A DNA stretch of 64,000 bases, taken from Methylobacter sp. GTDB lineage: Bacteria > Pseudomonadota > Gammaproteobacteria > Methylococcales > Methylomonadaceae. The stretch covers positions 22,455-86,454 of the forward strand of contig SCPZ01000099.1 of the NCBI GenBank assembly GCA_004299305.1. The letters are read 5' to 3'. This document shows, piece by piece, positions 1-64,000 of the stretch (the stretch's first letter is position 1; each line of letters opens with the position of its first letter). The translations under genes were made by a program, and so were the position numbers. The notes under the pieces are model-generated. The model saw only the letters and a program-made list of their open reading frames with translations, was not told where the DNA came from and made no database searches.

Positions 1-150
1 AGAAAGTGAGTTTTTTAAGTTGATTTGTGATAGCCGTGGTAATTGATCCGCAGTAAACTGCTAATAAATGTACTATCGCTCTTACGCACTTCTGTTGTTA
101 AAAACGCGCTTATGTTATCATTGGCGGTTTTAAATACTAGGATTATATAA

Positions 151-369
151 ATGGCTAAAGAAGATCAAATTGAAATGGAAGGGAAGGTAATTGACACGCT
201 TCCTAATACCATGTTTCGCGTCGAGCTGGAAAATGGTCATATCGTGACTGCACATATCTCAGGAAAAATGCGTAAGCATTATATTCGTATTCTTACCGGA
301 GACAGCGTCAAAGTTGAAATGACTCCCTACGATTTAACCAAAGGTCGTATCACATTCCGTATGCGTTAA
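151..369 (+). CDS. infA: Translation initiation factor IF-1
   Basis: 72 aa S1-like protein, [62 protein letters not shown]. Confidence 0.98.
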
Positions 370-390
370 TCCTGTTATCGACAGGATTAA
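368..390 (+). terminator. Hairpin immediately after infA
   Basis: TAATCCTGT-TATCG-ACAGGATTA inverted repeat; weak T-tract. Confidence 0.45.
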
Positions 391-417
391 CGCAAGTTCC
401 TTGATTAATTCTTCGTA

Positions 418-2691
418 CTAGAAGTTGGCTTCAGGGACAATCAAATCCGCGCTTTCTATAGCAAAGTTCAGTTCGTTATCTTTCACGTAAATTCGCACAT
501 GCCCGCCGTGCGCCAATTCGCCAAATAGTAAGTCATTAGCCAAAGGTTTTTTGATTTTCTCTTGAATGAGTCGCGCCATCGGTCTGGCCCCCATCTTCGG
601 ATCGCAGCCGTTTTCAGCCAACCATAACCGGGCATCGGCATCCAATGCCAGTGTTACGTGTTTGTCTGCCAGTAAGGCTTCCAATTCAAAGATGAATTTG
701 TCAACCACATGCCCGACAATTGAAATATCCAATGGTTTGAATTGGATGATGGCATCCAGACGGTTACGAAATTCCGGCGAGAAGCCTTTTTCGATGACCT
801 TTAGACTGTCGGTGGCATGATCCTGTTGGGTAAAGCCGATAGAGGCGCGGCTGCCTTCTTCCGCTCCTGCATTGGTGGTCATTACCAGGATGATGTTGCG
901 GAAATCCGCCTTTCGCCCATTATTGTCGGTCAATGAGCCGTGATCCATGACTTGTAATAACAGGTTAAATACATCAGGATGGGCTTTTTCCAGCTCGTCG
1001 AGCAGCAATACGGCATGGGGATGCTTGGTGATCTTTTCGGTTAATAGGCCGCCCTGATCAAAGCCCACATAACCTGGAGGTGCGCCTATCAGCCTGGAAA
1101 CGGTATGTCGCTCCATATATTCGGACATGTCGAAGCGAATTAACTCTACGCCCAATACCTTAGCCAGCTGCCGCGTCACTTCGGTTTTGCCTACGCCTGT
1201 AGGTCCCGCAAAAAGAAATGAACCGATGGTCTTTTGTGTATCCCTAAGGCCTGCACGCGATAATTTTATTGCTGATGCCAATGCTGAAATTGCCTCGTCT
1301 TGTCCAAAAACCAGCATTTTCAGGTTTTTTTCCAAGTTGCTAAGCTTGTCTATATCATTGGACGATACCGATTTTGCAGGTACTCTAGCGATTTTTGAGA
1401 CTATATCTTCTATTTCGGCAACATCAATAAGCTGTTTGCGATCAACTTCAGCTGTCATGCGTTGTTTTGCCCCTGCCTCATCAATCACATCAATGGCTTT
1501 ATCGGGCAAATGCCGATCGGTAATATAGCGATCCGATAATTCCGCCGCTACGCGTAATGCTTCAGAGGAATATTTAACGTCATGATGTTCTTCAAAGCGC
1601 GATTTAAGTCCTTTCAGAATCAGGATGGTGTCCTCAACGGAAGGCTCAAGGACGTCAACTTTCTGGAATCTCCGCGCTAGGGCATGATCTTTTTCGAAAA
1701 CTCCGCGATACTCCTGATAGGTGGTAGAGCCTATGCAACGCAATTGACCGGAAGCCAGCGCCGGTTTAATTAAATTGGATGCATCCATCACCCCGCCGGA
1801 AGCTGAACCTGCTCCGATAATAGTGTGAATTTCATCGATAAACAGGATCGAATCTGGTTCCTTATTGAGTTGAGTTAACAATGCTTTAAGTCGTTTTTCA
1901 AAGTCACCCCTGTATTTGGTTCCGGCAACCAGTGCGCCCAAATCCAGTGAATAAATCACACTGTTCCTCAAAACATCCGGCACCTGCTCTTCAACAATCC
2001 GTTTTGCTAAGCCTTCTGCAATAGCCGTTTTACCTACACCCGCTTCGCCGACCAACAAGGGATTGTTTTTACGGCGACGGCAAAGCGTTTGAATTGTGCG
2101 CTCAACCTCCGGCTCTCTGCCGATTAATGGATCAATTCGGCCTTTCAAGGCTTCTTCATTGAGATTAGTGGCGTACTTATCCAATGGACTGCCTGAGGCT
2201 TCGGCATCAGCATTGCCGGGTTCTGGCGGACGGCTACTTGACAAATCGTGATCGGGATCAATCTTTGAAATGCCGTGAGCCAGGTAATTAACTACATCCA
2301 GCCTTGAAATATCCTGTCTATTTAACAGGTAAACCGCGTGGGAATCTTGTTCGCTGAATAAGGCTACGAATAAATTAGCGCCGGAAACTTCTTTTTTGTC
2401 GGATGCCTGGACATGAAAAACAGCGCGTTGCAGCACCCGTTGAAAGCCCAAGGTAGGTTGGGTTTCCCGTTGAATGCCCATCGGAATCAGCGATGTGGTT
2501 TCATCAATAAATTGCGTCAACTGTCCGCGTAGAGCCTTAATGTCACAACCGCATGCGATCAAAATCGGTTGCGCAGAAGCATTTTCGAGCAATGCCAACA
2601 GCAAATGCTCAACCGTGATAAATTCATGCCGTTTATCATGTGCATTTTTAAAGGCGTTATTTAACGTCACTTCAAGTTCTTTACTTAACAT
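418..2691 (-). CDS. clpA: ATP-dependent Clp protease ATP-binding subunit ClpA
   Basis: Two AAA modules ([18 protein letters not shown]), Clp N-domain; start chosen at MLSKELEV behind GGAGAG rather than the ORF-track 2727. Confidence 0.97.
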
Positions 2692-2705
2692 AAGCTCTCC
2701 AACCT

Positions 2706-3029
2706 CTACACTTCTTCCATCGAGCACATCAACGGATGTTGATGCTCTCGCGAATAGTCGTTAACTATATATACCTTAGTTTCAGCAACATCTTTAGAAT
2801 ATGTTCCGCACACACCCACCCCTTGCGTATGTACTTGCAGCATCACTTGAGTCGCCTTTTCTTCAGACATGGCAAAAAAATCCATTAAAATCTCAATTAC
2901 AAAATCCATGGGCGTAAAATCATCATTTAACAGAATAACCTTGTATAAAGGCGGTCTTTTTAACTTAGGCTTGGCTTCCTGAATAGCCAAACCGCCATCT
3001 TTATCTTTGAATGGATCAAAATCGGACAT
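2706..3029 (-). CDS. clpS: ATP-dependent Clp protease adaptor ClpS
   Basis: [20 protein letters not shown] and [20 protein letters not shown] motifs; upstream of clpA. Confidence 0.97.
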
Positions 3030-3228
3030 AATCGTAATAATAAAATATTTGAGCTTCTAACATAGTGCCAATCTTGGTGAATTTCAACTCTTATGTTAGC
3101 AACAAAATAAACAAGGCTTATGCGAAAGGTTAACAACCTAATTGTATCTTTCTCCCTGCGTCTTCTTTTTACCAACATAATATCTCCAAATCCAGTAAAA
3201 TGTCAGCTTTCACAGCCGGAATTTTGCA

Positions 3229-3690
3229 ATGGTTTGGAAGCCACACGTTACAGTTGCCGCAGTTATTGAGCAAGATCGGCGATTTTTGCTCGTAGAAGAA
3301 GAAACCTCAAATGGACTTCAATTCAATCAACCTGCGGGCCATCTTGAACAAGGCGAGGATCTGATTGCTGCCGTCAAACGTGAAGTGTTGGAAGAAACTG
3401 CTTGGCGGTTTGAGCCCGAGCACGTTATTTCCATTCAACTTTGGCGAAAAAATCCTAAGTTTCCCAGCTTTGTTAGAGTGTGTTTCTCCGGTTATTGTCA
3501 TTCACATAATCCGATGCAACAACTGGATGAAGGCATAGTAGCCACTCACTGGTTAACGCGCGATCAAATCGAAGCTGAGCGCCATCGTCTGCGTAGCCCG
3601 TTAGTGCTTACCAGTATAGACGAATACCTCAACGGGCAGCGTCACCCCTTATCCTTGCTTAAATCATTTATTGATCTTGACTATGAGTAA
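3229..3690 (+). CDS. nudJ: NUDIX hydrolase (NudJ-like)
   Basis: Nudix box [23 protein letters not shown]; directly upstream of mnmA. Confidence 0.85.
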
Positions 3691-4846
3691 AAAAGTAATC
3701 GTCGGCATGTCCGGCGGTGTCGATTCTTCGGTAACCGCTTTACTGTTGTTGGAACAAGGCCATCACGTTACCGGCTTGTTTATGAAGAACTGGGAAGAAG
3801 ACGATGGCACCGAATACTGCACAGCAATGGAGGATCTCGCAGACGCCCAACAGGTTTGCGATAAATTGGGCATAGAATTAAAAACCGTCAATTTTGCCGC
3901 CGAATACTGGGATGAAGTATTTGAAGTATTCCTATCTGAATTTAAAGCAGGCCGCACTCCAAATCCCGATATTTTGTGCAACAAGCATGTTAAGTTTAAA
4001 GCCTTCCTGAATTATGCGATTGAAGATTTGGGTGCCGAATATATCGCTACAGGTCATTATGCGCGCGTGACTACGTTTCCAAGTTCCGTTCGTCCTGAGC
4101 CCTTCGGCTGCGCTCAGGAGAGCCTTGTCGAAGGAAGTCATGGGAGCGAGGACGAGTTCTTTTTGTTAAAAGGCTTGGACCCGAATAAAGAGCAGAGTTA
4201 TTTCCTGTATACGCTGGGACAGAAACAGCTATCACGCACTCTGTTTCCGATAGGTCATTTACATAAACCGGAAATCCGGGCCATGGCGGATAAAGCCGGT
4301 TTTGCCAATAGCCGTAAAAAGGATAGTACCGGTATCTGCTTTATCGGCGAGCGTAAATTTACTGAGTTTTTGCAACGCTATCTACCTACTCAGCCAGGTG
4401 AAATGCGCACCCCGGAAGGACAGACTATCGGCAAGCATCATGGTTTGATGTATTACACCTTCGGCCAACGCCAGGGTTTGGGCATAGGCGGTGTCAAGAA
4501 TGCGCCGGATGAGCCGTGGTATGTATTGGAAAAGGATTTGAAAAATAACGTGTTGATTGTTGGGCAGGGTCATGATCACCCCTTGATGCTGCATAATACT
4601 CTGGAAGCCAGTCAACTCGATTGGTGTAGCAATAGGCCGTTGATGGAGCCTATACGCTGTACTGCTAAAACCCGCTATCGTCAGGCGGATCAAGCGTGCT
4701 ATTTGGAACCGATAGGTAACGACAGATGCAAAGCTGTATTTGACCAGCCGCAACGGGCTATTACACCTGGCCAATCCGTCGTTTTTTATGATGGTGAAAT
4801 ATGTCTGGGCGGCGGGATTATAGAGTCTAAATATAATGAAAATTGA
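3671..4846 (+). CDS. mnmA: tRNA-specific 2-thiouridylase MnmA
   Basis: [44 protein letters not shown]; start possibly at [12 protein letters not shown] a few codons downstream. Confidence 0.96.
4094..4137. repeat. Palindromic element inside the mnmA reading frame
   Basis: CCTGAGC...GCTCAGG stem plus GAGAGCCTTGTCGAAGG; encodes [15 protein letters not shown]. Confidence 0.75.
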
Positions 4847-5270
4847 TTTTAAAAATGCCGCAGAACGCCATTATCGTGATGGAGAATTACTTTACACACA
4901 TTCATACTGGGCTAATGCTGATCAGTTTTACGGTTTGTCATCCGAATGCATTTTGAAACGTATCATTGCTGGTTTAGATCCAAGTAGCGTCGATCAGGCA
5001 ACGGGGGACTTTACGAACAGAAAGCATAGAAAACATTTTGACAATCATGATAGTTCCAAAGATTTATGGAGTTATTTTTCCATTACTTTTGCCGGGCGGC
5101 TTGCTCAGCATTCATTGCCAAGTGTAAATGGATTCAGCGATTGGGATATTTTTCAACGTTATGTCCACGAAAGCTATATCGACCAACACCGAGCGGATTC
5201 TCATCGTTTAGCAACTATTATTTTACATGAGCTATTTGATAACTTATTTGCTAATGGGGTGATTCAATGA
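4836..5270 (+). CDS. HEPN-like small protein, first gene of a 3-gene cassette
   Basis: [37 protein letters not shown] resembles HEPN-type helices; ATG lies inside the mnmA 3' end. Confidence 0.5.
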
Positions 5271-6565
5271 CTCATACCGTCAGGTTTCAAGACGCCCTAC
5301 CAATAGCCATCCAATTTACTGAAGAGCATTATGACTGTTTAGGGAAAGAACCTCCGGTTTTAATCCGTGATCTTTATGGAAAAATCCGCCTGTTTTTGCA
5401 CAGTGAACAAACTCCGCAACATAAAGCATTAGCGGAAAGCTTAACGGCTTTATTAGGGCATTTTTCTTATATTACCGATGCTGTTTTTATATATGAGCAG
5501 GATTTTTTTAACAGCAAAACTATTACTGATTCGCCTGATAAAATCCGTATTCCTGATACAAAACAACCTATTTACTTATTAGATAGGCAAATTACCGGAC
5601 AAGATTGGTTGCGCCAGCCCATACAAGAACAGCATCCACCCCGCGCCACTTTATTTGGTATTAAAGGCGGGGTCGGTCGTTCTACTGCGCTGGCTATCTG
5701 GGCCTGGGATTTAGCTAAACAAGGTAAAAAAGTGCTTGTTGTCGATTTAGATCTTGAATCGCCCGGTATAGGGCAAATTTTGTTGCCTCAAAAATATTTG
5801 CCTGATTTCGGTGTTATCGATTGGTTAGTTGAAGAAGCTGTAGGGCAAGCTGACGACCACTTATTGCGTGACATGGTTGCCACCAGCCCCTTAGCCGAAA
5901 CAAGTGAAGGCGTGATTCGAGTCGTAACTACCGCAGGAAGCAACGAACAGGATTACATTGCTAAACTGTCAAGAGTTTATATGGATATTAATCAAAATGG
6001 AGACACACTGGATTTTGCGCATCGACTCGCACGGTTGTTGCAGCAACTGGAAGCTCAGGAAAAACCTGATATTGTCTTGCTGGATAGCCGCGCCGGTATT
6101 CATGACATCGCCGCCATAGCGGTTAACCGTTTAACAGATATGGCATTTTTATTTGCAATCAATACCCCTCAGACTTGGCAAGCCTATCGTTATTTATTTT
6201 CCCATTGGCAAAAATGGAATGTTAATTTAACGACATTTAGAGAAAACTTGAAAATAGTAGCTGGAATGGTCCCTGAATTGGGACGAGAAGATTATATTTC
6301 CAGATGTAAAGAAGCAGCATATAACTTATTTTTAGAAACTATCTACGAACAAACAGCCGCAGAAGAACTGGATACGTTTAATTTTGCAGCAGACGATAAT
6401 TCTGCTCCTCATTTTCCGCTTGAAGTCTTATGGAACATAACCTTTCAAGAATTTAATCCGCAATCGGAAGATTATTTCAGAATCAATGGCGCACAATTAA
6501 ATGCCTGCTATGGCAATTTTCTACAGATGGCGACCCAACTCGTTTTAGGCGAATATATCTCATGA
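5267..6565 (+). CDS. ParA/MinD-like P-loop ATPase with KGGVGR-variant Walker A
   Basis: FGIKGGVGRSTALAIWAWDLAKQGKKVLVVDLDLESPGIG; Walker B-like PDIVLLDSRAG; ATGA overlap with gene 1. Confidence 0.85.
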   Translation: MTHTVRFQDALPIAIQFTEEHYDCLGKEPPVLIRDLYGKIRLFLHSEQTPQHKALAESLTALLGHFSYITDAVFIYEQDFFNSKTITDSPDKIRIPDTKQPIYLLDRQITGQDWLRQPIQEQHPPRATLFGIKGGVGRSTALAIWAWDLAKQGKKVLVVDLDLESPGIGQILLPQKYLPDFGVIDWLVEEAVGQADDHLLRDMVATSPLAETSEGVIRVVTTAGSNEQDYIAKLSRVYMDINQNGDTLDFAHRLARLLQQLEAQEKPDIVLLDSRAGIHDIAAIAVNRLTDMAFLFAINTPQTWQAYRYLFSHWQKWNVNLTTFRENLKIVAGMVPELGREDYISRCKEAAYNLFLETIYEQTAAEELDTFNFAADDNSAPHFPLEVLWNITFQEFNPQSEDYFRINGAQLNACYGNFLQMATQLVLGEYIS

Positions 6566-7995
6566 GTGTTTTTCCAGTTGATGCTCTTCGACAAGCCTTT
6601 TTAACACTTCCTAAACAACCTAGGCAATCGGACAGCGAACCGATTGAGCTACGCTATTTTTATGCGCCTTTAAGCCATGCCAAGGCCCTGCATCCTGATA
6701 ATATGCTTGTTGAAGGTGTTTATGGTGCTGGTAAAAGTGAATGGTGCTTACAATTAAGTAAACTGGAGCGGCTTGGATTAATAGCAACTTTTTTACCACG
6801 GTCTGAATTAGAAAATGCCGATTGTAGTATTGGTTTTAGTCAAATGCTTTCTACAAATTATCCCAGCAAGGAAAGCATAGTAAAATTGTTAAATAATAAT
6901 ATTGATGCGCAAACTATCTGGAATACGATTATTGCTTTAGCTGTCTTAGAACAAACTGGTCACCCCAATAATTGGAACGATAAAATTAATTATTACGAAA
7001 AATACATTGACGATATTAATAATAGTTTGCAGTGTAAAGATGACGAATTATATGCATTAAACAAAAAACATATTGTTTTATTTGATGCTTTAAATTACGC
7101 AGCCGATGACAATAAAACTATAAAAAAATTATTAAAAGGCCTGTTACAGGCTGCTTTAAAGTTTCGTTCTTTTCGTGCTATACGCCTAAAAATTTTCATT
7201 CGTCCTGATATGCTGGAAGACTCATCTGTATATTCATTTGCTGGGGGATCGAAAGTTATTAATAATAAATTCTCTTTGGAATGGAATAACTTGGAGCTAT
7301 TTAATTTATTATGGCAATACTTAGGCAACTCCGCAGAAGGTGGAAAAGAATTCCGTGATGGGTGTGAACAACACTTTAACCAATCATGGAATAAACATCC
7401 AAATAGCAACATTTGGCAAATTCCAGATGAAATGCGTAGAAATGAAGCTTTACAGCGAGAAATTTTCCACGAACTCACTGGTGAATGGATGGGGGATACT
7501 CCAAAATCTGGTTATCCCTATTTATGGCTCCCCAATCATTTAGAAGACAGTCACGGCAAGGTTAGTCCATGTAGTTTTTTAGCAGCATTACATGAAGCGG
7601 CGGCTACAGATGATTTAATTGAAGAACAGCAATATCCTTTAAATTACCAAGCTCTTAGAAAAGGTGTGCAAAAGGCTTCTCAAATGCAAGTTCGCATATT
7701 CAATGAAAATTATCGTTGGATAGAAATATTATTAAAGGAAAAAGACATAAGCTTTCCTTGTGAATTTAGTGAGCTTGAGAGTTTTGAGACTAGATCAAAG
7801 ATTGAGGAGATTATTAATGAGCCAGGCACAATTCCACCGCCAAGTTATTCTGCGCAAGGTTTTGAAGGTATAAAACAAGATTTAGTCGATTTAGGTATTT
7901 TTCAATTAATGCATGATGGCAGAATCAATATGCCGGACGTTTATCGATTGGGTTACGGCCTAGGCAGAAAAGGAGGAGTAAAACCAGTCAGATAA
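6562..7995 (+). CDS. P-loop ATPase, third gene of cassette
   Basis: Walker A VEGVYGAGKSEWCLQL; C-terminal GRINMPDVYRLGYGLGRKGGVKPVR; ATGA overlap with gene 2. Confidence 0.7.
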   Translation: MSVFPVDALRQAFLTLPKQPRQSDSEPIELRYFYAPLSHAKALHPDNMLVEGVYGAGKSEWCLQLSKLERLGLIATFLPRSELENADCSIGFSQMLSTNYPSKESIVKLLNNNIDAQTIWNTIIALAVLEQTGHPNNWNDKINYYEKYIDDINNSLQCKDDELYALNKKHIVLFDALNYAADDNKTIKKLLKGLLQAALKFRSFRAIRLKIFIRPDMLEDSSVYSFAGGSKVINNKFSLEWNNLELFNLLWQYLGNSAEGGKEFRDGCEQHFNQSWNKHPNSNIWQIPDEMRRNEALQREIFHELTGEWMGDTPKSGYPYLWLPNHLEDSHGKVSPCSFLAALHEAAATDDLIEEQQYPLNYQALRKGVQKASQMQVRIFNENYRWIEILLKEKDISFPCEFSELESFETRSKIEEIINEPGTIPPPSYSAQGFEGIKQDLVDLGIFQLMHDGRINMPDVYRLGYGLGRKGGVKPVR

Positions 7996-8040
7996 AGCTT
8001 AACATTTTTTATCCCACATTATTCTTCACAACTCGGATAA

Positions 8041-9408
<1,368 letters not shown>

Positions 9409-9641
9409 GTGGGTATCTTACCGCGCCTTAAAACACTGCTCTGATAAGGCGTATTTGCTGGAGTTTCAACTGTTTTTAAAGGCGTTGCCAGCACTAATAT
9501 TTGTTGGTATTGCAAAATAAATTACATGAGGTAAAAATATAGGGGTCGGTTCATAATAGTTTTCACCTTCTTTTCAAGGAAGGGTTCTCGAAAATCCGGC
9601 ATCGACAACAAAAATATAAACATTAATATGAGGAGAGAATT

Positions 9642-9980
9642 ATGAAAAAATTAGCATCTGTATGTGCAGGTTTATTATTTCTTTTAAGTACTTCTGTTTT
9701 TGCTGCAGAGAATTCCTCTGAAGCGCTGGAACACGCCAATGCTGCGGTAGTTCATGGTAAGGCGGGACATACGCCGCTTTTGCTTGAGCACGCAAAGGCG
9801 GCATTGGAAGATACCTTGGCGGCCTCCATAATAGCTAAGGGCGTGGCAAAAAACCATTTAGACGCTGGCGCTAAAGAGTTGCAAGAAGCTATTGATCAAG
9901 GCACTTTAGGCCATGTAGGCGTGGCCACGACACATGCTGAAGCTGCTGTAGAGCATATTAAAGCTGGCAGCAAGAAATAA
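9642..9980 (+). CDS. Small periplasmic metal-binding protein (SmbP-like)
   Basis: Signal peptide; helical repeats with regularly spaced His (EHAN, VHGKAGHT, LEHAKAAL, THAEAAVEHIKAG). Confidence 0.8.
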   Translation: MKKLASVCAGLLFLLSTSVFAAENSSEALEHANAAVVHGKAGHTPLLLEHAKAALEDTLAASIIAKGVAKNHLDAGAKELQEAIDQGTLGHVGVATTHAEAAVEHIKAGSKK

Positions 9981-10006
9981 TTCGATATAGCTTCGATCGA
10001 AGGGAA

Positions 10007-10030
10007 GGGGCGGTTTTCCGCCCCTTTTTT
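10007..10030 (+). terminator. Rho-independent terminator after smbP-like gene
   Basis: GGGGCGG-TTTT-CCGCCCC followed by TTTTTT. Confidence 0.9.
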
Positions 10031-10058
10031 GTAGTCATCTATACCACAATATTTACAA

Positions 10059-11531
10059 CTATTTTTTTATATAAAGATCGGTAATCGAGCCGGTGATTAT
10101 TTCAGCCGCGAAAGCGAAGGTTTCGGATAGCATCGGATGAGGGTGGATGGTCAAACCGACATCTTCGGCATCGGCCCCCATTTCCAGGGCTAATACCGCT
10201 TCAGCAATTAATTCACCGGCATTGGGGCCGGTCATGCCTGCACCGAGTATCCGGCCTGTTTCCTTTTCACAGAGTATTTTTGTCAAACCTTCCTTGCGTC
10301 CCAGCGTTAATGAGCGTCCGCTAGCTGCCCATGGAAAGACCGCTTTGTCATAAGCTATACCTTGTTGTTTGGCTTGATTTTCAGTTAAACCCATCCAGGT
10401 TACTTCAGGATCGGTGTAGGCAACAGCAGGAATGGTTAGGGCGTCGAATCCGGCTTTTAGGCCAGCCGCAACTTCGGCGGCAACTTTACCTTCATGGGTG
10501 GCTTTGTGCGCCAACATGGGGTTGCCGACTATATCACCTATCGCAAAGATATGAGGGATGTTGGTACGCTGTTGCTTATCGACAGCGATAAAGCCGAGCT
10601 CATCGACATTAACCCCGGCCAGCTCGGCACCGATCAACTTGCCGTTAGGTCTGCGTCCTACTGCGACTAAAACCGCATCAAATAACTCCGATTCCGGCGC
10701 GCCTTTGCCTTTATCGCCTATGCCGTCAGCCGACAGGGAACCGGCGCGGTCAAAGGAAACTTTCAAACCGTCTTCTTGGGCTTCAATGGAAGTAACCCGT
10801 GTTTCCAGCCAGATGTTTTTATATTGTTTTTTAATGCGTCGGTACAGCGGGGTAACCAAGTCGTTATCGCAACCGGGAATAATTTGATTCATTAGTTCGA
10901 CTACGCTGATTTCCGAGCCCAAGGCATGGTAAACCGTGGCCATTTCCAAGCCTATGATACCGCCGCCTACGATCAACAGTTTTTTAGGTATTTCTTTTAA
11001 CGCCAGCGCATCGGTCGAATTCCATAAACGCGGATCATCATTTGGGAAAACGGGGATTTTAGTGGGATGCGATCCTGCTGCAATAATTGCCTGTTCAAAG
11101 CTGACGGTTTTAACACCGGTTTCGGTTGTTATCTCAACTGTGTTGGCTGAGGTAAATAGTCCTGTGCCCTGAATCAAGGTTATTTTGCGTTGTTTTACCA
11201 GGCCTGCCAGTCCATCGCCCAATGTTTTGGTAACGCTTTCTTTCCATGATCGAATTTTGTTTATATCAACACTCGGTTTGCCGTAACTGAGGCCGTGTTG
11301 TTCGAATTCATTGACTTCATGAATGATCTGCGCGATATGCAGCAGAGCTTTAGAAGGAATACATCCGACATTAAGGCACACTCCGCCAAGAGCAGGGTAG
11401 CGCTCGATCAAGACCACCTGTTTGCCTAAATCGGCGGCGCGAAATGCTGCTGTGTATCCGCCGGGGCCGCCGCCCAGTACCAGAACTTCTGCATGTATTG
11501 CAGATTCATTAACCGCTGGATTAGCATCCAT
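10059..11531 (-). CDS. lpdA: Dihydrolipoyl dehydrogenase (PDH E3)
   Basis: GGGPGGYTAAFRAADLG, GGVCLNVGCIPSKALLH; start set at MDANPAVNES (11531). Confidence 0.96.
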   Translation of the reverse strand: MDANPAVNESAIHAEVLVLGGGPGGYTAAFRAADLGKQVVLIERYPALGGVCLNVGCIPSKALLHIAQIIHEVNEFEQHGLSYGKPSVDINKIRSWKESVTKTLGDGLAGLVKQRKITLIQGTGLFTSANTVEITTETGVKTVSFEQAIIAAGSHPTKIPVFPNDDPRLWNSTDALALKEIPKKLLIVGGGIIGLEMATVYHALGSEISVVELMNQIIPGCDNDLVTPLYRRIKKQYKNIWLETRVTSIEAQEDGLKVSFDRAGSLSADGIGDKGKGAPESELFDAVLVAVGRRPNGKLIGAELAGVNVDELGFIAVDKQQRTNIPHIFAIGDIVGNPMLAHKATHEGKVAAEVAAGLKAGFDALTIPAVAYTDPEVTWMGLTENQAKQQGIAYDKAVFPWAASGRSLTLGRKEGLTKILCEKETGRILGAGMTGPNAGELIAEAVLALEMGADAEDVGLTIHPHPMLSETFAFAAEIITGSITDLYIKK

Positions 11532-11580
11532 ATTATTCTTCCTGATTAAAGTTAAGTAACTACTCTGTACGTTCCATTTT

Positions 11581-12870
11581 TTAAAGTAACAACCTGCGAA
11601 TATCACCCAAATACTGTTTAATGACAGCCATGAAACGTGCCCCTTCCACGCCGTCAATCACGCGATGGTCGTAAGTTAGGTCGAGCGGTAACATTAAGCG
11701 AGGTATAAACTCCTTGCCATCCCAAACCGGCTGCATTTTGGCACGGGTAACGCCGAGTATCGCCACTTCCGGGGCATTGACGATAGGGGTAAAAGCCGTG
11801 CCGCCGATACCGCCGAGACTGGAAATGGTGATGCATCCACCTTGCATATCGCTAGGCATCAGCTTGCCCTGACGGGCTTTGTTGCTTTTTTCGGCCAGTT
11901 CGGCGGTTAATTCGTTAATGCCTTTTCGGTTGACGTCGCGCAGCACCGGTACCACTAAACCGTTGGGCGTATCGACCGCGATGCCGATATTGAAATATTT
12001 CTTGAAGATCAGTTTTTCGCCATCGGCAGACAGTGATGCGTTAAATTGCGGGAACTGTTCCATCGCAGAAACCAAGGCCTTGATTATAAAAACAAGGCCG
12101 GTGATTTTGACGTCATCCTTGGATTTTTCGGTGTTCAGCCCAATGCGGAACGCTTCCATTTCGGTGATGTCCGCCTCGTCATGGTAAGTAACCATAGGCA
12201 GGTTCAACCACACGCGACTCAGGTTTTGCCCGGTCAGTCGTTTGATCTTGTTTAGTTTTTGTTCTTCTATAGCACCGAATTGGGAGAAATCGACGCTCGG
12301 CATTGCCGGGATTCCGCTGCCGCTTTGCGCTACGCCTTCAGTTATGATCTTTTTAACGAAGTTTTTCACGTCGTCTTTTAAGATGCGTCCTTTACGGCCG
12401 CTGCCGACGGTGATTTTTTGTATATCAACGCCCAGTTCGCGGGCGAAAAGACGAACCGCCGGTGTGGCGTGAGCCGCTCTTGCTGAACCGATGCTGGGTT
12501 GTTGTTCTGCCTCCTGCATCTTTGCAGGCTCGGGTTCAGGGATAACAATAACCGGTTCAGGTGCTTTTTCCTCGCTTGCCGCCGCTTGCTGTACCGATTC
12601 TGCCGGTTGTGCGGGGCTAACCGCTTCGTCACTTGTCAATACTTTTGCAATTAAAGTCCCTTCCGAAACTTTATCGCCGGGTTTGATAAACAATTCCTGC
12701 ACCGTGCCCGTCGCGCTGGAGGGCAAATCTATGCTGGCTTTGTCGGTTTCAAGTATCGCCAAGGTTTGTTCCAGTTTTACCTCGTCGCCTAGTTTAACCA
12801 ATACGTCTACTACGTCGATATTTTCGACATTGCCAACATCAGGAACCTTAATTTCAATCAATAAAGCCAT
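11581..12870 (-). CDS. aceF: Dihydrolipoamide acetyltransferase (PDH E2), single lipoyl domain
   Basis: Lipoyl ETDKASIDLPSS; E3-binding domain; catalytic DLTYDHRVIDG. Confidence 0.96.
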   Translation of the reverse strand: MALLIEIKVPDVGNVENIDVVDVLVKLGDEVKLEQTLAILETDKASIDLPSSATGTVQELFIKPGDKVSEGTLIAKVLTSDEAVSPAQPAESVQQAAASEEKAPEPVIVIPEPEPAKMQEAEQQPSIGSARAAHATPAVRLFARELGVDIQKITVGSGRKGRILKDDVKNFVKKIITEGVAQSGSGIPAMPSVDFSQFGAIEEQKLNKIKRLTGQNLSRVWLNLPMVTYHDEADITEMEAFRIGLNTEKSKDDVKITGLVFIIKALVSAMEQFPQFNASLSADGEKLIFKKYFNIGIAVDTPNGLVVPVLRDVNRKGINELTAELAEKSNKARQGKLMPSDMQGGCITISSLGGIGGTAFTPIVNAPEVAILGVTRAKMQPVWDGKEFIPRLMLPLDLTYDHRVIDGVEGARFMAVIKQYLGDIRRLLL

Positions 12871-12885
12871 TTTTGCGTTCTTCCG

Positions 12886-15564
12886 TTAAATTAGCCAAGG
12901 GGCCGCTGCTTCAGGGTTTATACCGTATTTGGCAATAGCCACATCCACTTTGGCGGCATCAAACTGCCCCAGGTCTGCCAAACTCTTTAGCGCTGCAATT
13001 GTGACATGATAGCGGTCTACCTCAAAAAAACGGCGCAGATTTTCGCGCGTATCGGAACGACCGAAGCCATCGGTACCCAATACCGTATAAGGGGAGGAAA
13101 TAAGACCGCGAATCTGTTCGGCAAAGGCGCGGGTGTAATCGCTGGCGGCTATCACCGGACCTTGCGCATTGGCAAGACAATGCGCCACATGGGCTTGCTT
13201 GGGCGTTTCGGTGGGATGCAGACGATTCCAGCGCTCACAGTATTGGCCGTTTCTAGCCAGTTCGGTAAAGCTGGTGCAGCTCCATAAGTCTGCTTCCACA
13301 CCCCAGTCATTGTGCAACAATTGGGCGGCTGCTTCGACTTCCCGGAAAATCGTTCCTGAGCCCAACAACTGCACCCGAGGCGCTACGGTGTTGGCGCTTT
13401 TCTTGAAGCTGTACATGCCTTTGAGTATGTCCAGCTCTACGCCTTTAGGCATAGCGGGATGGGCATAGTTTTCGTTCATCACCGTGATGTAATAGAAAAC
13501 ATCTTCTTGTTCGACATACATGCGTCGTAGACCGTCTTGAATGATTACCGCCAGTTCATAGGCATAAGTCGGATCGTAAGACACGCAATTAGGTACGGTT
13601 GCCGACATCAGATGACTGTGTCCGTCTTCATGTTGCAGGCCTTCGCCGTTCAGCGTGGTTCTGCCTGCCGTACCGCCCATTAAAAAGCCACGCGTACGTT
13701 GGTCGGCGGCGGCCCAGATTAAATCGCCGACCCGCTGGAAGCCGAACATCGAATAATAAATAAAAAACGGGATCATCGGTACATTATGCGTTGAGTACGA
13801 GGTGCCCGCCGCAATCCAATCACACAAACCGCCCGCTTCATTAATGCCTTCCTGCATGACCTGTCCATGTTTGTCTTCCTTGTAAAACATCAGCTGATCG
13901 GCGTCTTGCGGGGTATACAATTGCCCAACCTGTGACCAGATGCCCAGTTGGCGGAACATGCCTTCCATACCAAAAGTTCTTGATTCGTCGGGGACAATCG
14001 GTACGACACGTTTGCCGATGTTTTTGTCTTTAGCCAGAATGTTAAGCAGGCGGACAAAAGCCATGGTAGTGGAGATTTCGCGGCCTTCGCCGCTGGCTTC
14101 CAGCAACGGCTTGAAGTCGCTCAATACCGGCACATCCAAGGCATAAGACTTGGTTCTTCTGGCCGGCAAATGGCCGCCCAGTTCGTTACGACGCTTCTGC
14201 ATGTAAGCCAGCTCTTTTGAGCCTTCTGGAAAGCTCAGATAGGGCAGGTCGTTCAACTCTTCATCGGTAATCGGCAATGCATACCGGCTGCGAAAGTTGC
14301 TTAACGAACTGGGGCTCATTTTTTTCTGTTGATGAGAGATATTCTGGGCTTCTCCTGAATCGCCCATACCATAACCTTTAATGGTTTTAGCCAGGATGAC
14401 GGTGGGCTGTCCCTGATGATGCACTGCGGCATGGAAAGCGGCAAAAACTTTAACCGGATCATGTCCTCCGCGATTAAGTTCATAAATGTCGCGATCCGAC
14501 CAGTCGGAAACCATGGCTTTTAATTCCGGGGTATTAAAAAAGTGTTCACGAACATAGGCGCCGTCTTTAGCTTTAAAGGTTTGATAATCGCCATCGACGC
14601 AGGACATCATACGAGCCGCCAATAGCCCGTCTTTGTCACGCGCCAGTAATGCATCCCAACGTTGCCCCCAAACCAGCTTGATTACATTCCAACCGGCGCC
14701 GCGAAATTCACCTTCCAATTCCTGAATAATTTTGCCATTGCCCCGAACCGGTCCATCCAGGCGCTGCAAGTTGCAGTTGATAACAAAAATAAGATTGTCC
14801 AGTTTTTCCCGTCCGGCCATGCCTATGGCGCCCAAAGACTCGGGTTCATCGGTTTCGCCATCGCCAAGAAAGCTCCAGACTTTGCGACCTGAGGTATCGG
14901 CAAAACCGCGGTCTTGTAAATAGCGCATAAAACGCGCCTGATAAATAGCCATAATCGGCCCAAGGCCCATAGAAACCGTCGGAAACTGCCAAAAATCAGG
15001 CATCAACCAGGGGTGAGGATAAGACGGTAAGCCGTTACCGTTCACTTCCTGGCGAAAGTTATCCATCTGTTCCAGTGTCAAGCGCCCCAGCAAAAATGCA
15101 CGGGCATAATCACCCGGCGTTAAATGGCCTTGAGTAAAAATCAAATCGCCATCATGTTGATCTGAAGGCGCATGCCAAAAATGGTTATAACCGACATCAT
15201 ACAACGTTGCTGCCGAAGCAAAACTGGCGATATGTCCGCCGACGTTGGTATGCTTATTCGCCCGCAATACCATCATCATCGCATTCCAGCGGACATAAGC
15301 ACGAATTTTGTGTTCGATAGTCACGTCACCGGGAAACTGCGCTTGTTGCGCAACGGGAATGGTATTGAGATACGCTGTGTTGGCGCTGAAAGGGATATCA
15401 AATCCTGCATTCCGGGTTACTGCAACCAACTGCTCAATCAAAAAGTGTACACGCTCGCTGCCATCGTGATCCAGGACGGCTTGCAGCGCTTCAACCCACT
15501 CCCTGGTTTCTGCTGGATCGATGTCATTTAGTCCGGTGATTTTTGAGATTAAACTGTTGGTCAT
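12886..15564 (-). CDS. aceE: Pyruvate dehydrogenase E1 component
   Basis: Homodimeric E1 signature: SFLGDGETDEPESLGAI, NLIFVINCNLQRLDGPVRGNGKIIQELEG. Confidence 0.98.
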   Translation of the reverse strand: MTNSLISKITGLNDIDPAETREWVEALQAVLDHDGSERVHFLIEQLVAVTRNAGFDIPFSANTAYLNTIPVAQQAQFPGDVTIEHKIRAYVRWNAMMMVLRANKHTNVGGHIASFASAATLYDVGYNHFWHAPSDQHDGDLIFTQGHLTPGDYARAFLLGRLTLEQMDNFRQEVNGNGLPSYPHPWLMPDFWQFPTVSMGLGPIMAIYQARFMRYLQDRGFADTSGRKVWSFLGDGETDEPESLGAIGMAGREKLDNLIFVINCNLQRLDGPVRGNGKIIQELEGEFRGAGWNVIKLVWGQRWDALLARDKDGLLAARMMSCVDGDYQTFKAKDGAYVREHFFNTPELKAMVSDWSDRDIYELNRGGHDPVKVFAAFHAAVHHQGQPTVILAKTIKGYGMGDSGEAQNISHQQKKMSPSSLSNFRSRYALPITDEELNDLPYLSFPEGSKELAYMQKRRNELGGHLPARRTKSYALDVPVLSDFKPLLEASGEGREISTTMAFVRLLNILAKDKNIGKRVVPIVPDESRTFGMEGMFRQLGIWSQVGQLYTPQDADQLMFYKEDKHGQVMQEGINEAGGLCDWIAAGTSYSTHNVPMIPFFIYYSMFGFQRVGDLIWAAADQRTRGFLMGGTAGRTTLNGEGLQHEDGHSHLMSATVPNCVSYDPTYAYELAVIIQDGLRRMYVEQEDVFYYITVMNENYAHPAMPKGVELDILKGMYSFKKSANTVAPRVQLLGSGTIFREVEAAAQLLHNDWGVEADLWSCTSFTELARNGQYCERWNRLHPTETPKQAHVAHCLANAQGPVIAASDYTRAFAEQIRGLISSPYTVLGTDGFGRSDTRENLRRFFEVDRYHVTIAALKSLADLGQFDAAKVDVAIAKYGINPEAAAPWLI

Positions 15565-16453
15565 TGATTGATCCTGTTACGACGGGTATGCATGGATTAA
15601 AGAAGTGTAAGTTAGGTTTACCCATAGGGCGCAAGAGCATAGCGTAACTTACGTACTCTAACTGAAATAGCTTAAAGGCCGGAAACGCTCTACTTATTGC
15701 GCATAGTATAAACAATGCAGGGGGGGCAATGCACCCGTTTTAGTCATTTTGATACTGAGAATGGGCTGATCGATTCGGGTTTAACTCGGATCGCAACTAT
15801 CCAAGAGTAATAATGGAAATCACACATCGTTACAACTGAACGAAGTTATCCATGAGCGCAGCATCAGTCGGTAATAGGCCAAAGTCGTTACGGCTAGTGT
15901 TTATCAATCATTGCCGTAGGTAGCGTAATACGGCAAATTTTTTTTTAGGATTCCTAGGATTTTTCTCTGTTTTTCTGGTTTTAATACCTGAGTAATTTTA
16001 ATGAATTGAGCTGGGTTAGTGAAGTAAATTAGCAGAAAGCAAGAGGTGATTTGTTCGATATAAACGATCAAATCGATTAAATCGATTGACAGAGATCGAT
16101 ATGAGTAATACAATTTTTTCCAAGATATTGCTTGATTGTGTTTGTATCGGCAGCGTAATAAATAAGTATTGCTAATCAAGGGTTACTAAGGAAATTGCAA
16201 TGCAAGAGAGCCGATAAGATGTTTTCATTATTGGTATCCGGCATATAAAGCGCGTTAGATATTGAGGTATTGAACCAATCATAACGTTGGCTTGGATTTC
16301 TGGAGTCGTAAAGCTGGGTTCTGTTGTAGATCAATACTTAGAGAAGCAACATTAGCACGGATTGCTTATGAGATTGATGGGGAAGGGGATAGGTCGGTGA
16401 TTTTAAAACAACGGCGGTTTAACGTGTAATTAATAGCAGTTTCTTTAAATCTT

Positions 16454-17200
16454 ATGGTGCTTAATATGAAACGAAACAAAGTAATTGAAGCTTTCGGTCA
16501 AGATAAATTAATAGAGCATAAACAACGCGTTGCTTTTCATGAAGCAGGGCATGCTGCAGGCATTCATTTAAATAATCAAGCTAGAAACCTGCCGCCGGTT
16601 TTTTTTAAAATTATTTTTAAAGAAATGAACGACCAGACAGCCTCGGATGTCATGGCTTATCAATCAACTCATGACGATTGTCTGGCACGAGTGGAAGGCG
16701 GGCGGTTAATTGAATTGTTACCCCCTTCTATTGATTGCTTAGTGCATGAATTAGCGGAACACGATGACATCATTGTGCAATTGGTAAAGGATTATATGAC
16801 AGCCTTTGAGGCGGACATTATTAATCTGCTTATCGGGCCTTTGGCTGAAGCTAAACATGTCGCGGACACCGATGATGAGTTGTTTAATCATAAGTTGGTT
16901 ACCCTGGACGCATTAAAAAATTATGGCGGCAGTTCCGATATTGCCTTGGCTAACGAATATTTACAATGTTTCTCTGCCGATAAACAACAACAAAATGAAA
17001 AATTGGCTGAGCTGTTTAGCATTGCATTTGATTTTATAAATAATGCAGCAAACTGGGCGGCTATTTCCAATCTAGCCGGATATATTCTAGGTAGTCGTAA
17101 AAATGTTATTTATTGCGAGGAAATTTTTTCAACGCTTGATCAGTCGGTAGCTCACTTTCAAAATCGGGTAAGCCAGACCAGGAGTTATCGCTATGGATAA
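16454..17200 (+). CDS. Stand-alone M41-like (HEAGH) metallopeptidase-domain protein
   Basis: RVAFHEAGHAAGIHL; FEADIINLLIGPLAEAK...GGSSDIALANEYL echoes the FtsH peptidase layout. Confidence 0.65.
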   Translation: MVLNMKRNKVIEAFGQDKLIEHKQRVAFHEAGHAAGIHLNNQARNLPPVFFKIIFKEMNDQTASDVMAYQSTHDDCLARVEGGRLIELLPPSIDCLVHELAEHDDIIVQLVKDYMTAFEADIINLLIGPLAEAKHVADTDDELFNHKLVTLDALKNYGGSSDIALANEYLQCFSADKQQQNEKLAELFSIAFDFINNAANWAAISNLAGYILGSRKNVIYCEEIFSTLDQSVAHFQNRVSQTRSYRYG

Positions 17201-17588
17201 CTTAAAGAACAATATCATTACTGAGGGGCTCATGTTGTTGGGTAATCTCTTCGGTTATCTCAAAAAATTAGTGATGGTTGGTTTTCCATTTAAGCGAGAA
17301 CTTATAGAGTCCATCGATTTTTTAAGAACACTGGAAAATATCCATGGATTAGGTGGACGAATGGCTCAGGGCGAGCTATTGGAAGAGGGGCATGGAACTG
17401 AAAAAAACCTGTTGGCCTGTGCTGTTTCTGAGGAGGCTCAGGTGTTGTTCTTTAACATCAGCGGGTCGGAATTCATTGAACTGTATGTTAGTCCTGGCGT
17501 TGCCGGAATACGGGAACTTTGGAATAAAGCGGTGCTGTTTGCCGGACGTTTCGGTCACCAAGTTATTGTCGATAGACCGGGTGTCTAA
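17193..17588 (+). pseudogene. Degenerate FtsH AAA-domain fragment
   Basis: ELIESIDFLRTLENIHGLGGRMAQGELLEEGHGTEKNLLACAVSEEAQVLFFNISGSEFIELYVSPGVAGIRELW aligns by eye to the FtsH AAA N-terminal part; Walker A destroyed. Confidence 0.75.
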
Positions 17589-17678
17589 GTTATCTTGGCA
17601 TCGTTCCGATATGCAGCGTCGTGTTTATTGACGGGTTTTCAATCTTCAACTTGGGCCCCGCGCAAAGGAGAACAGTTC

Positions 17679-17924
17679 ATGAAAATTAATAAGCCAGTAA
17701 CCGAAGTAAAGCATCTTTTTTGCGATAGCGACTTTGGCGTTTCAAATATCTTTACGGAAGACGAACTTAGAGACCAAGTAGCCATTTTTTTGGGTGAACG
17801 TTTGGCCGATGAGATTGTATTGGGACGACTATCAAGCGGGACTCGGAATGATTTGGAAAAAACCGGTGAGATCGCCAAAAATAATGACTGTAAGCCAAGT
17901 ATAAGCAAAAAATGGGGGAATTGA
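17679..17924 (+). pseudogene. Chimeric ORF: PAS-MCP N-terminal start joined to FtsH M41 C-terminal fragment
   Basis: [23 protein letters not shown] (compare MCP at 18215) then EDELRDQVAIFLGERLADEIVLGRLSSGTRNDLEKTGEIAKN (FtsH-like). Confidence 0.75.
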
Positions 17925-18214
17925 GATTGTCTATGTTCACTAAGGTATCGCGGTTGCAGTGATGAATATAGTCCGTTTTAGAAGCCAAGAAGGAGAAGTG
18001 CGTGCTCATTAAATTACCGTCGCAAACAGTTTGGTATCGGAATACCGACCGATTTGTTACAAGAAAAAGATAACTACTCAGTGGTATCAGTGTTTCTATT
18101 TTTCTAGCTGCTGAGTGGAGAAGAACTTAAAAGCCGTAAGGCGCATAAGTGTAATCGAAACAAGAAAATCAATACTCCGTAAGTTAACCATTAGTTAAAT
18201 GGGAGGATCAGCAC

Positions 18215-20944
18215 ATGAAAATTAATAAGCCAGTAACCGATGTGGAACATGTTCTTAGCGACAGTGACTCTATTGTTTCCAACACCGATCTAAAAGGAGT
18301 GATCACCTACGCTAACGATACGTTTATTCGTATCAGCGGATATTCCAGAGAAGAGCTGATCGGGGCTCCACACAATATAGTGCGTCATCCCGATATGCCG
18401 CCCGAAGCCTTTGCAGATTTGTGGAGAGCGATGAAGGCCGCCCGCCCGTGGACCGGCATAGTCAAAAATCGCTGCAAAAACGGTGACTATTATTGGGTGT
18501 TGGCTAATGCCGCACCGATTCATGAAAATAATCAGCTGGTCGGTTACATGTCGGTGCGCAGTAAACCTGAGCGTGAACAAGTTGAGGCGGCCGATGCCGC
18601 TTATCGGTTATTTCGTGAAGGTAAGGCCGACAACCTGAAAATCCAGGATGGCAAAGTCGTTAAAGACACGCTGCTGTCACGGTTTAACGTATTCAAGTAT
18701 TTCAATATCAAAACCCGTCTGATTGCTATGGTCAGCCTGCTGTCGGTATTGCTGCTGGTTATCGGCAGTATAGGATTGTTCAGTATGCACAATGCCAAAG
18801 ACAGTCTGTTTACCGTGTATGAAAATCGTCTCCTGCCGATCAGCCAAATAACCTCGATTCAAACCTTACTGCTGACTAATCGACTCGCTATTGTCGACAG
18901 TCTTAATAACCCAAGCGCCGAGGTGATTTTGAAAAATACCGTCGAAGTGGAGCAAAACATCGACAAAATCACCCGGCTTAAGGATGCCTATATGGCTGCC
19001 CCGTTAAGCCATGAAGAAAAAATATTGGCAGACCAATTTGCCGAGTACAGAAAACACTTTGTGTCGGATGGATTAAAGCCGGCCATTACGGCCTTGCGAG
19101 CCAATGATATAACGCAGGCTTATAGGGTTGTTGCGGATAATATCAACACGCTTTACTTACCGGTCGGGAAGACTATTCAGCAGTTGCTGCAATTGCAGCT
19201 GGATGAGGCCAAGCAGGAGCTTGGGGCAGTCCAGTCACATTATGAGATGATTCGCAATATTTCCATTGGCCTGATCGGGATGGGTATTCCTATGGTTTTA
19301 TGGCTGGGCTTGGCCCTGATTCCTATCGTTATACATCCGCTCGAAGCAACCATTGCTCACTTCGGTCAAATTGCCCAGGGAAATTACAGGAATATCATTG
19401 AAATAGAACACAACAATGAAGTCGGAAAAGTCATGGAAGCCATTAAATCGATGCAGACCCGGCTCGGTTTTGATGTCGCGGAAACGCGGCGTATCGCCGA
19501 TGAAAACCTGTTGGTCAAGATTGCGTTGGATAACGTCAGTACGGGGGTCATGATTGCGGACAACAAGGGGGAAATTATTTATGTTAATAAGTCAGTCAGC
19601 GATATTTTCGGTAAAGCCGAGAAAGACATTCGTAAAGATTTGCCTAATTTCTCGGTAGATAAGCTGTTAGGTAGCAAAATTGACGGTTTTCATAAGAATC
19701 CTGAACATCAAGCATACTTACTCGCATCATTAACCGACACCTATATCGCCAGTATGGAATTAGGCGGTCGTTTCATGGCAGTCGCTGTCAATCCGGTTAT
19801 CAATGAACAGGGGGTGCATCTGGGATCGGTAGTCGAATGGCAGGATCGAACCGACGAAGTTGCGGTGGAAAAAGAGGTATCTACCATCGTGGTAGCCTCC
19901 AGTATGGGCGATTTCACCAAGCGCTTTGACTTGCATGGCAAAGCAGGTTTTCTGCGTGAGCTGGGCGAAGGTCTCAATCAAATGTTGTATACCAGCGCAA
20001 CCGGTCTCAATGAAGTGGTGCGTGTACTTGATGCGCTATCCCGTGGCGACTTGACGGAAACCATTACCAATGATTATCAAGGTACTTTTGGACAGCTTAA
20101 GGAAGACTCCAATACTACGGTCGAAAAACTTAAAGGAATCATCAATAAAATCAGGGATGCTACCGACAATATTAATGTCGGCGCTAAAGAAATTACGGTA
20201 GGTAACCATGATTTGTCGTATCGCACCGAACAACAATCCGCCAGTTTGCAAGAAACCGCCGCCAGCATGCAGGAACTTACCTCTACCGTACAAGCCAATG
20301 CCGAAAACGCCAAACAGGCCAATCAGCTTGTTATTGATGCTTCTAAGATAGCTGGTAGGGGAGGCGTCATTGTCGGCCAAGTTGTGACTACGATGGATGA
20401 ACTCAACGAAGCTTCGCACAAAATCAGTGACATTATTTCGGTAATTGATGACATCGCTTTTCAGACTAATATTCTCGCTTTCAACGCCGCCGTAGAAGCC
20501 GCTCGTGCCGGCGAGCACGGACAAGGTTTTGCGGTGGTAGCCGAAGAAGTGCGTCATCTTGCGCAACGCGCAGCCACATCCGCCGGGGAAATTAAAAATT
20601 TGATCGAGGGTTCGGTAGGAAAAATTAATGTCGGCACTAAACTGGCTGCCCAGGCAGGTTGTGCGATGGAAGAAATCCTTAGTTCTGTCAGTGGCGTCTC
20701 CAGCATGATGTCGGAAATAACCGCCGCCTCGGTTGAACAAAGCTCCGAGATCGAACAAATTAATTTAGCCATCACGCAAATGGATAATGTGATTCAACAA
20801 AATGCAGCTTTGGTTGAGCAAGCCGCTGTCGCCGCAGAATCACTTGAAGAACAAGCGCAAAATCTGGCTGTTATTGTGAGCTGTTTCAGGATAGATGGGG
20901 CAGGTATGCTTGTAAGTAGTAGGTGTGACACTTTGCAAAGCTAA
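18215..20944 (+). CDS. PAS-containing methyl-accepting chemotaxis protein (Aer-like)
   Basis: N-terminal PAS, 2 TM, HAMP, second PAS, MA hairpin [24 protein letters not shown]. Confidence 0.93.
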
Positions 20945-20953
20945 GCCATTTTA

Positions 20954-23419
20954 TTGCCAGTCGCAAATCGACAGGAACTTACCATGAAAGAGATCATTAA
21001 AAAATACCAACACTCAATAACGGTCGAGTCTATTACACGACTTATATTTGCATTGTTATGTGCTATTTTTGTCAGTAGTGCGATCACTCAATGGACCGTT
21101 CAATCGATGGCCCCGCTTCCGCATTGGGGCGAGTACGTGCTTTATTCAATCTTGCTGTTGTGTATGGTTTTTCCTAGCCTTTATATTTTTGAGGTGCGCC
21201 CGCTGGGATTCCTGATTGGCAAACTCGCCCAAGCTGAACGAACCGCACTTATCACGTCAGAATATTTGAGCAACCTGATTTCCTCCAGTTCGGTCATATT
21301 ATTTTCGATGCGGGCGGTGGGCAATCAGTTACACCCGGAATGGGTCAGCAGCGACAATCTTTATCGCCTGTTAGGCTACTCCGAGGAAGAAGCCTTGCAA
21401 CGAGATTGGTGGTTTAGGTGTTTACACGCTCAAGATCGAGATAGCGTGGTGGCTGCTACGGCAAAATTATTTCGGGGCGAAGCGGTTACTTGCGACTACC
21501 GTTTCATGCACAAAAACGGCAGTGAAGTTTGGATACACGATGAGCAAAAGTTGATGGACTATGATGAGGACGGCAAGCCGACGCATGTATTGTGTATGTG
21601 GTACGACATCACCCGGCAGAAAATGGTGGAGCAGGAACTGAATATCGCCTCTCATATGTTTGATTCACATGAGGGTATTATCGTTACCGATGCCAATATG
21701 GTCATCCAGCGGGTGAATCCCGCCTTTACCCAGATCACCGGTTATAGCGCCGACGACATTGTCGGAAAAATACCTGAGGAACTCAATTCCGGTCGACAAG
21801 ATGCGATGTTCTATCGTGCCATGTGGCAAACTATTCAACGAGACGGCTACTGGCAAGGGGAGATGTGGAACAAGCGCAAGAATGGCGAGATATATCCTGA
21901 GTGGTTCACCATCACCGCTATCAAGGATGGCGATGGTAACACCACCCATCATGTCGGTACTTTCTATGACATTACCGATCGCAACGGCTCGGAAGAGCGT
22001 ATCCGTATCCTTGCCTTTTATGATCCTCTTACTAAGCTACCTAATCGTCGCCTGCTCCAGGAGCGCATAGACCAAGCCATCGCTGCCAGTACTCATTCCC
22101 GGCAACATGCGGCGCTGTTATTTTTGGATCTGGATCGATTCAAGATACTCAATGACACATACGGTCATAATATGGGCGATCAGCTGCTGCTGGAGGTTAC
22201 AAGAAGGCTGCAATTTTGTGTACATGAAGACGACACCATCGCTCGGTTGGGCGGCGACGAGTTTGTGATGATACTCAATTCATTGGATAAATACGCCACT
22301 AAAGCCGCTGCTCAGGCAAAAAAACTGGCTGAAATGATTGGTGAGGCTTTGGCAAAACCTTATCATCTATTAGTTCCATTTAGCCAATCCAAAGCGACCA
22401 TCACCTATCACTCCAGCGCCAGTATCGGTGTCGTGCTGTTTTTGGGAGATGAGAAGAGCACTGAAGAGCTGATGAAATACGCTGACTTGTCCATGTACGA
22501 AGCCAAACATGCAGGGCGTGATACTGTGTGTATTTTCGACCCCGGTATGCAAACGGATATTATGGCGCGCGCCAGTTTGGAGGCGGATTTGCACCGTGGA
22601 TTGCAGGATAAGCAGTTTGTCTTGCACTACCAACCGCAAGTGGATACCGATGGCAATATAACCGGTTCCGAAGCGTTGGTGAGGTGGATACATCCACAGC
22701 GCGGCATGGTGTCTCCAATCGATTTTGTTCCGTTAGCCGAGGAAAGCGGTTTGATACTGCCGCTGGGGCTATGGGTTTTGGAAACCGCCTGCGCCCAGTT
22801 GGCGATATGGGGCGCCCGGCAAGAAACTGCGCATCTTACGCTGGCTGTAAATGTTAGCGCCCACCAGTTCCGTCAGGTCGATTTTGTCGAGCAGGTGTTA
22901 GAAGTGCTTGAGCGCACCGGCGCTGATCCTTTCAGGCTCAAACTGGAACTTACCGAAAGTCTGCTGGTATCTAATGTAGAGGATATTATTATCAAAATGA
23001 CGACATTAAAAGAGAAGGGGGTGTCCTTCTCCCTGGATGATTTCGGCACCGGTTATTCGTCACTCTCTTACCTGAAGCGACTGCCTCTGGATCAACTGAA
23101 AATTGACCAAGGTTTTGTCAGGGATGTTCTCATCGATCTTAACGATGCCGCTATTGCCAAGATGGTTATCGCCCTAGCCGAGAGTATGGGGCTGGTGGTT
23201 ATCGCCGAAGGTGTGGAAAGCGAGGAACAGAGGAGGTTTCTTGCTCGCCATGGTTGTCATGCTTATCAGGGCTATCTGTTTAGCAAGCCGCTATCGTTGG
23301 AACATTTTGAGGCGTATATAGCGGGGGCTGCTCAGAAGGAGGAGCTTGAATTTGACAATTATTCGGTGAGCACTGTTGATTCCGGGCGCATTCCGTATCA
23401 AGTCAGCGCGATAATTTAA
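20954..23419 (+). CDS. Membrane PAS-PAS-GGDEF-EAL protein; start probably at MKEIIKK
   Basis: ARLGGDEFVMIL and SEALVRWIHPQRGMVSP, LDDFGTGYSSLSYLKRLPLDQLKID. Confidence 0.93.
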   Translation: MPVANRQELTMKEIIKKYQHSITVESITRLIFALLCAIFVSSAITQWTVQSMAPLPHWGEYVLYSILLLCMVFPSLYIFEVRPLGFLIGKLAQAERTALITSEYLSNLISSSSVILFSMRAVGNQLHPEWVSSDNLYRLLGYSEEEALQRDWWFRCLHAQDRDSVVAATAKLFRGEAVTCDYRFMHKNGSEVWIHDEQKLMDYDEDGKPTHVLCMWYDITRQKMVEQELNIASHMFDSHEGIIVTDANMVIQRVNPAFTQITGYSADDIVGKIPEELNSGRQDAMFYRAMWQTIQRDGYWQGEMWNKRKNGEIYPEWFTITAIKDGDGNTTHHVGTFYDITDRNGSEERIRILAFYDPLTKLPNRRLLQERIDQAIAASTHSRQHAALLFLDLDRFKILNDTYGHNMGDQLLLEVTRRLQFCVHEDDTIARLGGDEFVMILNSLDKYATKAAAQAKKLAEMIGEALAKPYHLLVPFSQSKATITYHSSASIGVVLFLGDEKSTEELMKYADLSMYEAKHAGRDTVCIFDPGMQTDIMARASLEADLHRGLQDKQFVLHYQPQVDTDGNITGSEALVRWIHPQRGMVSPIDFVPLAEESGLILPLGLWVLETACAQLAIWGARQETAHLTLAVNVSAHQFRQVDFVEQVLEVLERTGADPFRLKLELTESLLVSNVEDIIIKMTTLKEKGVSFSLDDFGTGYSSLSYLKRLPLDQLKIDQGFVRDVLIDLNDAAIAKMVIALAESMGLVVIAEGVESEEQRRFLARHGCHAYQGYLFSKPLSLEHFEAYIAGAAQKEELEFDNYSVSTVDSGRIPYQVSAII

Positions 23420-23717
23420 AGTAACTTCTCACGCTCCTAAAGGCTTAACTTAATGGCAGTAACGCTCCAGCGCGGAAACCATGAGGATTAATTATAAGTA
23501 ATGGTGGGAGTATTTTTTGCTAACTTCAGAAATATGGATGGAAACTAATTATTTTCGGCCAGAAGAATTAAGCGGTAGGATAAGCCAAATTGCCGTTAGC
23601 TGAGGATTTAAGCGGCAAGTTGATGGACAAAAAATCAACAAATTTTACTACGGTGACAGTGGTTTTTTAATTTATCAGTATGTTGCTGTACAATAACGTA
23701 ATTTGCTTTAATTACCT

Positions 23718-24308
23718 TTGCAGTTAGGAACTTTTCCACTTATGGCCAGTAACGATAATAAACCTTATTTAACGCCCAGCGAGGCTGCCAAGCTATTAAT
23801 GGTGTCGCCAATCACTGTACGTGCATGGGCGCAAAAAGGCTTATTGTCTTCCGAAACAACGCCGGGCGGACACCGTCGTTTTCTGCGCGAGAATGTAGAA
23901 CAGTTTGCCAAGCAGACTAAAACGGCGCCACAGCGTAACGATTTGCGGATACTGGTCGTCGATGACGATAAACAGGTTACCGGGTATCTCGTCGAATTGC
24001 TTACCGGCCCGGACGAGCCCTTTATAGTTAGCTCCGCAGCCGATGGATTCGAGGCCGGCAGCAAAGTGTACAGCTTCGAACCGGACGTTATTTTGCTGGA
24101 TTTAATGATGCCGAAACTGGATGGATTTGCAGTCTGTCGCCAGATCAAAGCTGACCCTGATATCAGCGATATTCGCATAATAGCTATGACAGGCTATCCT
24201 AGCCCTGAAAACGAGCAACGAATCATTGAAGCAGGCGCAGAAATTTGTCTTTCCAAACCGCTGAATACCAAATTGTTGCTTGAGTTGCTGAAGGCCGGTT
24301 TGTCATGA
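23718..24308 (+). CDS. MerR-type HTH / response regulator receiver fusion
   Basis: LTPSEAAKLLMVSPITVRAWAQKGLL..GGHRRF followed by REC LRILVVDDDK...DVILLDLMMPKLDG. Confidence 0.85.
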   Translation: MQLGTFPLMASNDNKPYLTPSEAAKLLMVSPITVRAWAQKGLLSSETTPGGHRRFLRENVEQFAKQTKTAPQRNDLRILVVDDDKQVTGYLVELLTGPDEPFIVSSAADGFEAGSKVYSFEPDVILLDLMMPKLDGFAVCRQIKADPDISDIRIIAMTGYPSPENEQRIIEAGAEICLSKPLNTKLLLELLKAGLS

Positions 24309-24346
24309 TATTCCTATTGTAAACTTTTATCTCCCAACGGCTTCCA

Positions 24347-27127
24347 ATGAATAAGCTCATTAGCCTCTACAAATCGAGCCTGTTGGTAGGTATGAATCGC
24401 TACTGCCTGTTACTAGTATTGCTGGCTGGCGTGGCGATTTTGTTCTTTTTAGCACTCGGCACTTATTTTGTGATGCCGCAGCGCGACTTCCTGCTTTTGC
24501 ACACATTGCTGGAATTTTCCTCGGTCCTGATCGCATTTATGGTGTTTAGCGCGACTTGGTATAGTTTGCCGCCAAGCCGTTCAGTCAACATAACCTTGTT
24601 GGGTTGCGCCATGCTGGCTGCCGGTATACTGGATTTTGCTCATACGCTCTCTTACAACGGAATGCCTTTCTCTTCTGAAAAAGACCTTGCCCTCCGGTTG
24701 GCTGTTCGGTTTACCGTTGCGGCAGCACTCTGTGCAGTATCTTTCATGTCCCCGGCCTCCCTATGTAAGCCACAATCCCGATATGCGCTGCTGTTTGGCT
24801 TTAGCCTGTACTCGCTGTCAATCTATTGGTTTGTGTTTTTTTATCAGTCCATTTTGGCGCACAGCTACGGAGAAGGTTATGAATTAACCCAATTCAAAAT
24901 AGTCTGTGAGTGGAGCATTATTGGCCTGTTTGCTATTGCTGCAAGCCGTTTTTGGCGACCGGCCTACAATGCGGACACTATCAGCCTGCAAACCTATTTA
25001 TTTACAGCTGCCATGATTTTTATTATGAGTGAGATGTTTTTCATTCAGTACAAAACAACCGTGGATGCATTTAATGTATTAGGTCATCTTTACAAAGTTA
25101 TTGCTTATCTTGTTCTTTATCAGGTCGTATTTGTGACTACTATTCAGACCCCCTTTCATGAAATCGAGCAACAGGAAATGCGATACCGGCAATTGTTTGA
25201 AAATATGACCTCCTGCGGCGTGGTTTACCAAGCGGTTGATAATGGGGGGGACTTTGTTTTTTTAGAAGTCAATCATGCAGCGGAACGCACTGAAAAAATA
25301 GACAGGGAGAATTTTATAGGCAGGCGGGCGACTGAGCTTTTTCCGGGTATTGCCGAGTTCGGCTTGCTTGATGTATTGCGTCGAGTCTGGCGTACAGGGC
25401 GGCCCGAACATTTCCCCGTTAATTACTATCAAGATGAACGTATTGCCGGTTGGCGGGAAAACTACCTTTATCGCTTGACTGATGGCAATATTGTTGTCAT
25501 CTACGATGACATCAGCGAGCGCAAGGTGGCGGAACAGGCCTTACAGGAGAGAGAGAAACATTTTCGGGTGATTTTTGAAACCGCCGCCATCGGAATGGGA
25601 GAAGCTGATCCGGTGACGGGTAAAATCCTGCGGGTAAATTCGAAATTTTGTCGGATGACAGGCTATTCTGAACAAGAACTTCTATCCAAGACCTTTGCTA
25701 TGATTACTCATCCCGATGATCAAAAAATAAACATAGAAGGTTGGCGGCGTATGGTACGCGGAGAAGTTGCCGAGTATACGACTGACAAACGCTATATTCA
25801 CAAGGACGGACATGAAGTTTGGGCGCATTTGAATGTAGTCGCCCTCCGTGATGAAAGCGGTATGATTTTGCGTATCTTGGCTGTTATTGCCGATATTACT
25901 GAGCATAGCCTGATGGTAAAGGAGCTGTATTCGACTGCCGCCAAACTCGAAGAGAAGCAGGCTGAGCTGGAAGTGCAATATAGTGAGTTGCAACGCTCCC
26001 AAAATGCACTGCAAGAAACCAGCGATCGTTATATGGACCTGTTTGATTTTGCCCCCATCGGTTATCTCACCCTCACCGAGAAGGGACAAATTACTGAAAT
26101 TAACCTCACCGGGGCTGCCCTGCTGGGGGTCGATAAAAAGGCGGCAATGCTTCGCAGCATAGGCTCTTTTCTCCACCCCAAGGAATGTGATCGTTGGTAT
26201 CTGCATAACCAACTTACGCTGAGTCACAGCGATAAGCAAAGTGCTGAATTTCTCGTTCAGCGTGATGACGGCACGGTTTTTCATGCGTTTATGGATTGCC
26301 AACGCCGGGATACTTCAACATCCCCCGTAATTCGCATCTCATTCGCTGATATTACCGAACGTAAGTCGTTGGAGCAAAAATTGCGACAAGCCCAAAAAAT
26401 GGAGTCATTAGGGCAATTGAGCGGGGGAATTGCCCACGACTTCAATAATATTTTGGCCGCTATACTCGGTTACTCCAACCTAGCTTTGGAGCGATGCGTA
26501 TCCGATCCTTCGGATAAACTGGCTCGTTATTTGGGCGAAGTCATCTCCGCCGGGGAACGAGCTCGTGATCTGGTTGCTAAGATGCTTGCCTATAGTCGAA
26601 CTTCGTCGGATATGGCAAGTACGCCTTTGGATATGGCTCCAGAGGTTGAGCAAATTATCGCTGCGCTGTCCTCTTCTATTCCGGCAGGCATTAAAATTGC
26701 TTCCTATATTGAACCGGATGTTCCGTTGGTACGGATTAATCCGGTTGATGTACAACAGGTGCTAACTAATCTTGCAATCAATGCTCGCGACGCCATCGGT
26801 GAGCAAGGCCATATCGACATTATCCTGAAGCGTGTCAATATTAACCGCAAAGCCTGTACCATTTGCCACAATATTATCGATGGCGACTACGTAGTATTGG
26901 AAGTGAAAGACAGCGGTAGAGGTATCCCGACCAATGTGGAGCAACGTATTTTTGACCCGTTTTTTACCACCAAAGAGGTTGGCAATGGCTCGGGACTTGG
27001 GCTCAGCATGGTGCAGGGCATAGTTGTAAAAAATAAGGCACATTTACTGATAGAAACCAGCTCTGAGCAAGGCAGTTCTTTTCGAGTGTTGTTTCCCTTT
27101 GTGGATGAAGAGATGGTTGCTTCTTAA
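24347..27127 (+). CDS. MASE3-PAS histidine kinase
   Basis: MASE3-like HTLSYNGMPF; PAS domains; HisKA SLGQLSGGIAHDFNNILAA; HATPase DPFFTTKEVGNGSGLGLSMV. Confidence 0.88.
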   Translation: MNKLISLYKSSLLVGMNRYCLLLVLLAGVAILFFLALGTYFVMPQRDFLLLHTLLEFSSVLIAFMVFSATWYSLPPSRSVNITLLGCAMLAAGILDFAHTLSYNGMPFSSEKDLALRLAVRFTVAAALCAVSFMSPASLCKPQSRYALLFGFSLYSLSIYWFVFFYQSILAHSYGEGYELTQFKIVCEWSIIGLFAIAASRFWRPAYNADTISLQTYLFTAAMIFIMSEMFFIQYKTTVDAFNVLGHLYKVIAYLVLYQVVFVTTIQTPFHEIEQQEMRYRQLFENMTSCGVVYQAVDNGGDFVFLEVNHAAERTEKIDRENFIGRRATELFPGIAEFGLLDVLRRVWRTGRPEHFPVNYYQDERIAGWRENYLYRLTDGNIVVIYDDISERKVAEQALQEREKHFRVIFETAAIGMGEADPVTGKILRVNSKFCRMTGYSEQELLSKTFAMITHPDDQKINIEGWRRMVRGEVAEYTTDKRYIHKDGHEVWAHLNVVALRDESGMILRILAVIADITEHSLMVKELYSTAAKLEEKQAELEVQYSELQRSQNALQETSDRYMDLFDFAPIGYLTLTEKGQITEINLTGAALLGVDKKAAMLRSIGSFLHPKECDRWYLHNQLTLSHSDKQSAEFLVQRDDGTVFHAFMDCQRRDTSTSPVIRISFADITERKSLEQKLRQAQKMESLGQLSGGIAHDFNNILAAILGYSNLALERCVSDPSDKLARYLGEVISAGERARDLVAKMLAYSRTSSDMASTPLDMAPEVEQIIAALSSSIPAGIKIASYIEPDVPLVRINPVDVQQVLTNLAINARDAIGEQGHIDIILKRVNINRKACTICHNIIDGDYVVLEVKDSGRGIPTNVEQRIFDPFFTTKEVGNGSGLGLSMVQGIVVKNKAHLLIETSSEQGSSFRVLFPFVDEEMVAS

Positions 27128-27272
27128 GTTGGATAGGTAGTAATACGGATTTATTATGGCTTGCAAACAAGAGATACTTCAACGGGTTTGCAACTACCTC
27201 TTTGCTAGGTACTTAGGCGAAACAGGAGCCGCGTAGCTGTGCGTCGAGCTGAAATAGCGAAATACACTTCTC

Positions 27273-29975
27273 ATGTTCAATAAATCAAACTCAGGTACTT
27301 TTGTGGGATCAACTGAAATAAAGCAGAGTAACCGTCAACACATGCAATTATCAGGGCAGCACTCAGTCATACATAACTGGAACGCTTGTATTGTCTTACT
27401 GGTAGGCTTATCAATAACCGGTTTTCTGGCTTATTCTTTTAAGTCGATAGAAGAATCCAGCGCCAAGGATAAAATTGTATCTGTTTGTAAACAAATACAA
27501 TTGAATATTGAAGCACGCTTAAACACACAAGAACAGGCACTGAAAGGGGGAGCGGCGCTATTTGATGCGTCCGAAATCGTTAGCCGCGGGGAATGGCATG
27601 ATTATGCCGCGCGGATTGAGTTGGATAATAATTTCAAGGGAATTCAGGGTTTTGGCTTTGCAGTGCTGATACCGCCTGCTCAGTTACCCGCCCATGTCGC
27701 ACAAATACGCCGGGAAGGTTTTCCCGATTATAAGGTTTGGCCGAATGAAACACGCGACATCTATACCTCAATCATTTATCTGGAGCCTTTCGAAGGGCGT
27801 AATCTGCGTGCCTTGGGCTATGATATGTACTCGGAACCGGTGCGTCGTGTCGCCATGGAAAAAGCCAGGGATGAAAATAAGGCGGCATTAACGGGTAGGG
27901 TCACGTTGGTACAGGAAACCGGGCAAGCTATTCAGTCCGGCATCTTGATGTATGTGCCTGTGTATCGAAACAATATGCCCATCGACACGGTCGAATAGCG
28001 CCGTATTGCTCTTTTCGGATGGGTCTACAGTCCTTTTCGCATGAAAGACTTTATGCAAGGCATTAGCGATATTCCAAATCAAGATGTTATGCACATGAAG
28101 ATCTTTGATGGCCCTAACGCCACACCTTCAGCGCTGCTCTACGATAACTTGGACGGTCATTTGTCCTACTCTTATGCATTATCCTCCGAGACCCTGATTT
28201 GGCAGAGTTATATTGGAGGTAGAACATGGACCTTACAATTTACTCCGACGGCAAAATATCTCAACATCGATTACAGCAAAACAGGATTAGTTGCGGTTTG
28301 TGGATCAACCATCAGCCTGTTGCTTTTTTTCCTTATCCGTTCTTATCAAAATACCCGTCGCGATGCCTTATCAATTGCAGAAAAATTGACTGCGGAACTG
28401 CGCCAAAGCGAGGCGCGCTACCATATTCTGGTGGAGCAATCATCCGATGCTATTTTTCTTTGCGATTTGGAAACATTGGCGTTAGAGGAGGTCAATCTAC
28501 ATTTTTGTCAGATGCTTGGCTATACCTACAAGCAGAGTCGACAACTGCTGTTAACTGATATTGTTTCAACGCCGGAACCTGAAATCCATTCTAATTTTCA
28601 AGGCTTGATAGATGGTGGCTACCGTGGCTTGAAAGAACAGGTATTCCACACCAGCGATGGATCGCTGCTTGATGTCGAAGTGTCTCAAAGTGTAGTGCAA
28701 GTAGGTTTGAAGAAAAAAATTATAACCACAGTGCGCGATATTTCCCCGCGTAAGCGGGCGGAAGCCGAACGAGCTCAAATGGAGCGGCAATTACGGCAAT
28801 CTCAGAAAATGGAGGCGCTGGGTCAGTTAACCGGGGGCATCGCCCACGATTTTAATAATATTCTGGCGGCAATGCTGGGATATTCAAGTCTGGCGCAGAC
28901 TCGCTACGCTACGGATAAAGACAGCAAACTGACACATTATCTGGAGGAAATCACTAAGGCCGGTGAGCGGGCGCGAGACTTGGTGACTTGCATGTTGACT
29001 TATAGTCGCAGCCAGACCAATGAAATAACAGCCGCGATGGATCCCGCTCCTCTGGTTAAAGAGGTCATTAAAATGCTCAGCACCACTATCCCGTCCAGTA
29101 TTAAACTACAGGCCCAAGTTGATGACGATATTCCTGCAATCAGCATGAGTCCGGCGGAGTTACACCAGATTGTGATGAATCTGGTCATTAATGCCAGGGA
29201 TGCTATGGTTGAGCATGGATGTTTGGATCTTCGGTTGAGTACGCTGGTAGAAGCATCGGAGCTCTGTGTTTTTTGTAAACGCGTCAAGAATAATGCTTTA
29301 TGTCAGGGCGATATTTACGGTGAATATGTGAGTTTGAGTGTGACCGATACGGGATGCGGTATTAGTAATGAAAATATTAAACTGATTTTCGATCCTTTTT
29401 TTACCACTAAAGGCGTTGGTAAAGGCAGTGGTTTAGGACTCTCGGTAATTTATGGCATTGTTCGGCGTTCCGGTGGCTGCATTGTAGTGGATTCGCACCC
29501 CGGCAATGGTTCTACGTTTCAGGTGTTGCTGCCGGCGGCTAGCCATGCTGCGGTGGATTTACCGGCAGCCGCAACGCCGTTGCCGAGTATTTCAGGCGGT
29601 AACGGCGCTCGAATTCTGGTGGTGGACGATGAGCCTGCCTTGGTGCATTATTTGGCCGATTTGCTGGAGGGCCAGAATTATGTGGTAGATGTTTATACCG
29701 ATTCCGTCGAGGCTTTAAACTATTTTCGTACCAATCCACAGGGTATCGATGCGGTTATCACCGACCAGACTATGCCGAACAAGTCAGGTATTGAAATTGC
29801 CGACGCCATGCTGGCGCTACGTCCCGACCTGCCCGTATTCCTGTGCAGCGGTTATAGCGACAGCATTGATGAAAGCACTCAGTTGTTCGGTATCCGGCGT
29901 TTTTTTAATAAGCCGGTTAGCGCCACGGAACTGCTCATCGCTTTAAATGAAGAAATAACCCAACCGGTAATTTAG
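27273..29975 (+). pseudogene. CHASE-PAS hybrid histidine kinase with REC, interrupted by in-frame TAG at 27996-27998
   Basis: ORFs 27273..27998 and 28041..29975 are in the same frame; reading through gives DTVE*RRIALFGWVYSPFRMKDFM, a continuous CHASE sequence. Confidence 0.88.
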
Positions 29976-30955
29976 CCTGATTTTTTCCATTTTTCTTTAC
30001 GCATTTTTTTCTTGGCTTCTTTTTGCTCACGAATAATCACCAGCTCGGCTAATTCCTTTTCCATCATCATCGGGGTTTCGAGGCTGATTCTGCCGATAGT
30101 TCCGGCGCGCAATTCAGCCAGCAGTATTTTGGACACTTTATCCATCTCGATGCGCCCGCCTGAGCGCAGGCAGCCGCGTTTTTTACCGATGACTTCCAGC
30201 AGCTGTTGCTCGCTTTCCGGGAGTTGCTCCAGTTGAAAGCGGGCTCTCAGTAAATCCGGGTAATGCTGCAACAGGTATTCGGCTGCGAAAAAAGCGATCT
30301 GGTCGTGACTGATTGCGGTATCCTTGATTGCGCCGGTGGTCGCCAGCCGGTAACCGCTGTTCTTGTTTTCGACGTTGGGCCAAAGCATTCCGGGCGTGTC
30401 TAACAGAATAATACCGTTGCCTATGTCGATGCGTTGTTGGGTCTTGGTGATGGCCGGTTCGTTGCCGGTTTTGGCGATCATTCTGCCGGCCAGTATATTG
30501 ATCAACGTGGATTTCCCGACATTGGGTATACCCATGATCAAGGTGTGGATGGGTTTTATGCCGGGCCGTCCTGCCCGGCCCCCTTCGGGTAAATGCAAAT
30601 CCGCTCCTGGCGGATTTGTGTCGCTACCGGCTTTAGTCGGCAACATCTTATGACACAGCTCGGTTAGTTGACGCATTTTCTCGGGCTGTTCGGTGGTCAG
30701 CGCCAGAGTTTTTACGCCTTGTTCTTGTTCCAAGTAGTTTTGCCATTGCAGGGTGATGTTAGGGTCGGCAAGATCGCTTTTGCTGAGTATTTTGATGCAA
30801 GGTTTGTCGCCGCGCAGGTCGGCGAGCATCGGGTTTTGGCTGCTGAACGGAATGCGCGCGTCCAGGATTTCGATGACCAGATCAACCTGGGGCAGGATTT
30901 CTTTGACCTCTTTGCTGGCCTTGTGCATATGGCCGGGATACCACTGAATAAGCAT
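29972..30955 (-). CDS. ylqF: Ribosome biogenesis GTPase YlqF/RbgA
   Basis: WYPGHMHKASKEVKEILPQVDLVIEILDARIPFSS; permuted G motifs MGIPNVGKSTLIN. Confidence 0.95.
   Translation of the reverse strand: MLIQWYPGHMHKASKEVKEILPQVDLVIEILDARIPFSSQNPMLADLRGDKPCIKILSKSDLADPNITLQWQNYLEQEQGVKTLALTTEQPEKMRQLTELCHKMLPTKAGSDTNPPGADLHLPEGGRAGRPGIKPIHTLIMGIPNVGKSTLINILAGRMIAKTGNEPAITKTQQRIDIGNGIILLDTPGMLWPNVENKNSGYRLATTGAIKDTAISHDQIAFFAAEYLLQHYPDLLRARFQLEQLPESEQQLLEVIGKKRGCLRSGGRIEMDKVSKILLAELRAGTIGRISLETPMMMEKELAELVIIREQKEAKKKMRKEKWKKSG
30560..30617. repeat. Two adjacent palindromes inside ylqF/rbgA
   Basis: GCCGGGC-CGTCCT-GCCCGGC and AAATCCGC-TCCTG-GCGGATTT. Confidence 0.75.
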
Positions 30956-31126
30956 GATGTTTAGACACTACCAAAATGATATATTTAAGCATCATAGTGA
31001 GATAATCAACAGTTATAAATACATACAAGGCTTAATCAATGAAAATAGTTAACATATTTGGGAGTGCGGTTTTTTGTGCAAACGTAGATAGAAAGTACTT
31101 TTATTGAAGAAATAGGGTAATTATTT

Positions 31127-31747
31127 TTGCTGTTGAGATTAATGTATATGAAACCGATAACAAGCAGTTTTTACGCGTATTTGTCACGGCTAAGATGGAT
31201 TAAACGCTGGGGGCTCAAGCGCAATGCACATGAAGAGAATGTCATGGAACATAGCTGGGAAGTGTCGGTTATTGCCCACACCTTAGCCTTAATTAAAAAT
31301 CGCTATTATGATGGCAATGTTGATGCTAATGCCATTGCTACGGCGGCTTTGTATCACGATATTACCGAAGTGATTACCGGTGATTTGCCCACGCCTATTA
31401 AATATCATTCCCAGGAAATTAGCGCCGCCTACAAACGGATTGAGCATCAGGCTGAGATTGAGTTGCTGGCTCTTTTACCGGTTGAGTTACAGGCTGATTT
31501 TCAGGTGCTGATTGATCACGACAACATGCCGCAGGAGCATATACAAATTATTAAAGCGGCGGATAAAATCTCGGCTTATCTCAAATGTCAGTCTGAGTTA
31601 AAGGCAGGGAATTTGGAATTTGAAATTGCTGCTGAGCAATTAGCTTTAATTATCGATGCATTGGACCAGCCAGAAGTTATTTTTTTCATGAAAACGTTTG
31701 CGCCCAGCTGCGGTTTGACACTGGATGGATTAATGAAAACCTATTAA
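31127..31747 (+). CDS. yfbR: 5'-deoxynucleotidase YfbR-like HD hydrolase
   Basis: HEENVMEHSWEVSVIAHTLALI, ALYHDITEVITGDLPTPIKY. Confidence 0.92.
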   Translation: MLLRLMYMKPITSSFYAYLSRLRWIKRWGLKRNAHEENVMEHSWEVSVIAHTLALIKNRYYDGNVDANAIATAALYHDITEVITGDLPTPIKYHSQEISAAYKRIEHQAEIELLALLPVELQADFQVLIDHDNMPQEHIQIIKAADKISAYLKCQSELKAGNLEFEIAAEQLALIIDALDQPEVIFFMKTFAPSCGLTLDGLMKTY

Positions 31748-31967
31748 TCCGGTTTGAAGTGGGCTCAATAAAGCGGGGTTTTTTAGTATAAGGCTATCAA
31801 GTTATAATATTTTCGTTTATTAAAATAGGCGATAAAATAGACGTTTATCAAGCTGTTAGAGCGCAAACATTTAGCATCCTCTTTAGAAAATAGGGGGCTT
31901 AATAGTTGTGTTAGAGTCATCTGGTTTGTGTGAAAAAATAAAATAGACTATTACCCATGGAGAAGTT

Positions 31968-32183
31968 GTGAAACATCGATACACCATTGAACAAGCCAAA
32001 ATATTATTGGATATTTTGAAATACCATAACGCATCAACCATGCTGCCTTCGTTTCATCAGGTAAAGCAGGAAACACTTGACGAGGCCTTGGATAAGTTGC
32101 GATTGGAGTTGTCTGAATTTATTGCTACCGATGACGGGCTGGGCTTTATCGTCCCGATCCGGGATGAGAAGGGATTGTTTTAA
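31968..32183 (+). CDS. Hypothetical small protein
   Basis: 72 aa ORF in the only long frame, upstream of the DUF455 gene. Confidence 0.5.
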   Translation: MKHRYTIEQAKILLDILKYHNASTMLPSFHQVKQETLDEALDKLRLELSEFIATDDGLGFIVPIRDEKGLF

Positions 32184-32288
32184 TTGGACTATAGCGGTTT
32201 ATATTAAGCCATCTAGGCGGCGAAGAGTCGGCGTAGTGCTGTGCGCATAGAGCAACAGTAATTTAAAACATTAATCATAGCCTTGTGA

Positions 32289-33083
32289 ATGAAAAATTTA
32301 TTTGAATTTGCCGAGGCGTTTTTTCGTCAGGCCAATGTCGATGAAAAGTTAGCGCTGACGCACCAGGCTTGGCAGGCTTACATGGCTGGGGAGTTAACGT
32401 TTACCTCGGATATGCCTGTATTGCCAATAGAGCAGGTAATATTTCCTGAGCGACCGGAGTTATTGGCGCCACGCCAGATGCCTCGGCGGAAATTGACTAC
32501 AAGCGCCGGTGTTGCGGCGTTTTTTCATGCTATTGCCCACGTTGAATTTGTCGCCATTTATCTGGCTTGGGATATTTTGTATCGTTTTCGCGCCATGCCC
32601 GAGCAGTTTTACCTGGATTGGCTGCGTGTTGCGGATGAAGAAGCACAGCATTTTTCATTAATCAGGGCGCATTTGCGGGTTATGCAGGTTGAATACGGCG
32701 ATTTACCTGCGCACAGCGGCTTATGGGATCATGCCAAAGACACAGCCGATGATTTACCGGGCCGGTTGGCGATGGTTCCCCGCTGTATGGAAGCGCGGGG
32801 ATTGGATGTGACGCCAGCGCTTATTGAAAAATTCAGGATGCTGGGTGATGATGCAAGCGTGGCAATTTTAACGCGGATTTTAACCGACGAAGTAGGGCAT
32901 GTAGAGTTGGGTTCTTATTGGTTCAAGTTCGTTTGTCAACAACAGGGTTTTGAAGCCGAAGCCAAATACCGGGAGTTAATCGATCAGTATTATATTGGCG
33001 GTAAACCTAAAGGCCCGTTTAACAGGGAATTGCGTAAAATTGCCGGTTTTTCGGATGCTGAGCTGGATTGGCTGGAATGTTAA
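32289..33083 (+). CDS. DUF455 ferritin-like protein
   Basis: HAIAHVEFVAIYLAWD, DEEAQHFSLI, ILTDEVGHVELGSYWF. Confidence 0.88.
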   Translation: MKNLFEFAEAFFRQANVDEKLALTHQAWQAYMAGELTFTSDMPVLPIEQVIFPERPELLAPRQMPRRKLTTSAGVAAFFHAIAHVEFVAIYLAWDILYRFRAMPEQFYLDWLRVADEEAQHFSLIRAHLRVMQVEYGDLPAHSGLWDHAKDTADDLPGRLAMVPRCMEARGLDVTPALIEKFRMLGDDASVAILTRILTDEVGHVELGSYWFKFVCQQQGFEAEAKYRELIDQYYIGGKPKGPFNRELRKIAGFSDAELDWLEC

Positions 33084-33110
33084 ATGTATAAGCAGGTTAG
33101 CAGCTTATAA

Positions 33111-33223
33111 TAGAACACGGATGCCAAAAGTAGGCGCCTCTAGGCGATACCGATGAGACGGATTTTTACTTAATTGTTTTATCAGTGATTATCAGCCTAA
33201 TTCGTATCATCCGTATTCTATTT
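33111..33223. repeat. MITE-like element copy D
   Basis: TAGAACACGGATG...CATCCGTATTCTA; shares the interior and 23-bp insert with copy B. Confidence 0.7.
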
Positions 33224-33253
33224 GATGTGTCTTCGTGGTTTTATGCCTTATAG

Positions 33254-34420
33254 TTGATGTGTATGGAAAATCAGGAAACAACGATGACTGACACTACAAC
33301 TAATCAGGATATACCGCCTACGCTGGAAGTCGTTAAACAGGATGACGAACAACAGTGCGTCAAATTATCCGGCAGTTGGAATCTTCGCAGTCTGGTAACA
33401 GCGCCCGCACTGAACCGGACAATCGGCTTGTACGCAGCTAAAAATATGTCCTGGGATATGCGTTCGGTTGAGGTGCTCGACAGCGCCGGCGCGTTGATAC
33501 TCTGGAAAGCATGGGGAAAAAGGCTGCCGGTTGCAGTGCAGATGCGCCCTGAGCATCTGCGCTTGTTCGAGCGCTGGCAAGTTCAGATCATTCCTAAATC
33601 CGAACCGGCCAAATACAATTTAAGCTTGGTCATTAAATACCTACGTCAAGTGCTTGCCAATTTTCGAGGGCAGCTGCTGCAATTGGTGACATTATTGGGC
33701 CAGCTGGTTTTGGATAGCGGCTACCTGTTACTGCATCCGGGGGAAATTCCCTGGTCGGAAATTTCCATTTCGATTTATGAATCCGGGGTTCGGGCTTTGG
33801 GCATTACCGCGCTGGTGGGTTTTTTGATCGGCATCGTGCTGAGTTATTTATCGGCATTGCAATTGAAGATTTTCGGGGCGGAGATTTACATCATCGATAT
33901 TCTGGGCTTGAGTATTATTCGTGAGCTGGGACCTTTGCTGGCCGCTATTTTAGTTGCCGGACGCTCAGGTTCGGCAATGACCGCGCAAATCGGTATCATG
34001 CGGGTTACCGAGGAACTCGATGCCTTGTCGGCGATGGGTATATCGCATTCCTTACGTTTGATTTTTCCCAAAGTAATGGCGCTGACCATGGTCCTGCCGC
34101 TGCTGAGCGTATGGACCAGCACGATGGCGCTGATCGGCGGGATGTTTTCTGCGCAAACTACGCTGGACATCAGTTATCAGCAATTTTTCCTTAAATTACC
34201 CGATGCGGTGCCGCTGGTTAACCTGCTGATCGGCTTGGGGAAAAGCGCTGTTTTCGGTTTGATGATTGCCTTGATTGCCTGTCATTTCGGTTTTCGGATT
34301 AAACCGAATACCGAAAGTCTAGGCAATGAGACCACTAATTCCGTGGTGGCTGCGATTACTGTGGTGATCATGGTCGATGCGGTATTCGCTATCCTGTTCA
34401 TGAATGTGGGGATGCCATGA
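33254..34420 (+). CDS. mlaE: MlaE-family ABC permease with N-terminal STAS-like region
   Basis: IIRELGPLLAAILVAGRSGSAMTAQIGIMRVTEELDALSAMG. Confidence 0.93.
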   Translation: MMCMENQETTMTDTTTNQDIPPTLEVVKQDDEQQCVKLSGSWNLRSLVTAPALNRTIGLYAAKNMSWDMRSVEVLDSAGALILWKAWGKRLPVAVQMRPEHLRLFERWQVQIIPKSEPAKYNLSLVIKYLRQVLANFRGQLLQLVTLLGQLVLDSGYLLLHPGEIPWSEISISIYESGVRALGITALVGFLIGIVLSYLSALQLKIFGAEIYIIDILGLSIIRELGPLLAAILVAGRSGSAMTAQIGIMRVTEELDALSAMGISHSLRLIFPKVMALTMVLPLLSVWTSTMALIGGMFSAQTTLDISYQQFFLKLPDAVPLVNLLIGLGKSAVFGLMIALIACHFGFRIKPNTESLGNETTNSVVAAITVVIMVDAVFAILFMNVGMP

Positions 34421-35310
34421 GCGCTTATGCAATTCAGTTGGAGCATATCTGGACCAGCTTTGCCGATTCCCATGCCGGTACAGACAAGATTGTCCATCAG
34501 GACATTAGTCTGTGTTTGGAACATGGCGAAATTCTGGGTTTGGTCGGCGCATCCGGTTGCGGCAAGACCACTTTATTGCGCGAAATTATCGGCTTGCAAG
34601 CACCCACGCGGGGCGAAGTGTTTGTGATGGGGCAGTCTTTAAAAAACACTAATTCCAATCACGGTCAGCGCTTGCGCAATAATTGCGGGGTGCTGTTCCA
34701 GAAAGGCGCGTTATTTAGCGTCTTAAATGTTTTCGATAATATTTCCTTTCCACTGCGGGAGCTGGGTTTTAAGGATGAGGAATTGATTGCGCGCATCGTG
34801 TTTATGAAGCTATCTATGGTCGGCTTGGCTGCCGGCGACGCCTGGTTAAAGCCTGCCGATTTGTCGGGCGGCATGATCAAGCGGGTGGCGCTGGCTCGCA
34901 CCATGGTGCTGGAGCCGGGCTTGTTGTTGCTTGATGAACCGACTTCGGGGCTCGATCCTATTTCCAGTGAGGATTTTGTCAGCCTGTTATCCGAGCTGCA
35001 TAAGGACCTGCATTTTACGGTAGTCATGGTGACCCATGATTTGGATATATTGAGGGATTTGTGTACGAAAGTCGCAGTGCTGGCTGATAACAAATTAGTT
35101 GCTTTTGGGACGCTGGCCGAGGTTTTAGACTGCAAGCATCCTTTTGTAGAGAAATTTTTTCATAATAAACGGGCCGAGCGGGTGTTTCAATATATCGCCA
35201 GGGATGGTGTGTATGCCGCAGGCCCGCCGGGAGCGGGCGCGGCGATCGCCAGGGATGGTGTGTATGCCGCCAGCCCGTCGGGCGCGGTTCAGGAGACTGC
35301 TCATGGGTAA
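34417..35310 (+). CDS. mlaF: MlaF-family ABC ATPase with repeat-encoded C-terminal tail
   Basis: GLVGASGCGKTTLLREIIGL, LSGGMIKRVALARTMVLEPGLLLLDEPTSGLDP. Confidence 0.93.
   Translation: MSAYAIQLEHIWTSFADSHAGTDKIVHQDISLCLEHGEILGLVGASGCGKTTLLREIIGLQAPTRGEVFVMGQSLKNTNSNHGQRLRNNCGVLFQKGALFSVLNVFDNISFPLRELGFKDEELIARIVFMKLSMVGLAAGDAWLKPADLSGGMIKRVALARTMVLEPGLLLLDEPTSGLDPISSEDFVSLLSELHKDLHFTVVMVTHDLDILRDLCTKVAVLADNKLVAFGTLAEVLDCKHPFVEKFFHNKRAERVFQYIARDGVYAAGPPGAGAAIARDGVYAASPSGAVQETAHG
35194..35295 (+). repeat. 51-bp in-frame tandem repeat at mlaF 3' end
   Basis: ATCGCCAGGGATGGTGTGTATGCCGC at 35194 and 35245 (period 51 bp = 17 aa, IARDGVYAA...). Confidence 0.9.
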
Positions 35311-36217
35311 AGAAAATCATGCACTCATTACCGGCTTGTTTTTAATTGCGTTGGTGACCGCATCGACAGCGATTATTTTCTGGATCGGCAGCATGGACCA
35401 GGAGAGAAATGTCTACGTCATTTCAACGCGAGCCTCGGTTTCCGGTCTTAATCCCGAATCGACGGTTTTTTACCGGGGCATAGCGGTGGGGAAGGTGCTG
35501 AATGTCCGCTTTGACCCTTTAGATTCCGGCACCATTCTGGTTCCGGTTGAAGTCGATAAAAACATCGTGTTGAGCAAAGGGGTTTACGCAACCTTGCGCT
35601 TAAAAGGGGTGACCGGTTTAACCCAGATTCAACTCGAAGACTCCGGTACTATTGCCGAAGCGTTATTGCCGGGGGATGATCCCGTGTCCAGGATTCCGTT
35701 GGTGCCGTCGTTGACCGACAAACTGATGGATTCAGGTGAAAATCTTCTGCATAAAGCCGATCATTTAATGCAGCGGCTGAGTGCCCTGCTAAACGATGAA
35801 AACGAGAAAAATATCGGTGGTATTCTAAATAACCTGAAATCATTGACCGACAAACTTTCCGAGTTGCAAAAAAGTGTCGATAAAGCGCTGGCCGGGGTGC
35901 CCGCATTGACTACCGATGCCCGAAAAACCCTGAATAATATCGATGCCTTGACTAACGACTTACAAGGTTTAACCAAAGACGTGCAAAATCTCAGTGTAAA
36001 AGCCAGCGGTCTGGTTGATAACGGGAAAACCACCGGAGACGCCTTGACCCAGACTACGTTACCGAAAATCAACAAGTTGTTGGCTGAATTGCAATCGACC
36101 ACGCAACAGGTAAAAAGAGTCGCTTCGATGTTGGAAAACGATCCACAGGGATTGCTGCTGGGGCCAAGTCAACAAGATGTAGGTCCAGGTGAGCCGGACT
36201 ATAAGGAACAGCAATGA
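35303..36217 (+). CDS. mlaD: MlaD/MCE-family protein
   Basis: TM then ISTRASVSGLNPESTVFYRGIAVGKVLNVRFDP; start set at MGKENHAL (35303). Confidence 0.93.
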   Translation: MGKENHALITGLFLIALVTASTAIIFWIGSMDQERNVYVISTRASVSGLNPESTVFYRGIAVGKVLNVRFDPLDSGTILVPVEVDKNIVLSKGVYATLRLKGVTGLTQIQLEDSGTIAEALLPGDDPVSRIPLVPSLTDKLMDSGENLLHKADHLMQRLSALLNDENEKNIGGILNNLKSLTDKLSELQKSVDKALAGVPALTTDARKTLNNIDALTNDLQGLTKDVQNLSVKASGLVDNGKTTGDALTQTTLPKINKLLAELQSTTQQVKRVASMLENDPQGLLLGPSQQDVGPGEPDYKEQQ

Positions 36218-36738
36218 AATACCTGTTAATAGGATGCTTGGTCTTTTTTGGCGGCTGTAGCGTTCCCGCCAAACAACCTGTACTGCATGATTTTGGCGTG
36301 CCTGTATCCGCCGCCGCTCAGCAAGTCAAAGCATCGGTTACCGTCAATGCCCCGACTTGGCTTTGGGATAACCGTATCCGCTATCGATTGCTTTTTGCCT
36401 CCCCCTCCCAAGTCAGGTTCTATGGATTAGATCGTTGGATCGCCTCGCCGCCTGAATTGCTTGAGCAGTTGTTGGGGAGCGGCAAGGCCCAGGATTACGC
36501 TTTGATAATTCAATTGCAGGATTTTGAGCAGCAATTCGATGCGCCTGATCGAGCACGCGTGGTGTTGCGTTTTTCAGTGGAAGTTTATTCTGCCAATAAT
36601 AAACAGAAGATCGGGACGCAGGCGTTTTATCTGCAACAAGCCACTAAAACCCCTGATGCAGCCGGTGCAATAAACGGCTTTATTGATTTAGCACAACAGG
36701 CTGCTGAAAAAATTCAGGGTTGGCTTATGGGATTATAA
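36214..36738 (+). CDS. ABC-type transport auxiliary lipoprotein (PqiC-like)
   Basis: Lipobox FFGGCS; position after mlaD with ATGA overlap. Confidence 0.8.
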   Translation: MKYLLIGCLVFFGGCSVPAKQPVLHDFGVPVSAAAQQVKASVTVNAPTWLWDNRIRYRLLFASPSQVRFYGLDRWIASPPELLEQLLGSGKAQDYALIIQLQDFEQQFDAPDRARVVLRFSVEVYSANNKQKIGTQAFYLQQATKTPDAAGAINGFIDLAQQAAEKIQGWLMGL

Positions 36739-36790
36739 AATCAGGCTCTGCGTATATAGTTAAACGATACTGGCTTAAAAGGCTTACCGG

Positions 36791-37168
36791 ATGATAGAGA
36801 CAAAACTTCGCGAATATGAAAATTTTCATATTGTGTTATGGCTTTTGAAAGATAGTTGTTGGTTGATGGAATGGAAGCTGGGAGGAATTATCATGATTGT
36901 GCCGACAATTGCGGCGGCTTTCCATATTACCTGGCTTGGACGAAAAAACGCCGCCAATTTGTTTCATAATTTAGCGATCAGTAACTGGATATGCGGTAAT
37001 GCTGTTTGGATGATAGGGGAATTCTTTTTTAATGACAGCTTTAGGCCTTTTGCTAAGGTATTTTTTTGCATCGGTGTTATGTTTCTTGCGGTCTATTATT
37101 TTGGCGTGTTACCGAAAGAAAAACGCTCTCGTCAAAAAACGGCAACGCTGGATCAATTGGGGTTGTAG
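36791..37168 (+). CDS. Small hypothetical membrane protein
   Basis: 125 aa with several TM segments; no family recognised. Confidence 0.6.
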   Translation: MIETKLREYENFHIVLWLLKDSCWLMEWKLGGIIMIVPTIAAAFHITWLGRKNAANLFHNLAISNWICGNAVWMIGEFFFNDSFRPFAKVFFCIGVMFLAVYYFGVLPKEKRSRQKTATLDQLGL

Positions 37169-37251
37169 AATCTTTTGTCAATCCGGTTTGAACTGTTCAG
37201 GTTTATATTGCCGACTCGGTAGCATCGATATTAGTCGACTTAATCCCCTTA

Positions 37252-37281
37252 TAGGCCTTAAGCATCCCTGCTTAAGGCCTA
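37252..37281. terminator. Probable bidirectional terminator hairpin
   Basis: TAGGCCTTAAGCA-TCCC-TGCTTAAGGCCTA between convergent genes. Confidence 0.75.
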
Positions 37282-37301
37282 ATGAAAAATTAAAATGCGT
37301 A

Positions 37302-37793
37302 CTAATCGATTTCGATGTTTTTGCGCTTGCTTTTTTCGGTTTTTGGAATGGTGACTTTCAATATTCCATCGGTGAACGATGCTTTTGCCTTATCACCATC
37401 GACATTGTCGGGTAAGGACAGGGTGCGCTGAAATTCGCCGCGCGTTATTTCGCGGCGGAAATATTTGCCTTTTTCCTCTTCCTTTTTTTCTTCTTTGGAG
37501 GACGTGCGGATGGTAATGGTCTGGTTGTGAATTGAGATATCCAAGTCTTCTTTTTTAACGCCCGGCAATGCCGCCTGAACTTCTATGTCATCATCGTGAT
37601 CGAGAATATCAACCTTCGGAAAGCTGATTTCCGGTAAGGTCGGCATATTCCAGTCTAACAATCGAGGCCATCTGCGTGAGAGGAAATCATCAAAAAAGTT
37701 GTCAAACTCATCAAATGACATCAACCCGCCGCGTGATGTTTTGGGCAATAATTCAGAATCTTTTTTTGTGGTGTCTATTTCTTTGTCGGTCAT
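37302..37793 (-). CDS. Hsp20/alpha-crystallin family small heat shock protein
   Basis: VDILDHDDDIEVQAALPGVKKEDLDISI..FQRTLSLPDNVDGDKAKASFTDGILKVTIPK. Confidence 0.95.
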   Translation of the reverse strand: MTDKEIDTTKKDSELLPKTSRGGLMSFDEFDNFFDDFLSRRWPRLLDWNMPTLPEISFPKVDILDHDDDIEVQAALPGVKKEDLDISIHNQTITIRTSSKEEKKEEEKGKYFRREITRGEFQRTLSLPDNVDGDKAKASFTDGILKVTIPKTEKSKRKNIEID

Positions 37794-37860
37794 AAAATTG
37801 CTCCGGAAATATAATTGAATTAAGAATGTTAGCCTAATAGAGCGTTGCGACTATACATTG

Positions 37861-38049
37861 TTACAACAAAAGTTCTTGTTCCGCCTCAAGCCAGTCTTCA
37901 AGTTCGTAACCTGGTGCAAAATCTCTATTTTCAGCTTTGTAATAGGCTAGTTCAGCAATCTTGGCATCACGATCAGGAAGGCATATCGCTGAACGGTCTT
38001 CATCTGGATTTGAGATTTTTTTTTCATGTTTTTTAACAGTTGCAGCCAT
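37861..38049 (-). CDS. DUF2934-like small protein
   Basis: RDAKIAELAYYKAENRDFAPGYELEDWLEAEQEL. Confidence 0.75.
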   Translation of the reverse strand: MAATVKKHEKKISNPDEDRSAICLPDRDAKIAELAYYKAENRDFAPGYELEDWLEAEQELLL

Positions 38050-38505
38050 TTTTCACCCCTAATAGTTAAGTATTGTCCTTTGGACTGTGTATAAAACAAA
38101 TAACTTCGCATTATTCGGCTACCTACTTTTAAGCCGGGACAACATCGCAACTCGCGAACGGTGCAATTCTTTTGGCGACGCGTGTTGCGAATTCCATGAC
38201 ATCATGGGCGCGGTCACGTCTTAAGTTGGTAGCCCATGATTCTAAATAGAAAAACGAGAAAAGATATTAGTAAAAACACCTACCGCCGCTGTTTGATTCA
38301 AAAACTGTCTATGATTCGCAGAATCAGTGTGGGCGTAATGTGGCTGGCGTGTTTTCGTCGCAAAAAATAGCCGTTTTTTGCTGATGCGCACGAAATAACT
38401 TCAACAACTAGCTTCCTCTCCTGCTGGACGACTGCATGGATGCAGGAGGTAGAGCAACGCAGGAGCAGTTGCCGAGAGGGCTGGGGTAACTCATACAGCC
38501 GATTT

Positions 38506-38538
38506 ACAGATAACATTCCTTCAAGGGATGTTCTCTGT
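38506..38538. repeat. 33-bp palindromic repeat, imperfect copy
   Basis: ACAGATAACATTCCTTCAAGGGATGTTCTCTGT, two mismatches from the copy at 41547. Confidence 0.8.
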
Positions 38539-38561
38539 TCAAGTTATTTAGTTTTCATTTC

Positions 38562-39215
38562 TTACCTGCCTTCTGCCGCTTTTCGATACCAATAAGCAGC
38601 TTTAGTGTCATCCTTTGTTACGCCTTGCCCCGTTTTATATTTAAGAGCCAAATTGTATTGCGCATTTGCATTGCCTTGTTCTGCGGCTTTGAGATACCAC
38701 GAAACCGCTTCAGCATAGTCTTGTGTTACATGTTGACCCTGGTCATACATAACCCCTAAATTGAACTGGGCTTTTGCGTGGCCTTGATCCGCCAAGTGTT
38801 GATACAGTGAAAAGGCTTCTGCATGACGGCCTTGGTCGTTCAAGTCATATGCATGTTGAAAGGTAGCTTCACTATTAGTGTTTGATGGCGGTGGCTGCGG
38901 CGTGTCTTGCTTTTGACTATGCTGCTGTTCAGGTGCTTTGTCAGCTTCGTTGAACTGCGCCTTTTCACGTTGGTGTTTAGTTCGAGCTTCTTGCTCTCGA
39001 ATCCATGCGTTATGTTCCGCTCGCTTAGCCGGGTCTATTAATACGGCATAGGACGTGTTTACCAGTCTTATGACTCTTTCTGCTTCCTCGGCGCTGCCCT
39101 GGAATTTGTCGGGGTGAAAAGTTTGGCAAAGGGCTTTGTAAGCCGCTTTGATGACGCTAGCGGGAGCGTCTCTGGTAACCTTGAGGTTGTCGTAATGGGT
39201 ACGTATGTTAGCCAT
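38562..39215 (-). CDS. J-domain protein with Sel1-like repeats
   Basis: THYDNLKVTRDAPASVIKAAYKALCQTFHPDKF; AKAQFNLGVMYDQGQHVTQDYAEAVSWYLKAAEQGNANAQYNL. Confidence 0.92.
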   Translation of the reverse strand: MANIRTHYDNLKVTRDAPASVIKAAYKALCQTFHPDKFQGSAEEAERVIRLVNTSYAVLIDPAKRAEHNAWIREQEARTKHQREKAQFNEADKAPEQQHSQKQDTPQPPPSNTNSEATFQHAYDLNDQGRHAEAFSLYQHLADQGHAKAQFNLGVMYDQGQHVTQDYAEAVSWYLKAAEQGNANAQYNLALKYKTGQGVTKDDTKAAYWYRKAAEGR

Positions 39216-39431
39216 AGAACTTATTGTTATTTTTTTACCGTGGACGAAAATCGTGACAATTATACTGGTTCTATCGAACTAACCGCAAAAACGCGTAGTT
39301 TTACCGGCAAGCTTTAAATTCTTTTGCTTTGTAGGCGGTGGCTTTGGATAATAGCTGCTATGGCTTGTTTTCAGTTGGAAACACCAAACGCTTTAATTAG
39401 GCTTTGTGATGACAAAGCATGAGACGAGGAT

Positions 39432-41519
39432 ATGCAGAGAAAAGAATACCAGTTAAAACCGGGAAATCCTTATCCTTCCGGTTCCAGGGCTAAAAATAAG
39501 GGCGTTAATTTTTCCATTTTTAGTCGTTATGCAACGTATGTGGAGCTGTTGCTGTTTAGCACCTCAGATTGCGTTGAACCCTTTCAAACCATCGTGTTGC
39601 GGGAAGATATTAACCGCACCTTTTTTTCCTGGCATGTCTATGTGGTCGGGTTGCCGGTTGGCACATGGTATGCGTGGCGCATGGACGGTCCTAATCAAGT
39701 TCGAGCTGGGCTGCATTTCGATAAGGACAAGCAATTGATTGACCCTTGGGTGCGCGCAGTCAGCCATAAACGCTGGAGTCGCAAGGCGGCATGCCTGTCT
39801 GGCGACAATAAGCTTAGCGCTATGCGTTGCGTTGTCGTTGACGACCATTATGATTGGGAAGGCGATGTGCCGTTACGCATTCGCAGTGAAAAAGCCATTG
39901 TTTATGAACTGCATGTGGGCGGTTTTACCCGGCATCCCTCTGCACAAGTAGCTAATCCGGGTACCTTTGCAGGATTGATTGAAAAAATCCCTTACCTAAA
40001 AAAACTGGGCATTACCCATGTCGAACTATTGCCGGTAATGGCCTTCGATGAGCAGGATGTGCCTAAATATACGGCCGATATGGGGCTAAAAAACTATTGG
40101 GGTTACAGCACTCACAGTTTTTTCAGTCCGCATCCCGGTTACTGTGTGACCCCGGAGCAGGGCACTCATGTACAGGAATTTCGCGATTTGGTTAAAGCGC
40201 TGCATCAGGCCGGTATGGGCGTCATCATGGATGTGGTGTTTAATCATACTGCCGAGGCCGGGGCGGATGGACCGATTATTAATTTCAGGGGCGTGGGCGA
40301 TGATATTTTTTATCATCATGATAAGTTCGATAAAAGCATTCTGCATGACTACACCGGCTGCGGCAATACGGTAAACGCCAATCATCCACTGGTAGCTAAT
40401 TTTATTATCAGCTGCCTGGAATATTGGGTCAGGGAAATGCATGTCGATGGTTTTCGTTTTGACCTGGCTAGTGCGTTGGCCAGAGGGGAGGGGGGGGAAG
40501 TCCTGCAAGATCCGCCCTTGCTCTGGGGTATTGAGCTTTCAGAACAGCTGGCTAAAACCAAGCTGATTGCCGAGGCTTGGGATGCGGCAGGGCTGTATCA
40601 GGTCGGCAGCTTCCCCGGTTATCGCTGGGCCGAATGGAACGGCAGATACCGGGATGTTGTCCGGCGTTTTGTGCGCGGCGATAGCGGCTTGATCAATGAA
40701 CTTGCCACACGTCTTTGCGGCAGTAACGATCTATATGAACACAAAGGCCGACTGCCGATTAACAGCATTAACTTCGTCACCTGTCATGACGGTTTTACCC
40801 TGTACGATCTGTTCAGTTACAACGAAAAACATAATTATGCCAACGGCGAACATAACCAGGATGGCTGCAATAATAATTTAAGTTTTAATTGCGGTATTGA
40901 GGGGGAAACCGAAGATTCAAATATTCAGGCGTTGCGCAGAAAACAAGTGAAAAATGTTTTTGCCATATTGCTGCTTAGCCAGGGAGTTCCTATGCTGCTT
41001 GCCGGTGATGAGTTATTAAACAGCCAGCACGGCAATAATAACTGTTACTGCCAGGATAACGAATTGTCTTGGATAGACTGGAATATGACCAAGCAAAATA
41101 CCGATATGTTGCGTTTTGTTCAATTGATGATAGCGTTGCGTAAAAGGCACGCCTCGGTCATGCGTCGGCGTTTTTTGACCGGAAAGGCCGTCAATAGCCG
41201 GGGAATACCCGAAATTCAATGGCATGGTTCTGAAATCAATAAGCCCTTATGGAATGATTTTACCGCCAAAATTTTAGCTTTTACCCTGGCAGGCATTGAA
41301 AGCGACGAATCCGATCTGCATGTTGCAATGAATATGGCAGATCAGCAAGTGGTCATTGAACTGCCGGTTATTGCCGACCATGTGTGGTGTCTGGCTTTGG
41401 ATACGTCGCTGAAATCGCCTCAAGATATAGTACAGCCGTTAGATCAAAAGCCAGTGGGCGAAAAATCTTATTCGATAAATCCCCGTACTGTCGTGGTTTT
41501 TGAGAATAGGCATTGTTGA
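39432..41519 (+). CDS. glgX: Glycogen debranching enzyme GlgX (isoamylase type)
   Basis: GNPYPSGSRAKNKGVNFSIFS, DVVFNHTAE, VDGFRFDLASALAR, NCYCQDNELSWIDW. Confidence 0.96.
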   Translation: MQRKEYQLKPGNPYPSGSRAKNKGVNFSIFSRYATYVELLLFSTSDCVEPFQTIVLREDINRTFFSWHVYVVGLPVGTWYAWRMDGPNQVRAGLHFDKDKQLIDPWVRAVSHKRWSRKAACLSGDNKLSAMRCVVVDDHYDWEGDVPLRIRSEKAIVYELHVGGFTRHPSAQVANPGTFAGLIEKIPYLKKLGITHVELLPVMAFDEQDVPKYTADMGLKNYWGYSTHSFFSPHPGYCVTPEQGTHVQEFRDLVKALHQAGMGVIMDVVFNHTAEAGADGPIINFRGVGDDIFYHHDKFDKSILHDYTGCGNTVNANHPLVANFIISCLEYWVREMHVDGFRFDLASALARGEGGEVLQDPPLLWGIELSEQLAKTKLIAEAWDAAGLYQVGSFPGYRWAEWNGRYRDVVRRFVRGDSGLINELATRLCGSNDLYEHKGRLPINSINFVTCHDGFTLYDLFSYNEKHNYANGEHNQDGCNNNLSFNCGIEGETEDSNIQALRRKQVKNVFAILLLSQGVPMLLAGDELLNSQHGNNNCYCQDNELSWIDWNMTKQNTDMLRFVQLMIALRKRHASVMRRRFLTGKAVNSRGIPEIQWHGSEINKPLWNDFTAKILAFTLAGIESDESDLHVAMNMADQQVVIELPVIADHVWCLALDTSLKSPQDIVQPLDQKPVGEKSYSINPRTVVVFENRHC

Positions 41520-41546
41520 ATAATCGGGCTGACGACTTAAGCCGGG

Positions 41547-41579
41547 ACAGATAACATCCCTTCAAGGGATGTTATCTGT
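41547..41579. repeat. 33-bp perfect palindrome downstream of glgX
   Basis: ACAGATAACATCCCTT-C-AAGGGATGTTATCTGT. Confidence 0.9.
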
Positions 41580-41649
41580 AAAATCGTCTCGCTTTAAATT
41601 GGAAGCCGGATTTTGCACTGCTTAAATCAACAGGATTAATATCCACGGC

Positions 41650-43056
41650 TTAATCGACTTTCTTCAACCGACTGTGTTGCACGGAATAAGAAAAATAAAC
41701 AATCAATCCAATAACCAACCAAACGATGAAGCGCAACCAGGTGAGGGCGGGTAAAAATGCCATTAGCGCAGAACAGGACAGCATGCCCAGTACCGGAAAT
41801 AACGGACTAAACGGCGAACGGAATGGGCGTTTCATAGTAGGCTTGGTGATGCGCAACACCAATACCCCTAAACAAACCAGCACGAATGCGGCCAAAGTGC
41901 CGATGTTGACCAGTTCGGCCAAATCGCCAAGCGGTATGAAGCCTGCGGCTATCGCCATGATAATGCCGCAAAGTACGATGACTCGGACCGGGGTTTGGGT
42001 TTTGGGATTAACTTCACTAAAGAACGGCGAGAGCAGACCATCACGGGACATCGCGAAGATAATGCGGGTCAGGGCGTAATACAGCACCAACATAACCGTA
42101 GTAAGGCCGGCAATAACGCCGGTTGAGATCAGTGCCGCCGCCCAGTTGTAACCGAGCAAATTCAGTGCGTGAGCGACAGGCGAGGATACGTTGAGTTCGG
42201 TGTAGTTTACGACGCCGGTGAGCAGGCCGGATACCAGGATGTAGATAAGGGTGCAAAAGCCCAGCGAGGTGACGATGCCGAAAGGCAGGTCGCGTTGCGG
42301 ATCGTTAGATTCGTCACCTGCCGTGGATACCGCATCGAAGCCGACATAAGCAAAAAACACCATGGATGCTCCAGCCAGAACGCCGGTGGTTTTACCGTCG
42401 GGCAGGGTTTGAAACCAACCGAACGGCATGAACGGGCGCCAGTTTTCGGGGTGGACGTTGAATATGGCGACCGCTATAAAAGTGATGATAGTAAGCAGCT
42501 TGACAAACACCATCGCGTTATTGACTTTGGCGCTGTGTTTTACGCCGATGATCAGTAGCGCCATTAGTATCAGGATGATGGTAGCCGCAGGCAGGTTGAT
42601 CAAGCCGCCGAGTTTGGGGGATTTGGTCAACATCTCCGGCAACGGTATGCCGATGGCCGACAGTGCATTGTCGAAATAACCGGACCAGCCGTTGGCGACG
42701 GTCGCTACGGCAAGGCTGTATTCCAGCAGTAAGTCCCAACCGATCATGAAGGCGAATATTTCACCGAAAGCAACGTAGCTGTAACCGTAGGCGCTGCCGC
42801 AGCCGCCGACCGAGGCGGATAATTCGGCATAAGACAAGGCAGCGAAAGCGCAGGCCAGTCCTGCGAGGACAAATGACAGTATCACGGCCGGCCCGGATTG
42901 GGTGGCCGCAGCAATGCCGGTCAGCACAAAGATACCGGTGCCGATAATCGCGCCTATGCCGAGAAAGGCCAAATCCCATTTAGACAGACACCGCTTGAGG
43001 CCGCTACTGTCATCATCCAAAGTCAGGTGTTTAGTGCGAAAAATTTGTATGGACAT
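41650..43056 (-). CDS. APC-family amino acid permease
   Basis: LGIGAIIGTGIFVLTGIAAATQSGPAVILSFVLAGLACAFAALSYAELSA. Confidence 0.93.
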   Translation of the reverse strand: MSIQIFRTKHLTLDDDSSGLKRCLSKWDLAFLGIGAIIGTGIFVLTGIAAATQSGPAVILSFVLAGLACAFAALSYAELSASVGGCGSAYGYSYVAFGEIFAFMIGWDLLLEYSLAVATVANGWSGYFDNALSAIGIPLPEMLTKSPKLGGLINLPAATIILILMALLIIGVKHSAKVNNAMVFVKLLTIITFIAVAIFNVHPENWRPFMPFGWFQTLPDGKTTGVLAGASMVFFAYVGFDAVSTAGDESNDPQRDLPFGIVTSLGFCTLIYILVSGLLTGVVNYTELNVSSPVAHALNLLGYNWAAALISTGVIAGLTTVMLVLYYALTRIIFAMSRDGLLSPFFSEVNPKTQTPVRVIVLCGIIMAIAAGFIPLGDLAELVNIGTLAAFVLVCLGVLVLRITKPTMKRPFRSPFSPLFPVLGMLSCSALMAFLPALTWLRFIVWLVIGLIVYFSYSVQHSRLKKVD

Positions 43057-43190
43057 GAGGGGGCTCTTGTTATTTAGTTGAAAATGAAGGGTAGGTTGGT
43101 GTGTTGTATTAGTGAATTATAGGGTTAATAGCAATAATCCCCAAAATAAGCCCAGCAAATTATTACTATGAACCTAAAAACCGCAGTTTA

Positions 43191-43310
43191 TCCACGAAAA
43201 GCACGAAAGACACTAAATAAAACAATATGTTGTATTGATTTAGTAACTCACCCTTTGGGTAACGGCCTACGGCTTGAGAACCTTTTGAAATTTTTCGTGC
43301 TTTTCGTGGA
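43191..43310. repeat. Intergenic inverted repeat
   Basis: TCCACGAAAAGCACGAAA (43191) and TTTCGTGCTTTTCGTGGA (43293), 18-bp perfect arms. Confidence 0.85.
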
Positions 43311-43618
43311 CGAAATGATTTTTCTAGGATGAAGGATATGAAAATAATGAAGGGAAGAGACTTGAGTGCTTTGTCGAATAAGGTGATTGCTGCGTAAGTG
43401 AAGTCATATTCAGGCCGACATGGCCGCTGATGTTTTATCAGCAATTCAGAGCAAATGATTTAATGAGCATTAAAATTGGAATCGGAGGATGGTGTGACCG
43501 CTTCTGATGATTCGGTCACGGGACGCACTGGTTTACTGGGATTCTCTCAGCTATTCTCCCCTGCGCATTTTTTTGTTTCTTTGAACTACATAATGCGCAG
43601 TGTCCTTATTTTCCACAA

Positions 43619-44011
43619 TCAATTATCTTCCTGCTCTGGATTTTCGGCTTTGAACAATTCGGAGATAAGCTCAATTTCAGCTGCAAATTGAGGTAGTGCA
43701 GGGATTTTCCAGGCTTTTCCTGCGATGCGGGATAGTAAATTATTCAACCATAGCCGGTTCGATTGCGCTTGTTGAATGATTAACTGGTGAGATTCTTCGT
43801 CGCTAACAATGACAAAATTTTCCAGCCAAACTTCAATTGTCTCTGATTCACCGAGTAGCTGAATTTGAACGTATGCTTTTCGCGCTTCAAGGTCAAAATT
43901 AAAATCGACTAATTCTGCAATTCCCTTAAGTATTATATTTGCCACCCATATAATCATCATGTTGGGTGTCCATTTTATTGCCATTTTTATTAAATTGGTT
44001 TTAAAACTCAT
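43619..44011 (-). CDS. Hypothetical protein
   Basis: 130 aa ORF, plausible coding composition; no family recognised. Confidence 0.55.
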   Translation of the reverse strand: MSFKTNLIKMAIKWTPNMMIIWVANIILKGIAELVDFNFDLEARKAYVQIQLLGESETIEVWLENFVIVSDEESHQLIIQQAQSNRLWLNNLLSRIAGKAWKIPALPQFAAEIELISELFKAENPEQEDN

Positions 44012-44178
44012 TTTTAGCCTTTATTTAGTTAGTTATGTGGTAAGTTGTTTAATTTTAAGCGTTTCTTGAGCAAGGAGTCGATAGGTGGGCGGCCCGAAAT
44101 GTCCTCCTTGATCAATGAGGTTATTGTTTGTATGCAGGCCCACTTTTCTGCACGACAAGTGATGAGTACCATAGAGAG

Positions 44179-45270
44179 TTAGCTTTTTTTAAACAGCGCC
44201 CTGGTAGGCGCCTGCATAATGAGTTGCGGAATGGCCGATAAAGGCAAAATGCCATCGACAGCGCCCAATTTGACCGCTTCTTTAGGCATGCCGTAGACCA
44301 CGCAACTGGTTTCATCTTGGGCTATTGTCAGCGCACCGGCGTCGTGCATTTCTTTCATGCCGTGAGCGCCATCATCCCCCATGCCGGTTAGGATAATGCC
44401 TACCGCATTAGCCCCGGCAGATTGCGCAGTGGAGCGGAATAATACGTCAACCGAGGGGCGGTGCCTACTGACCAGTGGGCCGTCTTTAACATCAACCCGG
44501 TACTGGGCGCCGCTACGTTGCAGCAACATGTGCCTGCCGCCGGGGGCGATTAAAACCAAACCGGGCAAGGCTCTATCATTTTGCTCGGCTTCTTTTACCG
44601 TAACTTGGCAAATGCCGTCCAACCTTTTGGCAAAGGCGGCCGTAAAATGTTCAGGCATGTGTTGTACTACGACAATGGGAGGGGCGGAACGCGGCAACTG
44701 GGTAAATAGGTATTCCAAGGCTTGCGTACCGCCGGTTGAGGTGCCGATGACGATCACCCGGTCGGTCGTTTGTATCATGGGTTTAAGGATGCTGGTGCTG
44801 AACACGCTGTCTGTATTTGCGGCGGCATGAATGGGCGTTGCGGTGCTCGACTTGATTATTCTGGGCCGGGACCCCGCAGCGGCCTTGATAACGTCGATAA
44901 TGGCGGCTTTGGATTCTTGCAGGAAGTTGCGCAAGTTTACTTTCGGCTTGGTGATAATATCGACCGCGCCGGAACTCATGGCCTGCATGGTTACTTCCGC
45001 ACCTTTCTCGGTTAAAGTGGAACAAATGACGACGGGGGTTGGGCGCTCACTCATCAATTTTTTAAGAAAAGTCACTCCGTCCATACGGGGCATTTCAATG
45101 TCCAATACAATGACATCGGGCCATTCGGTTTCCATGCGCTTCATCGCAAAAATAGGGTCAGGCGCAGCACCAATCACTTTTATGCCTGATACGCCGTCCA
45201 GCAACCCCGTCAATACCTGTCGCACTACGGCAGAATCATCGACAATCAATACTTTAATTTCATTTGACAT
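44179..45270 (-). CDS. cheB: Chemotaxis response regulator protein-glutamate methylesterase CheB
   Basis: [21 protein letters not shown]; methylesterase [25 protein letters not shown]; start set at MSNEIKVL (45270). Confidence 0.96.
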
Positions 45271-45430
45271 GTTTTTCGTTACTATTTCGCAGCCAAAAAC
45301 AGGATGCTGATAATTGTGATTAAATAAGATGCAACTATTCAGCAGCAAAAATGAAACGCCATAGATTTACAGGTTTTAAATCTGTAGCGAATTTAACATC
45401 AGCTGAGTCGTTAAGTTATTAATGGCGCAG

Positions 45431-46057
45431 CTACCAAAAATCGACTTGGTCCGGTGGCTGCGGGGTATGGATGACGGTATTTTTTTTCAAGAGGCGCCGT
45501 TCCTGTTGAATAACTGTCTGCTCTTCATAGTATTCGATATTTTTAACATAGACCGAAAAATCGCTCATCAGGAAAAAAATGTTACGGCCTATATTGCCCC
45601 CTAAACCGGAGGCTACCAATGGAATTCGCTCGGTTCGTAAGAAAGTTTTTATGAATTCGCAATTGACCTCACCGATAGATAGGCCGCCGCGTGACTCATT
45701 GCTCAGTTGCAGCACATCACCGCCGCCAAAGGCTTTGGCTTTTAAATGGATGCGTTGCGCGCCTTGCTTCAGCATTTTGTTGATCAGTAACTCCATGGCA
45801 TGGATGCCGTAGCGCCCGCTCTCGGTGCTTAATAAGGTCGCTTTGTGAGCTGTACCTAATAAGGCTGCATTATGAGCCGAGTGCTGCTGGGCCAGTAAAA
45901 AATGATTCATGCCTATCACACGATTAATCGGATCGTACAAACAAGCGGCTACGCATGACCCCAATAAGGTGGAAATGATTTCATTTTTTTTAGTAACGTA
46001 GCTTTCGCCGGGATCAATGATGACACGCGGCACGCCTTGATAATGTCCTATTTGCAT
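45431..46057 (-). CDS. cheD: Chemoreceptor glutamine deamidase CheD
   Basis: ISTLLGSCVAACLYDPINRVIGMNHFLLA, LKAKAFGGGDVL. Confidence 0.95.
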   Translation of the reverse strand: MQIGHYQGVPRVIIDPGESYVTKKNEIISTLLGSCVAACLYDPINRVIGMNHFLLAQQHSAHNAALLGTAHKATLLSTESGRYGIHAMELLINKMLKQGAQRIHLKAKAFGGGDVLQLSNESRGGLSIGEVNCEFIKTFLRTERIPLVASGLGGNIGRNIFFLMSDFSVYVKNIEYYEEQTVIQQERRLLKKNTVIHTPQPPDQVDFW

Positions 46058-46764
46058 GGTTTTCGATAAATTGAAGGTGTCACCATGGATAACTCGGTTT
46101 TAATGCTGTGCAAGGTTTCAGAATGGCTGATAAAAAAATAGCCGCCCGGTTTTAATGTTGAAATTACGCGCTGCACTATATCCTGTTTGGTTTCCGTATC
46201 AAAGTAGATCAAGACATTGCGCAAAAAAATAACATCAAAGTGGCCAAGGCTTTTGGGTAGTTGGGTTTTAAGGTTGACTTGGCCAAAACTTACATGGTTT
46301 CTTATTTTTTCATCGACGCGAAAATAGCCTTCTTGCGAACGGACGCCTTTCAGGCAATATTTATCCAGATAATGCTGGTCCATATTATCCAGTCTATCCA
46401 TCAAGTACACGCCTTTTTGTGCGGTTTCCAGTACATCGGTATTGACATCTGAGCCGAAAATCTCCCATTTTCTCATGCCCAGTCCTTCGGCTAAGACCAT
46501 ACCGATAGAGTAACTTTCTTCGCCAGTAGAGCTTGCAGCGCTCCACAGACGAAAATTATCGCCTCGCCAGGGTTTAATAATTTGTTCATGAAGAAAATCA
46601 AAATGCTTAGGTTCACGAAAAAAATACGTTTCGTTGGTGGTCAGTATATTAACCATCAATTGAAATTCGTGGGGATATTGCCCGGTATTCAGCAATTGGT
46701 AGTATTGACTATAGGTTTGCAAATCATAATGCAACAAGCGTTTGGCTAATCGGCTGGCGACCAT
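46048..46764 (-). CDS. cheR: CheR methyltransferase; real N-terminus likely extends upstream to about 46855
   Basis: TTNETYFFREPKHFDFL, RLWSAASSTGEESYSIGMVL; in-frame upstream sequence IEPISTEEFSHFRRIIYDHAGIALAPEKKI lacks an ATG. Confidence 0.93.
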   Translation of the reverse strand: MVASRLAKRLLHYDLQTYSQYYQLLNTGQYPHEFQLMVNILTTNETYFFREPKHFDFLHEQIIKPWRGDNFRLWSAASSTGEESYSIGMVLAEGLGMRKWEIFGSDVNTDVLETAQKGVYLMDRLDNMDQHYLDKYCLKGVRSQEGYFRVDEKIRNHVSFGQVNLKTQLPKSLGHFDVIFLRNVLIYFDTETKQDIVQRVISTLKPGGYFFISHSETLHSIKTELSMVTPSIYRKPCK

Positions 46765-46840
46765 GATTTTTTTTTCCGGTGCAAGTGCGATGCCTGCGTG
46801 ATCGTAAATAATGCGCCTGAAATGAGAAAACTCTTCGGTG

Positions 46841-47072
46841 CTGATGGGTTCAATGCTGATAACAAACTCCCTATTATTGGTAATGAAATTAGAATAGCAC
46901 CCAGTGAAAATGTATAGTAGATTACATTTTTTACACGAACATTACATGCCTGGAACGCGGTGCCGATGAGTTTAAGGCTGATAACAAACATCTCAACTGT
47001 GTAATAAGATCGTAATGAAATCAAGATAGCACTAAGTGTTAATACATATTAAACTGCATCGTTTACAAGAAC
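46841..47072. repeat. Diverged tandem duplication of cheR 5' region (copies 46841-46940 and 46962-47072)
   Basis: GCTGATAACAAA..TAATGAAAT.A.ATAGCAC..AGTG..AT..TTTACA.GAAC present in both. Confidence 0.8.
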
Positions 47073-47085
47073 AACGGGGATTTTA

Positions 47086-48249
47086 ATGCCGCAAGTCCGC
47101 AATAACAGCGACAGTCAATTTTTGTACGCTTCACTACCTGCATTGCCGGTTATTTTCGGCGGGCTGGTCGTTAGTTGGCAAGATGGGGCTGCTTTAGATA
47201 CCGTATGTGCCAGCTTATTGCTGGTGTTGTGCGGAATAGGGAGCGGTTTGTTTTTGTGGCATCGCCATGTTAACGAATTGGCTCACATCAATGCCTGTTG
47301 GGAGCATGACGAAAACAGCAAGATAGATGCAGTTGAGACCTATACCACCGAATTGGAGCGTCTGCTGTTGACCATAAGCCCGATACTTTCTCAACACGTA
47401 ATGGCTTCGCGGGAACATACCGAGCAGGAGATTATCTCGCTAACGAGTCGTTTTTCCGGCATGGTTAATGATCTTAAGCAGATCGTTGACAGTGCCGATA
47501 ATACCTTGAACGGTCAACACGATCATCTGGAAAGTATCACCAATACCACTCGCGATTTGCTGCAACCGGTCCTGGAATCGCTCAGACGGATTCATCAGGT
47601 GGAACACGGTGTTATGGGTGAGATACAAAAACTGTCAGGGTACATGAGCGGCCTGAATGCTACTGCCGCAGAAGTACACAATCTGGCTGGACAAATTAAC
47701 CGGTTGGCCAATGAAGCATCTTCAGTCGGCGAGCAAGGCTTTGCGGTTGTTGCAGGTAATGCGCGTAAATTGGCGGATGATGCTTTACAAATCGATCAGC
47801 GCTTGACTAACAATGCTACCGATATTATTGCCGCTGTAAATGCCACGGTAACAGTTTCGGAAAGTGCCGGACAGGTCGATGACTCAACATTGTTCCAGGC
47901 CGAAACTAATATTAACCAAACCTTATCCCAACTGAGACTGGCTTTAATCCACTACCGTGACGATATTGAAGCGCTCAGGAACAACGCCGAGCAAATTCGT
48001 GGCGAGATCAATAATGTGCTGGTGGCCTTGCAATTTCAGGACCGTGTTAGCCAAATATTAACGCAAGTCGAAAATAACTTGCTGAACCTGCAAAAAACTA
48101 TTGAAAAAATACAAAAACAAGGCCGCAATCGCGACGGCAATATGCTTCGCGTCGATGAAGCCGTGGAGCATATAGAAGAAAACTACAAGTCAGTCAGCTC
48201 TCGACCTAACCAGGCACAGGACGACTCAGACGACTTAACTTTTTTTTAA
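47086..48249 (+). CDS. MCP-like membrane protein with CheZ-like D-x3-Q motif
   Basis: N-terminal TMs, partial MCP-like segment SSVGEQGFAVVAGNARKLADDA, then VLVALQFQDRVSQILTQVE and C-terminal DDSDDLTFF. Confidence 0.7.
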   Translation: MPQVRNNSDSQFLYASLPALPVIFGGLVVSWQDGAALDTVCASLLLVLCGIGSGLFLWHRHVNELAHINACWEHDENSKIDAVETYTTELERLLLTISPILSQHVMASREHTEQEIISLTSRFSGMVNDLKQIVDSADNTLNGQHDHLESITNTTRDLLQPVLESLRRIHQVEHGVMGEIQKLSGYMSGLNATAAEVHNLAGQINRLANEASSVGEQGFAVVAGNARKLADDALQIDQRLTNNATDIIAAVNATVTVSESAGQVDDSTLFQAETNINQTLSQLRLALIHYRDDIEALRNNAEQIRGEINNVLVALQFQDRVSQILTQVENNLLNLQKTIEKIQKQGRNRDGNMLRVDEAVEHIEENYKSVSSRPNQAQDDSDDLTFF

Positions 48250-48262
48250 TCCGAATTTTATT

Positions 48263-48423
48263 GTAACTATTCAGCGTATGCTAAAAATGATTAATGGAAC
48301 ACGGATGACACTGATTAGACGGATAATCACCGATTAAAAACCCAGACTATTTTGAAAAAATCTGTGTAAATCTGTCCTATCCGTGTCATCCGTGTTCTAT
48401 TTCTTTTTTCGCTGAATAGTTAC
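48263..48423 (+). repeat. MITE-like element copy A
   Basis: 14-bp TIRs GTAACTATTCAGCG / CGCTGAATAGTTAC; interior itself palindromic (AACACGGATGACAC..GTGTCATCCGTGTT). Confidence 0.85.
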
Positions 48424-48456
48424 ATTTTATTTTAAATCAACACCGGGCTTTAACGT

Positions 48457-48825
48457 ATGGCAAAAACAATTATGATCGTGGATGACTCGGCTTCAATGCG
48501 CCAAGTTGTTACCATTGCACTAAAAGGTGCGGGCTATGAGGTGATCGAAGCATCTGACGGCAAAGATGCGTTAAGCAAGCTGACGGGGGTAAAGATTCAT
48601 CTTATTGTCAGCGATATTAATATGCCGGTTATGGACGGCATTACCTTTGTTAAAGAAGTTAAACAACTCGATCATTACAAATTCACTCCCATCATCATGC
48701 TGACCACCGAAATGGAGCCGGAAAAAAAATTAGCGGCTAAGGAGGCCGGCGCTAAAGCCTGGGTAACCAAACCGTTTCAGCCTCCTATCTTACTCGCAGC
48801 CATTGCCAAATTAGTGCTGCCTTAA
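48457..48825 (+). CDS. cheY: Response regulator CheY
   Basis: IMIVDDSASMRQVV, IHLIVSDINMPVMDGITFVK, GAKAWVTKPFQP. Confidence 0.95.
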   Translation: MAKTIMIVDDSASMRQVVTIALKGAGYEVIEASDGKDALSKLTGVKIHLIVSDINMPVMDGITFVKEVKQLDHYKFTPIIMLTTEMEPEKKLAAKEAGAKAWVTKPFQPPILLAAIAKLVLP

Positions 48826-48844
48826 CCCTCATCAGGGAGATGTC

Positions 48845-49177
48845 ATGACCGCAAAAGCTAAGAAAAACGACGGGACGCTGTGTGTATCCATTAAGGATGA
48901 CATGACCATCTACAATGCTGCATCACTAAAGGAAACGTTGTTAGGCTATTGCCAGCCCGGTACACATGAGTTGCAACTGGATTTATCGGCTGTGACTGAA
49001 ATAGACAGCGCGGGTTTGCAATTACTGCTGTTATTAAAGACAGAAGCGCAACAACGCGGCTTTACCCTGCGTTTGTTGCGGCATAGCGAAGCGGTGATTG
49101 AGGTTTTTGAGCTGCTTAAACTCAGTATGTATTTTGGCGATCCCATTGTTATCCCGGCTAATTGGAAAAAATCATGA
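48845..49177 (+). CDS. STAS-domain protein
   Basis: HELQLDLSAVTEIDSAGLQLLLLLKTEAQQRG. Confidence 0.9.
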   Translation: MTAKAKKNDGTLCVSIKDDMTIYNAASLKETLLGYCQPGTHELQLDLSAVTEIDSAGLQLLLLLKTEAQQRGFTLRLLRHSEAVIEVFELLKLSMYFGDPIVIPANWKKS

Positions 49178-51369
49178 GCGATATCAATCCCGCACTGGAA
49201 ACCTTTTCCCAGGAAGTTGACGAATTACTGACGGCAATGGAAGAAGCCTTGTTAGGTTTGGAAGCAATGCCTGACGATGCCGATTGCATCAACAGCATTT
49301 TCCGCGCCATGCATACCATCAAAGGCTCTTCCGGGTTGTTTGGTTTTGACGATGTGGTCGCCTTCACCCATGAGGTTGAAACCGTATTAGACCAAGTCAG
49401 GAATGGCGAACGTACGATTGACGCAGAACTCATCGCTGTTTTGCTGGCCTGTCAAGACCACACCGCTCGGATAATCCAGCATGTTCTTTGCAACGAGAAC
49501 GAACCGTTACCGGAGGAACTACAGCAGCAGGGTCAGGCGCTGATTGTCCAATTAACAGGGGAGTTGACCGTTACCGGCGGAATGCCCTCGACGCAACAGG
49601 AAAAAACCGGTCATTTTGAAGTCGATGCCAACACCACAGACAGTCGCGACAATTGGGTTATTAGCCTGACTTTCAAACAGAATGCCTTGCGTAACGGCAT
49701 GGACCCATTATCGTTTATTCGTTATCTGCAAACGCTGGGTAAAATCATTGAAGTGATTATTACCATGCCGACGATTCCTCGTATTGAGGATATGAATCCC
49801 GAAGACTGTTATCTTAATTTTAAAATAGCCTTTAACAGCAGCACGGATAAAAAAACCATAGAAGATGTTTTTGAGTTTGCCGAAGATGATTGCAACATTC
49901 ATATTTTGCCGCCGAATTCCAGGCAAGAACATTATCTGCTGCTGCTGGCGAATTTGCCGGAAGATCAAGTCAAACGCTTAGGTGAAATGCTGGTCGAGAT
50001 TGGCGCTTTAACTGAAAAAGAAGTCGTCAACATACTCAACGAGCAGCATGACAACAACAACAATGATGATGAGCCCAAACCCCTTGGCGAAATGCTGATT
50101 GCTAAAAACATTCTGCAACAACCCATTATAGAACAAGCACTTAAAAAGCAAGAAGCCGTCAAGCAAAAAATCAACAAGGAATCCAATTACATTCGGGTCG
50201 ATGCGGCCAAGCTGGGCTACCTGATTAACTTGGTCGGAGAGCTGGTGATTTCAGGCGCCGCGATGCGGCTGATGGTCGACAAACATGGTTTATCCGATGT
50301 CGATGATGTCGCCTCGACCATGAGCCACTTGGTGGAAGATATACGCGACACCGCCTTGCAATTGCGTATGGTGCAAATCGGTGAGACGTTTATGCGCTTC
50401 CAGAGAGTCGTGCATGATGTCAGCAAGGAGTTAGGCAAGCAAATTCAACTGCAAATCACCGGCGGCGAGTCCGAATTGGATAAAACCGTGGTCGAAAAAA
50501 TTAACGATCCATTAACCCACCTGGTGCGTAACTCGCTCGATCACGGCATTGAAACGCCCGCAGTGCGGTTACAGGCAGGCAAACCTGAAAAAGGCACCAT
50601 ACAGCTCAACGCTTATCATGATTCAGGACGCATCGTGATCCAGGTCAGTGATGATGGTCAAGGCCTGGACCCGGAAAAAATCGTCGCCAAAGCGATAGCC
50701 AAAGGACTGATTAAACCGGATCAAGCGCTCAGCAACAGTGAAATTTACAACCTTATTTTCGAACCTGGTTTAAGCACCAAAGAAGAAGCCAACAACCTGT
50801 CCGGTCGGGGCGTAGGCATGGACGTGGTCAGGCGCAATATCGAGTCATTACGCGGTAGCGTCTCCGTCGATAGCGAGTTGGGGCTAGGCACCACGGTAAC
50901 GATACACTTGCCGTTAACGTTGGCGATTATTGATGGCTTTATGGTGGAAGCGCAAAAGGAACGCTACATCATACCGCTGAGCATGGTTGAAGAATGCGTC
51001 GAAATGAGCGCCGATGAATGGCAAATTGATGACGTTCAGCATTATGTCAATTTACGAGGCCAAATTTTACCCTATTTACGTTTGGGCGATTTTTTCCACA
51101 AAAATAAAAAACATACCCCTGTTCAACGGGAAAGCCTGGTCGTTGTGCGTTTTGGCGAGGCAAAAGCGGGTTTTGTTGTAGATGAATTGCACGGCGAGAA
51201 TCAAACCGTCATCAAACCGCTCGGTAAGCTGTTTGAAAATCTTAATGGTATTGGCGGTGCAACCGTATTGGGCAGCGGCGATGTGGCGTTGATTCTTGAT
51301 GTGCAGGGGCTTATTCAGCACGCAAAAAAACGGGTAAATCCCACTTTGGCGCTGTCATCGGCGATTTAA
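49162..51369 (+). CDS. cheA: Chemotaxis histidine kinase CheA with MshEN-like insert
   Basis: HPt AMHTIKGSSGLFGF; NDPLTHLVRNSLDHGIE; GRGVGMDVVRRNIESLRG; CheW-like C-terminus. Confidence 0.96.
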   Translation: MEKIMSDINPALETFSQEVDELLTAMEEALLGLEAMPDDADCINSIFRAMHTIKGSSGLFGFDDVVAFTHEVETVLDQVRNGERTIDAELIAVLLACQDHTARIIQHVLCNENEPLPEELQQQGQALIVQLTGELTVTGGMPSTQQEKTGHFEVDANTTDSRDNWVISLTFKQNALRNGMDPLSFIRYLQTLGKIIEVIITMPTIPRIEDMNPEDCYLNFKIAFNSSTDKKTIEDVFEFAEDDCNIHILPPNSRQEHYLLLLANLPEDQVKRLGEMLVEIGALTEKEVVNILNEQHDNNNNDDEPKPLGEMLIAKNILQQPIIEQALKKQEAVKQKINKESNYIRVDAAKLGYLINLVGELVISGAAMRLMVDKHGLSDVDDVASTMSHLVEDIRDTALQLRMVQIGETFMRFQRVVHDVSKELGKQIQLQITGGESELDKTVVEKINDPLTHLVRNSLDHGIETPAVRLQAGKPEKGTIQLNAYHDSGRIVIQVSDDGQGLDPEKIVAKAIAKGLIKPDQALSNSEIYNLIFEPGLSTKEEANNLSGRGVGMDVVRRNIESLRGSVSVDSELGLGTTVTIHLPLTLAIIDGFMVEAQKERYIIPLSMVEECVEMSADEWQIDDVQHYVNLRGQILPYLRLGDFFHKNKKHTPVQRESLVVVRFGEAKAGFVVDELHGENQTVIKPLGKLFENLNGIGGATVLGSGDVALILDVQGLIQHAKKRVNPTLALSSAI

Positions 51370-51403
51370 AATTTATCTGAAAGTTGGAATAGTAGGAGTC
51401 ATT

Positions 51404-51859
51404 ATGACAACGGTTAATTACGAAGCGGATATTGTCGCTTGGGCTAATGAGCAAGCCTGGCTAGTTCGTAATAAAAAGTTTGAATTGCTGGATATTGAAC
51501 ATATCGCTGAGGAAATAGAAGACGTGGGTAAAAGTGAACAACGTGAACTGGCAAGTCGTATGGCTGTACTTCTTTGTCATCTTCTCAAGTGGCAATATCA
51601 ACCCGCGCGGCAGGGTGCAAGTTGGCAGGCCACAATAAGAACACAACGAGAGCGTATTAAACATCGTTTAAAGCGAACACCCAGTTTGAAAAGCTGTTTA
51701 AAAGATCCTGAATGGTGGGCTGACGCATGGGGGGATGCCCGTGACGCAGCGGAAAAGGAGACCGGAATTTCTTATGAAAAATTCCCTGAACAATGTCCTT
51801 GGACGGAGGAAAATATCTTATCGGATAACTGGTTTCCGCAGCTTTTTGAAATTAATTAA
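51404..51859 (+). CDS. DUF29 family protein
   Basis: YEADIVAWANEQAWLVRNKKFELLDIEHIAEEIEDVGKSEQRELASRMAVLLCHLLKWQYQP. Confidence 0.9.
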   Translation: MTTVNYEADIVAWANEQAWLVRNKKFELLDIEHIAEEIEDVGKSEQRELASRMAVLLCHLLKWQYQPARQGASWQATIRTQRERIKHRLKRTPSLKSCLKDPEWWADAWGDARDAAEKETGISYEKFPEQCPWTEENILSDNWFPQLFEIN

Positions 51860-51924
51860 TAACTACTTACCCTGATAGACACTGAATTTTGAGCGTCATA
51901 AAACATGTTGTTTAGAACGATAAG

Positions 51925-52370
51925 GTTCAAAGCCAGCTTTGAACTCAGGCAGCCACGCTTTCTGGAGTCCAAAGCTGGCTTTGGACTGTTCAACATCGGT
52001 TTTGCTCGTTCCCACGCTGGCGCGCTCATCGTTATACACAAGTGTCTGGGAGACACCGTCATCCCGGCAGGGATTGCCGGGATCCAGAGCACAGGGATGT
52101 GAATGCTTGATTTCATTGAGCAATTCCTGTGGCGAGAGTTGTTGCCTACTTCAGTATGCCATCCATGGCTTCTGGATCCCGGCAATCCCTGCCGGGATGA
52201 CGTGCTTTGAAATACTTGTGTATAAAGATGAGCGCGGCGCGTGGGAACGAGGAGGAACGTAGGGCGTGCCGTGCGCGCCTTAGCTCCCAAGGCGCGCACG
52301 CCCTACAGGGGAATTCCCCGGAAACAGGACAGCGTTGTGTATAACGATGAGCGCCGCAGTACGGGAACGA
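51925..52370. repeat. Nested intergenic repeat island
   Basis: Outer inverted arms 52006-52043/52214-52250, inner arms 52058-52087/52172-52201, plus GTAGGGCGTGC..GCACGCCCTAC hairpin near 52259-52305. Confidence 0.85.
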
Positions 52371-52525
52371 TTTATCTTCGTCTGGAATGATCCTGCCGGA
52401 TGTGATGTTGATACGCTCTACAACGAATAAACCTTAACGTAACCGACTAACAATAATAGGCACAGGTACTCTATGAATACCAATGGTTTAATAATGAAAA
52501 CAAGACTATCAACGGGAGTTTCGCC

Positions 52526-54214
52526 ATGCTGAATAACCTCACTATTAAAGCCCGCCTGATTCTGGTTGTGGGTCTTATGTCCTTACTTGCCGTCACGCTG
52601 GGGATAATCGGCTTGAACGGGATGAAAAAAGCCAATGAAGGCTTGCGCACCGTTTATGAGGATCGCACTGTTCCGATGGGGCAGCTAGCCATAATTGATT
52701 CAAATTTGATACAGAATCGACTCGCAATTGTTAATTCTTTGGTGTTCAAGGATGAAACCCAGAAAAATATCGAACTGGTCAAGAACAATATTCAAGTGGT
52801 TAACAAGGCATGGGATGCGTATACGTCAACCTACCTAACCCCGGAAGAAAAAAAATTGGCCGATAAGTTTGCCAAGGATCGTAAACGATTTGTTGAAGAA
52901 GGATTAAACTCAACCCTGGAATATTTGGCTGCCGGAAATACCGAAGCCGCAGAAAAACATATCAGAGAAGCTGTACGCCCATTATTCGTGCCCGTTATGG
53001 AAGGCATAGATGCGTTGCAACAATTACAGCAGGATGTCGCCAAACAGGAATACGACTCTGCTAAAACCCGTTATGAAGACAGTCGTTTTATTTCGATAAC
53101 TCTTCTGGTGGTGGGTTTGTTGCTGGCAATGTTTATCGGTTTTATGCTGGTTCGAGGAATATCGCGTTCCCTTTTTGCGATGCAACAGTTTGCAGAGTCT
53201 TTAGCGAAAGGCGACCTGACTGCCAACATCGATCTCAACCAAAACGATGAAATTGCCGTCTTGGCTCAATCAATGACAGTCATGCGCGACCAACTTAGAG
53301 GTGTTGTACAGCAAGTTCGCACCAATTCCGACGCCTTGGGCAGCGCCTCACAGGAGATCAGCGCGACCGCCCAGTCCATCAGTCAAAGCGCTACCGAACA
53401 GGCTTCAGGCGTCGAGCAAACCACGACGTCCATCGAAGAGTTGAGCGCATCGGTTAAACAAAACGCCGATAACGCCAAGCTGACCAATAACATGGCAACG
53501 ACTGCGGCGACAGAAGCCGCCAATGGCGGGCAAGCCGTAAAACGCACCGTGGAGGCAATGAAGGAAATTGCCGATAAAATCGGTTTGATTGAAGATATTG
53601 CCTATAAAACCAATTTGTTGTCACTCAATGCTGCGATTGAAGCCGCCTTGGCCGGGGAGCACGGCAAAGGCTTTACTGTCGTTGCCGCCGAAGTCAGGAA
53701 ACTGGCGGAAAACAGCCGGGTAACCGCGCAAGAAATCAATAGCTTGGCTAAAAATAGCGTGAAGATTGCCGAAGACGCGGGTAACTTGTTAGAGAAAATG
53801 GTGCCCAATATCCAGAAAACCGCAGACTTGGTCGAAGAAATTACCGCATCTTCGGAAGAACAGGCACAAGGCATAGGCCATATCAGCGATGCGATCGGCC
53901 AGCTGGATAAAGCGGCGCAACAAAATGCATCGGGGTCGGAGGAGCTTGCCGCCACGGCAGAAGAACTGAGCGGTCAAGCCATGCAACTGCAACAGGTGAT
54001 GTCGTTCTTTAAAATTGATGCCAACCAAAGTCGTATGGGACAAGCGTTTACCCCGTCTAACAAACCTATAGGCGGAAACAGAAAAACCGGCAAAAAAACC
54101 GCCCCTCATTTTACTCCGGTCGGGTCTACGACAATAACTTCCAGGCCAGCGCTACCCGGTAAAGCGGGAGGGGGCAAACCTGAATTTAATGAGCATGATT
54201 TTGAACGATTTTGA
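52526..54214 (+). CDS. Methyl-accepting chemotaxis protein
   Basis: 4HB-like sensor, HAMP, MA domain; hairpin reads NAAIEAALAGEHGKGF. Confidence 0.94.
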   Translation: MLNNLTIKARLILVVGLMSLLAVTLGIIGLNGMKKANEGLRTVYEDRTVPMGQLAIIDSNLIQNRLAIVNSLVFKDETQKNIELVKNNIQVVNKAWDAYTSTYLTPEEKKLADKFAKDRKRFVEEGLNSTLEYLAAGNTEAAEKHIREAVRPLFVPVMEGIDALQQLQQDVAKQEYDSAKTRYEDSRFISITLLVVGLLLAMFIGFMLVRGISRSLFAMQQFAESLAKGDLTANIDLNQNDEIAVLAQSMTVMRDQLRGVVQQVRTNSDALGSASQEISATAQSISQSATEQASGVEQTTTSIEELSASVKQNADNAKLTNNMATTAATEAANGGQAVKRTVEAMKEIADKIGLIEDIAYKTNLLSLNAAIEAALAGEHGKGFTVVAAEVRKLAENSRVTAQEINSLAKNSVKIAEDAGNLLEKMVPNIQKTADLVEEITASSEEQAQGIGHISDAIGQLDKAAQQNASGSEELAATAEELSGQAMQLQQVMSFFKIDANQSRMGQAFTPSNKPIGGNRKTGKKTAPHFTPVGSTTITSRPALPGKAGGGKPEFNEHDFERF

Positions 54215-54795
54215 CAGGTAGGATGAATATGGACCAATTAATACATAAAAAAGAGCACAAAACCGAGTTAATAGCTCATGATCAATTACGCCAGTACCTT
54301 ACTTTTCAGGCTGGCAATGAGAATCTGGCGATCAGTATTTTAGACGTCAAGGAAATTATCGAGCTTAACACCATTACCGACGTGCCGATGACGCCCGATT
54401 ATATCCGTGGCGTTATTAACTTGCGCGGTAATGTGGTGCCTGTCATCGATTTGTCGGCGCGCCTAGGAAGGCAAAGCAGTGAAATAACCAAACGCAGCTG
54501 TATTGTCTTAGTGCAGGTTGAATACAACGATGACGGCCAGTTATTGGGAATGTTGGTCGATGCCGTTGATGAAATCCTGGAAATTCCCGAAGTGAATATT
54601 ATGCCGCCTCCCGATTTTGGAGCCGATATTCGAACCGATTTTATTCAGTCGATGGGGCGAGTGGGGGACGAGTTTATTATTTTGCTGAATATCAATCGCG
54701 TACTTTCGATAAAAGAATTATCCCAGCTCAAACAGGTTGCTGATTACGAAGGCGGTAATGCAGGCAAAGAAACCAGCTTCGCTGCACTAAACTAA
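54211..54795 (+). CDS. cheW: Chemotaxis coupling protein CheW
   Basis: DVKEIIELNTITDVPMTPDYIRGVINLRGNVVPVIDLSARLG. Confidence 0.96.
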   Translation: MTGRMNMDQLIHKKEHKTELIAHDQLRQYLTFQAGNENLAISILDVKEIIELNTITDVPMTPDYIRGVINLRGNVVPVIDLSARLGRQSSEITKRSCIVLVQVEYNDDGQLLGMLVDAVDEILEIPEVNIMPPPDFGADIRTDFIQSMGRVGDEFIILLNINRVLSIKELSQLKQVADYEGGNAGKETSFAALN

Positions 54796-54819
54796 TAACT
54801 CACAAAAGGCTCATTCTTT

Positions 54820-56703
54820 ATGAACGTAAAAGACTTAAGTATAAAAACCAAGATATTAACCGGTGCCTTTATGTTGGTATTGATTACCTGCGGATTCGGC
54901 ATGTTGTCAAAACTTTACATAGGCAAAGTATCGGGCTCGCTATTCGGAATTACCGACAACAATGCTAAAGCGGTTGAATACGCAACCGGGGTCGAACGTA
55001 TGGCGCTATCGACCATCATGGAAGAAAAAAATTACCTGCTGGAAGAAAAAGACGAAGTGCAGCAGCGCGCCGAACAGGATCTCAAGGAATTAAACAGCTA
55101 CCTGGACAAAGTGGATGTCGTGGCGAAGCAATACAAAAACACCGAGTTATTGGGGCAATCGAAAACCGCAAGAGAAGGGGCGGCCCAGTACGCCGAGAAA
55201 TACAGGGCCGGTGTAGCAGCCTTGAAGGCCAACAAGCAAGCCGTAGCAGACATGGTGGAAAAGGGCGAGACTGTAGCCAAGGCGGCCGACAACTTTCTAA
55301 AAAGACAAGTCACCCTCTACACCGAAGCGATGAAGAAAGGTGTTAGCGGTCAGGAGCTTGATCAGTATGTCCAGCGTTATATCGTCGCGACCAACATCTC
55401 CGTTAAAGCGATGCAAATCATGCGCGAGGAAAAGGAAGAAGTTAATTACAAAAACCGTGAGTCATGGAAGAACATGCAAGTTTTATTGCCGGAGTTAATG
55501 GCCTTATATGACGATTTGCAAAAATTCGAATTGAGCGATGAAGCAACCAAATTGGTTGTAGAGGCTCGCAATGCAACGCGAGATTATAACCAGTCGGCCA
55601 AAAGCTGGATAGAAAACGACGATAAACTAAAGATTATTTTGAAGGATATGGCGAGCCTTGGCAGTAACGTTATCAAACAAGCGCAAGATGCCGAGGCCGC
55701 CGGCTATGCCCAGTTAGGTTCTGCGCGCACCGAAGCCGATCAACTGGTCAGTGAAGCTAACAGTATCATTATCGGCACCATCATTATTTCGATAGTGCTG
55801 GGCGTTATTATTGCGTTGTTTTTAGCCTCTATGATTACCAAGCCGATTATTTTAGGCGTTAAATTTGCCGAGTTGTTATCTGAAGGCGATCTTACTGCAC
55901 GGATTGATATTGACCAGAAAGACGAGATCGGCGTCTTGGCTAATGCGCTGAAAACAATGCGTGACCAGCTCAACAGCGTTGTGCAGCAAGTTCGAACCAA
56001 TTCCGATGCATTGGGCAGCGCCTCGCAGGAAATCAGCGCAACCGCCCAGGCCATTAGTCAAAGTGCGACCGAACAAGCCTCGGGTGTTGAACAAACCACG
56101 GCATCCATCGAAGAGTTGAGTTCCTCAGTCAAACAAAATGCCGATAATGCCAAACTAACCAACAATATGGCGACGACCGCAGCGGAAGAAGCCACGAATG
56201 GCGGCATAGCAGTAAAACGTACCGTAGAGGCGATGAAGGAAATCGCCGATAAAATCGGTTTAATTGAAGATATTGCTTATAAAACCAATTTGTTATCGCT
56301 TAATGCTGCGATTGAAGCGGCGCGTGCCGGTGAGCACGGCAAAGGTTTTACCGTCGTTGCCGCCGAAGTCAGGAAGCTGGCGGAAAACAGCCGGGTAACC
56401 GCGCAAGAAATCAATAGCCTGGCTAAAAACAGCGTCAAGATTGCCGAAGACGCCGGTATCCTGTTGGAAAAAATGGTGCCTAATATCCAGAAAACCGCAG
56501 ACTTGGTCGAAGAAATTACCGCCTCTTCAGAAGAGCAGGCGCAAGGTATAGGCCAGATCAGCGAGGCGGTTAATCAACTGGATAAGGCAGCCCAACAAAA
56601 TGCATCGGGGTCGGAAGAGCTTGCCGCGACAGCGGAAGAACTGAGCGGCCAAGCCATGCAACTGCAACAAGTTATGGCGTTCTTTAAAGTGGATAATCGT
56701 TAA
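54820..56703 (+). CDS. Methyl-accepting chemotaxis protein
   Basis: Long helical sensor, HAMP, MA domain [31 protein letters not shown]. Confidence 0.94.
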   Translation: MNVKDLSIKTKILTGAFMLVLITCGFGMLSKLYIGKVSGSLFGITDNNAKAVEYATGVERMALSTIMEEKNYLLEEKDEVQQRAEQDLKELNSYLDKVDVVAKQYKNTELLGQSKTAREGAAQYAEKYRAGVAALKANKQAVADMVEKGETVAKAADNFLKRQVTLYTEAMKKGVSGQELDQYVQRYIVATNISVKAMQIMREEKEEVNYKNRESWKNMQVLLPELMALYDDLQKFELSDEATKLVVEARNATRDYNQSAKSWIENDDKLKIILKDMASLGSNVIKQAQDAEAAGYAQLGSARTEADQLVSEANSIIIGTIIISIVLGVIIALFLASMITKPIILGVKFAELLSEGDLTARIDIDQKDEIGVLANALKTMRDQLNSVVQQVRTNSDALGSASQEISATAQAISQSATEQASGVEQTTASIEELSSSVKQNADNAKLTNNMATTAAEEATNGGIAVKRTVEAMKEIADKIGLIEDIAYKTNLLSLNAAIEAARAGEHGKGFTVVAAEVRKLAENSRVTAQEINSLAKNSVKIAEDAGILLEKMVPNIQKTADLVEEITASSEEQAQGIGQISEAVNQLDKAAQQNASGSEELAATAEELSGQAMQLQQVMAFFKVDNR

Positions 56704-56854
56704 TTTGGCTGTGTTTTTCCTCATTTCGGCAACGATTGCGGGGGGGTCACGTATCGGTTCTGCATGATCAGCCCTAATGCAGGCGGTAAGGTGCGCTACG
56801 GGTCTAAGCCGGTTTAATCCTGCTTTCATAGCGTTATTTTTAGGAATAACAATT

Positions 56855-57031
56855 GTAACTATTCAGCGAAAAAAGAAATAGAACACGGATGCCAAAAGTA
56901 GGCGCCTCTAGGCGACACGGATAGGACGGATTTACGCAGATTTTTTTTCAAAATATTCTGGGTTTTTAATCGGTGATTATCCGTTTAATCCGTGTTCCAT
57001 TAATCATTTTTAGCATACGCTGAATAGTTAC
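56855..57031 (-). repeat. MITE-like element copy B, inverted relative to copy A
   Basis: Reverse complement of 48263-48423 with same 14-bp TIRs and an extra CCAAAAGTAGGCGCCTCTAGGCG. Confidence 0.85.
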
Positions 57032-57068
57032 TAACAATTTTGTTTAAACTTGATTATCACAAAATACT

Positions 57069-58568
57069 ATGAGCCGTATACAAGAAAATAGATCGGGTTT
57101 CTTTTGCTTCTTAGTTCTTTGTTTTGCTTTAGTCCCCGCTGTTAATGCCAAAACTAACGATGACGAGCATATTCGTGAAATTGTTGCCAGCCTACTGAAG
57201 GAAAAAGACCGGAAAATCGAACAGCTTGAAGCGCGCATCAAGCAATTGGAGCAAGGGAATCAGGTAAAGCAGGTTGCTGTGGAAGAACCAGCCAGGCAAA
57301 CTAAAAACGCCGTGGCAGAGTCAGACACGCCCCAGCCCAAACCCGTTGTCGATGCCGCCGCAAAAACAGTCGCAAGCAGCGGTAACGATGCAACAGTTAG
57401 CGGCAAACTGAAGGATTTGACTAAAAAAGTCGATGAACTGAAAGCGACCGCAGAAGCGAATGGCTTAAATATCAGCGGCTTTTTCGATATCAACGCAAAA
57501 ACCGGCAATCCCACCGACCAAACCTTTAGTGTCGGTTCCGTAGAGCTGGATCTCGATTATGCTCACGACGAACATTTCGGCGCCAGCACGGCGCTGGTGC
57601 TGTGCGGCGATTCATCGGGAGCCGGTTCTGACGCGCCCGCCCATATCTACTGCGGCGGCAGCGGTCCGGGTGGTCTGGGCGGAGGTAGCGCCGGTTTTGC
57701 CGCTGCGTTGGTCGATTACCATTTATTCAGCGACCGCATTCCTCCCCGTGGACGTATTTTCAATAATCAGGGATTGCACATTCAGGTCGGTCGTTTCGAC
57801 TTACCGTTCGGCACCGATTACCAAAACTTCGCCAACAAAGACCGGGTAACTATTACCGCGCCGCTCACCACGTCCAGAATGCAGCTGGGTGGTTACAACG
57901 CCGATGGCCTGCGTTCATACGGTTCATGGAATATGTTCAACTATTCGGTATTCTGGACCGATGCGATATATGCCAATGATGGTCATGCCATCGGCGGTCG
58001 ATTGGGCATGTCGTTGGGACAAAACGCTTATACGGTTCACCATAACAAGCCGGACGCTATCCAGGAAGGTATCGAATTCGGAGTATCCCATCTTAGCGAA
58101 CTGAATGGCAGTAACAACATCAGGAACACCGTTTACGGCGCCGATTTGAGCATCGGCTACGGTATGTTGCGCTTGCAGAACGAATTAATGTTGTTACAAG
58201 CGCATCAAGACGATTTTCTGGATGCCGACGGCAACATCGCGCTCACTACGACCGACACCCCTTTTGGCAGAAGCCGTCAACTGGGCTATCACGCGACGTT
58301 GATAGCCGATTTGGAAAGATTCATCAACTACCCGCTACGAGCCTTTGCCCGCTATGGCCGTTGGCAGCCCTCGCAAAGACTGGGTTTGGATTTCGATCGC
58401 AGTACAGTGGCCGTCAACAATATATCGATGTTAAGTTTGGGACTTAATTATCAATTCAGCGAGCATTTGCGCATCAAGTTCGAATACAACGACTCATTGG
58501 GTACCGAAATAGCGGAGCGTTACTTCAGCAAAAAATTGGGCATAGCCCAACTAGTCATGTCTTTTTAA
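57069..58568 (+). CDS. Putative outer-membrane porin-like protein with N-terminal coiled coil
   Basis: Signal peptide, coiled coil, then alternating beta-like strands ending in aromatic F (QLVMSF). Confidence 0.65.
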   Translation: MSRIQENRSGFFCFLVLCFALVPAVNAKTNDDEHIREIVASLLKEKDRKIEQLEARIKQLEQGNQVKQVAVEEPARQTKNAVAESDTPQPKPVVDAAAKTVASSGNDATVSGKLKDLTKKVDELKATAEANGLNISGFFDINAKTGNPTDQTFSVGSVELDLDYAHDEHFGASTALVLCGDSSGAGSDAPAHIYCGGSGPGGLGGGSAGFAAALVDYHLFSDRIPPRGRIFNNQGLHIQVGRFDLPFGTDYQNFANKDRVTITAPLTTSRMQLGGYNADGLRSYGSWNMFNYSVFWTDAIYANDGHAIGGRLGMSLGQNAYTVHHNKPDAIQEGIEFGVSHLSELNGSNNIRNTVYGADLSIGYGMLRLQNELMLLQAHQDDFLDADGNIALTTTDTPFGRSRQLGYHATLIADLERFINYPLRAFARYGRWQPSQRLGLDFDRSTVAVNNISMLSLGLNYQFSEHLRIKFEYNDSLGTEIAERYFSKKLGIAQLVMSF

Positions 58569-58569
58569 T

Positions 58570-59082
58570 ATGAACAAACTTCTTAGATTTTTATTATCCG
58601 TCGGCAGCGGCTTAATGCTGTCGTTTATGCTGACCGCGCAAGCCGCCGATAACCCACATGTGGTATCCAAACAAGACGGTCCAGCCACCTGTGTTATCTG
58701 CCACAGCGACATACCGAAATTAAAGGACGACAATATCCTGATAAGCAAAAATCTGCCGGTTGATCTGAGCCGCTTCAGCCAAAATGGCGTGACCATGTGT
58801 TCATCCTGTCACGATCCCAATGTGGTTCATAAAGTCGGTGTGAATGTCGACTTTCCGGTACCGGCAGACTTACCCTTAAACCAAGATAACGAGATCATCT
58901 GTTTGACTTGCCACTACACCCATGGCAGTCTGGATAGCGATAAGCCGCAGGCCAGTTGCAGCATGATGGATAGAATGCTGAATGCCGAACGCTTGCATAA
59001 AAGCTTTTTACTTCGCCGAAACAATAGTGACGGCGAACTGTGTTTAATCTGTCACAATCCCAATCAAGGTACGAAGCAATGA
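58570..59082 (+). CDS. Putative tetraheme c-type cytochrome
   Basis: Signal peptide; CVICH, CSSCH, CLTCH, CLICH. Confidence 0.85.
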   Translation: MNKLLRFLLSVGSGLMLSFMLTAQAADNPHVVSKQDGPATCVICHSDIPKLKDDNILISKNLPVDLSRFSQNGVTMCSSCHDPNVVHKVGVNVDFPVPADLPLNQDNEIICLTCHYTHGSLDSDKPQASCSMMDRMLNAERLHKSFLLRRNNSDGELCLICHNPNQGTKQ

Positions 59083-59669
59083 ATAATAATTTGCTCAAAC
59101 GGCGTAGCGTTTTTATCAAAAAGGGTTTTCAGGGCCGCTTCATTCTCGGTATCTTAGCCATCATCCTGCTGTCCGGCCTGTGTTCTGCGCTGCTGATTTA
59201 TTGGATTACCGGCGATGAACTACGGGCTTGGTCACTATCGCCACATGCCAATATTGACAAAGCATCGGAACGACTGGGACTGTCGATTCTGATCGGCAAC
59301 GCGGTTTCGATTTTGGTGGCCGGAGCCGTTGCCGTGGTTGCTGTGTTGTATGCCTCGCACAAAATCGTTGGCCCCTTGCATAGATTTGAAACTCTATGCG
59401 AACAGGTGGGTAACGGTAATCTGGATGAACTTAACGCGTTAAGGGCAAACGATCAATTGCATGAATTAGCGCGAGCGTTTGACGATATGGTTGCCAAACT
59501 ACGCAGCCGCCGCGATCAGCAAGCTGGACTTCTAGTTGGCATTAACAACCACATCAGGGATTTAAAGAGCAGCGATAACCTGACAACAGAACAACTCAAT
59601 ATTCTTTCTGAGCTGGCTGAAGCGGTTGCGCAATTGAATAAACCTGATGACAAAGAGGGTAACTATTGA
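59079..59669 (+). CDS. Two-TM HAMP-domain protein without output domain
   Basis: KIVGPLHRFETLCEQVGNGNLDELNALRANDQLHELARAFDDMVAKL; ATGA overlap with cytochrome gene. Confidence 0.75.
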   Translation: MNNNLLKRRSVFIKKGFQGRFILGILAIILLSGLCSALLIYWITGDELRAWSLSPHANIDKASERLGLSILIGNAVSILVAGAVAVVAVLYASHKIVGPLHRFETLCEQVGNGNLDELNALRANDQLHELARAFDDMVAKLRSRRDQQAGLLVGINNHIRDLKSSDNLTTEQLNILSELAEAVAQLNKPDDKEGNY

Positions 59670-59751
59670 GCTGCCACAGATACTGGCTCCAAATCTCTTT
59701 TAAGCTTGGGAACCAACGAAAATTTAAGGCAACTCGCAATAAATAAAATAC

Positions 59752-59909
59752 GTAACTTCAGCAGATAAAAAATAGCACACGGATGATGCGGATTAGACAG
59801 ATAATCACTGATAAAACTCTAAGTCATTAGAGTTGTTAAAAATCCGTTTAAATTCGTCCAATCAGTGTCATCCGTGTGCCATTATAAATTAGCCATGCTG
59901 AGTAGTTAA
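59752..59909. repeat. MITE-like element copy C
   Basis: GTAACTTCAGCAG...AGCACACGGATGATGCGG...AGTGTCATCCGTGTGCC...CATGCTGAGTAGTTAA, diverged relative of A/B. Confidence 0.7.
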
Positions 59910-59967
59910 GATTGTAGAATGTGGTGGTTTATTTTTGCGGGTTACCTAACGAGATTGATCAATTTAT

Positions 59968-60024
59968 AAACCACAAAGAACACCAGGTTTACGATTTTTG
60001 TGAACTTGGTGTTCTTTGTGGTTT
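59968..60024. repeat. Inverted repeat with 18-bp perfect arms
   Basis: AAACCACAAAGAACACCA ... TGGTGTTCTTTGTGGTTT. Confidence 0.85.
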
Positions 60025-60125
60025 TATGCTTTAAACTGATATACAGCGTTTCAAACTCAGTTCCGTGCAAAATTTTTAAATTATTTGGTAACTACTCACC
60101 CTATGCTAATGCTGGCTCCTGTCAT

Positions 60126-60207
60126 GTTCAAAGCCAGCTTTGAACTCCTATAGCACATTTTTCTGGAGTCCAAAGCTGGTTTTGGACAGTAAGAATCGGC
60201 TTTGCGG
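60126..60207. repeat. Second copy of the AAAGCCAGCTTTGAAC..TTCTGGAGTCCAAAGCTGG repeat found at 51925-52005
   Basis: GTTCAAAGCCAGCTTTGAAC and TTCTGGAGTCCAAAGCTGG shared with 51925-52005. Confidence 0.85.
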
Positions 60208-60262
60208 TTAAAAAGGGGGAGTAGTTACATTATTTGTTCCATTTCCAAAGAAAAAACACTTC

Positions 60263-63085
60263 ATGAAAATTAACATGCCGATCACCAATGTTGAACACGC
60301 TCTTACAGAGACTGATTCCATTGTTACCAAGACCGACCTGAAGGGGATCATTACTTATGCGGGTGATGATTTTATCCAAATCAGCGGGTTTACCAAGGAA
60401 GAGTTGATCGGTGCATCACATAACATAATACGCCATCCAGACATGCCGGTCGAAGCGTTCGAGGATTTGTGGAAATCGCTGAAAGCGGATCGCCCCTGGA
60501 CTGGGGTGGTCAAAAATCGCTGTAAAAACGGCGATTTTTACTGGGTGTTAGCCAACATCACACCTTATTATGAAAACGATCAGTTGGTCGGCTATATGTC
60601 GGAACGCAGTAAACCCAGCGCAAAACAAGTTGCAGAAGCTGTTGATGCCTACCGAAAGTTTCGTGAAGGTAAGGCGGATAATTTAAAAATCCAGGACGGG
60701 AAAATCGTTAAAAAAACCTTGTTCGGGAGATTTCCGTCATTAAAAAACATCAGCATTAAAGCCCGTCTATTGATGGTCATCGCTATCATGTCAGTCCTAC
60801 TGCTGGTTATCGGTGCTCTGGGAATTCTCGGCATGAGCAAGGACAGCGAGGGTTTACGCACCGTTCATAATCATCACATGCTGTCCTCTAATCGGATTTT
60901 CCAGGTTCAAAAGCTGCTGCTGACTAACCAGTTGCGTATTACCGCCTGTCTGTTCAATCCCACTCCCGAGTTGATCCAGAAAAATCTTGCCGAAGTGGGA
61001 CAAAACATCGCAACTATCAACGAGATCTGGGATGCGTATATTGCAAACTCTCTGGGTCCTGATGAAAAAAAGCTGGCGGATCAAGTTACAGTCGACAGGA
61101 ATCGTTTTGTAATGGAAGGCTTGCAGTCGGCTGTTTCGGCATTACGCAGCAATGATACCGCGCTTGCCAATAAGATTATCGAGGATAAGTTCGCCCCCCT
61201 TTACGAGCCGGTCGGCGAGGGGATTCAGAAATTATTGCAATTGCAGGTCGACGACACCTGGCAGGAATTAGAGGCAAGTCAGTCACGTTATTACAGCACC
61301 CGCGAAATCGCCGGCATCTTGATCGCCTTGGGTATTTTATTGGCGCTGTGCTTGAGTTTTTCCCTGCTGCGCTCCATCGTACCTCCGCTTAATACGGCTA
61401 TCAGTCATTTCCGTCAAATTGCCCAGGGTAATTATCATAATACAATTGAAATAAAAGGGAGGGACGAGGTTGGTAAGGTGATGGCGGCGCTTAAAGCTAT
61501 GCAGATCAAGCTGGGATTTGACATCGCAGACGCTAAACGTATTGCCGACGAATACCTGCGCATAAAAATTGCCTTGGATAATGTCAGTACCGGCGTGATG
61601 ATTGCCGACAATGAACGCAATATTATTTACGTTAATAAATCGGTAATTAATATGTTCGGCAAAGCCGAAGCCGACATTCGCAAGCAACTGCCGAATTTTT
61701 CTGCGGCAAATCTGATTGGAACCAATATTGATAATTTTCATAAGATTCCATCGCATCAGGCTAAGCTACTTGCCGAATCTACCGACAGCTTAAGCGCTAT
61801 CAGTCTCAACTGGGGTGACCGTTATATGGTGGTCACTGTCAATCCGGTTATTAGTTTTCAAAACAAGCGCATGGGCTCGGTGGCGGAGTGGTTGGATCGT
61901 ACTGCTGAGGTCATGGTGGAAAAAGAAGTGGCCGTTATTTTAGTTGCTGCGGTGATGGGCGACTTCACTCAACGTATAAACATGCAGGGCAAGGTAGGTT
62001 TTTATCGTGAGTTGAGTGAATCGATTAATCAGCTTATGCAAACCAGTGAGAGTGGTCTCAATGAAGCGGTGCGGGTATTCAATGCCTTGTCTCATGGGGA
62101 TTTGACCGAGAAAATTGTCAATTATTACTCCGGCACCTTTGGGCAACTCAAGGATGATGCCAATTCCACGGTGGATGATCTCAATGATATTATTGGCCAA
62201 ATTAAGCATGTCGCAGAGTCGATTCACAGTGCGGCTAAAGAAATCGCTCACGGCAACACGTCTTTGTCGCACCGAACCGAAGAACAAGCGGCCAGCTTGC
62301 AACAAACCACTGTCAGTATGCAAAAACTGACCTCGACGGTGCAACAAAATACCGAAAATGCCAAACATGCCAGTACGCTTGCTGTTAGCGCCTCGGATAC
62401 TGCCGGTAAGGGGGTCGCAGTAATCAACCAAGTAGTGAAAATGATGGAAGGAATTAATGAATCATCACGCAAGATTGTCGAGATTATTTCAGTCATAGAC
62501 AGCATTGCCTTCCAGACCAATATTCTTGCGCTCAATGCCGCAGTAGAAGCGGCTCGTGCCGGGGAACAGGGACGAGGCTTTGCGGTGGTGGCTGGTGAAG
62601 TGCGTAATCTCGCACAACGTGCCGCCGCCGCCGCTGGAGAAATCAAAAACCTGATTGGCGATTCGGTTGAGAAGGTTGAGGACGGCAGTAAACTGGTTAC
62701 GCAGGCCGGTTTAACCATGGAAGACATTGTTAACTCCATTCATGGCGTTACGACCATCATGACCGAAATCAGCGCAGCTTCTGTTGAGCAGTCTTCCGGG
62801 ATTGAACAAGTGAATATGGCTATATGCCAGATGGACGATGTAACCCAGCAAAATGCCGGCTTGGTAGAACAAGCCTCAGCCGCAGCAGAATCGCTGGAAG
62901 AGCAGACGCAACAGCTGACGCTAAGGGTGACGCATTTTAAAATGGCTGGCGATACGGATGTTGTGGATAGTTCTTTTTCTATAGTGCCGACTAAGAAGGT
63001 AAAAAATACGGCTCATATTTCAGTCGGGCATGTAGTCAAACTGGATCCACAGTCTTCTGATAGCGGCGGTTGGGAGGAATTTTAA
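60263..63085 (+). CDS. PAS-containing methyl-accepting chemotaxis protein, paralog of 18215..20944
   Basis: [49 protein letters not shown] hairpin [31 protein letters not shown]. Confidence 0.94.
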
Positions 63086-63124
63086 TTCACCAAAGCGTTT
63101 TTTGCAGGCAATGAAGCCAAGATT

Positions 63125-63814
63125 ATGAATATTGACACAATCCAAATATGGCATGGCAATATCGACATCAAGGATGCCCATTATCAATACTACTGGCATA
63201 TTCTCAGTGCAGCCGAGCAAACACATGCCGAGAAAATAAAAAATGTTTTGTTACGCAAACGCTATGTAGAAGTGCATGGCCGTTTAAGAAACGTGCTGGC
63301 CCAAACCCTGAATGAACCTCCGGAAAAGATAAACATAAAAAAAGCCGAACATGGCAAACCTTATCTTGCCGACACGCCGGATATAGTGTTCAGCCTGTCT
63401 CATTCGGCCAGCGCGGTTGTTATTGCGGTTGGCCGAAACTGTCGCTTGGGGGTGGATATAGAAGTCTGTAAATTTAGAGCCAGTTTGGCTATGCTGGTCG
63501 ATAAATGTTTTTCTGAGGAAGAGATCGAATACTGGAATAAGCTGACTGACACTCAAAAAACAACCGAATTTTACCGTTTTTGGACACGTAAAGAAGCCTT
63601 CGTCAAAGCTACAGGACGCGGCATCGCGCTAGGATTGAATCAATGTGTTATTAACCCTGAAAAACCGGTCGAGTTTTTACGAGTTCCTGTTACTTACGGA
63701 CAGGCTTCATTATGGCATGTGTTGGACATGGATTTGGGGCAGGGTACTTGCAGCGCGTTAGTGACGGATAAGGCTGTTGTTGAAGTTAAGCTCATGCATT
63801 TGAAGAGCGACTAA
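63125..63814 (+). CDS. 4'-phosphopantetheinyl transferase (Sfp type)
   Basis: GKPYLADTPDIVFSLSHSASAVVIAV, LGVDIEVCKFR, FYRFWTRKEAFVKATGRGIALGL. Confidence 0.92.
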   Translation: MNIDTIQIWHGNIDIKDAHYQYYWHILSAAEQTHAEKIKNVLLRKRYVEVHGRLRNVLAQTLNEPPEKINIKKAEHGKPYLADTPDIVFSLSHSASAVVIAVGRNCRLGVDIEVCKFRASLAMLVDKCFSEEEIEYWNKLTDTQKTTEFYRFWTRKEAFVKATGRGIALGLNQCVINPEKPVEFLRVPVTYGQASLWHVLDMDLGQGTCSALVTDKAVVEVKLMHLKSD

Positions 63815-63919
63815 TTTACCAAAATAAGCATACACGAAAGAAATCGGTATAGCTGCGGATCAATGTGAAAAACGATGTTAAGGCGATTTCCTGCGAAAAA
63901 TATACCCACCTGACTGGTC

Positions 63920-64000
63920 TTTTTGTCCGTCTCCTGCGTTGTAAAAATGGTTGCATAGCTTGCTATGCGCCCATTTTTACGCCTTGCAGACGAACAAAAA
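63920..64000. repeat. Large inverted repeat at window edge
   Basis: TTTTTGTCCGTCTCCTGCGTTGTAAAAATGGTTGCATAGC-TT-GCTATGCGCCCATTTTTACGCCTTGCAGACGAACAAAAA. Confidence 0.8.

What the first reader, a model, noticed from the sequence alone, without database searches (positions are those of the whole stretch)
16454..17924. FtsH graveyard beside a stand-alone HEAGH protein
Three consecutive ORFs carry FtsH-like pieces: a 248-aa protein with HEAGHA and M41-like layout; a fragment matching the FtsH AAA N-terminal part (LGGRMAQGELLEEGHGTEKNLLACAVSEEAQVLFFNISGSEF) with the Walker A ruined (GPPGTGKT to EEGHGTEKN) and no Walker B; and a piece matching the FtsH peptidase C-terminus (EDELRDQVAIFLGERLADEIVLGRLSSGTRNDLEKTGEIAKN). 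The second and third pieces lie in the same frame, consistent with an internal deletion. The first ORF overlaps the second and could be an intact domesticated protease domain.
Basis: partly seen in the sequence, partly recalled or inferred. Interest (0 to 1): 0.7.

Follow-up and report, generated by a model that had tools for sequence, protein, structure and literature searches.

The report
Stand-alone FtsH-type peptidase beside FtsH remains
Methane-eating bacteria of one family carry a many-copy gene for a free-standing version of the protein-cutting domain of the membrane protease FtsH; here it sits beside the crumbling remains of the FtsH gene it was once paired with, and nearby relatives show the intact pair.

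Summary
ORF 16454-17200 is intact. ORFs 17193-17588 and 17595-17924 carry FtsH pieces; further collinear FtsH debris (17987-18070) and a spliced-in chemoreceptor 5' fragment (17678-17748) were missed.

The HEAGH gene is not a piece of the dead FtsH. It belongs to a separate family under purifying selection (7 paralogs here, all 23 genus genomes, 26 of 29 genera of the family, none found outside it). Its predicted fold matches the FtsH M41 peptidase domain, with HExxH and a likely third ligand, D162. In most close relatives its neighbour is an intact third FtsH paralog ('FtsH3'), often overlapping it by 8 nt. The window holds a duplicate cassette whose FtsH3 half collapsed.

The second ORF is not plain debris. 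Three lineages share it with the same deletion, six shared derived residues (including a dead Walker A) and omega 0.36 (p=5e-5 against 1), so an ATPase-dead FtsH stub was inherited and constrained; it is broken in a fourth lineage.

Elsewhere FtsH3 was also lost beside retained HEAGH genes, and copies fused to a receiver domain have broken active sites. Most likely function: ATP-independent zinc peptidase. Catalysis is untested. New variant of a known kind.

The parts
16454..17200 (+). Stand-alone M41-fold HEAGH protein, 248 aa (second ATG at 16466 gives MKRN..., a start many relatives use); HExxH = H29 E30 H33, candidate third ligand D162
   Evidence: dN/dS 0.15-0.22 against other copies
17193..17588 (+). 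131-aa ATPase-dead FtsH3 stub: FtsH3 residues 1-31 joined to ~213-291 and ~356-379
   Evidence: shared stub lineage and omega 0.36
17193..17285 (+). FtsH3 5' end (residues 1-31), with the ancestral 8-nt overlap with the HEAGH gene
17292..17520 (+). FtsH3 AAA N-terminal part with mutated Walker A
17524..17580 (+). FtsH3 piece ~356-379 (LLRAGRFDRQIVVDKP equivalent), past the missing Walker B
17678..17748 (+). 5' fragment of a PAS chemoreceptor gene spliced into the FtsH debris
17753..17924 (+). FtsH3 M41 piece (residues ~514-568), read as the end of ORF 3
17987..18070 (+).
18215..20944 (+). PAS/TarH/HAMP methyl-accepting chemotaxis protein, the downstream neighbour shared with the other stub loci
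20954..23419 (+). PAS-GGDEF-EAL protein; a 79% identical protein follows the broken stub in genome G007

Best explanation
The window holds a duplicated copy of a two-gene cassette of Methylomonadaceae. Gene 1 encodes a soluble stand-alone M41-fold protein. Gene 2, overlapping it by 8 nt and so probably translationally coupled, encodes a third FtsH paralog (FtsH3). In this copy gene 2 collapsed into a short ATPase-dead stub plus debris, while gene 1 stayed intact and under purifying selection. The HEAGH protein most likely works as an ATP-independent zinc peptidase: H29, H33 and D162 bind zinc and E30 activates water. Without the AAA+ ring it would cut exposed or unstructured protein segments, with substrate choice divided among the many paralogs. 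Shown: gene structure, family, cassette, decay pattern, selection. Inferred: fold (prediction), zinc site (conservation and co-loss), translational coupling (overlap only), catalysis and substrates (no data).
For: 7 paralogs in the genome, one directly upstream of an intact 649-aa FtsH3. 23 of 23 genus genomes carry the family, 26 of 29 genera. Intact FtsH3 starts at or just past the HEAGH stop in most close relatives. AlphaFold mean pLDDT 81; the first 25 Foldseek hits are all FtsH-family chains, the best at E=9.6e-4, probability 1.00. hhalign to FtsH E=2e-6, matching the HEAGH helix and the C-terminal helix. H29 in 97 of 97 copies, E30 in 95, H33 in 92, D162 in 92; D162 is lost in 3 of 6 HExxH-broken copies and only as D-to-E in 2 of 91 others (Fisher p=0.0013). 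dN/dS of HEAGH 0.11-0.22. FtsH3 debris beside intact HEAGH genes at other loci.
Against: No single family member passes the Pfam M41 cut-off (best E=0.0049). The Foldseek TM-score is only about 0.45 on the query, and part of the long middle section is low-confidence. D162 could not be placed by sequence alignment: hhalign of that region found only the C-terminal helix. No coordinates were available to inspect the zinc geometry. FtsH proteolysis is described as requiring oligomeric complexes (PMC9020784), so an AAA-free peptidase domain may be weak or inactive. The Fisher tests ignore relatedness; the receiver-fused copies form one clade.
Confidence: 0.55

Rival explanations
1. The HEAGH protein is not an independent protease but a partner or regulator of FtsH: it docks on the peptidase ring of FtsH3 (or of the two ordinary FtsH proteins) and tunes or blocks it, as a domain mimic.
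For: Conserved gene overlap with FtsH3; within the family 71 of 72 FtsH3-bearing genomes also have HEAGH, against 50 of 79 without (p=1e-8); broken-site copies fused to receiver domains show that the fold can be kept without catalysis.
Against: 50 genomes keep HEAGH with no FtsH3 detected, and several copies keep HEAGH after FtsH3 decayed. The active-site residues are kept in over 90% of copies, which a pure mimic would not need.
Confidence: 0.27
2. The second ORF is itself a working small protein, an ATPase-dead FtsH stub kept by selection, perhaps needed to couple translation of HEAGH to the next gene or to bind FtsH rings. (This can be true together with the best explanation.)
For: Same N-terminus-to-ESIDF deletion, six shared derived residues including Walker A T-to-N and VPFF-to-VLFF, and the same HEAGH-stub-chemoreceptor order in three lineages. 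dS of stub, HEAGH and chemoreceptor agree (1.3/1.1/1.3 and 0.7/0.8/0.8), so the stub is as old as the locus. omega 0.36, LRT p=5e-5. Neutral simulation keeps 109 codons open in about 5% of runs per lineage at d=0.4.
Against: Only three lineages and 72 codons. In G007 the stub carries a stop and has no HEAGH; in the G022 lineage the stub is open but HEAGH is broken, and the close pair L089/L138 shows omega near 1 on only 4 changes. Found as an intact ORF in 3 of 23 genus genomes.
Confidence: 0.4
3. Everything downstream of HEAGH is neutral debris, and the shared residues only reflect a slow decay that began before the species split.
For: Multiple deletions, an inserted chemoreceptor fragment and a stop between the pieces; the stub is broken in G007.
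Against: The stub-stub dN/dS of 0.19-0.31 over a dS of about 0.7-1.4 is far below 1. Neutral debris does fit ORF 3 and the 17987-18070 piece, which were not found in the other stub loci.
Confidence: 0.3

Closest known systems
FtsH (MEROPS family M41, AAA+ membrane protease)
   Same: HExxH in an HEAGHA helix, helix order, likely Asp third ligand, C-terminal NxxxLxxLAxxL helix; FtsH-family chains are the only confident fold matches
   Different: No AAA+ ATPase domain in the chain; a poorly conserved middle section; no member reaches the Pfam M41 cut-off
Chloroplast FtsHi pseudoproteases
   Same: FtsH-derived proteins with lost HExxH, comparable to the receiver-fused copies; FtsHi chains are among the Foldseek hits (PMC8197885)
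   Different: FtsHi are built on the AAA+ part and have lost the protease site; here the main family keeps the protease site and has no AAA+ part
Additional bacterial FtsH xenologs such as PaFtsH2 of Pseudomonas aeruginosa clone C
   Same: An extra FtsH besides the housekeeping one (PMC10850787); proteins resembling the FtsH3 N-terminal region occur patchily in other Gammaproteobacteria (30 of 274 genomes)
   Different: No HEAGH-type partner gene was found outside the family; the relation of FtsH3 to PaFtsH2 was not tested

Membership tests
Peptidase family M41 (for the HEAGH protein) | Sequence match to the M41 profile above its cut-off | tested here: not met
   36 of 45 members hit Peptidase_M41 but at best E=0.0049; the window protein scores 13.1 bits against a cut-off of 29.9
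Peptidase family M41 (for the HEAGH protein) | HExxH zinc motif | tested here: met
   intact in 91 of 97 copies, including the window's
Peptidase family M41 (for the HEAGH protein) | Downstream aspartate as third zinc ligand | tested here: inconclusive
   D162 in 92 of 97 copies and lost together with HExxH (p=0.0013), but its position in the zinc site was not seen
Peptidase family M41 (for the HEAGH protein) | M41 fold | tested here: met
   Foldseek on the AlphaFold model: top 25 hits all FtsH/FtsHi/YME1/AFG3L2 chains, but TM on query only about 0.45
FtsH protein (for the HEAGH protein) | AAA+ domain in the same chain | tested here: not met
   248 aa, no AAA match
FtsH protein (for ORFs 2 and 3) | Walker A, Walker B, SRH and HExxH present | tested here: not met
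   Walker A mutated; the others fall in the missing stretches
Peptidase family M41 (for the HEAGH protein) | Zinc-dependent peptidase activity | not testable with these tools
   needs purified protein

The most novel reading that the evidence does not exclude
A clade-specific expansion of stand-alone, AAA-free M41 peptidases, tied to an extra FtsH in a coupled cassette and repeatedly freed by loss of that FtsH. Some copies became catalytically dead signalling modules fused to a receiver domain, and one lineage kept an ATPase-dead FtsH stub as a third working gene between the peptidase and a chemoreceptor.
Probability: 0.3. Interest if true: 0.7.

Novelty: new variant of a known kind. Interest (0 to 1): 0.5.

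Why it matters
FtsH is textbook as one chain joining an ATP-driven unfolding ring to a zinc peptidase. A large, conserved family that has only the peptidase half, in up to 7 copies per genome, asks whether that half can work alone and on what. The same genomes hold the coupled, uncoupled and catalytically dead versions, so the steps of domain separation can be compared directly. I found no paper on it in the open-access library searched, and no Pfam or NCBIfam model covers the window protein.

Tried and rejected
Domestication of the peptidase domain from this very FtsH: rejected, since FtsH3 in the intact cassette has its own HEAGH domain and the two are far apart in sequence. Phage or plasmid origin: no match in either collection, no informative PHROG. 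Presence beyond the family: none in 367 further class genomes or in the other families of the order, though sensitivity there is limited to what the profile reaches. Obligate FtsH3 partnership: rejected by 50 genomes with HEAGH but no FtsH3. hhalign on the region around D162 gave nothing beyond the C-terminal helix. PDB sequence search with the HEAGH protein found nothing. An apparently larger FtsH remnant in KRF1 turned out to contain an inserted genomic repeat.

Full report
What is there. The window lies in a draft methanotroph genome whose same-genus relatives are named Methylobacter; I call the family Methylomonadaceae (its GTDB name, from own knowledge; NCBI files these under Methylococcaceae). 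The three ORFs are real. ORF 2 is FtsH AAA sequence (TIGR01241, E=2.7e-20) and ORF 3 is FtsH peptidase sequence (Pfam M41, E=1.2e-7). ORF 1 shows only a weak HEAGHA hit on its own and finds nothing in the PDB by sequence.

The HEAGH protein is a family. Searching the genome with it gave seven loci, the other six 50-75% identical over most of the length. All 23 genus genomes carry it, with 2-7 matches each, as do 121 of 151 family genomes in 26 of 29 genera. A 45-row profile found it only in that family: none in the other families sampled from the order or among 367 further class genomes. Named matches are Methylobacter, Methylovulum, Crenothrix and other Methylococcales. It is absent from the plasmid and phage collections.

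Fold and active site. The AlphaFold model (mean pLDDT 81, pTM 0.80) matches FtsH-family chains only: FtsH, YME1, AFG3L2 and chloroplast FtsHi fill the first 25 places, the best at E=9.6e-4. Profile-profile comparison with FtsH gives E=2e-6, anchored at the HEAGH helix and the C-terminal helix; a direct HMM search shows the same two anchors. In 97 distinct copies H29 is invariant, E30 is kept in 95, H33 in 92 and D162 in 92. Three of the five D162 changes fall among the six copies whose HExxH is broken, and the other two are D to E (p=0.0013). I take D162 as the likely third zinc ligand; this is inference, since sequence alignment did not place it. Four copies are fused to a response-regulator receiver domain and all four have HAAGH or HEAGY in place of HEAGH; the fused copies form one clade, so this is few events.

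The cassette. A paralog on contig C130 lies directly upstream of an intact 649-aa FtsH, 44% identical to the two ordinary FtsH proteins of the genome; I call it FtsH3. Most close relatives have the same pair, with FtsH3 80-91% identical. In many the FtsH3 start overlaps the HEAGH stop by 8 nt (e.g. ATGGATGA or ATGGTTGA), the same overlap that joins ORF 1 and ORF 2 here. A GGDEF-EAL gene lies upstream of many of these pairs. FtsH3 is not obligatory: 71 of 72 genomes with FtsH3 have HEAGH, but so do 50 of 79 without.

The decay. The window's FtsH3 is represented, in order, by residues 1-31, ~213-291, ~356-379, then a 5' chemoreceptor fragment, ~514-568 and ~608-636. It is a gene with several deletions and an insertion. 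In the 37-copy clade that holds the window gene, about 15 copies have an intact FtsH3 start downstream and at least four other loci (L027, L033, L038, L089; weaker L042) show debris or a stub beside an intact HEAGH gene.

The stub is older than debris should be. The same HEAGH-stub-chemoreceptor order occurs in Candidatus Methylobacter oryzae KRF1 (L091) and in a MAG labelled Methylomonas sp. (L089), whose stub is nearly identical to that of M. tundripaludum OWC-G53F (L138). The three stubs share the N-terminus-to-ESIDF deletion (KRF1 has a genomic repeat inserted there) and six residues that differ from all seven intact FtsH3 proteins compared: P47L, K49N, Walker A T72N, R76C, P85L and F98Y in stub numbering. 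Pairwise dS agrees between stub (1.31, 0.74, 1.41), HEAGH (1.09, 0.83, 1.38) and chemoreceptor (1.30, 0.81, 1.16), so all three genes have travelled together. A three-sequence codon model gives omega 0.36 for the 72-codon stub core, rejecting 1 with p=5e-5. Against this, G007 has a stub with a stop and no HEAGH, and HEAGH itself is broken beside the stub in the G022 lineage. I read ORF 2 as a truncated protein that was constrained for much of its history and may still be made here; ORF 3 and the last piece are debris.

Selection on HEAGH.

How it most likely works. Shown: an intact, selected protein with a complete HExxH and a predicted M41 fold, without an AAA+ domain. Inferred: an ATP-independent zinc peptidase for exposed segments, co-produced with an extra FtsH in the intact cassette and alone elsewhere. 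The main rival is a ring partner or regulator of FtsH. Nothing here measures activity, substrate or binding.

Known or new. The M41 domain is known; FtsHi are known pseudoproteases with the opposite loss (PMC8197885), and some plant FtsH proteins have an extra or misplaced protease domain (PMC9020784). I found no description of a stand-alone M41 family or of this family in the searches made, which cover open-access text only.

Noticed in passing
L006:1507-2598; L060:4713-5789; L126:3650-4748; L148:3998-5101: HEAGH copies fused to a C-terminal receiver domain, all with broken HExxH (HAAGH in one, HEAGY in three), suggesting reuse as a catalytically dead signalling module.
   Followed up: partly
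L058:4659-5558 and L121:3956-4873: Two further HExxH-broken copies (HAAGY, HEAGY) carry a different 56-61 aa C-terminal extension.
   Followed up: no
L099, L100, L151 and window 18215-23419: Other HEAGH copies sit next to chemoreceptor or GGDEF-EAL genes; 34 of 80 loci have such a signalling neighbour or fusion, but no background rate was computed.
   Followed up: partly
L091 (KRF1) and L044, L059, L094, L119: A short repeat encoding IPxGHKFxLxxQAAQLSF recurs in the KRF1 genome and is inserted inside the stub and at other places near HEAGH genes.
   Followed up: no
L138:5086-6581: In M. tundripaludum OWC-G53F a deletion joins the start of the chemoreceptor to the GGDEF-EAL part of the next gene, and the HEAGH gene there is broken.
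   Followed up: no
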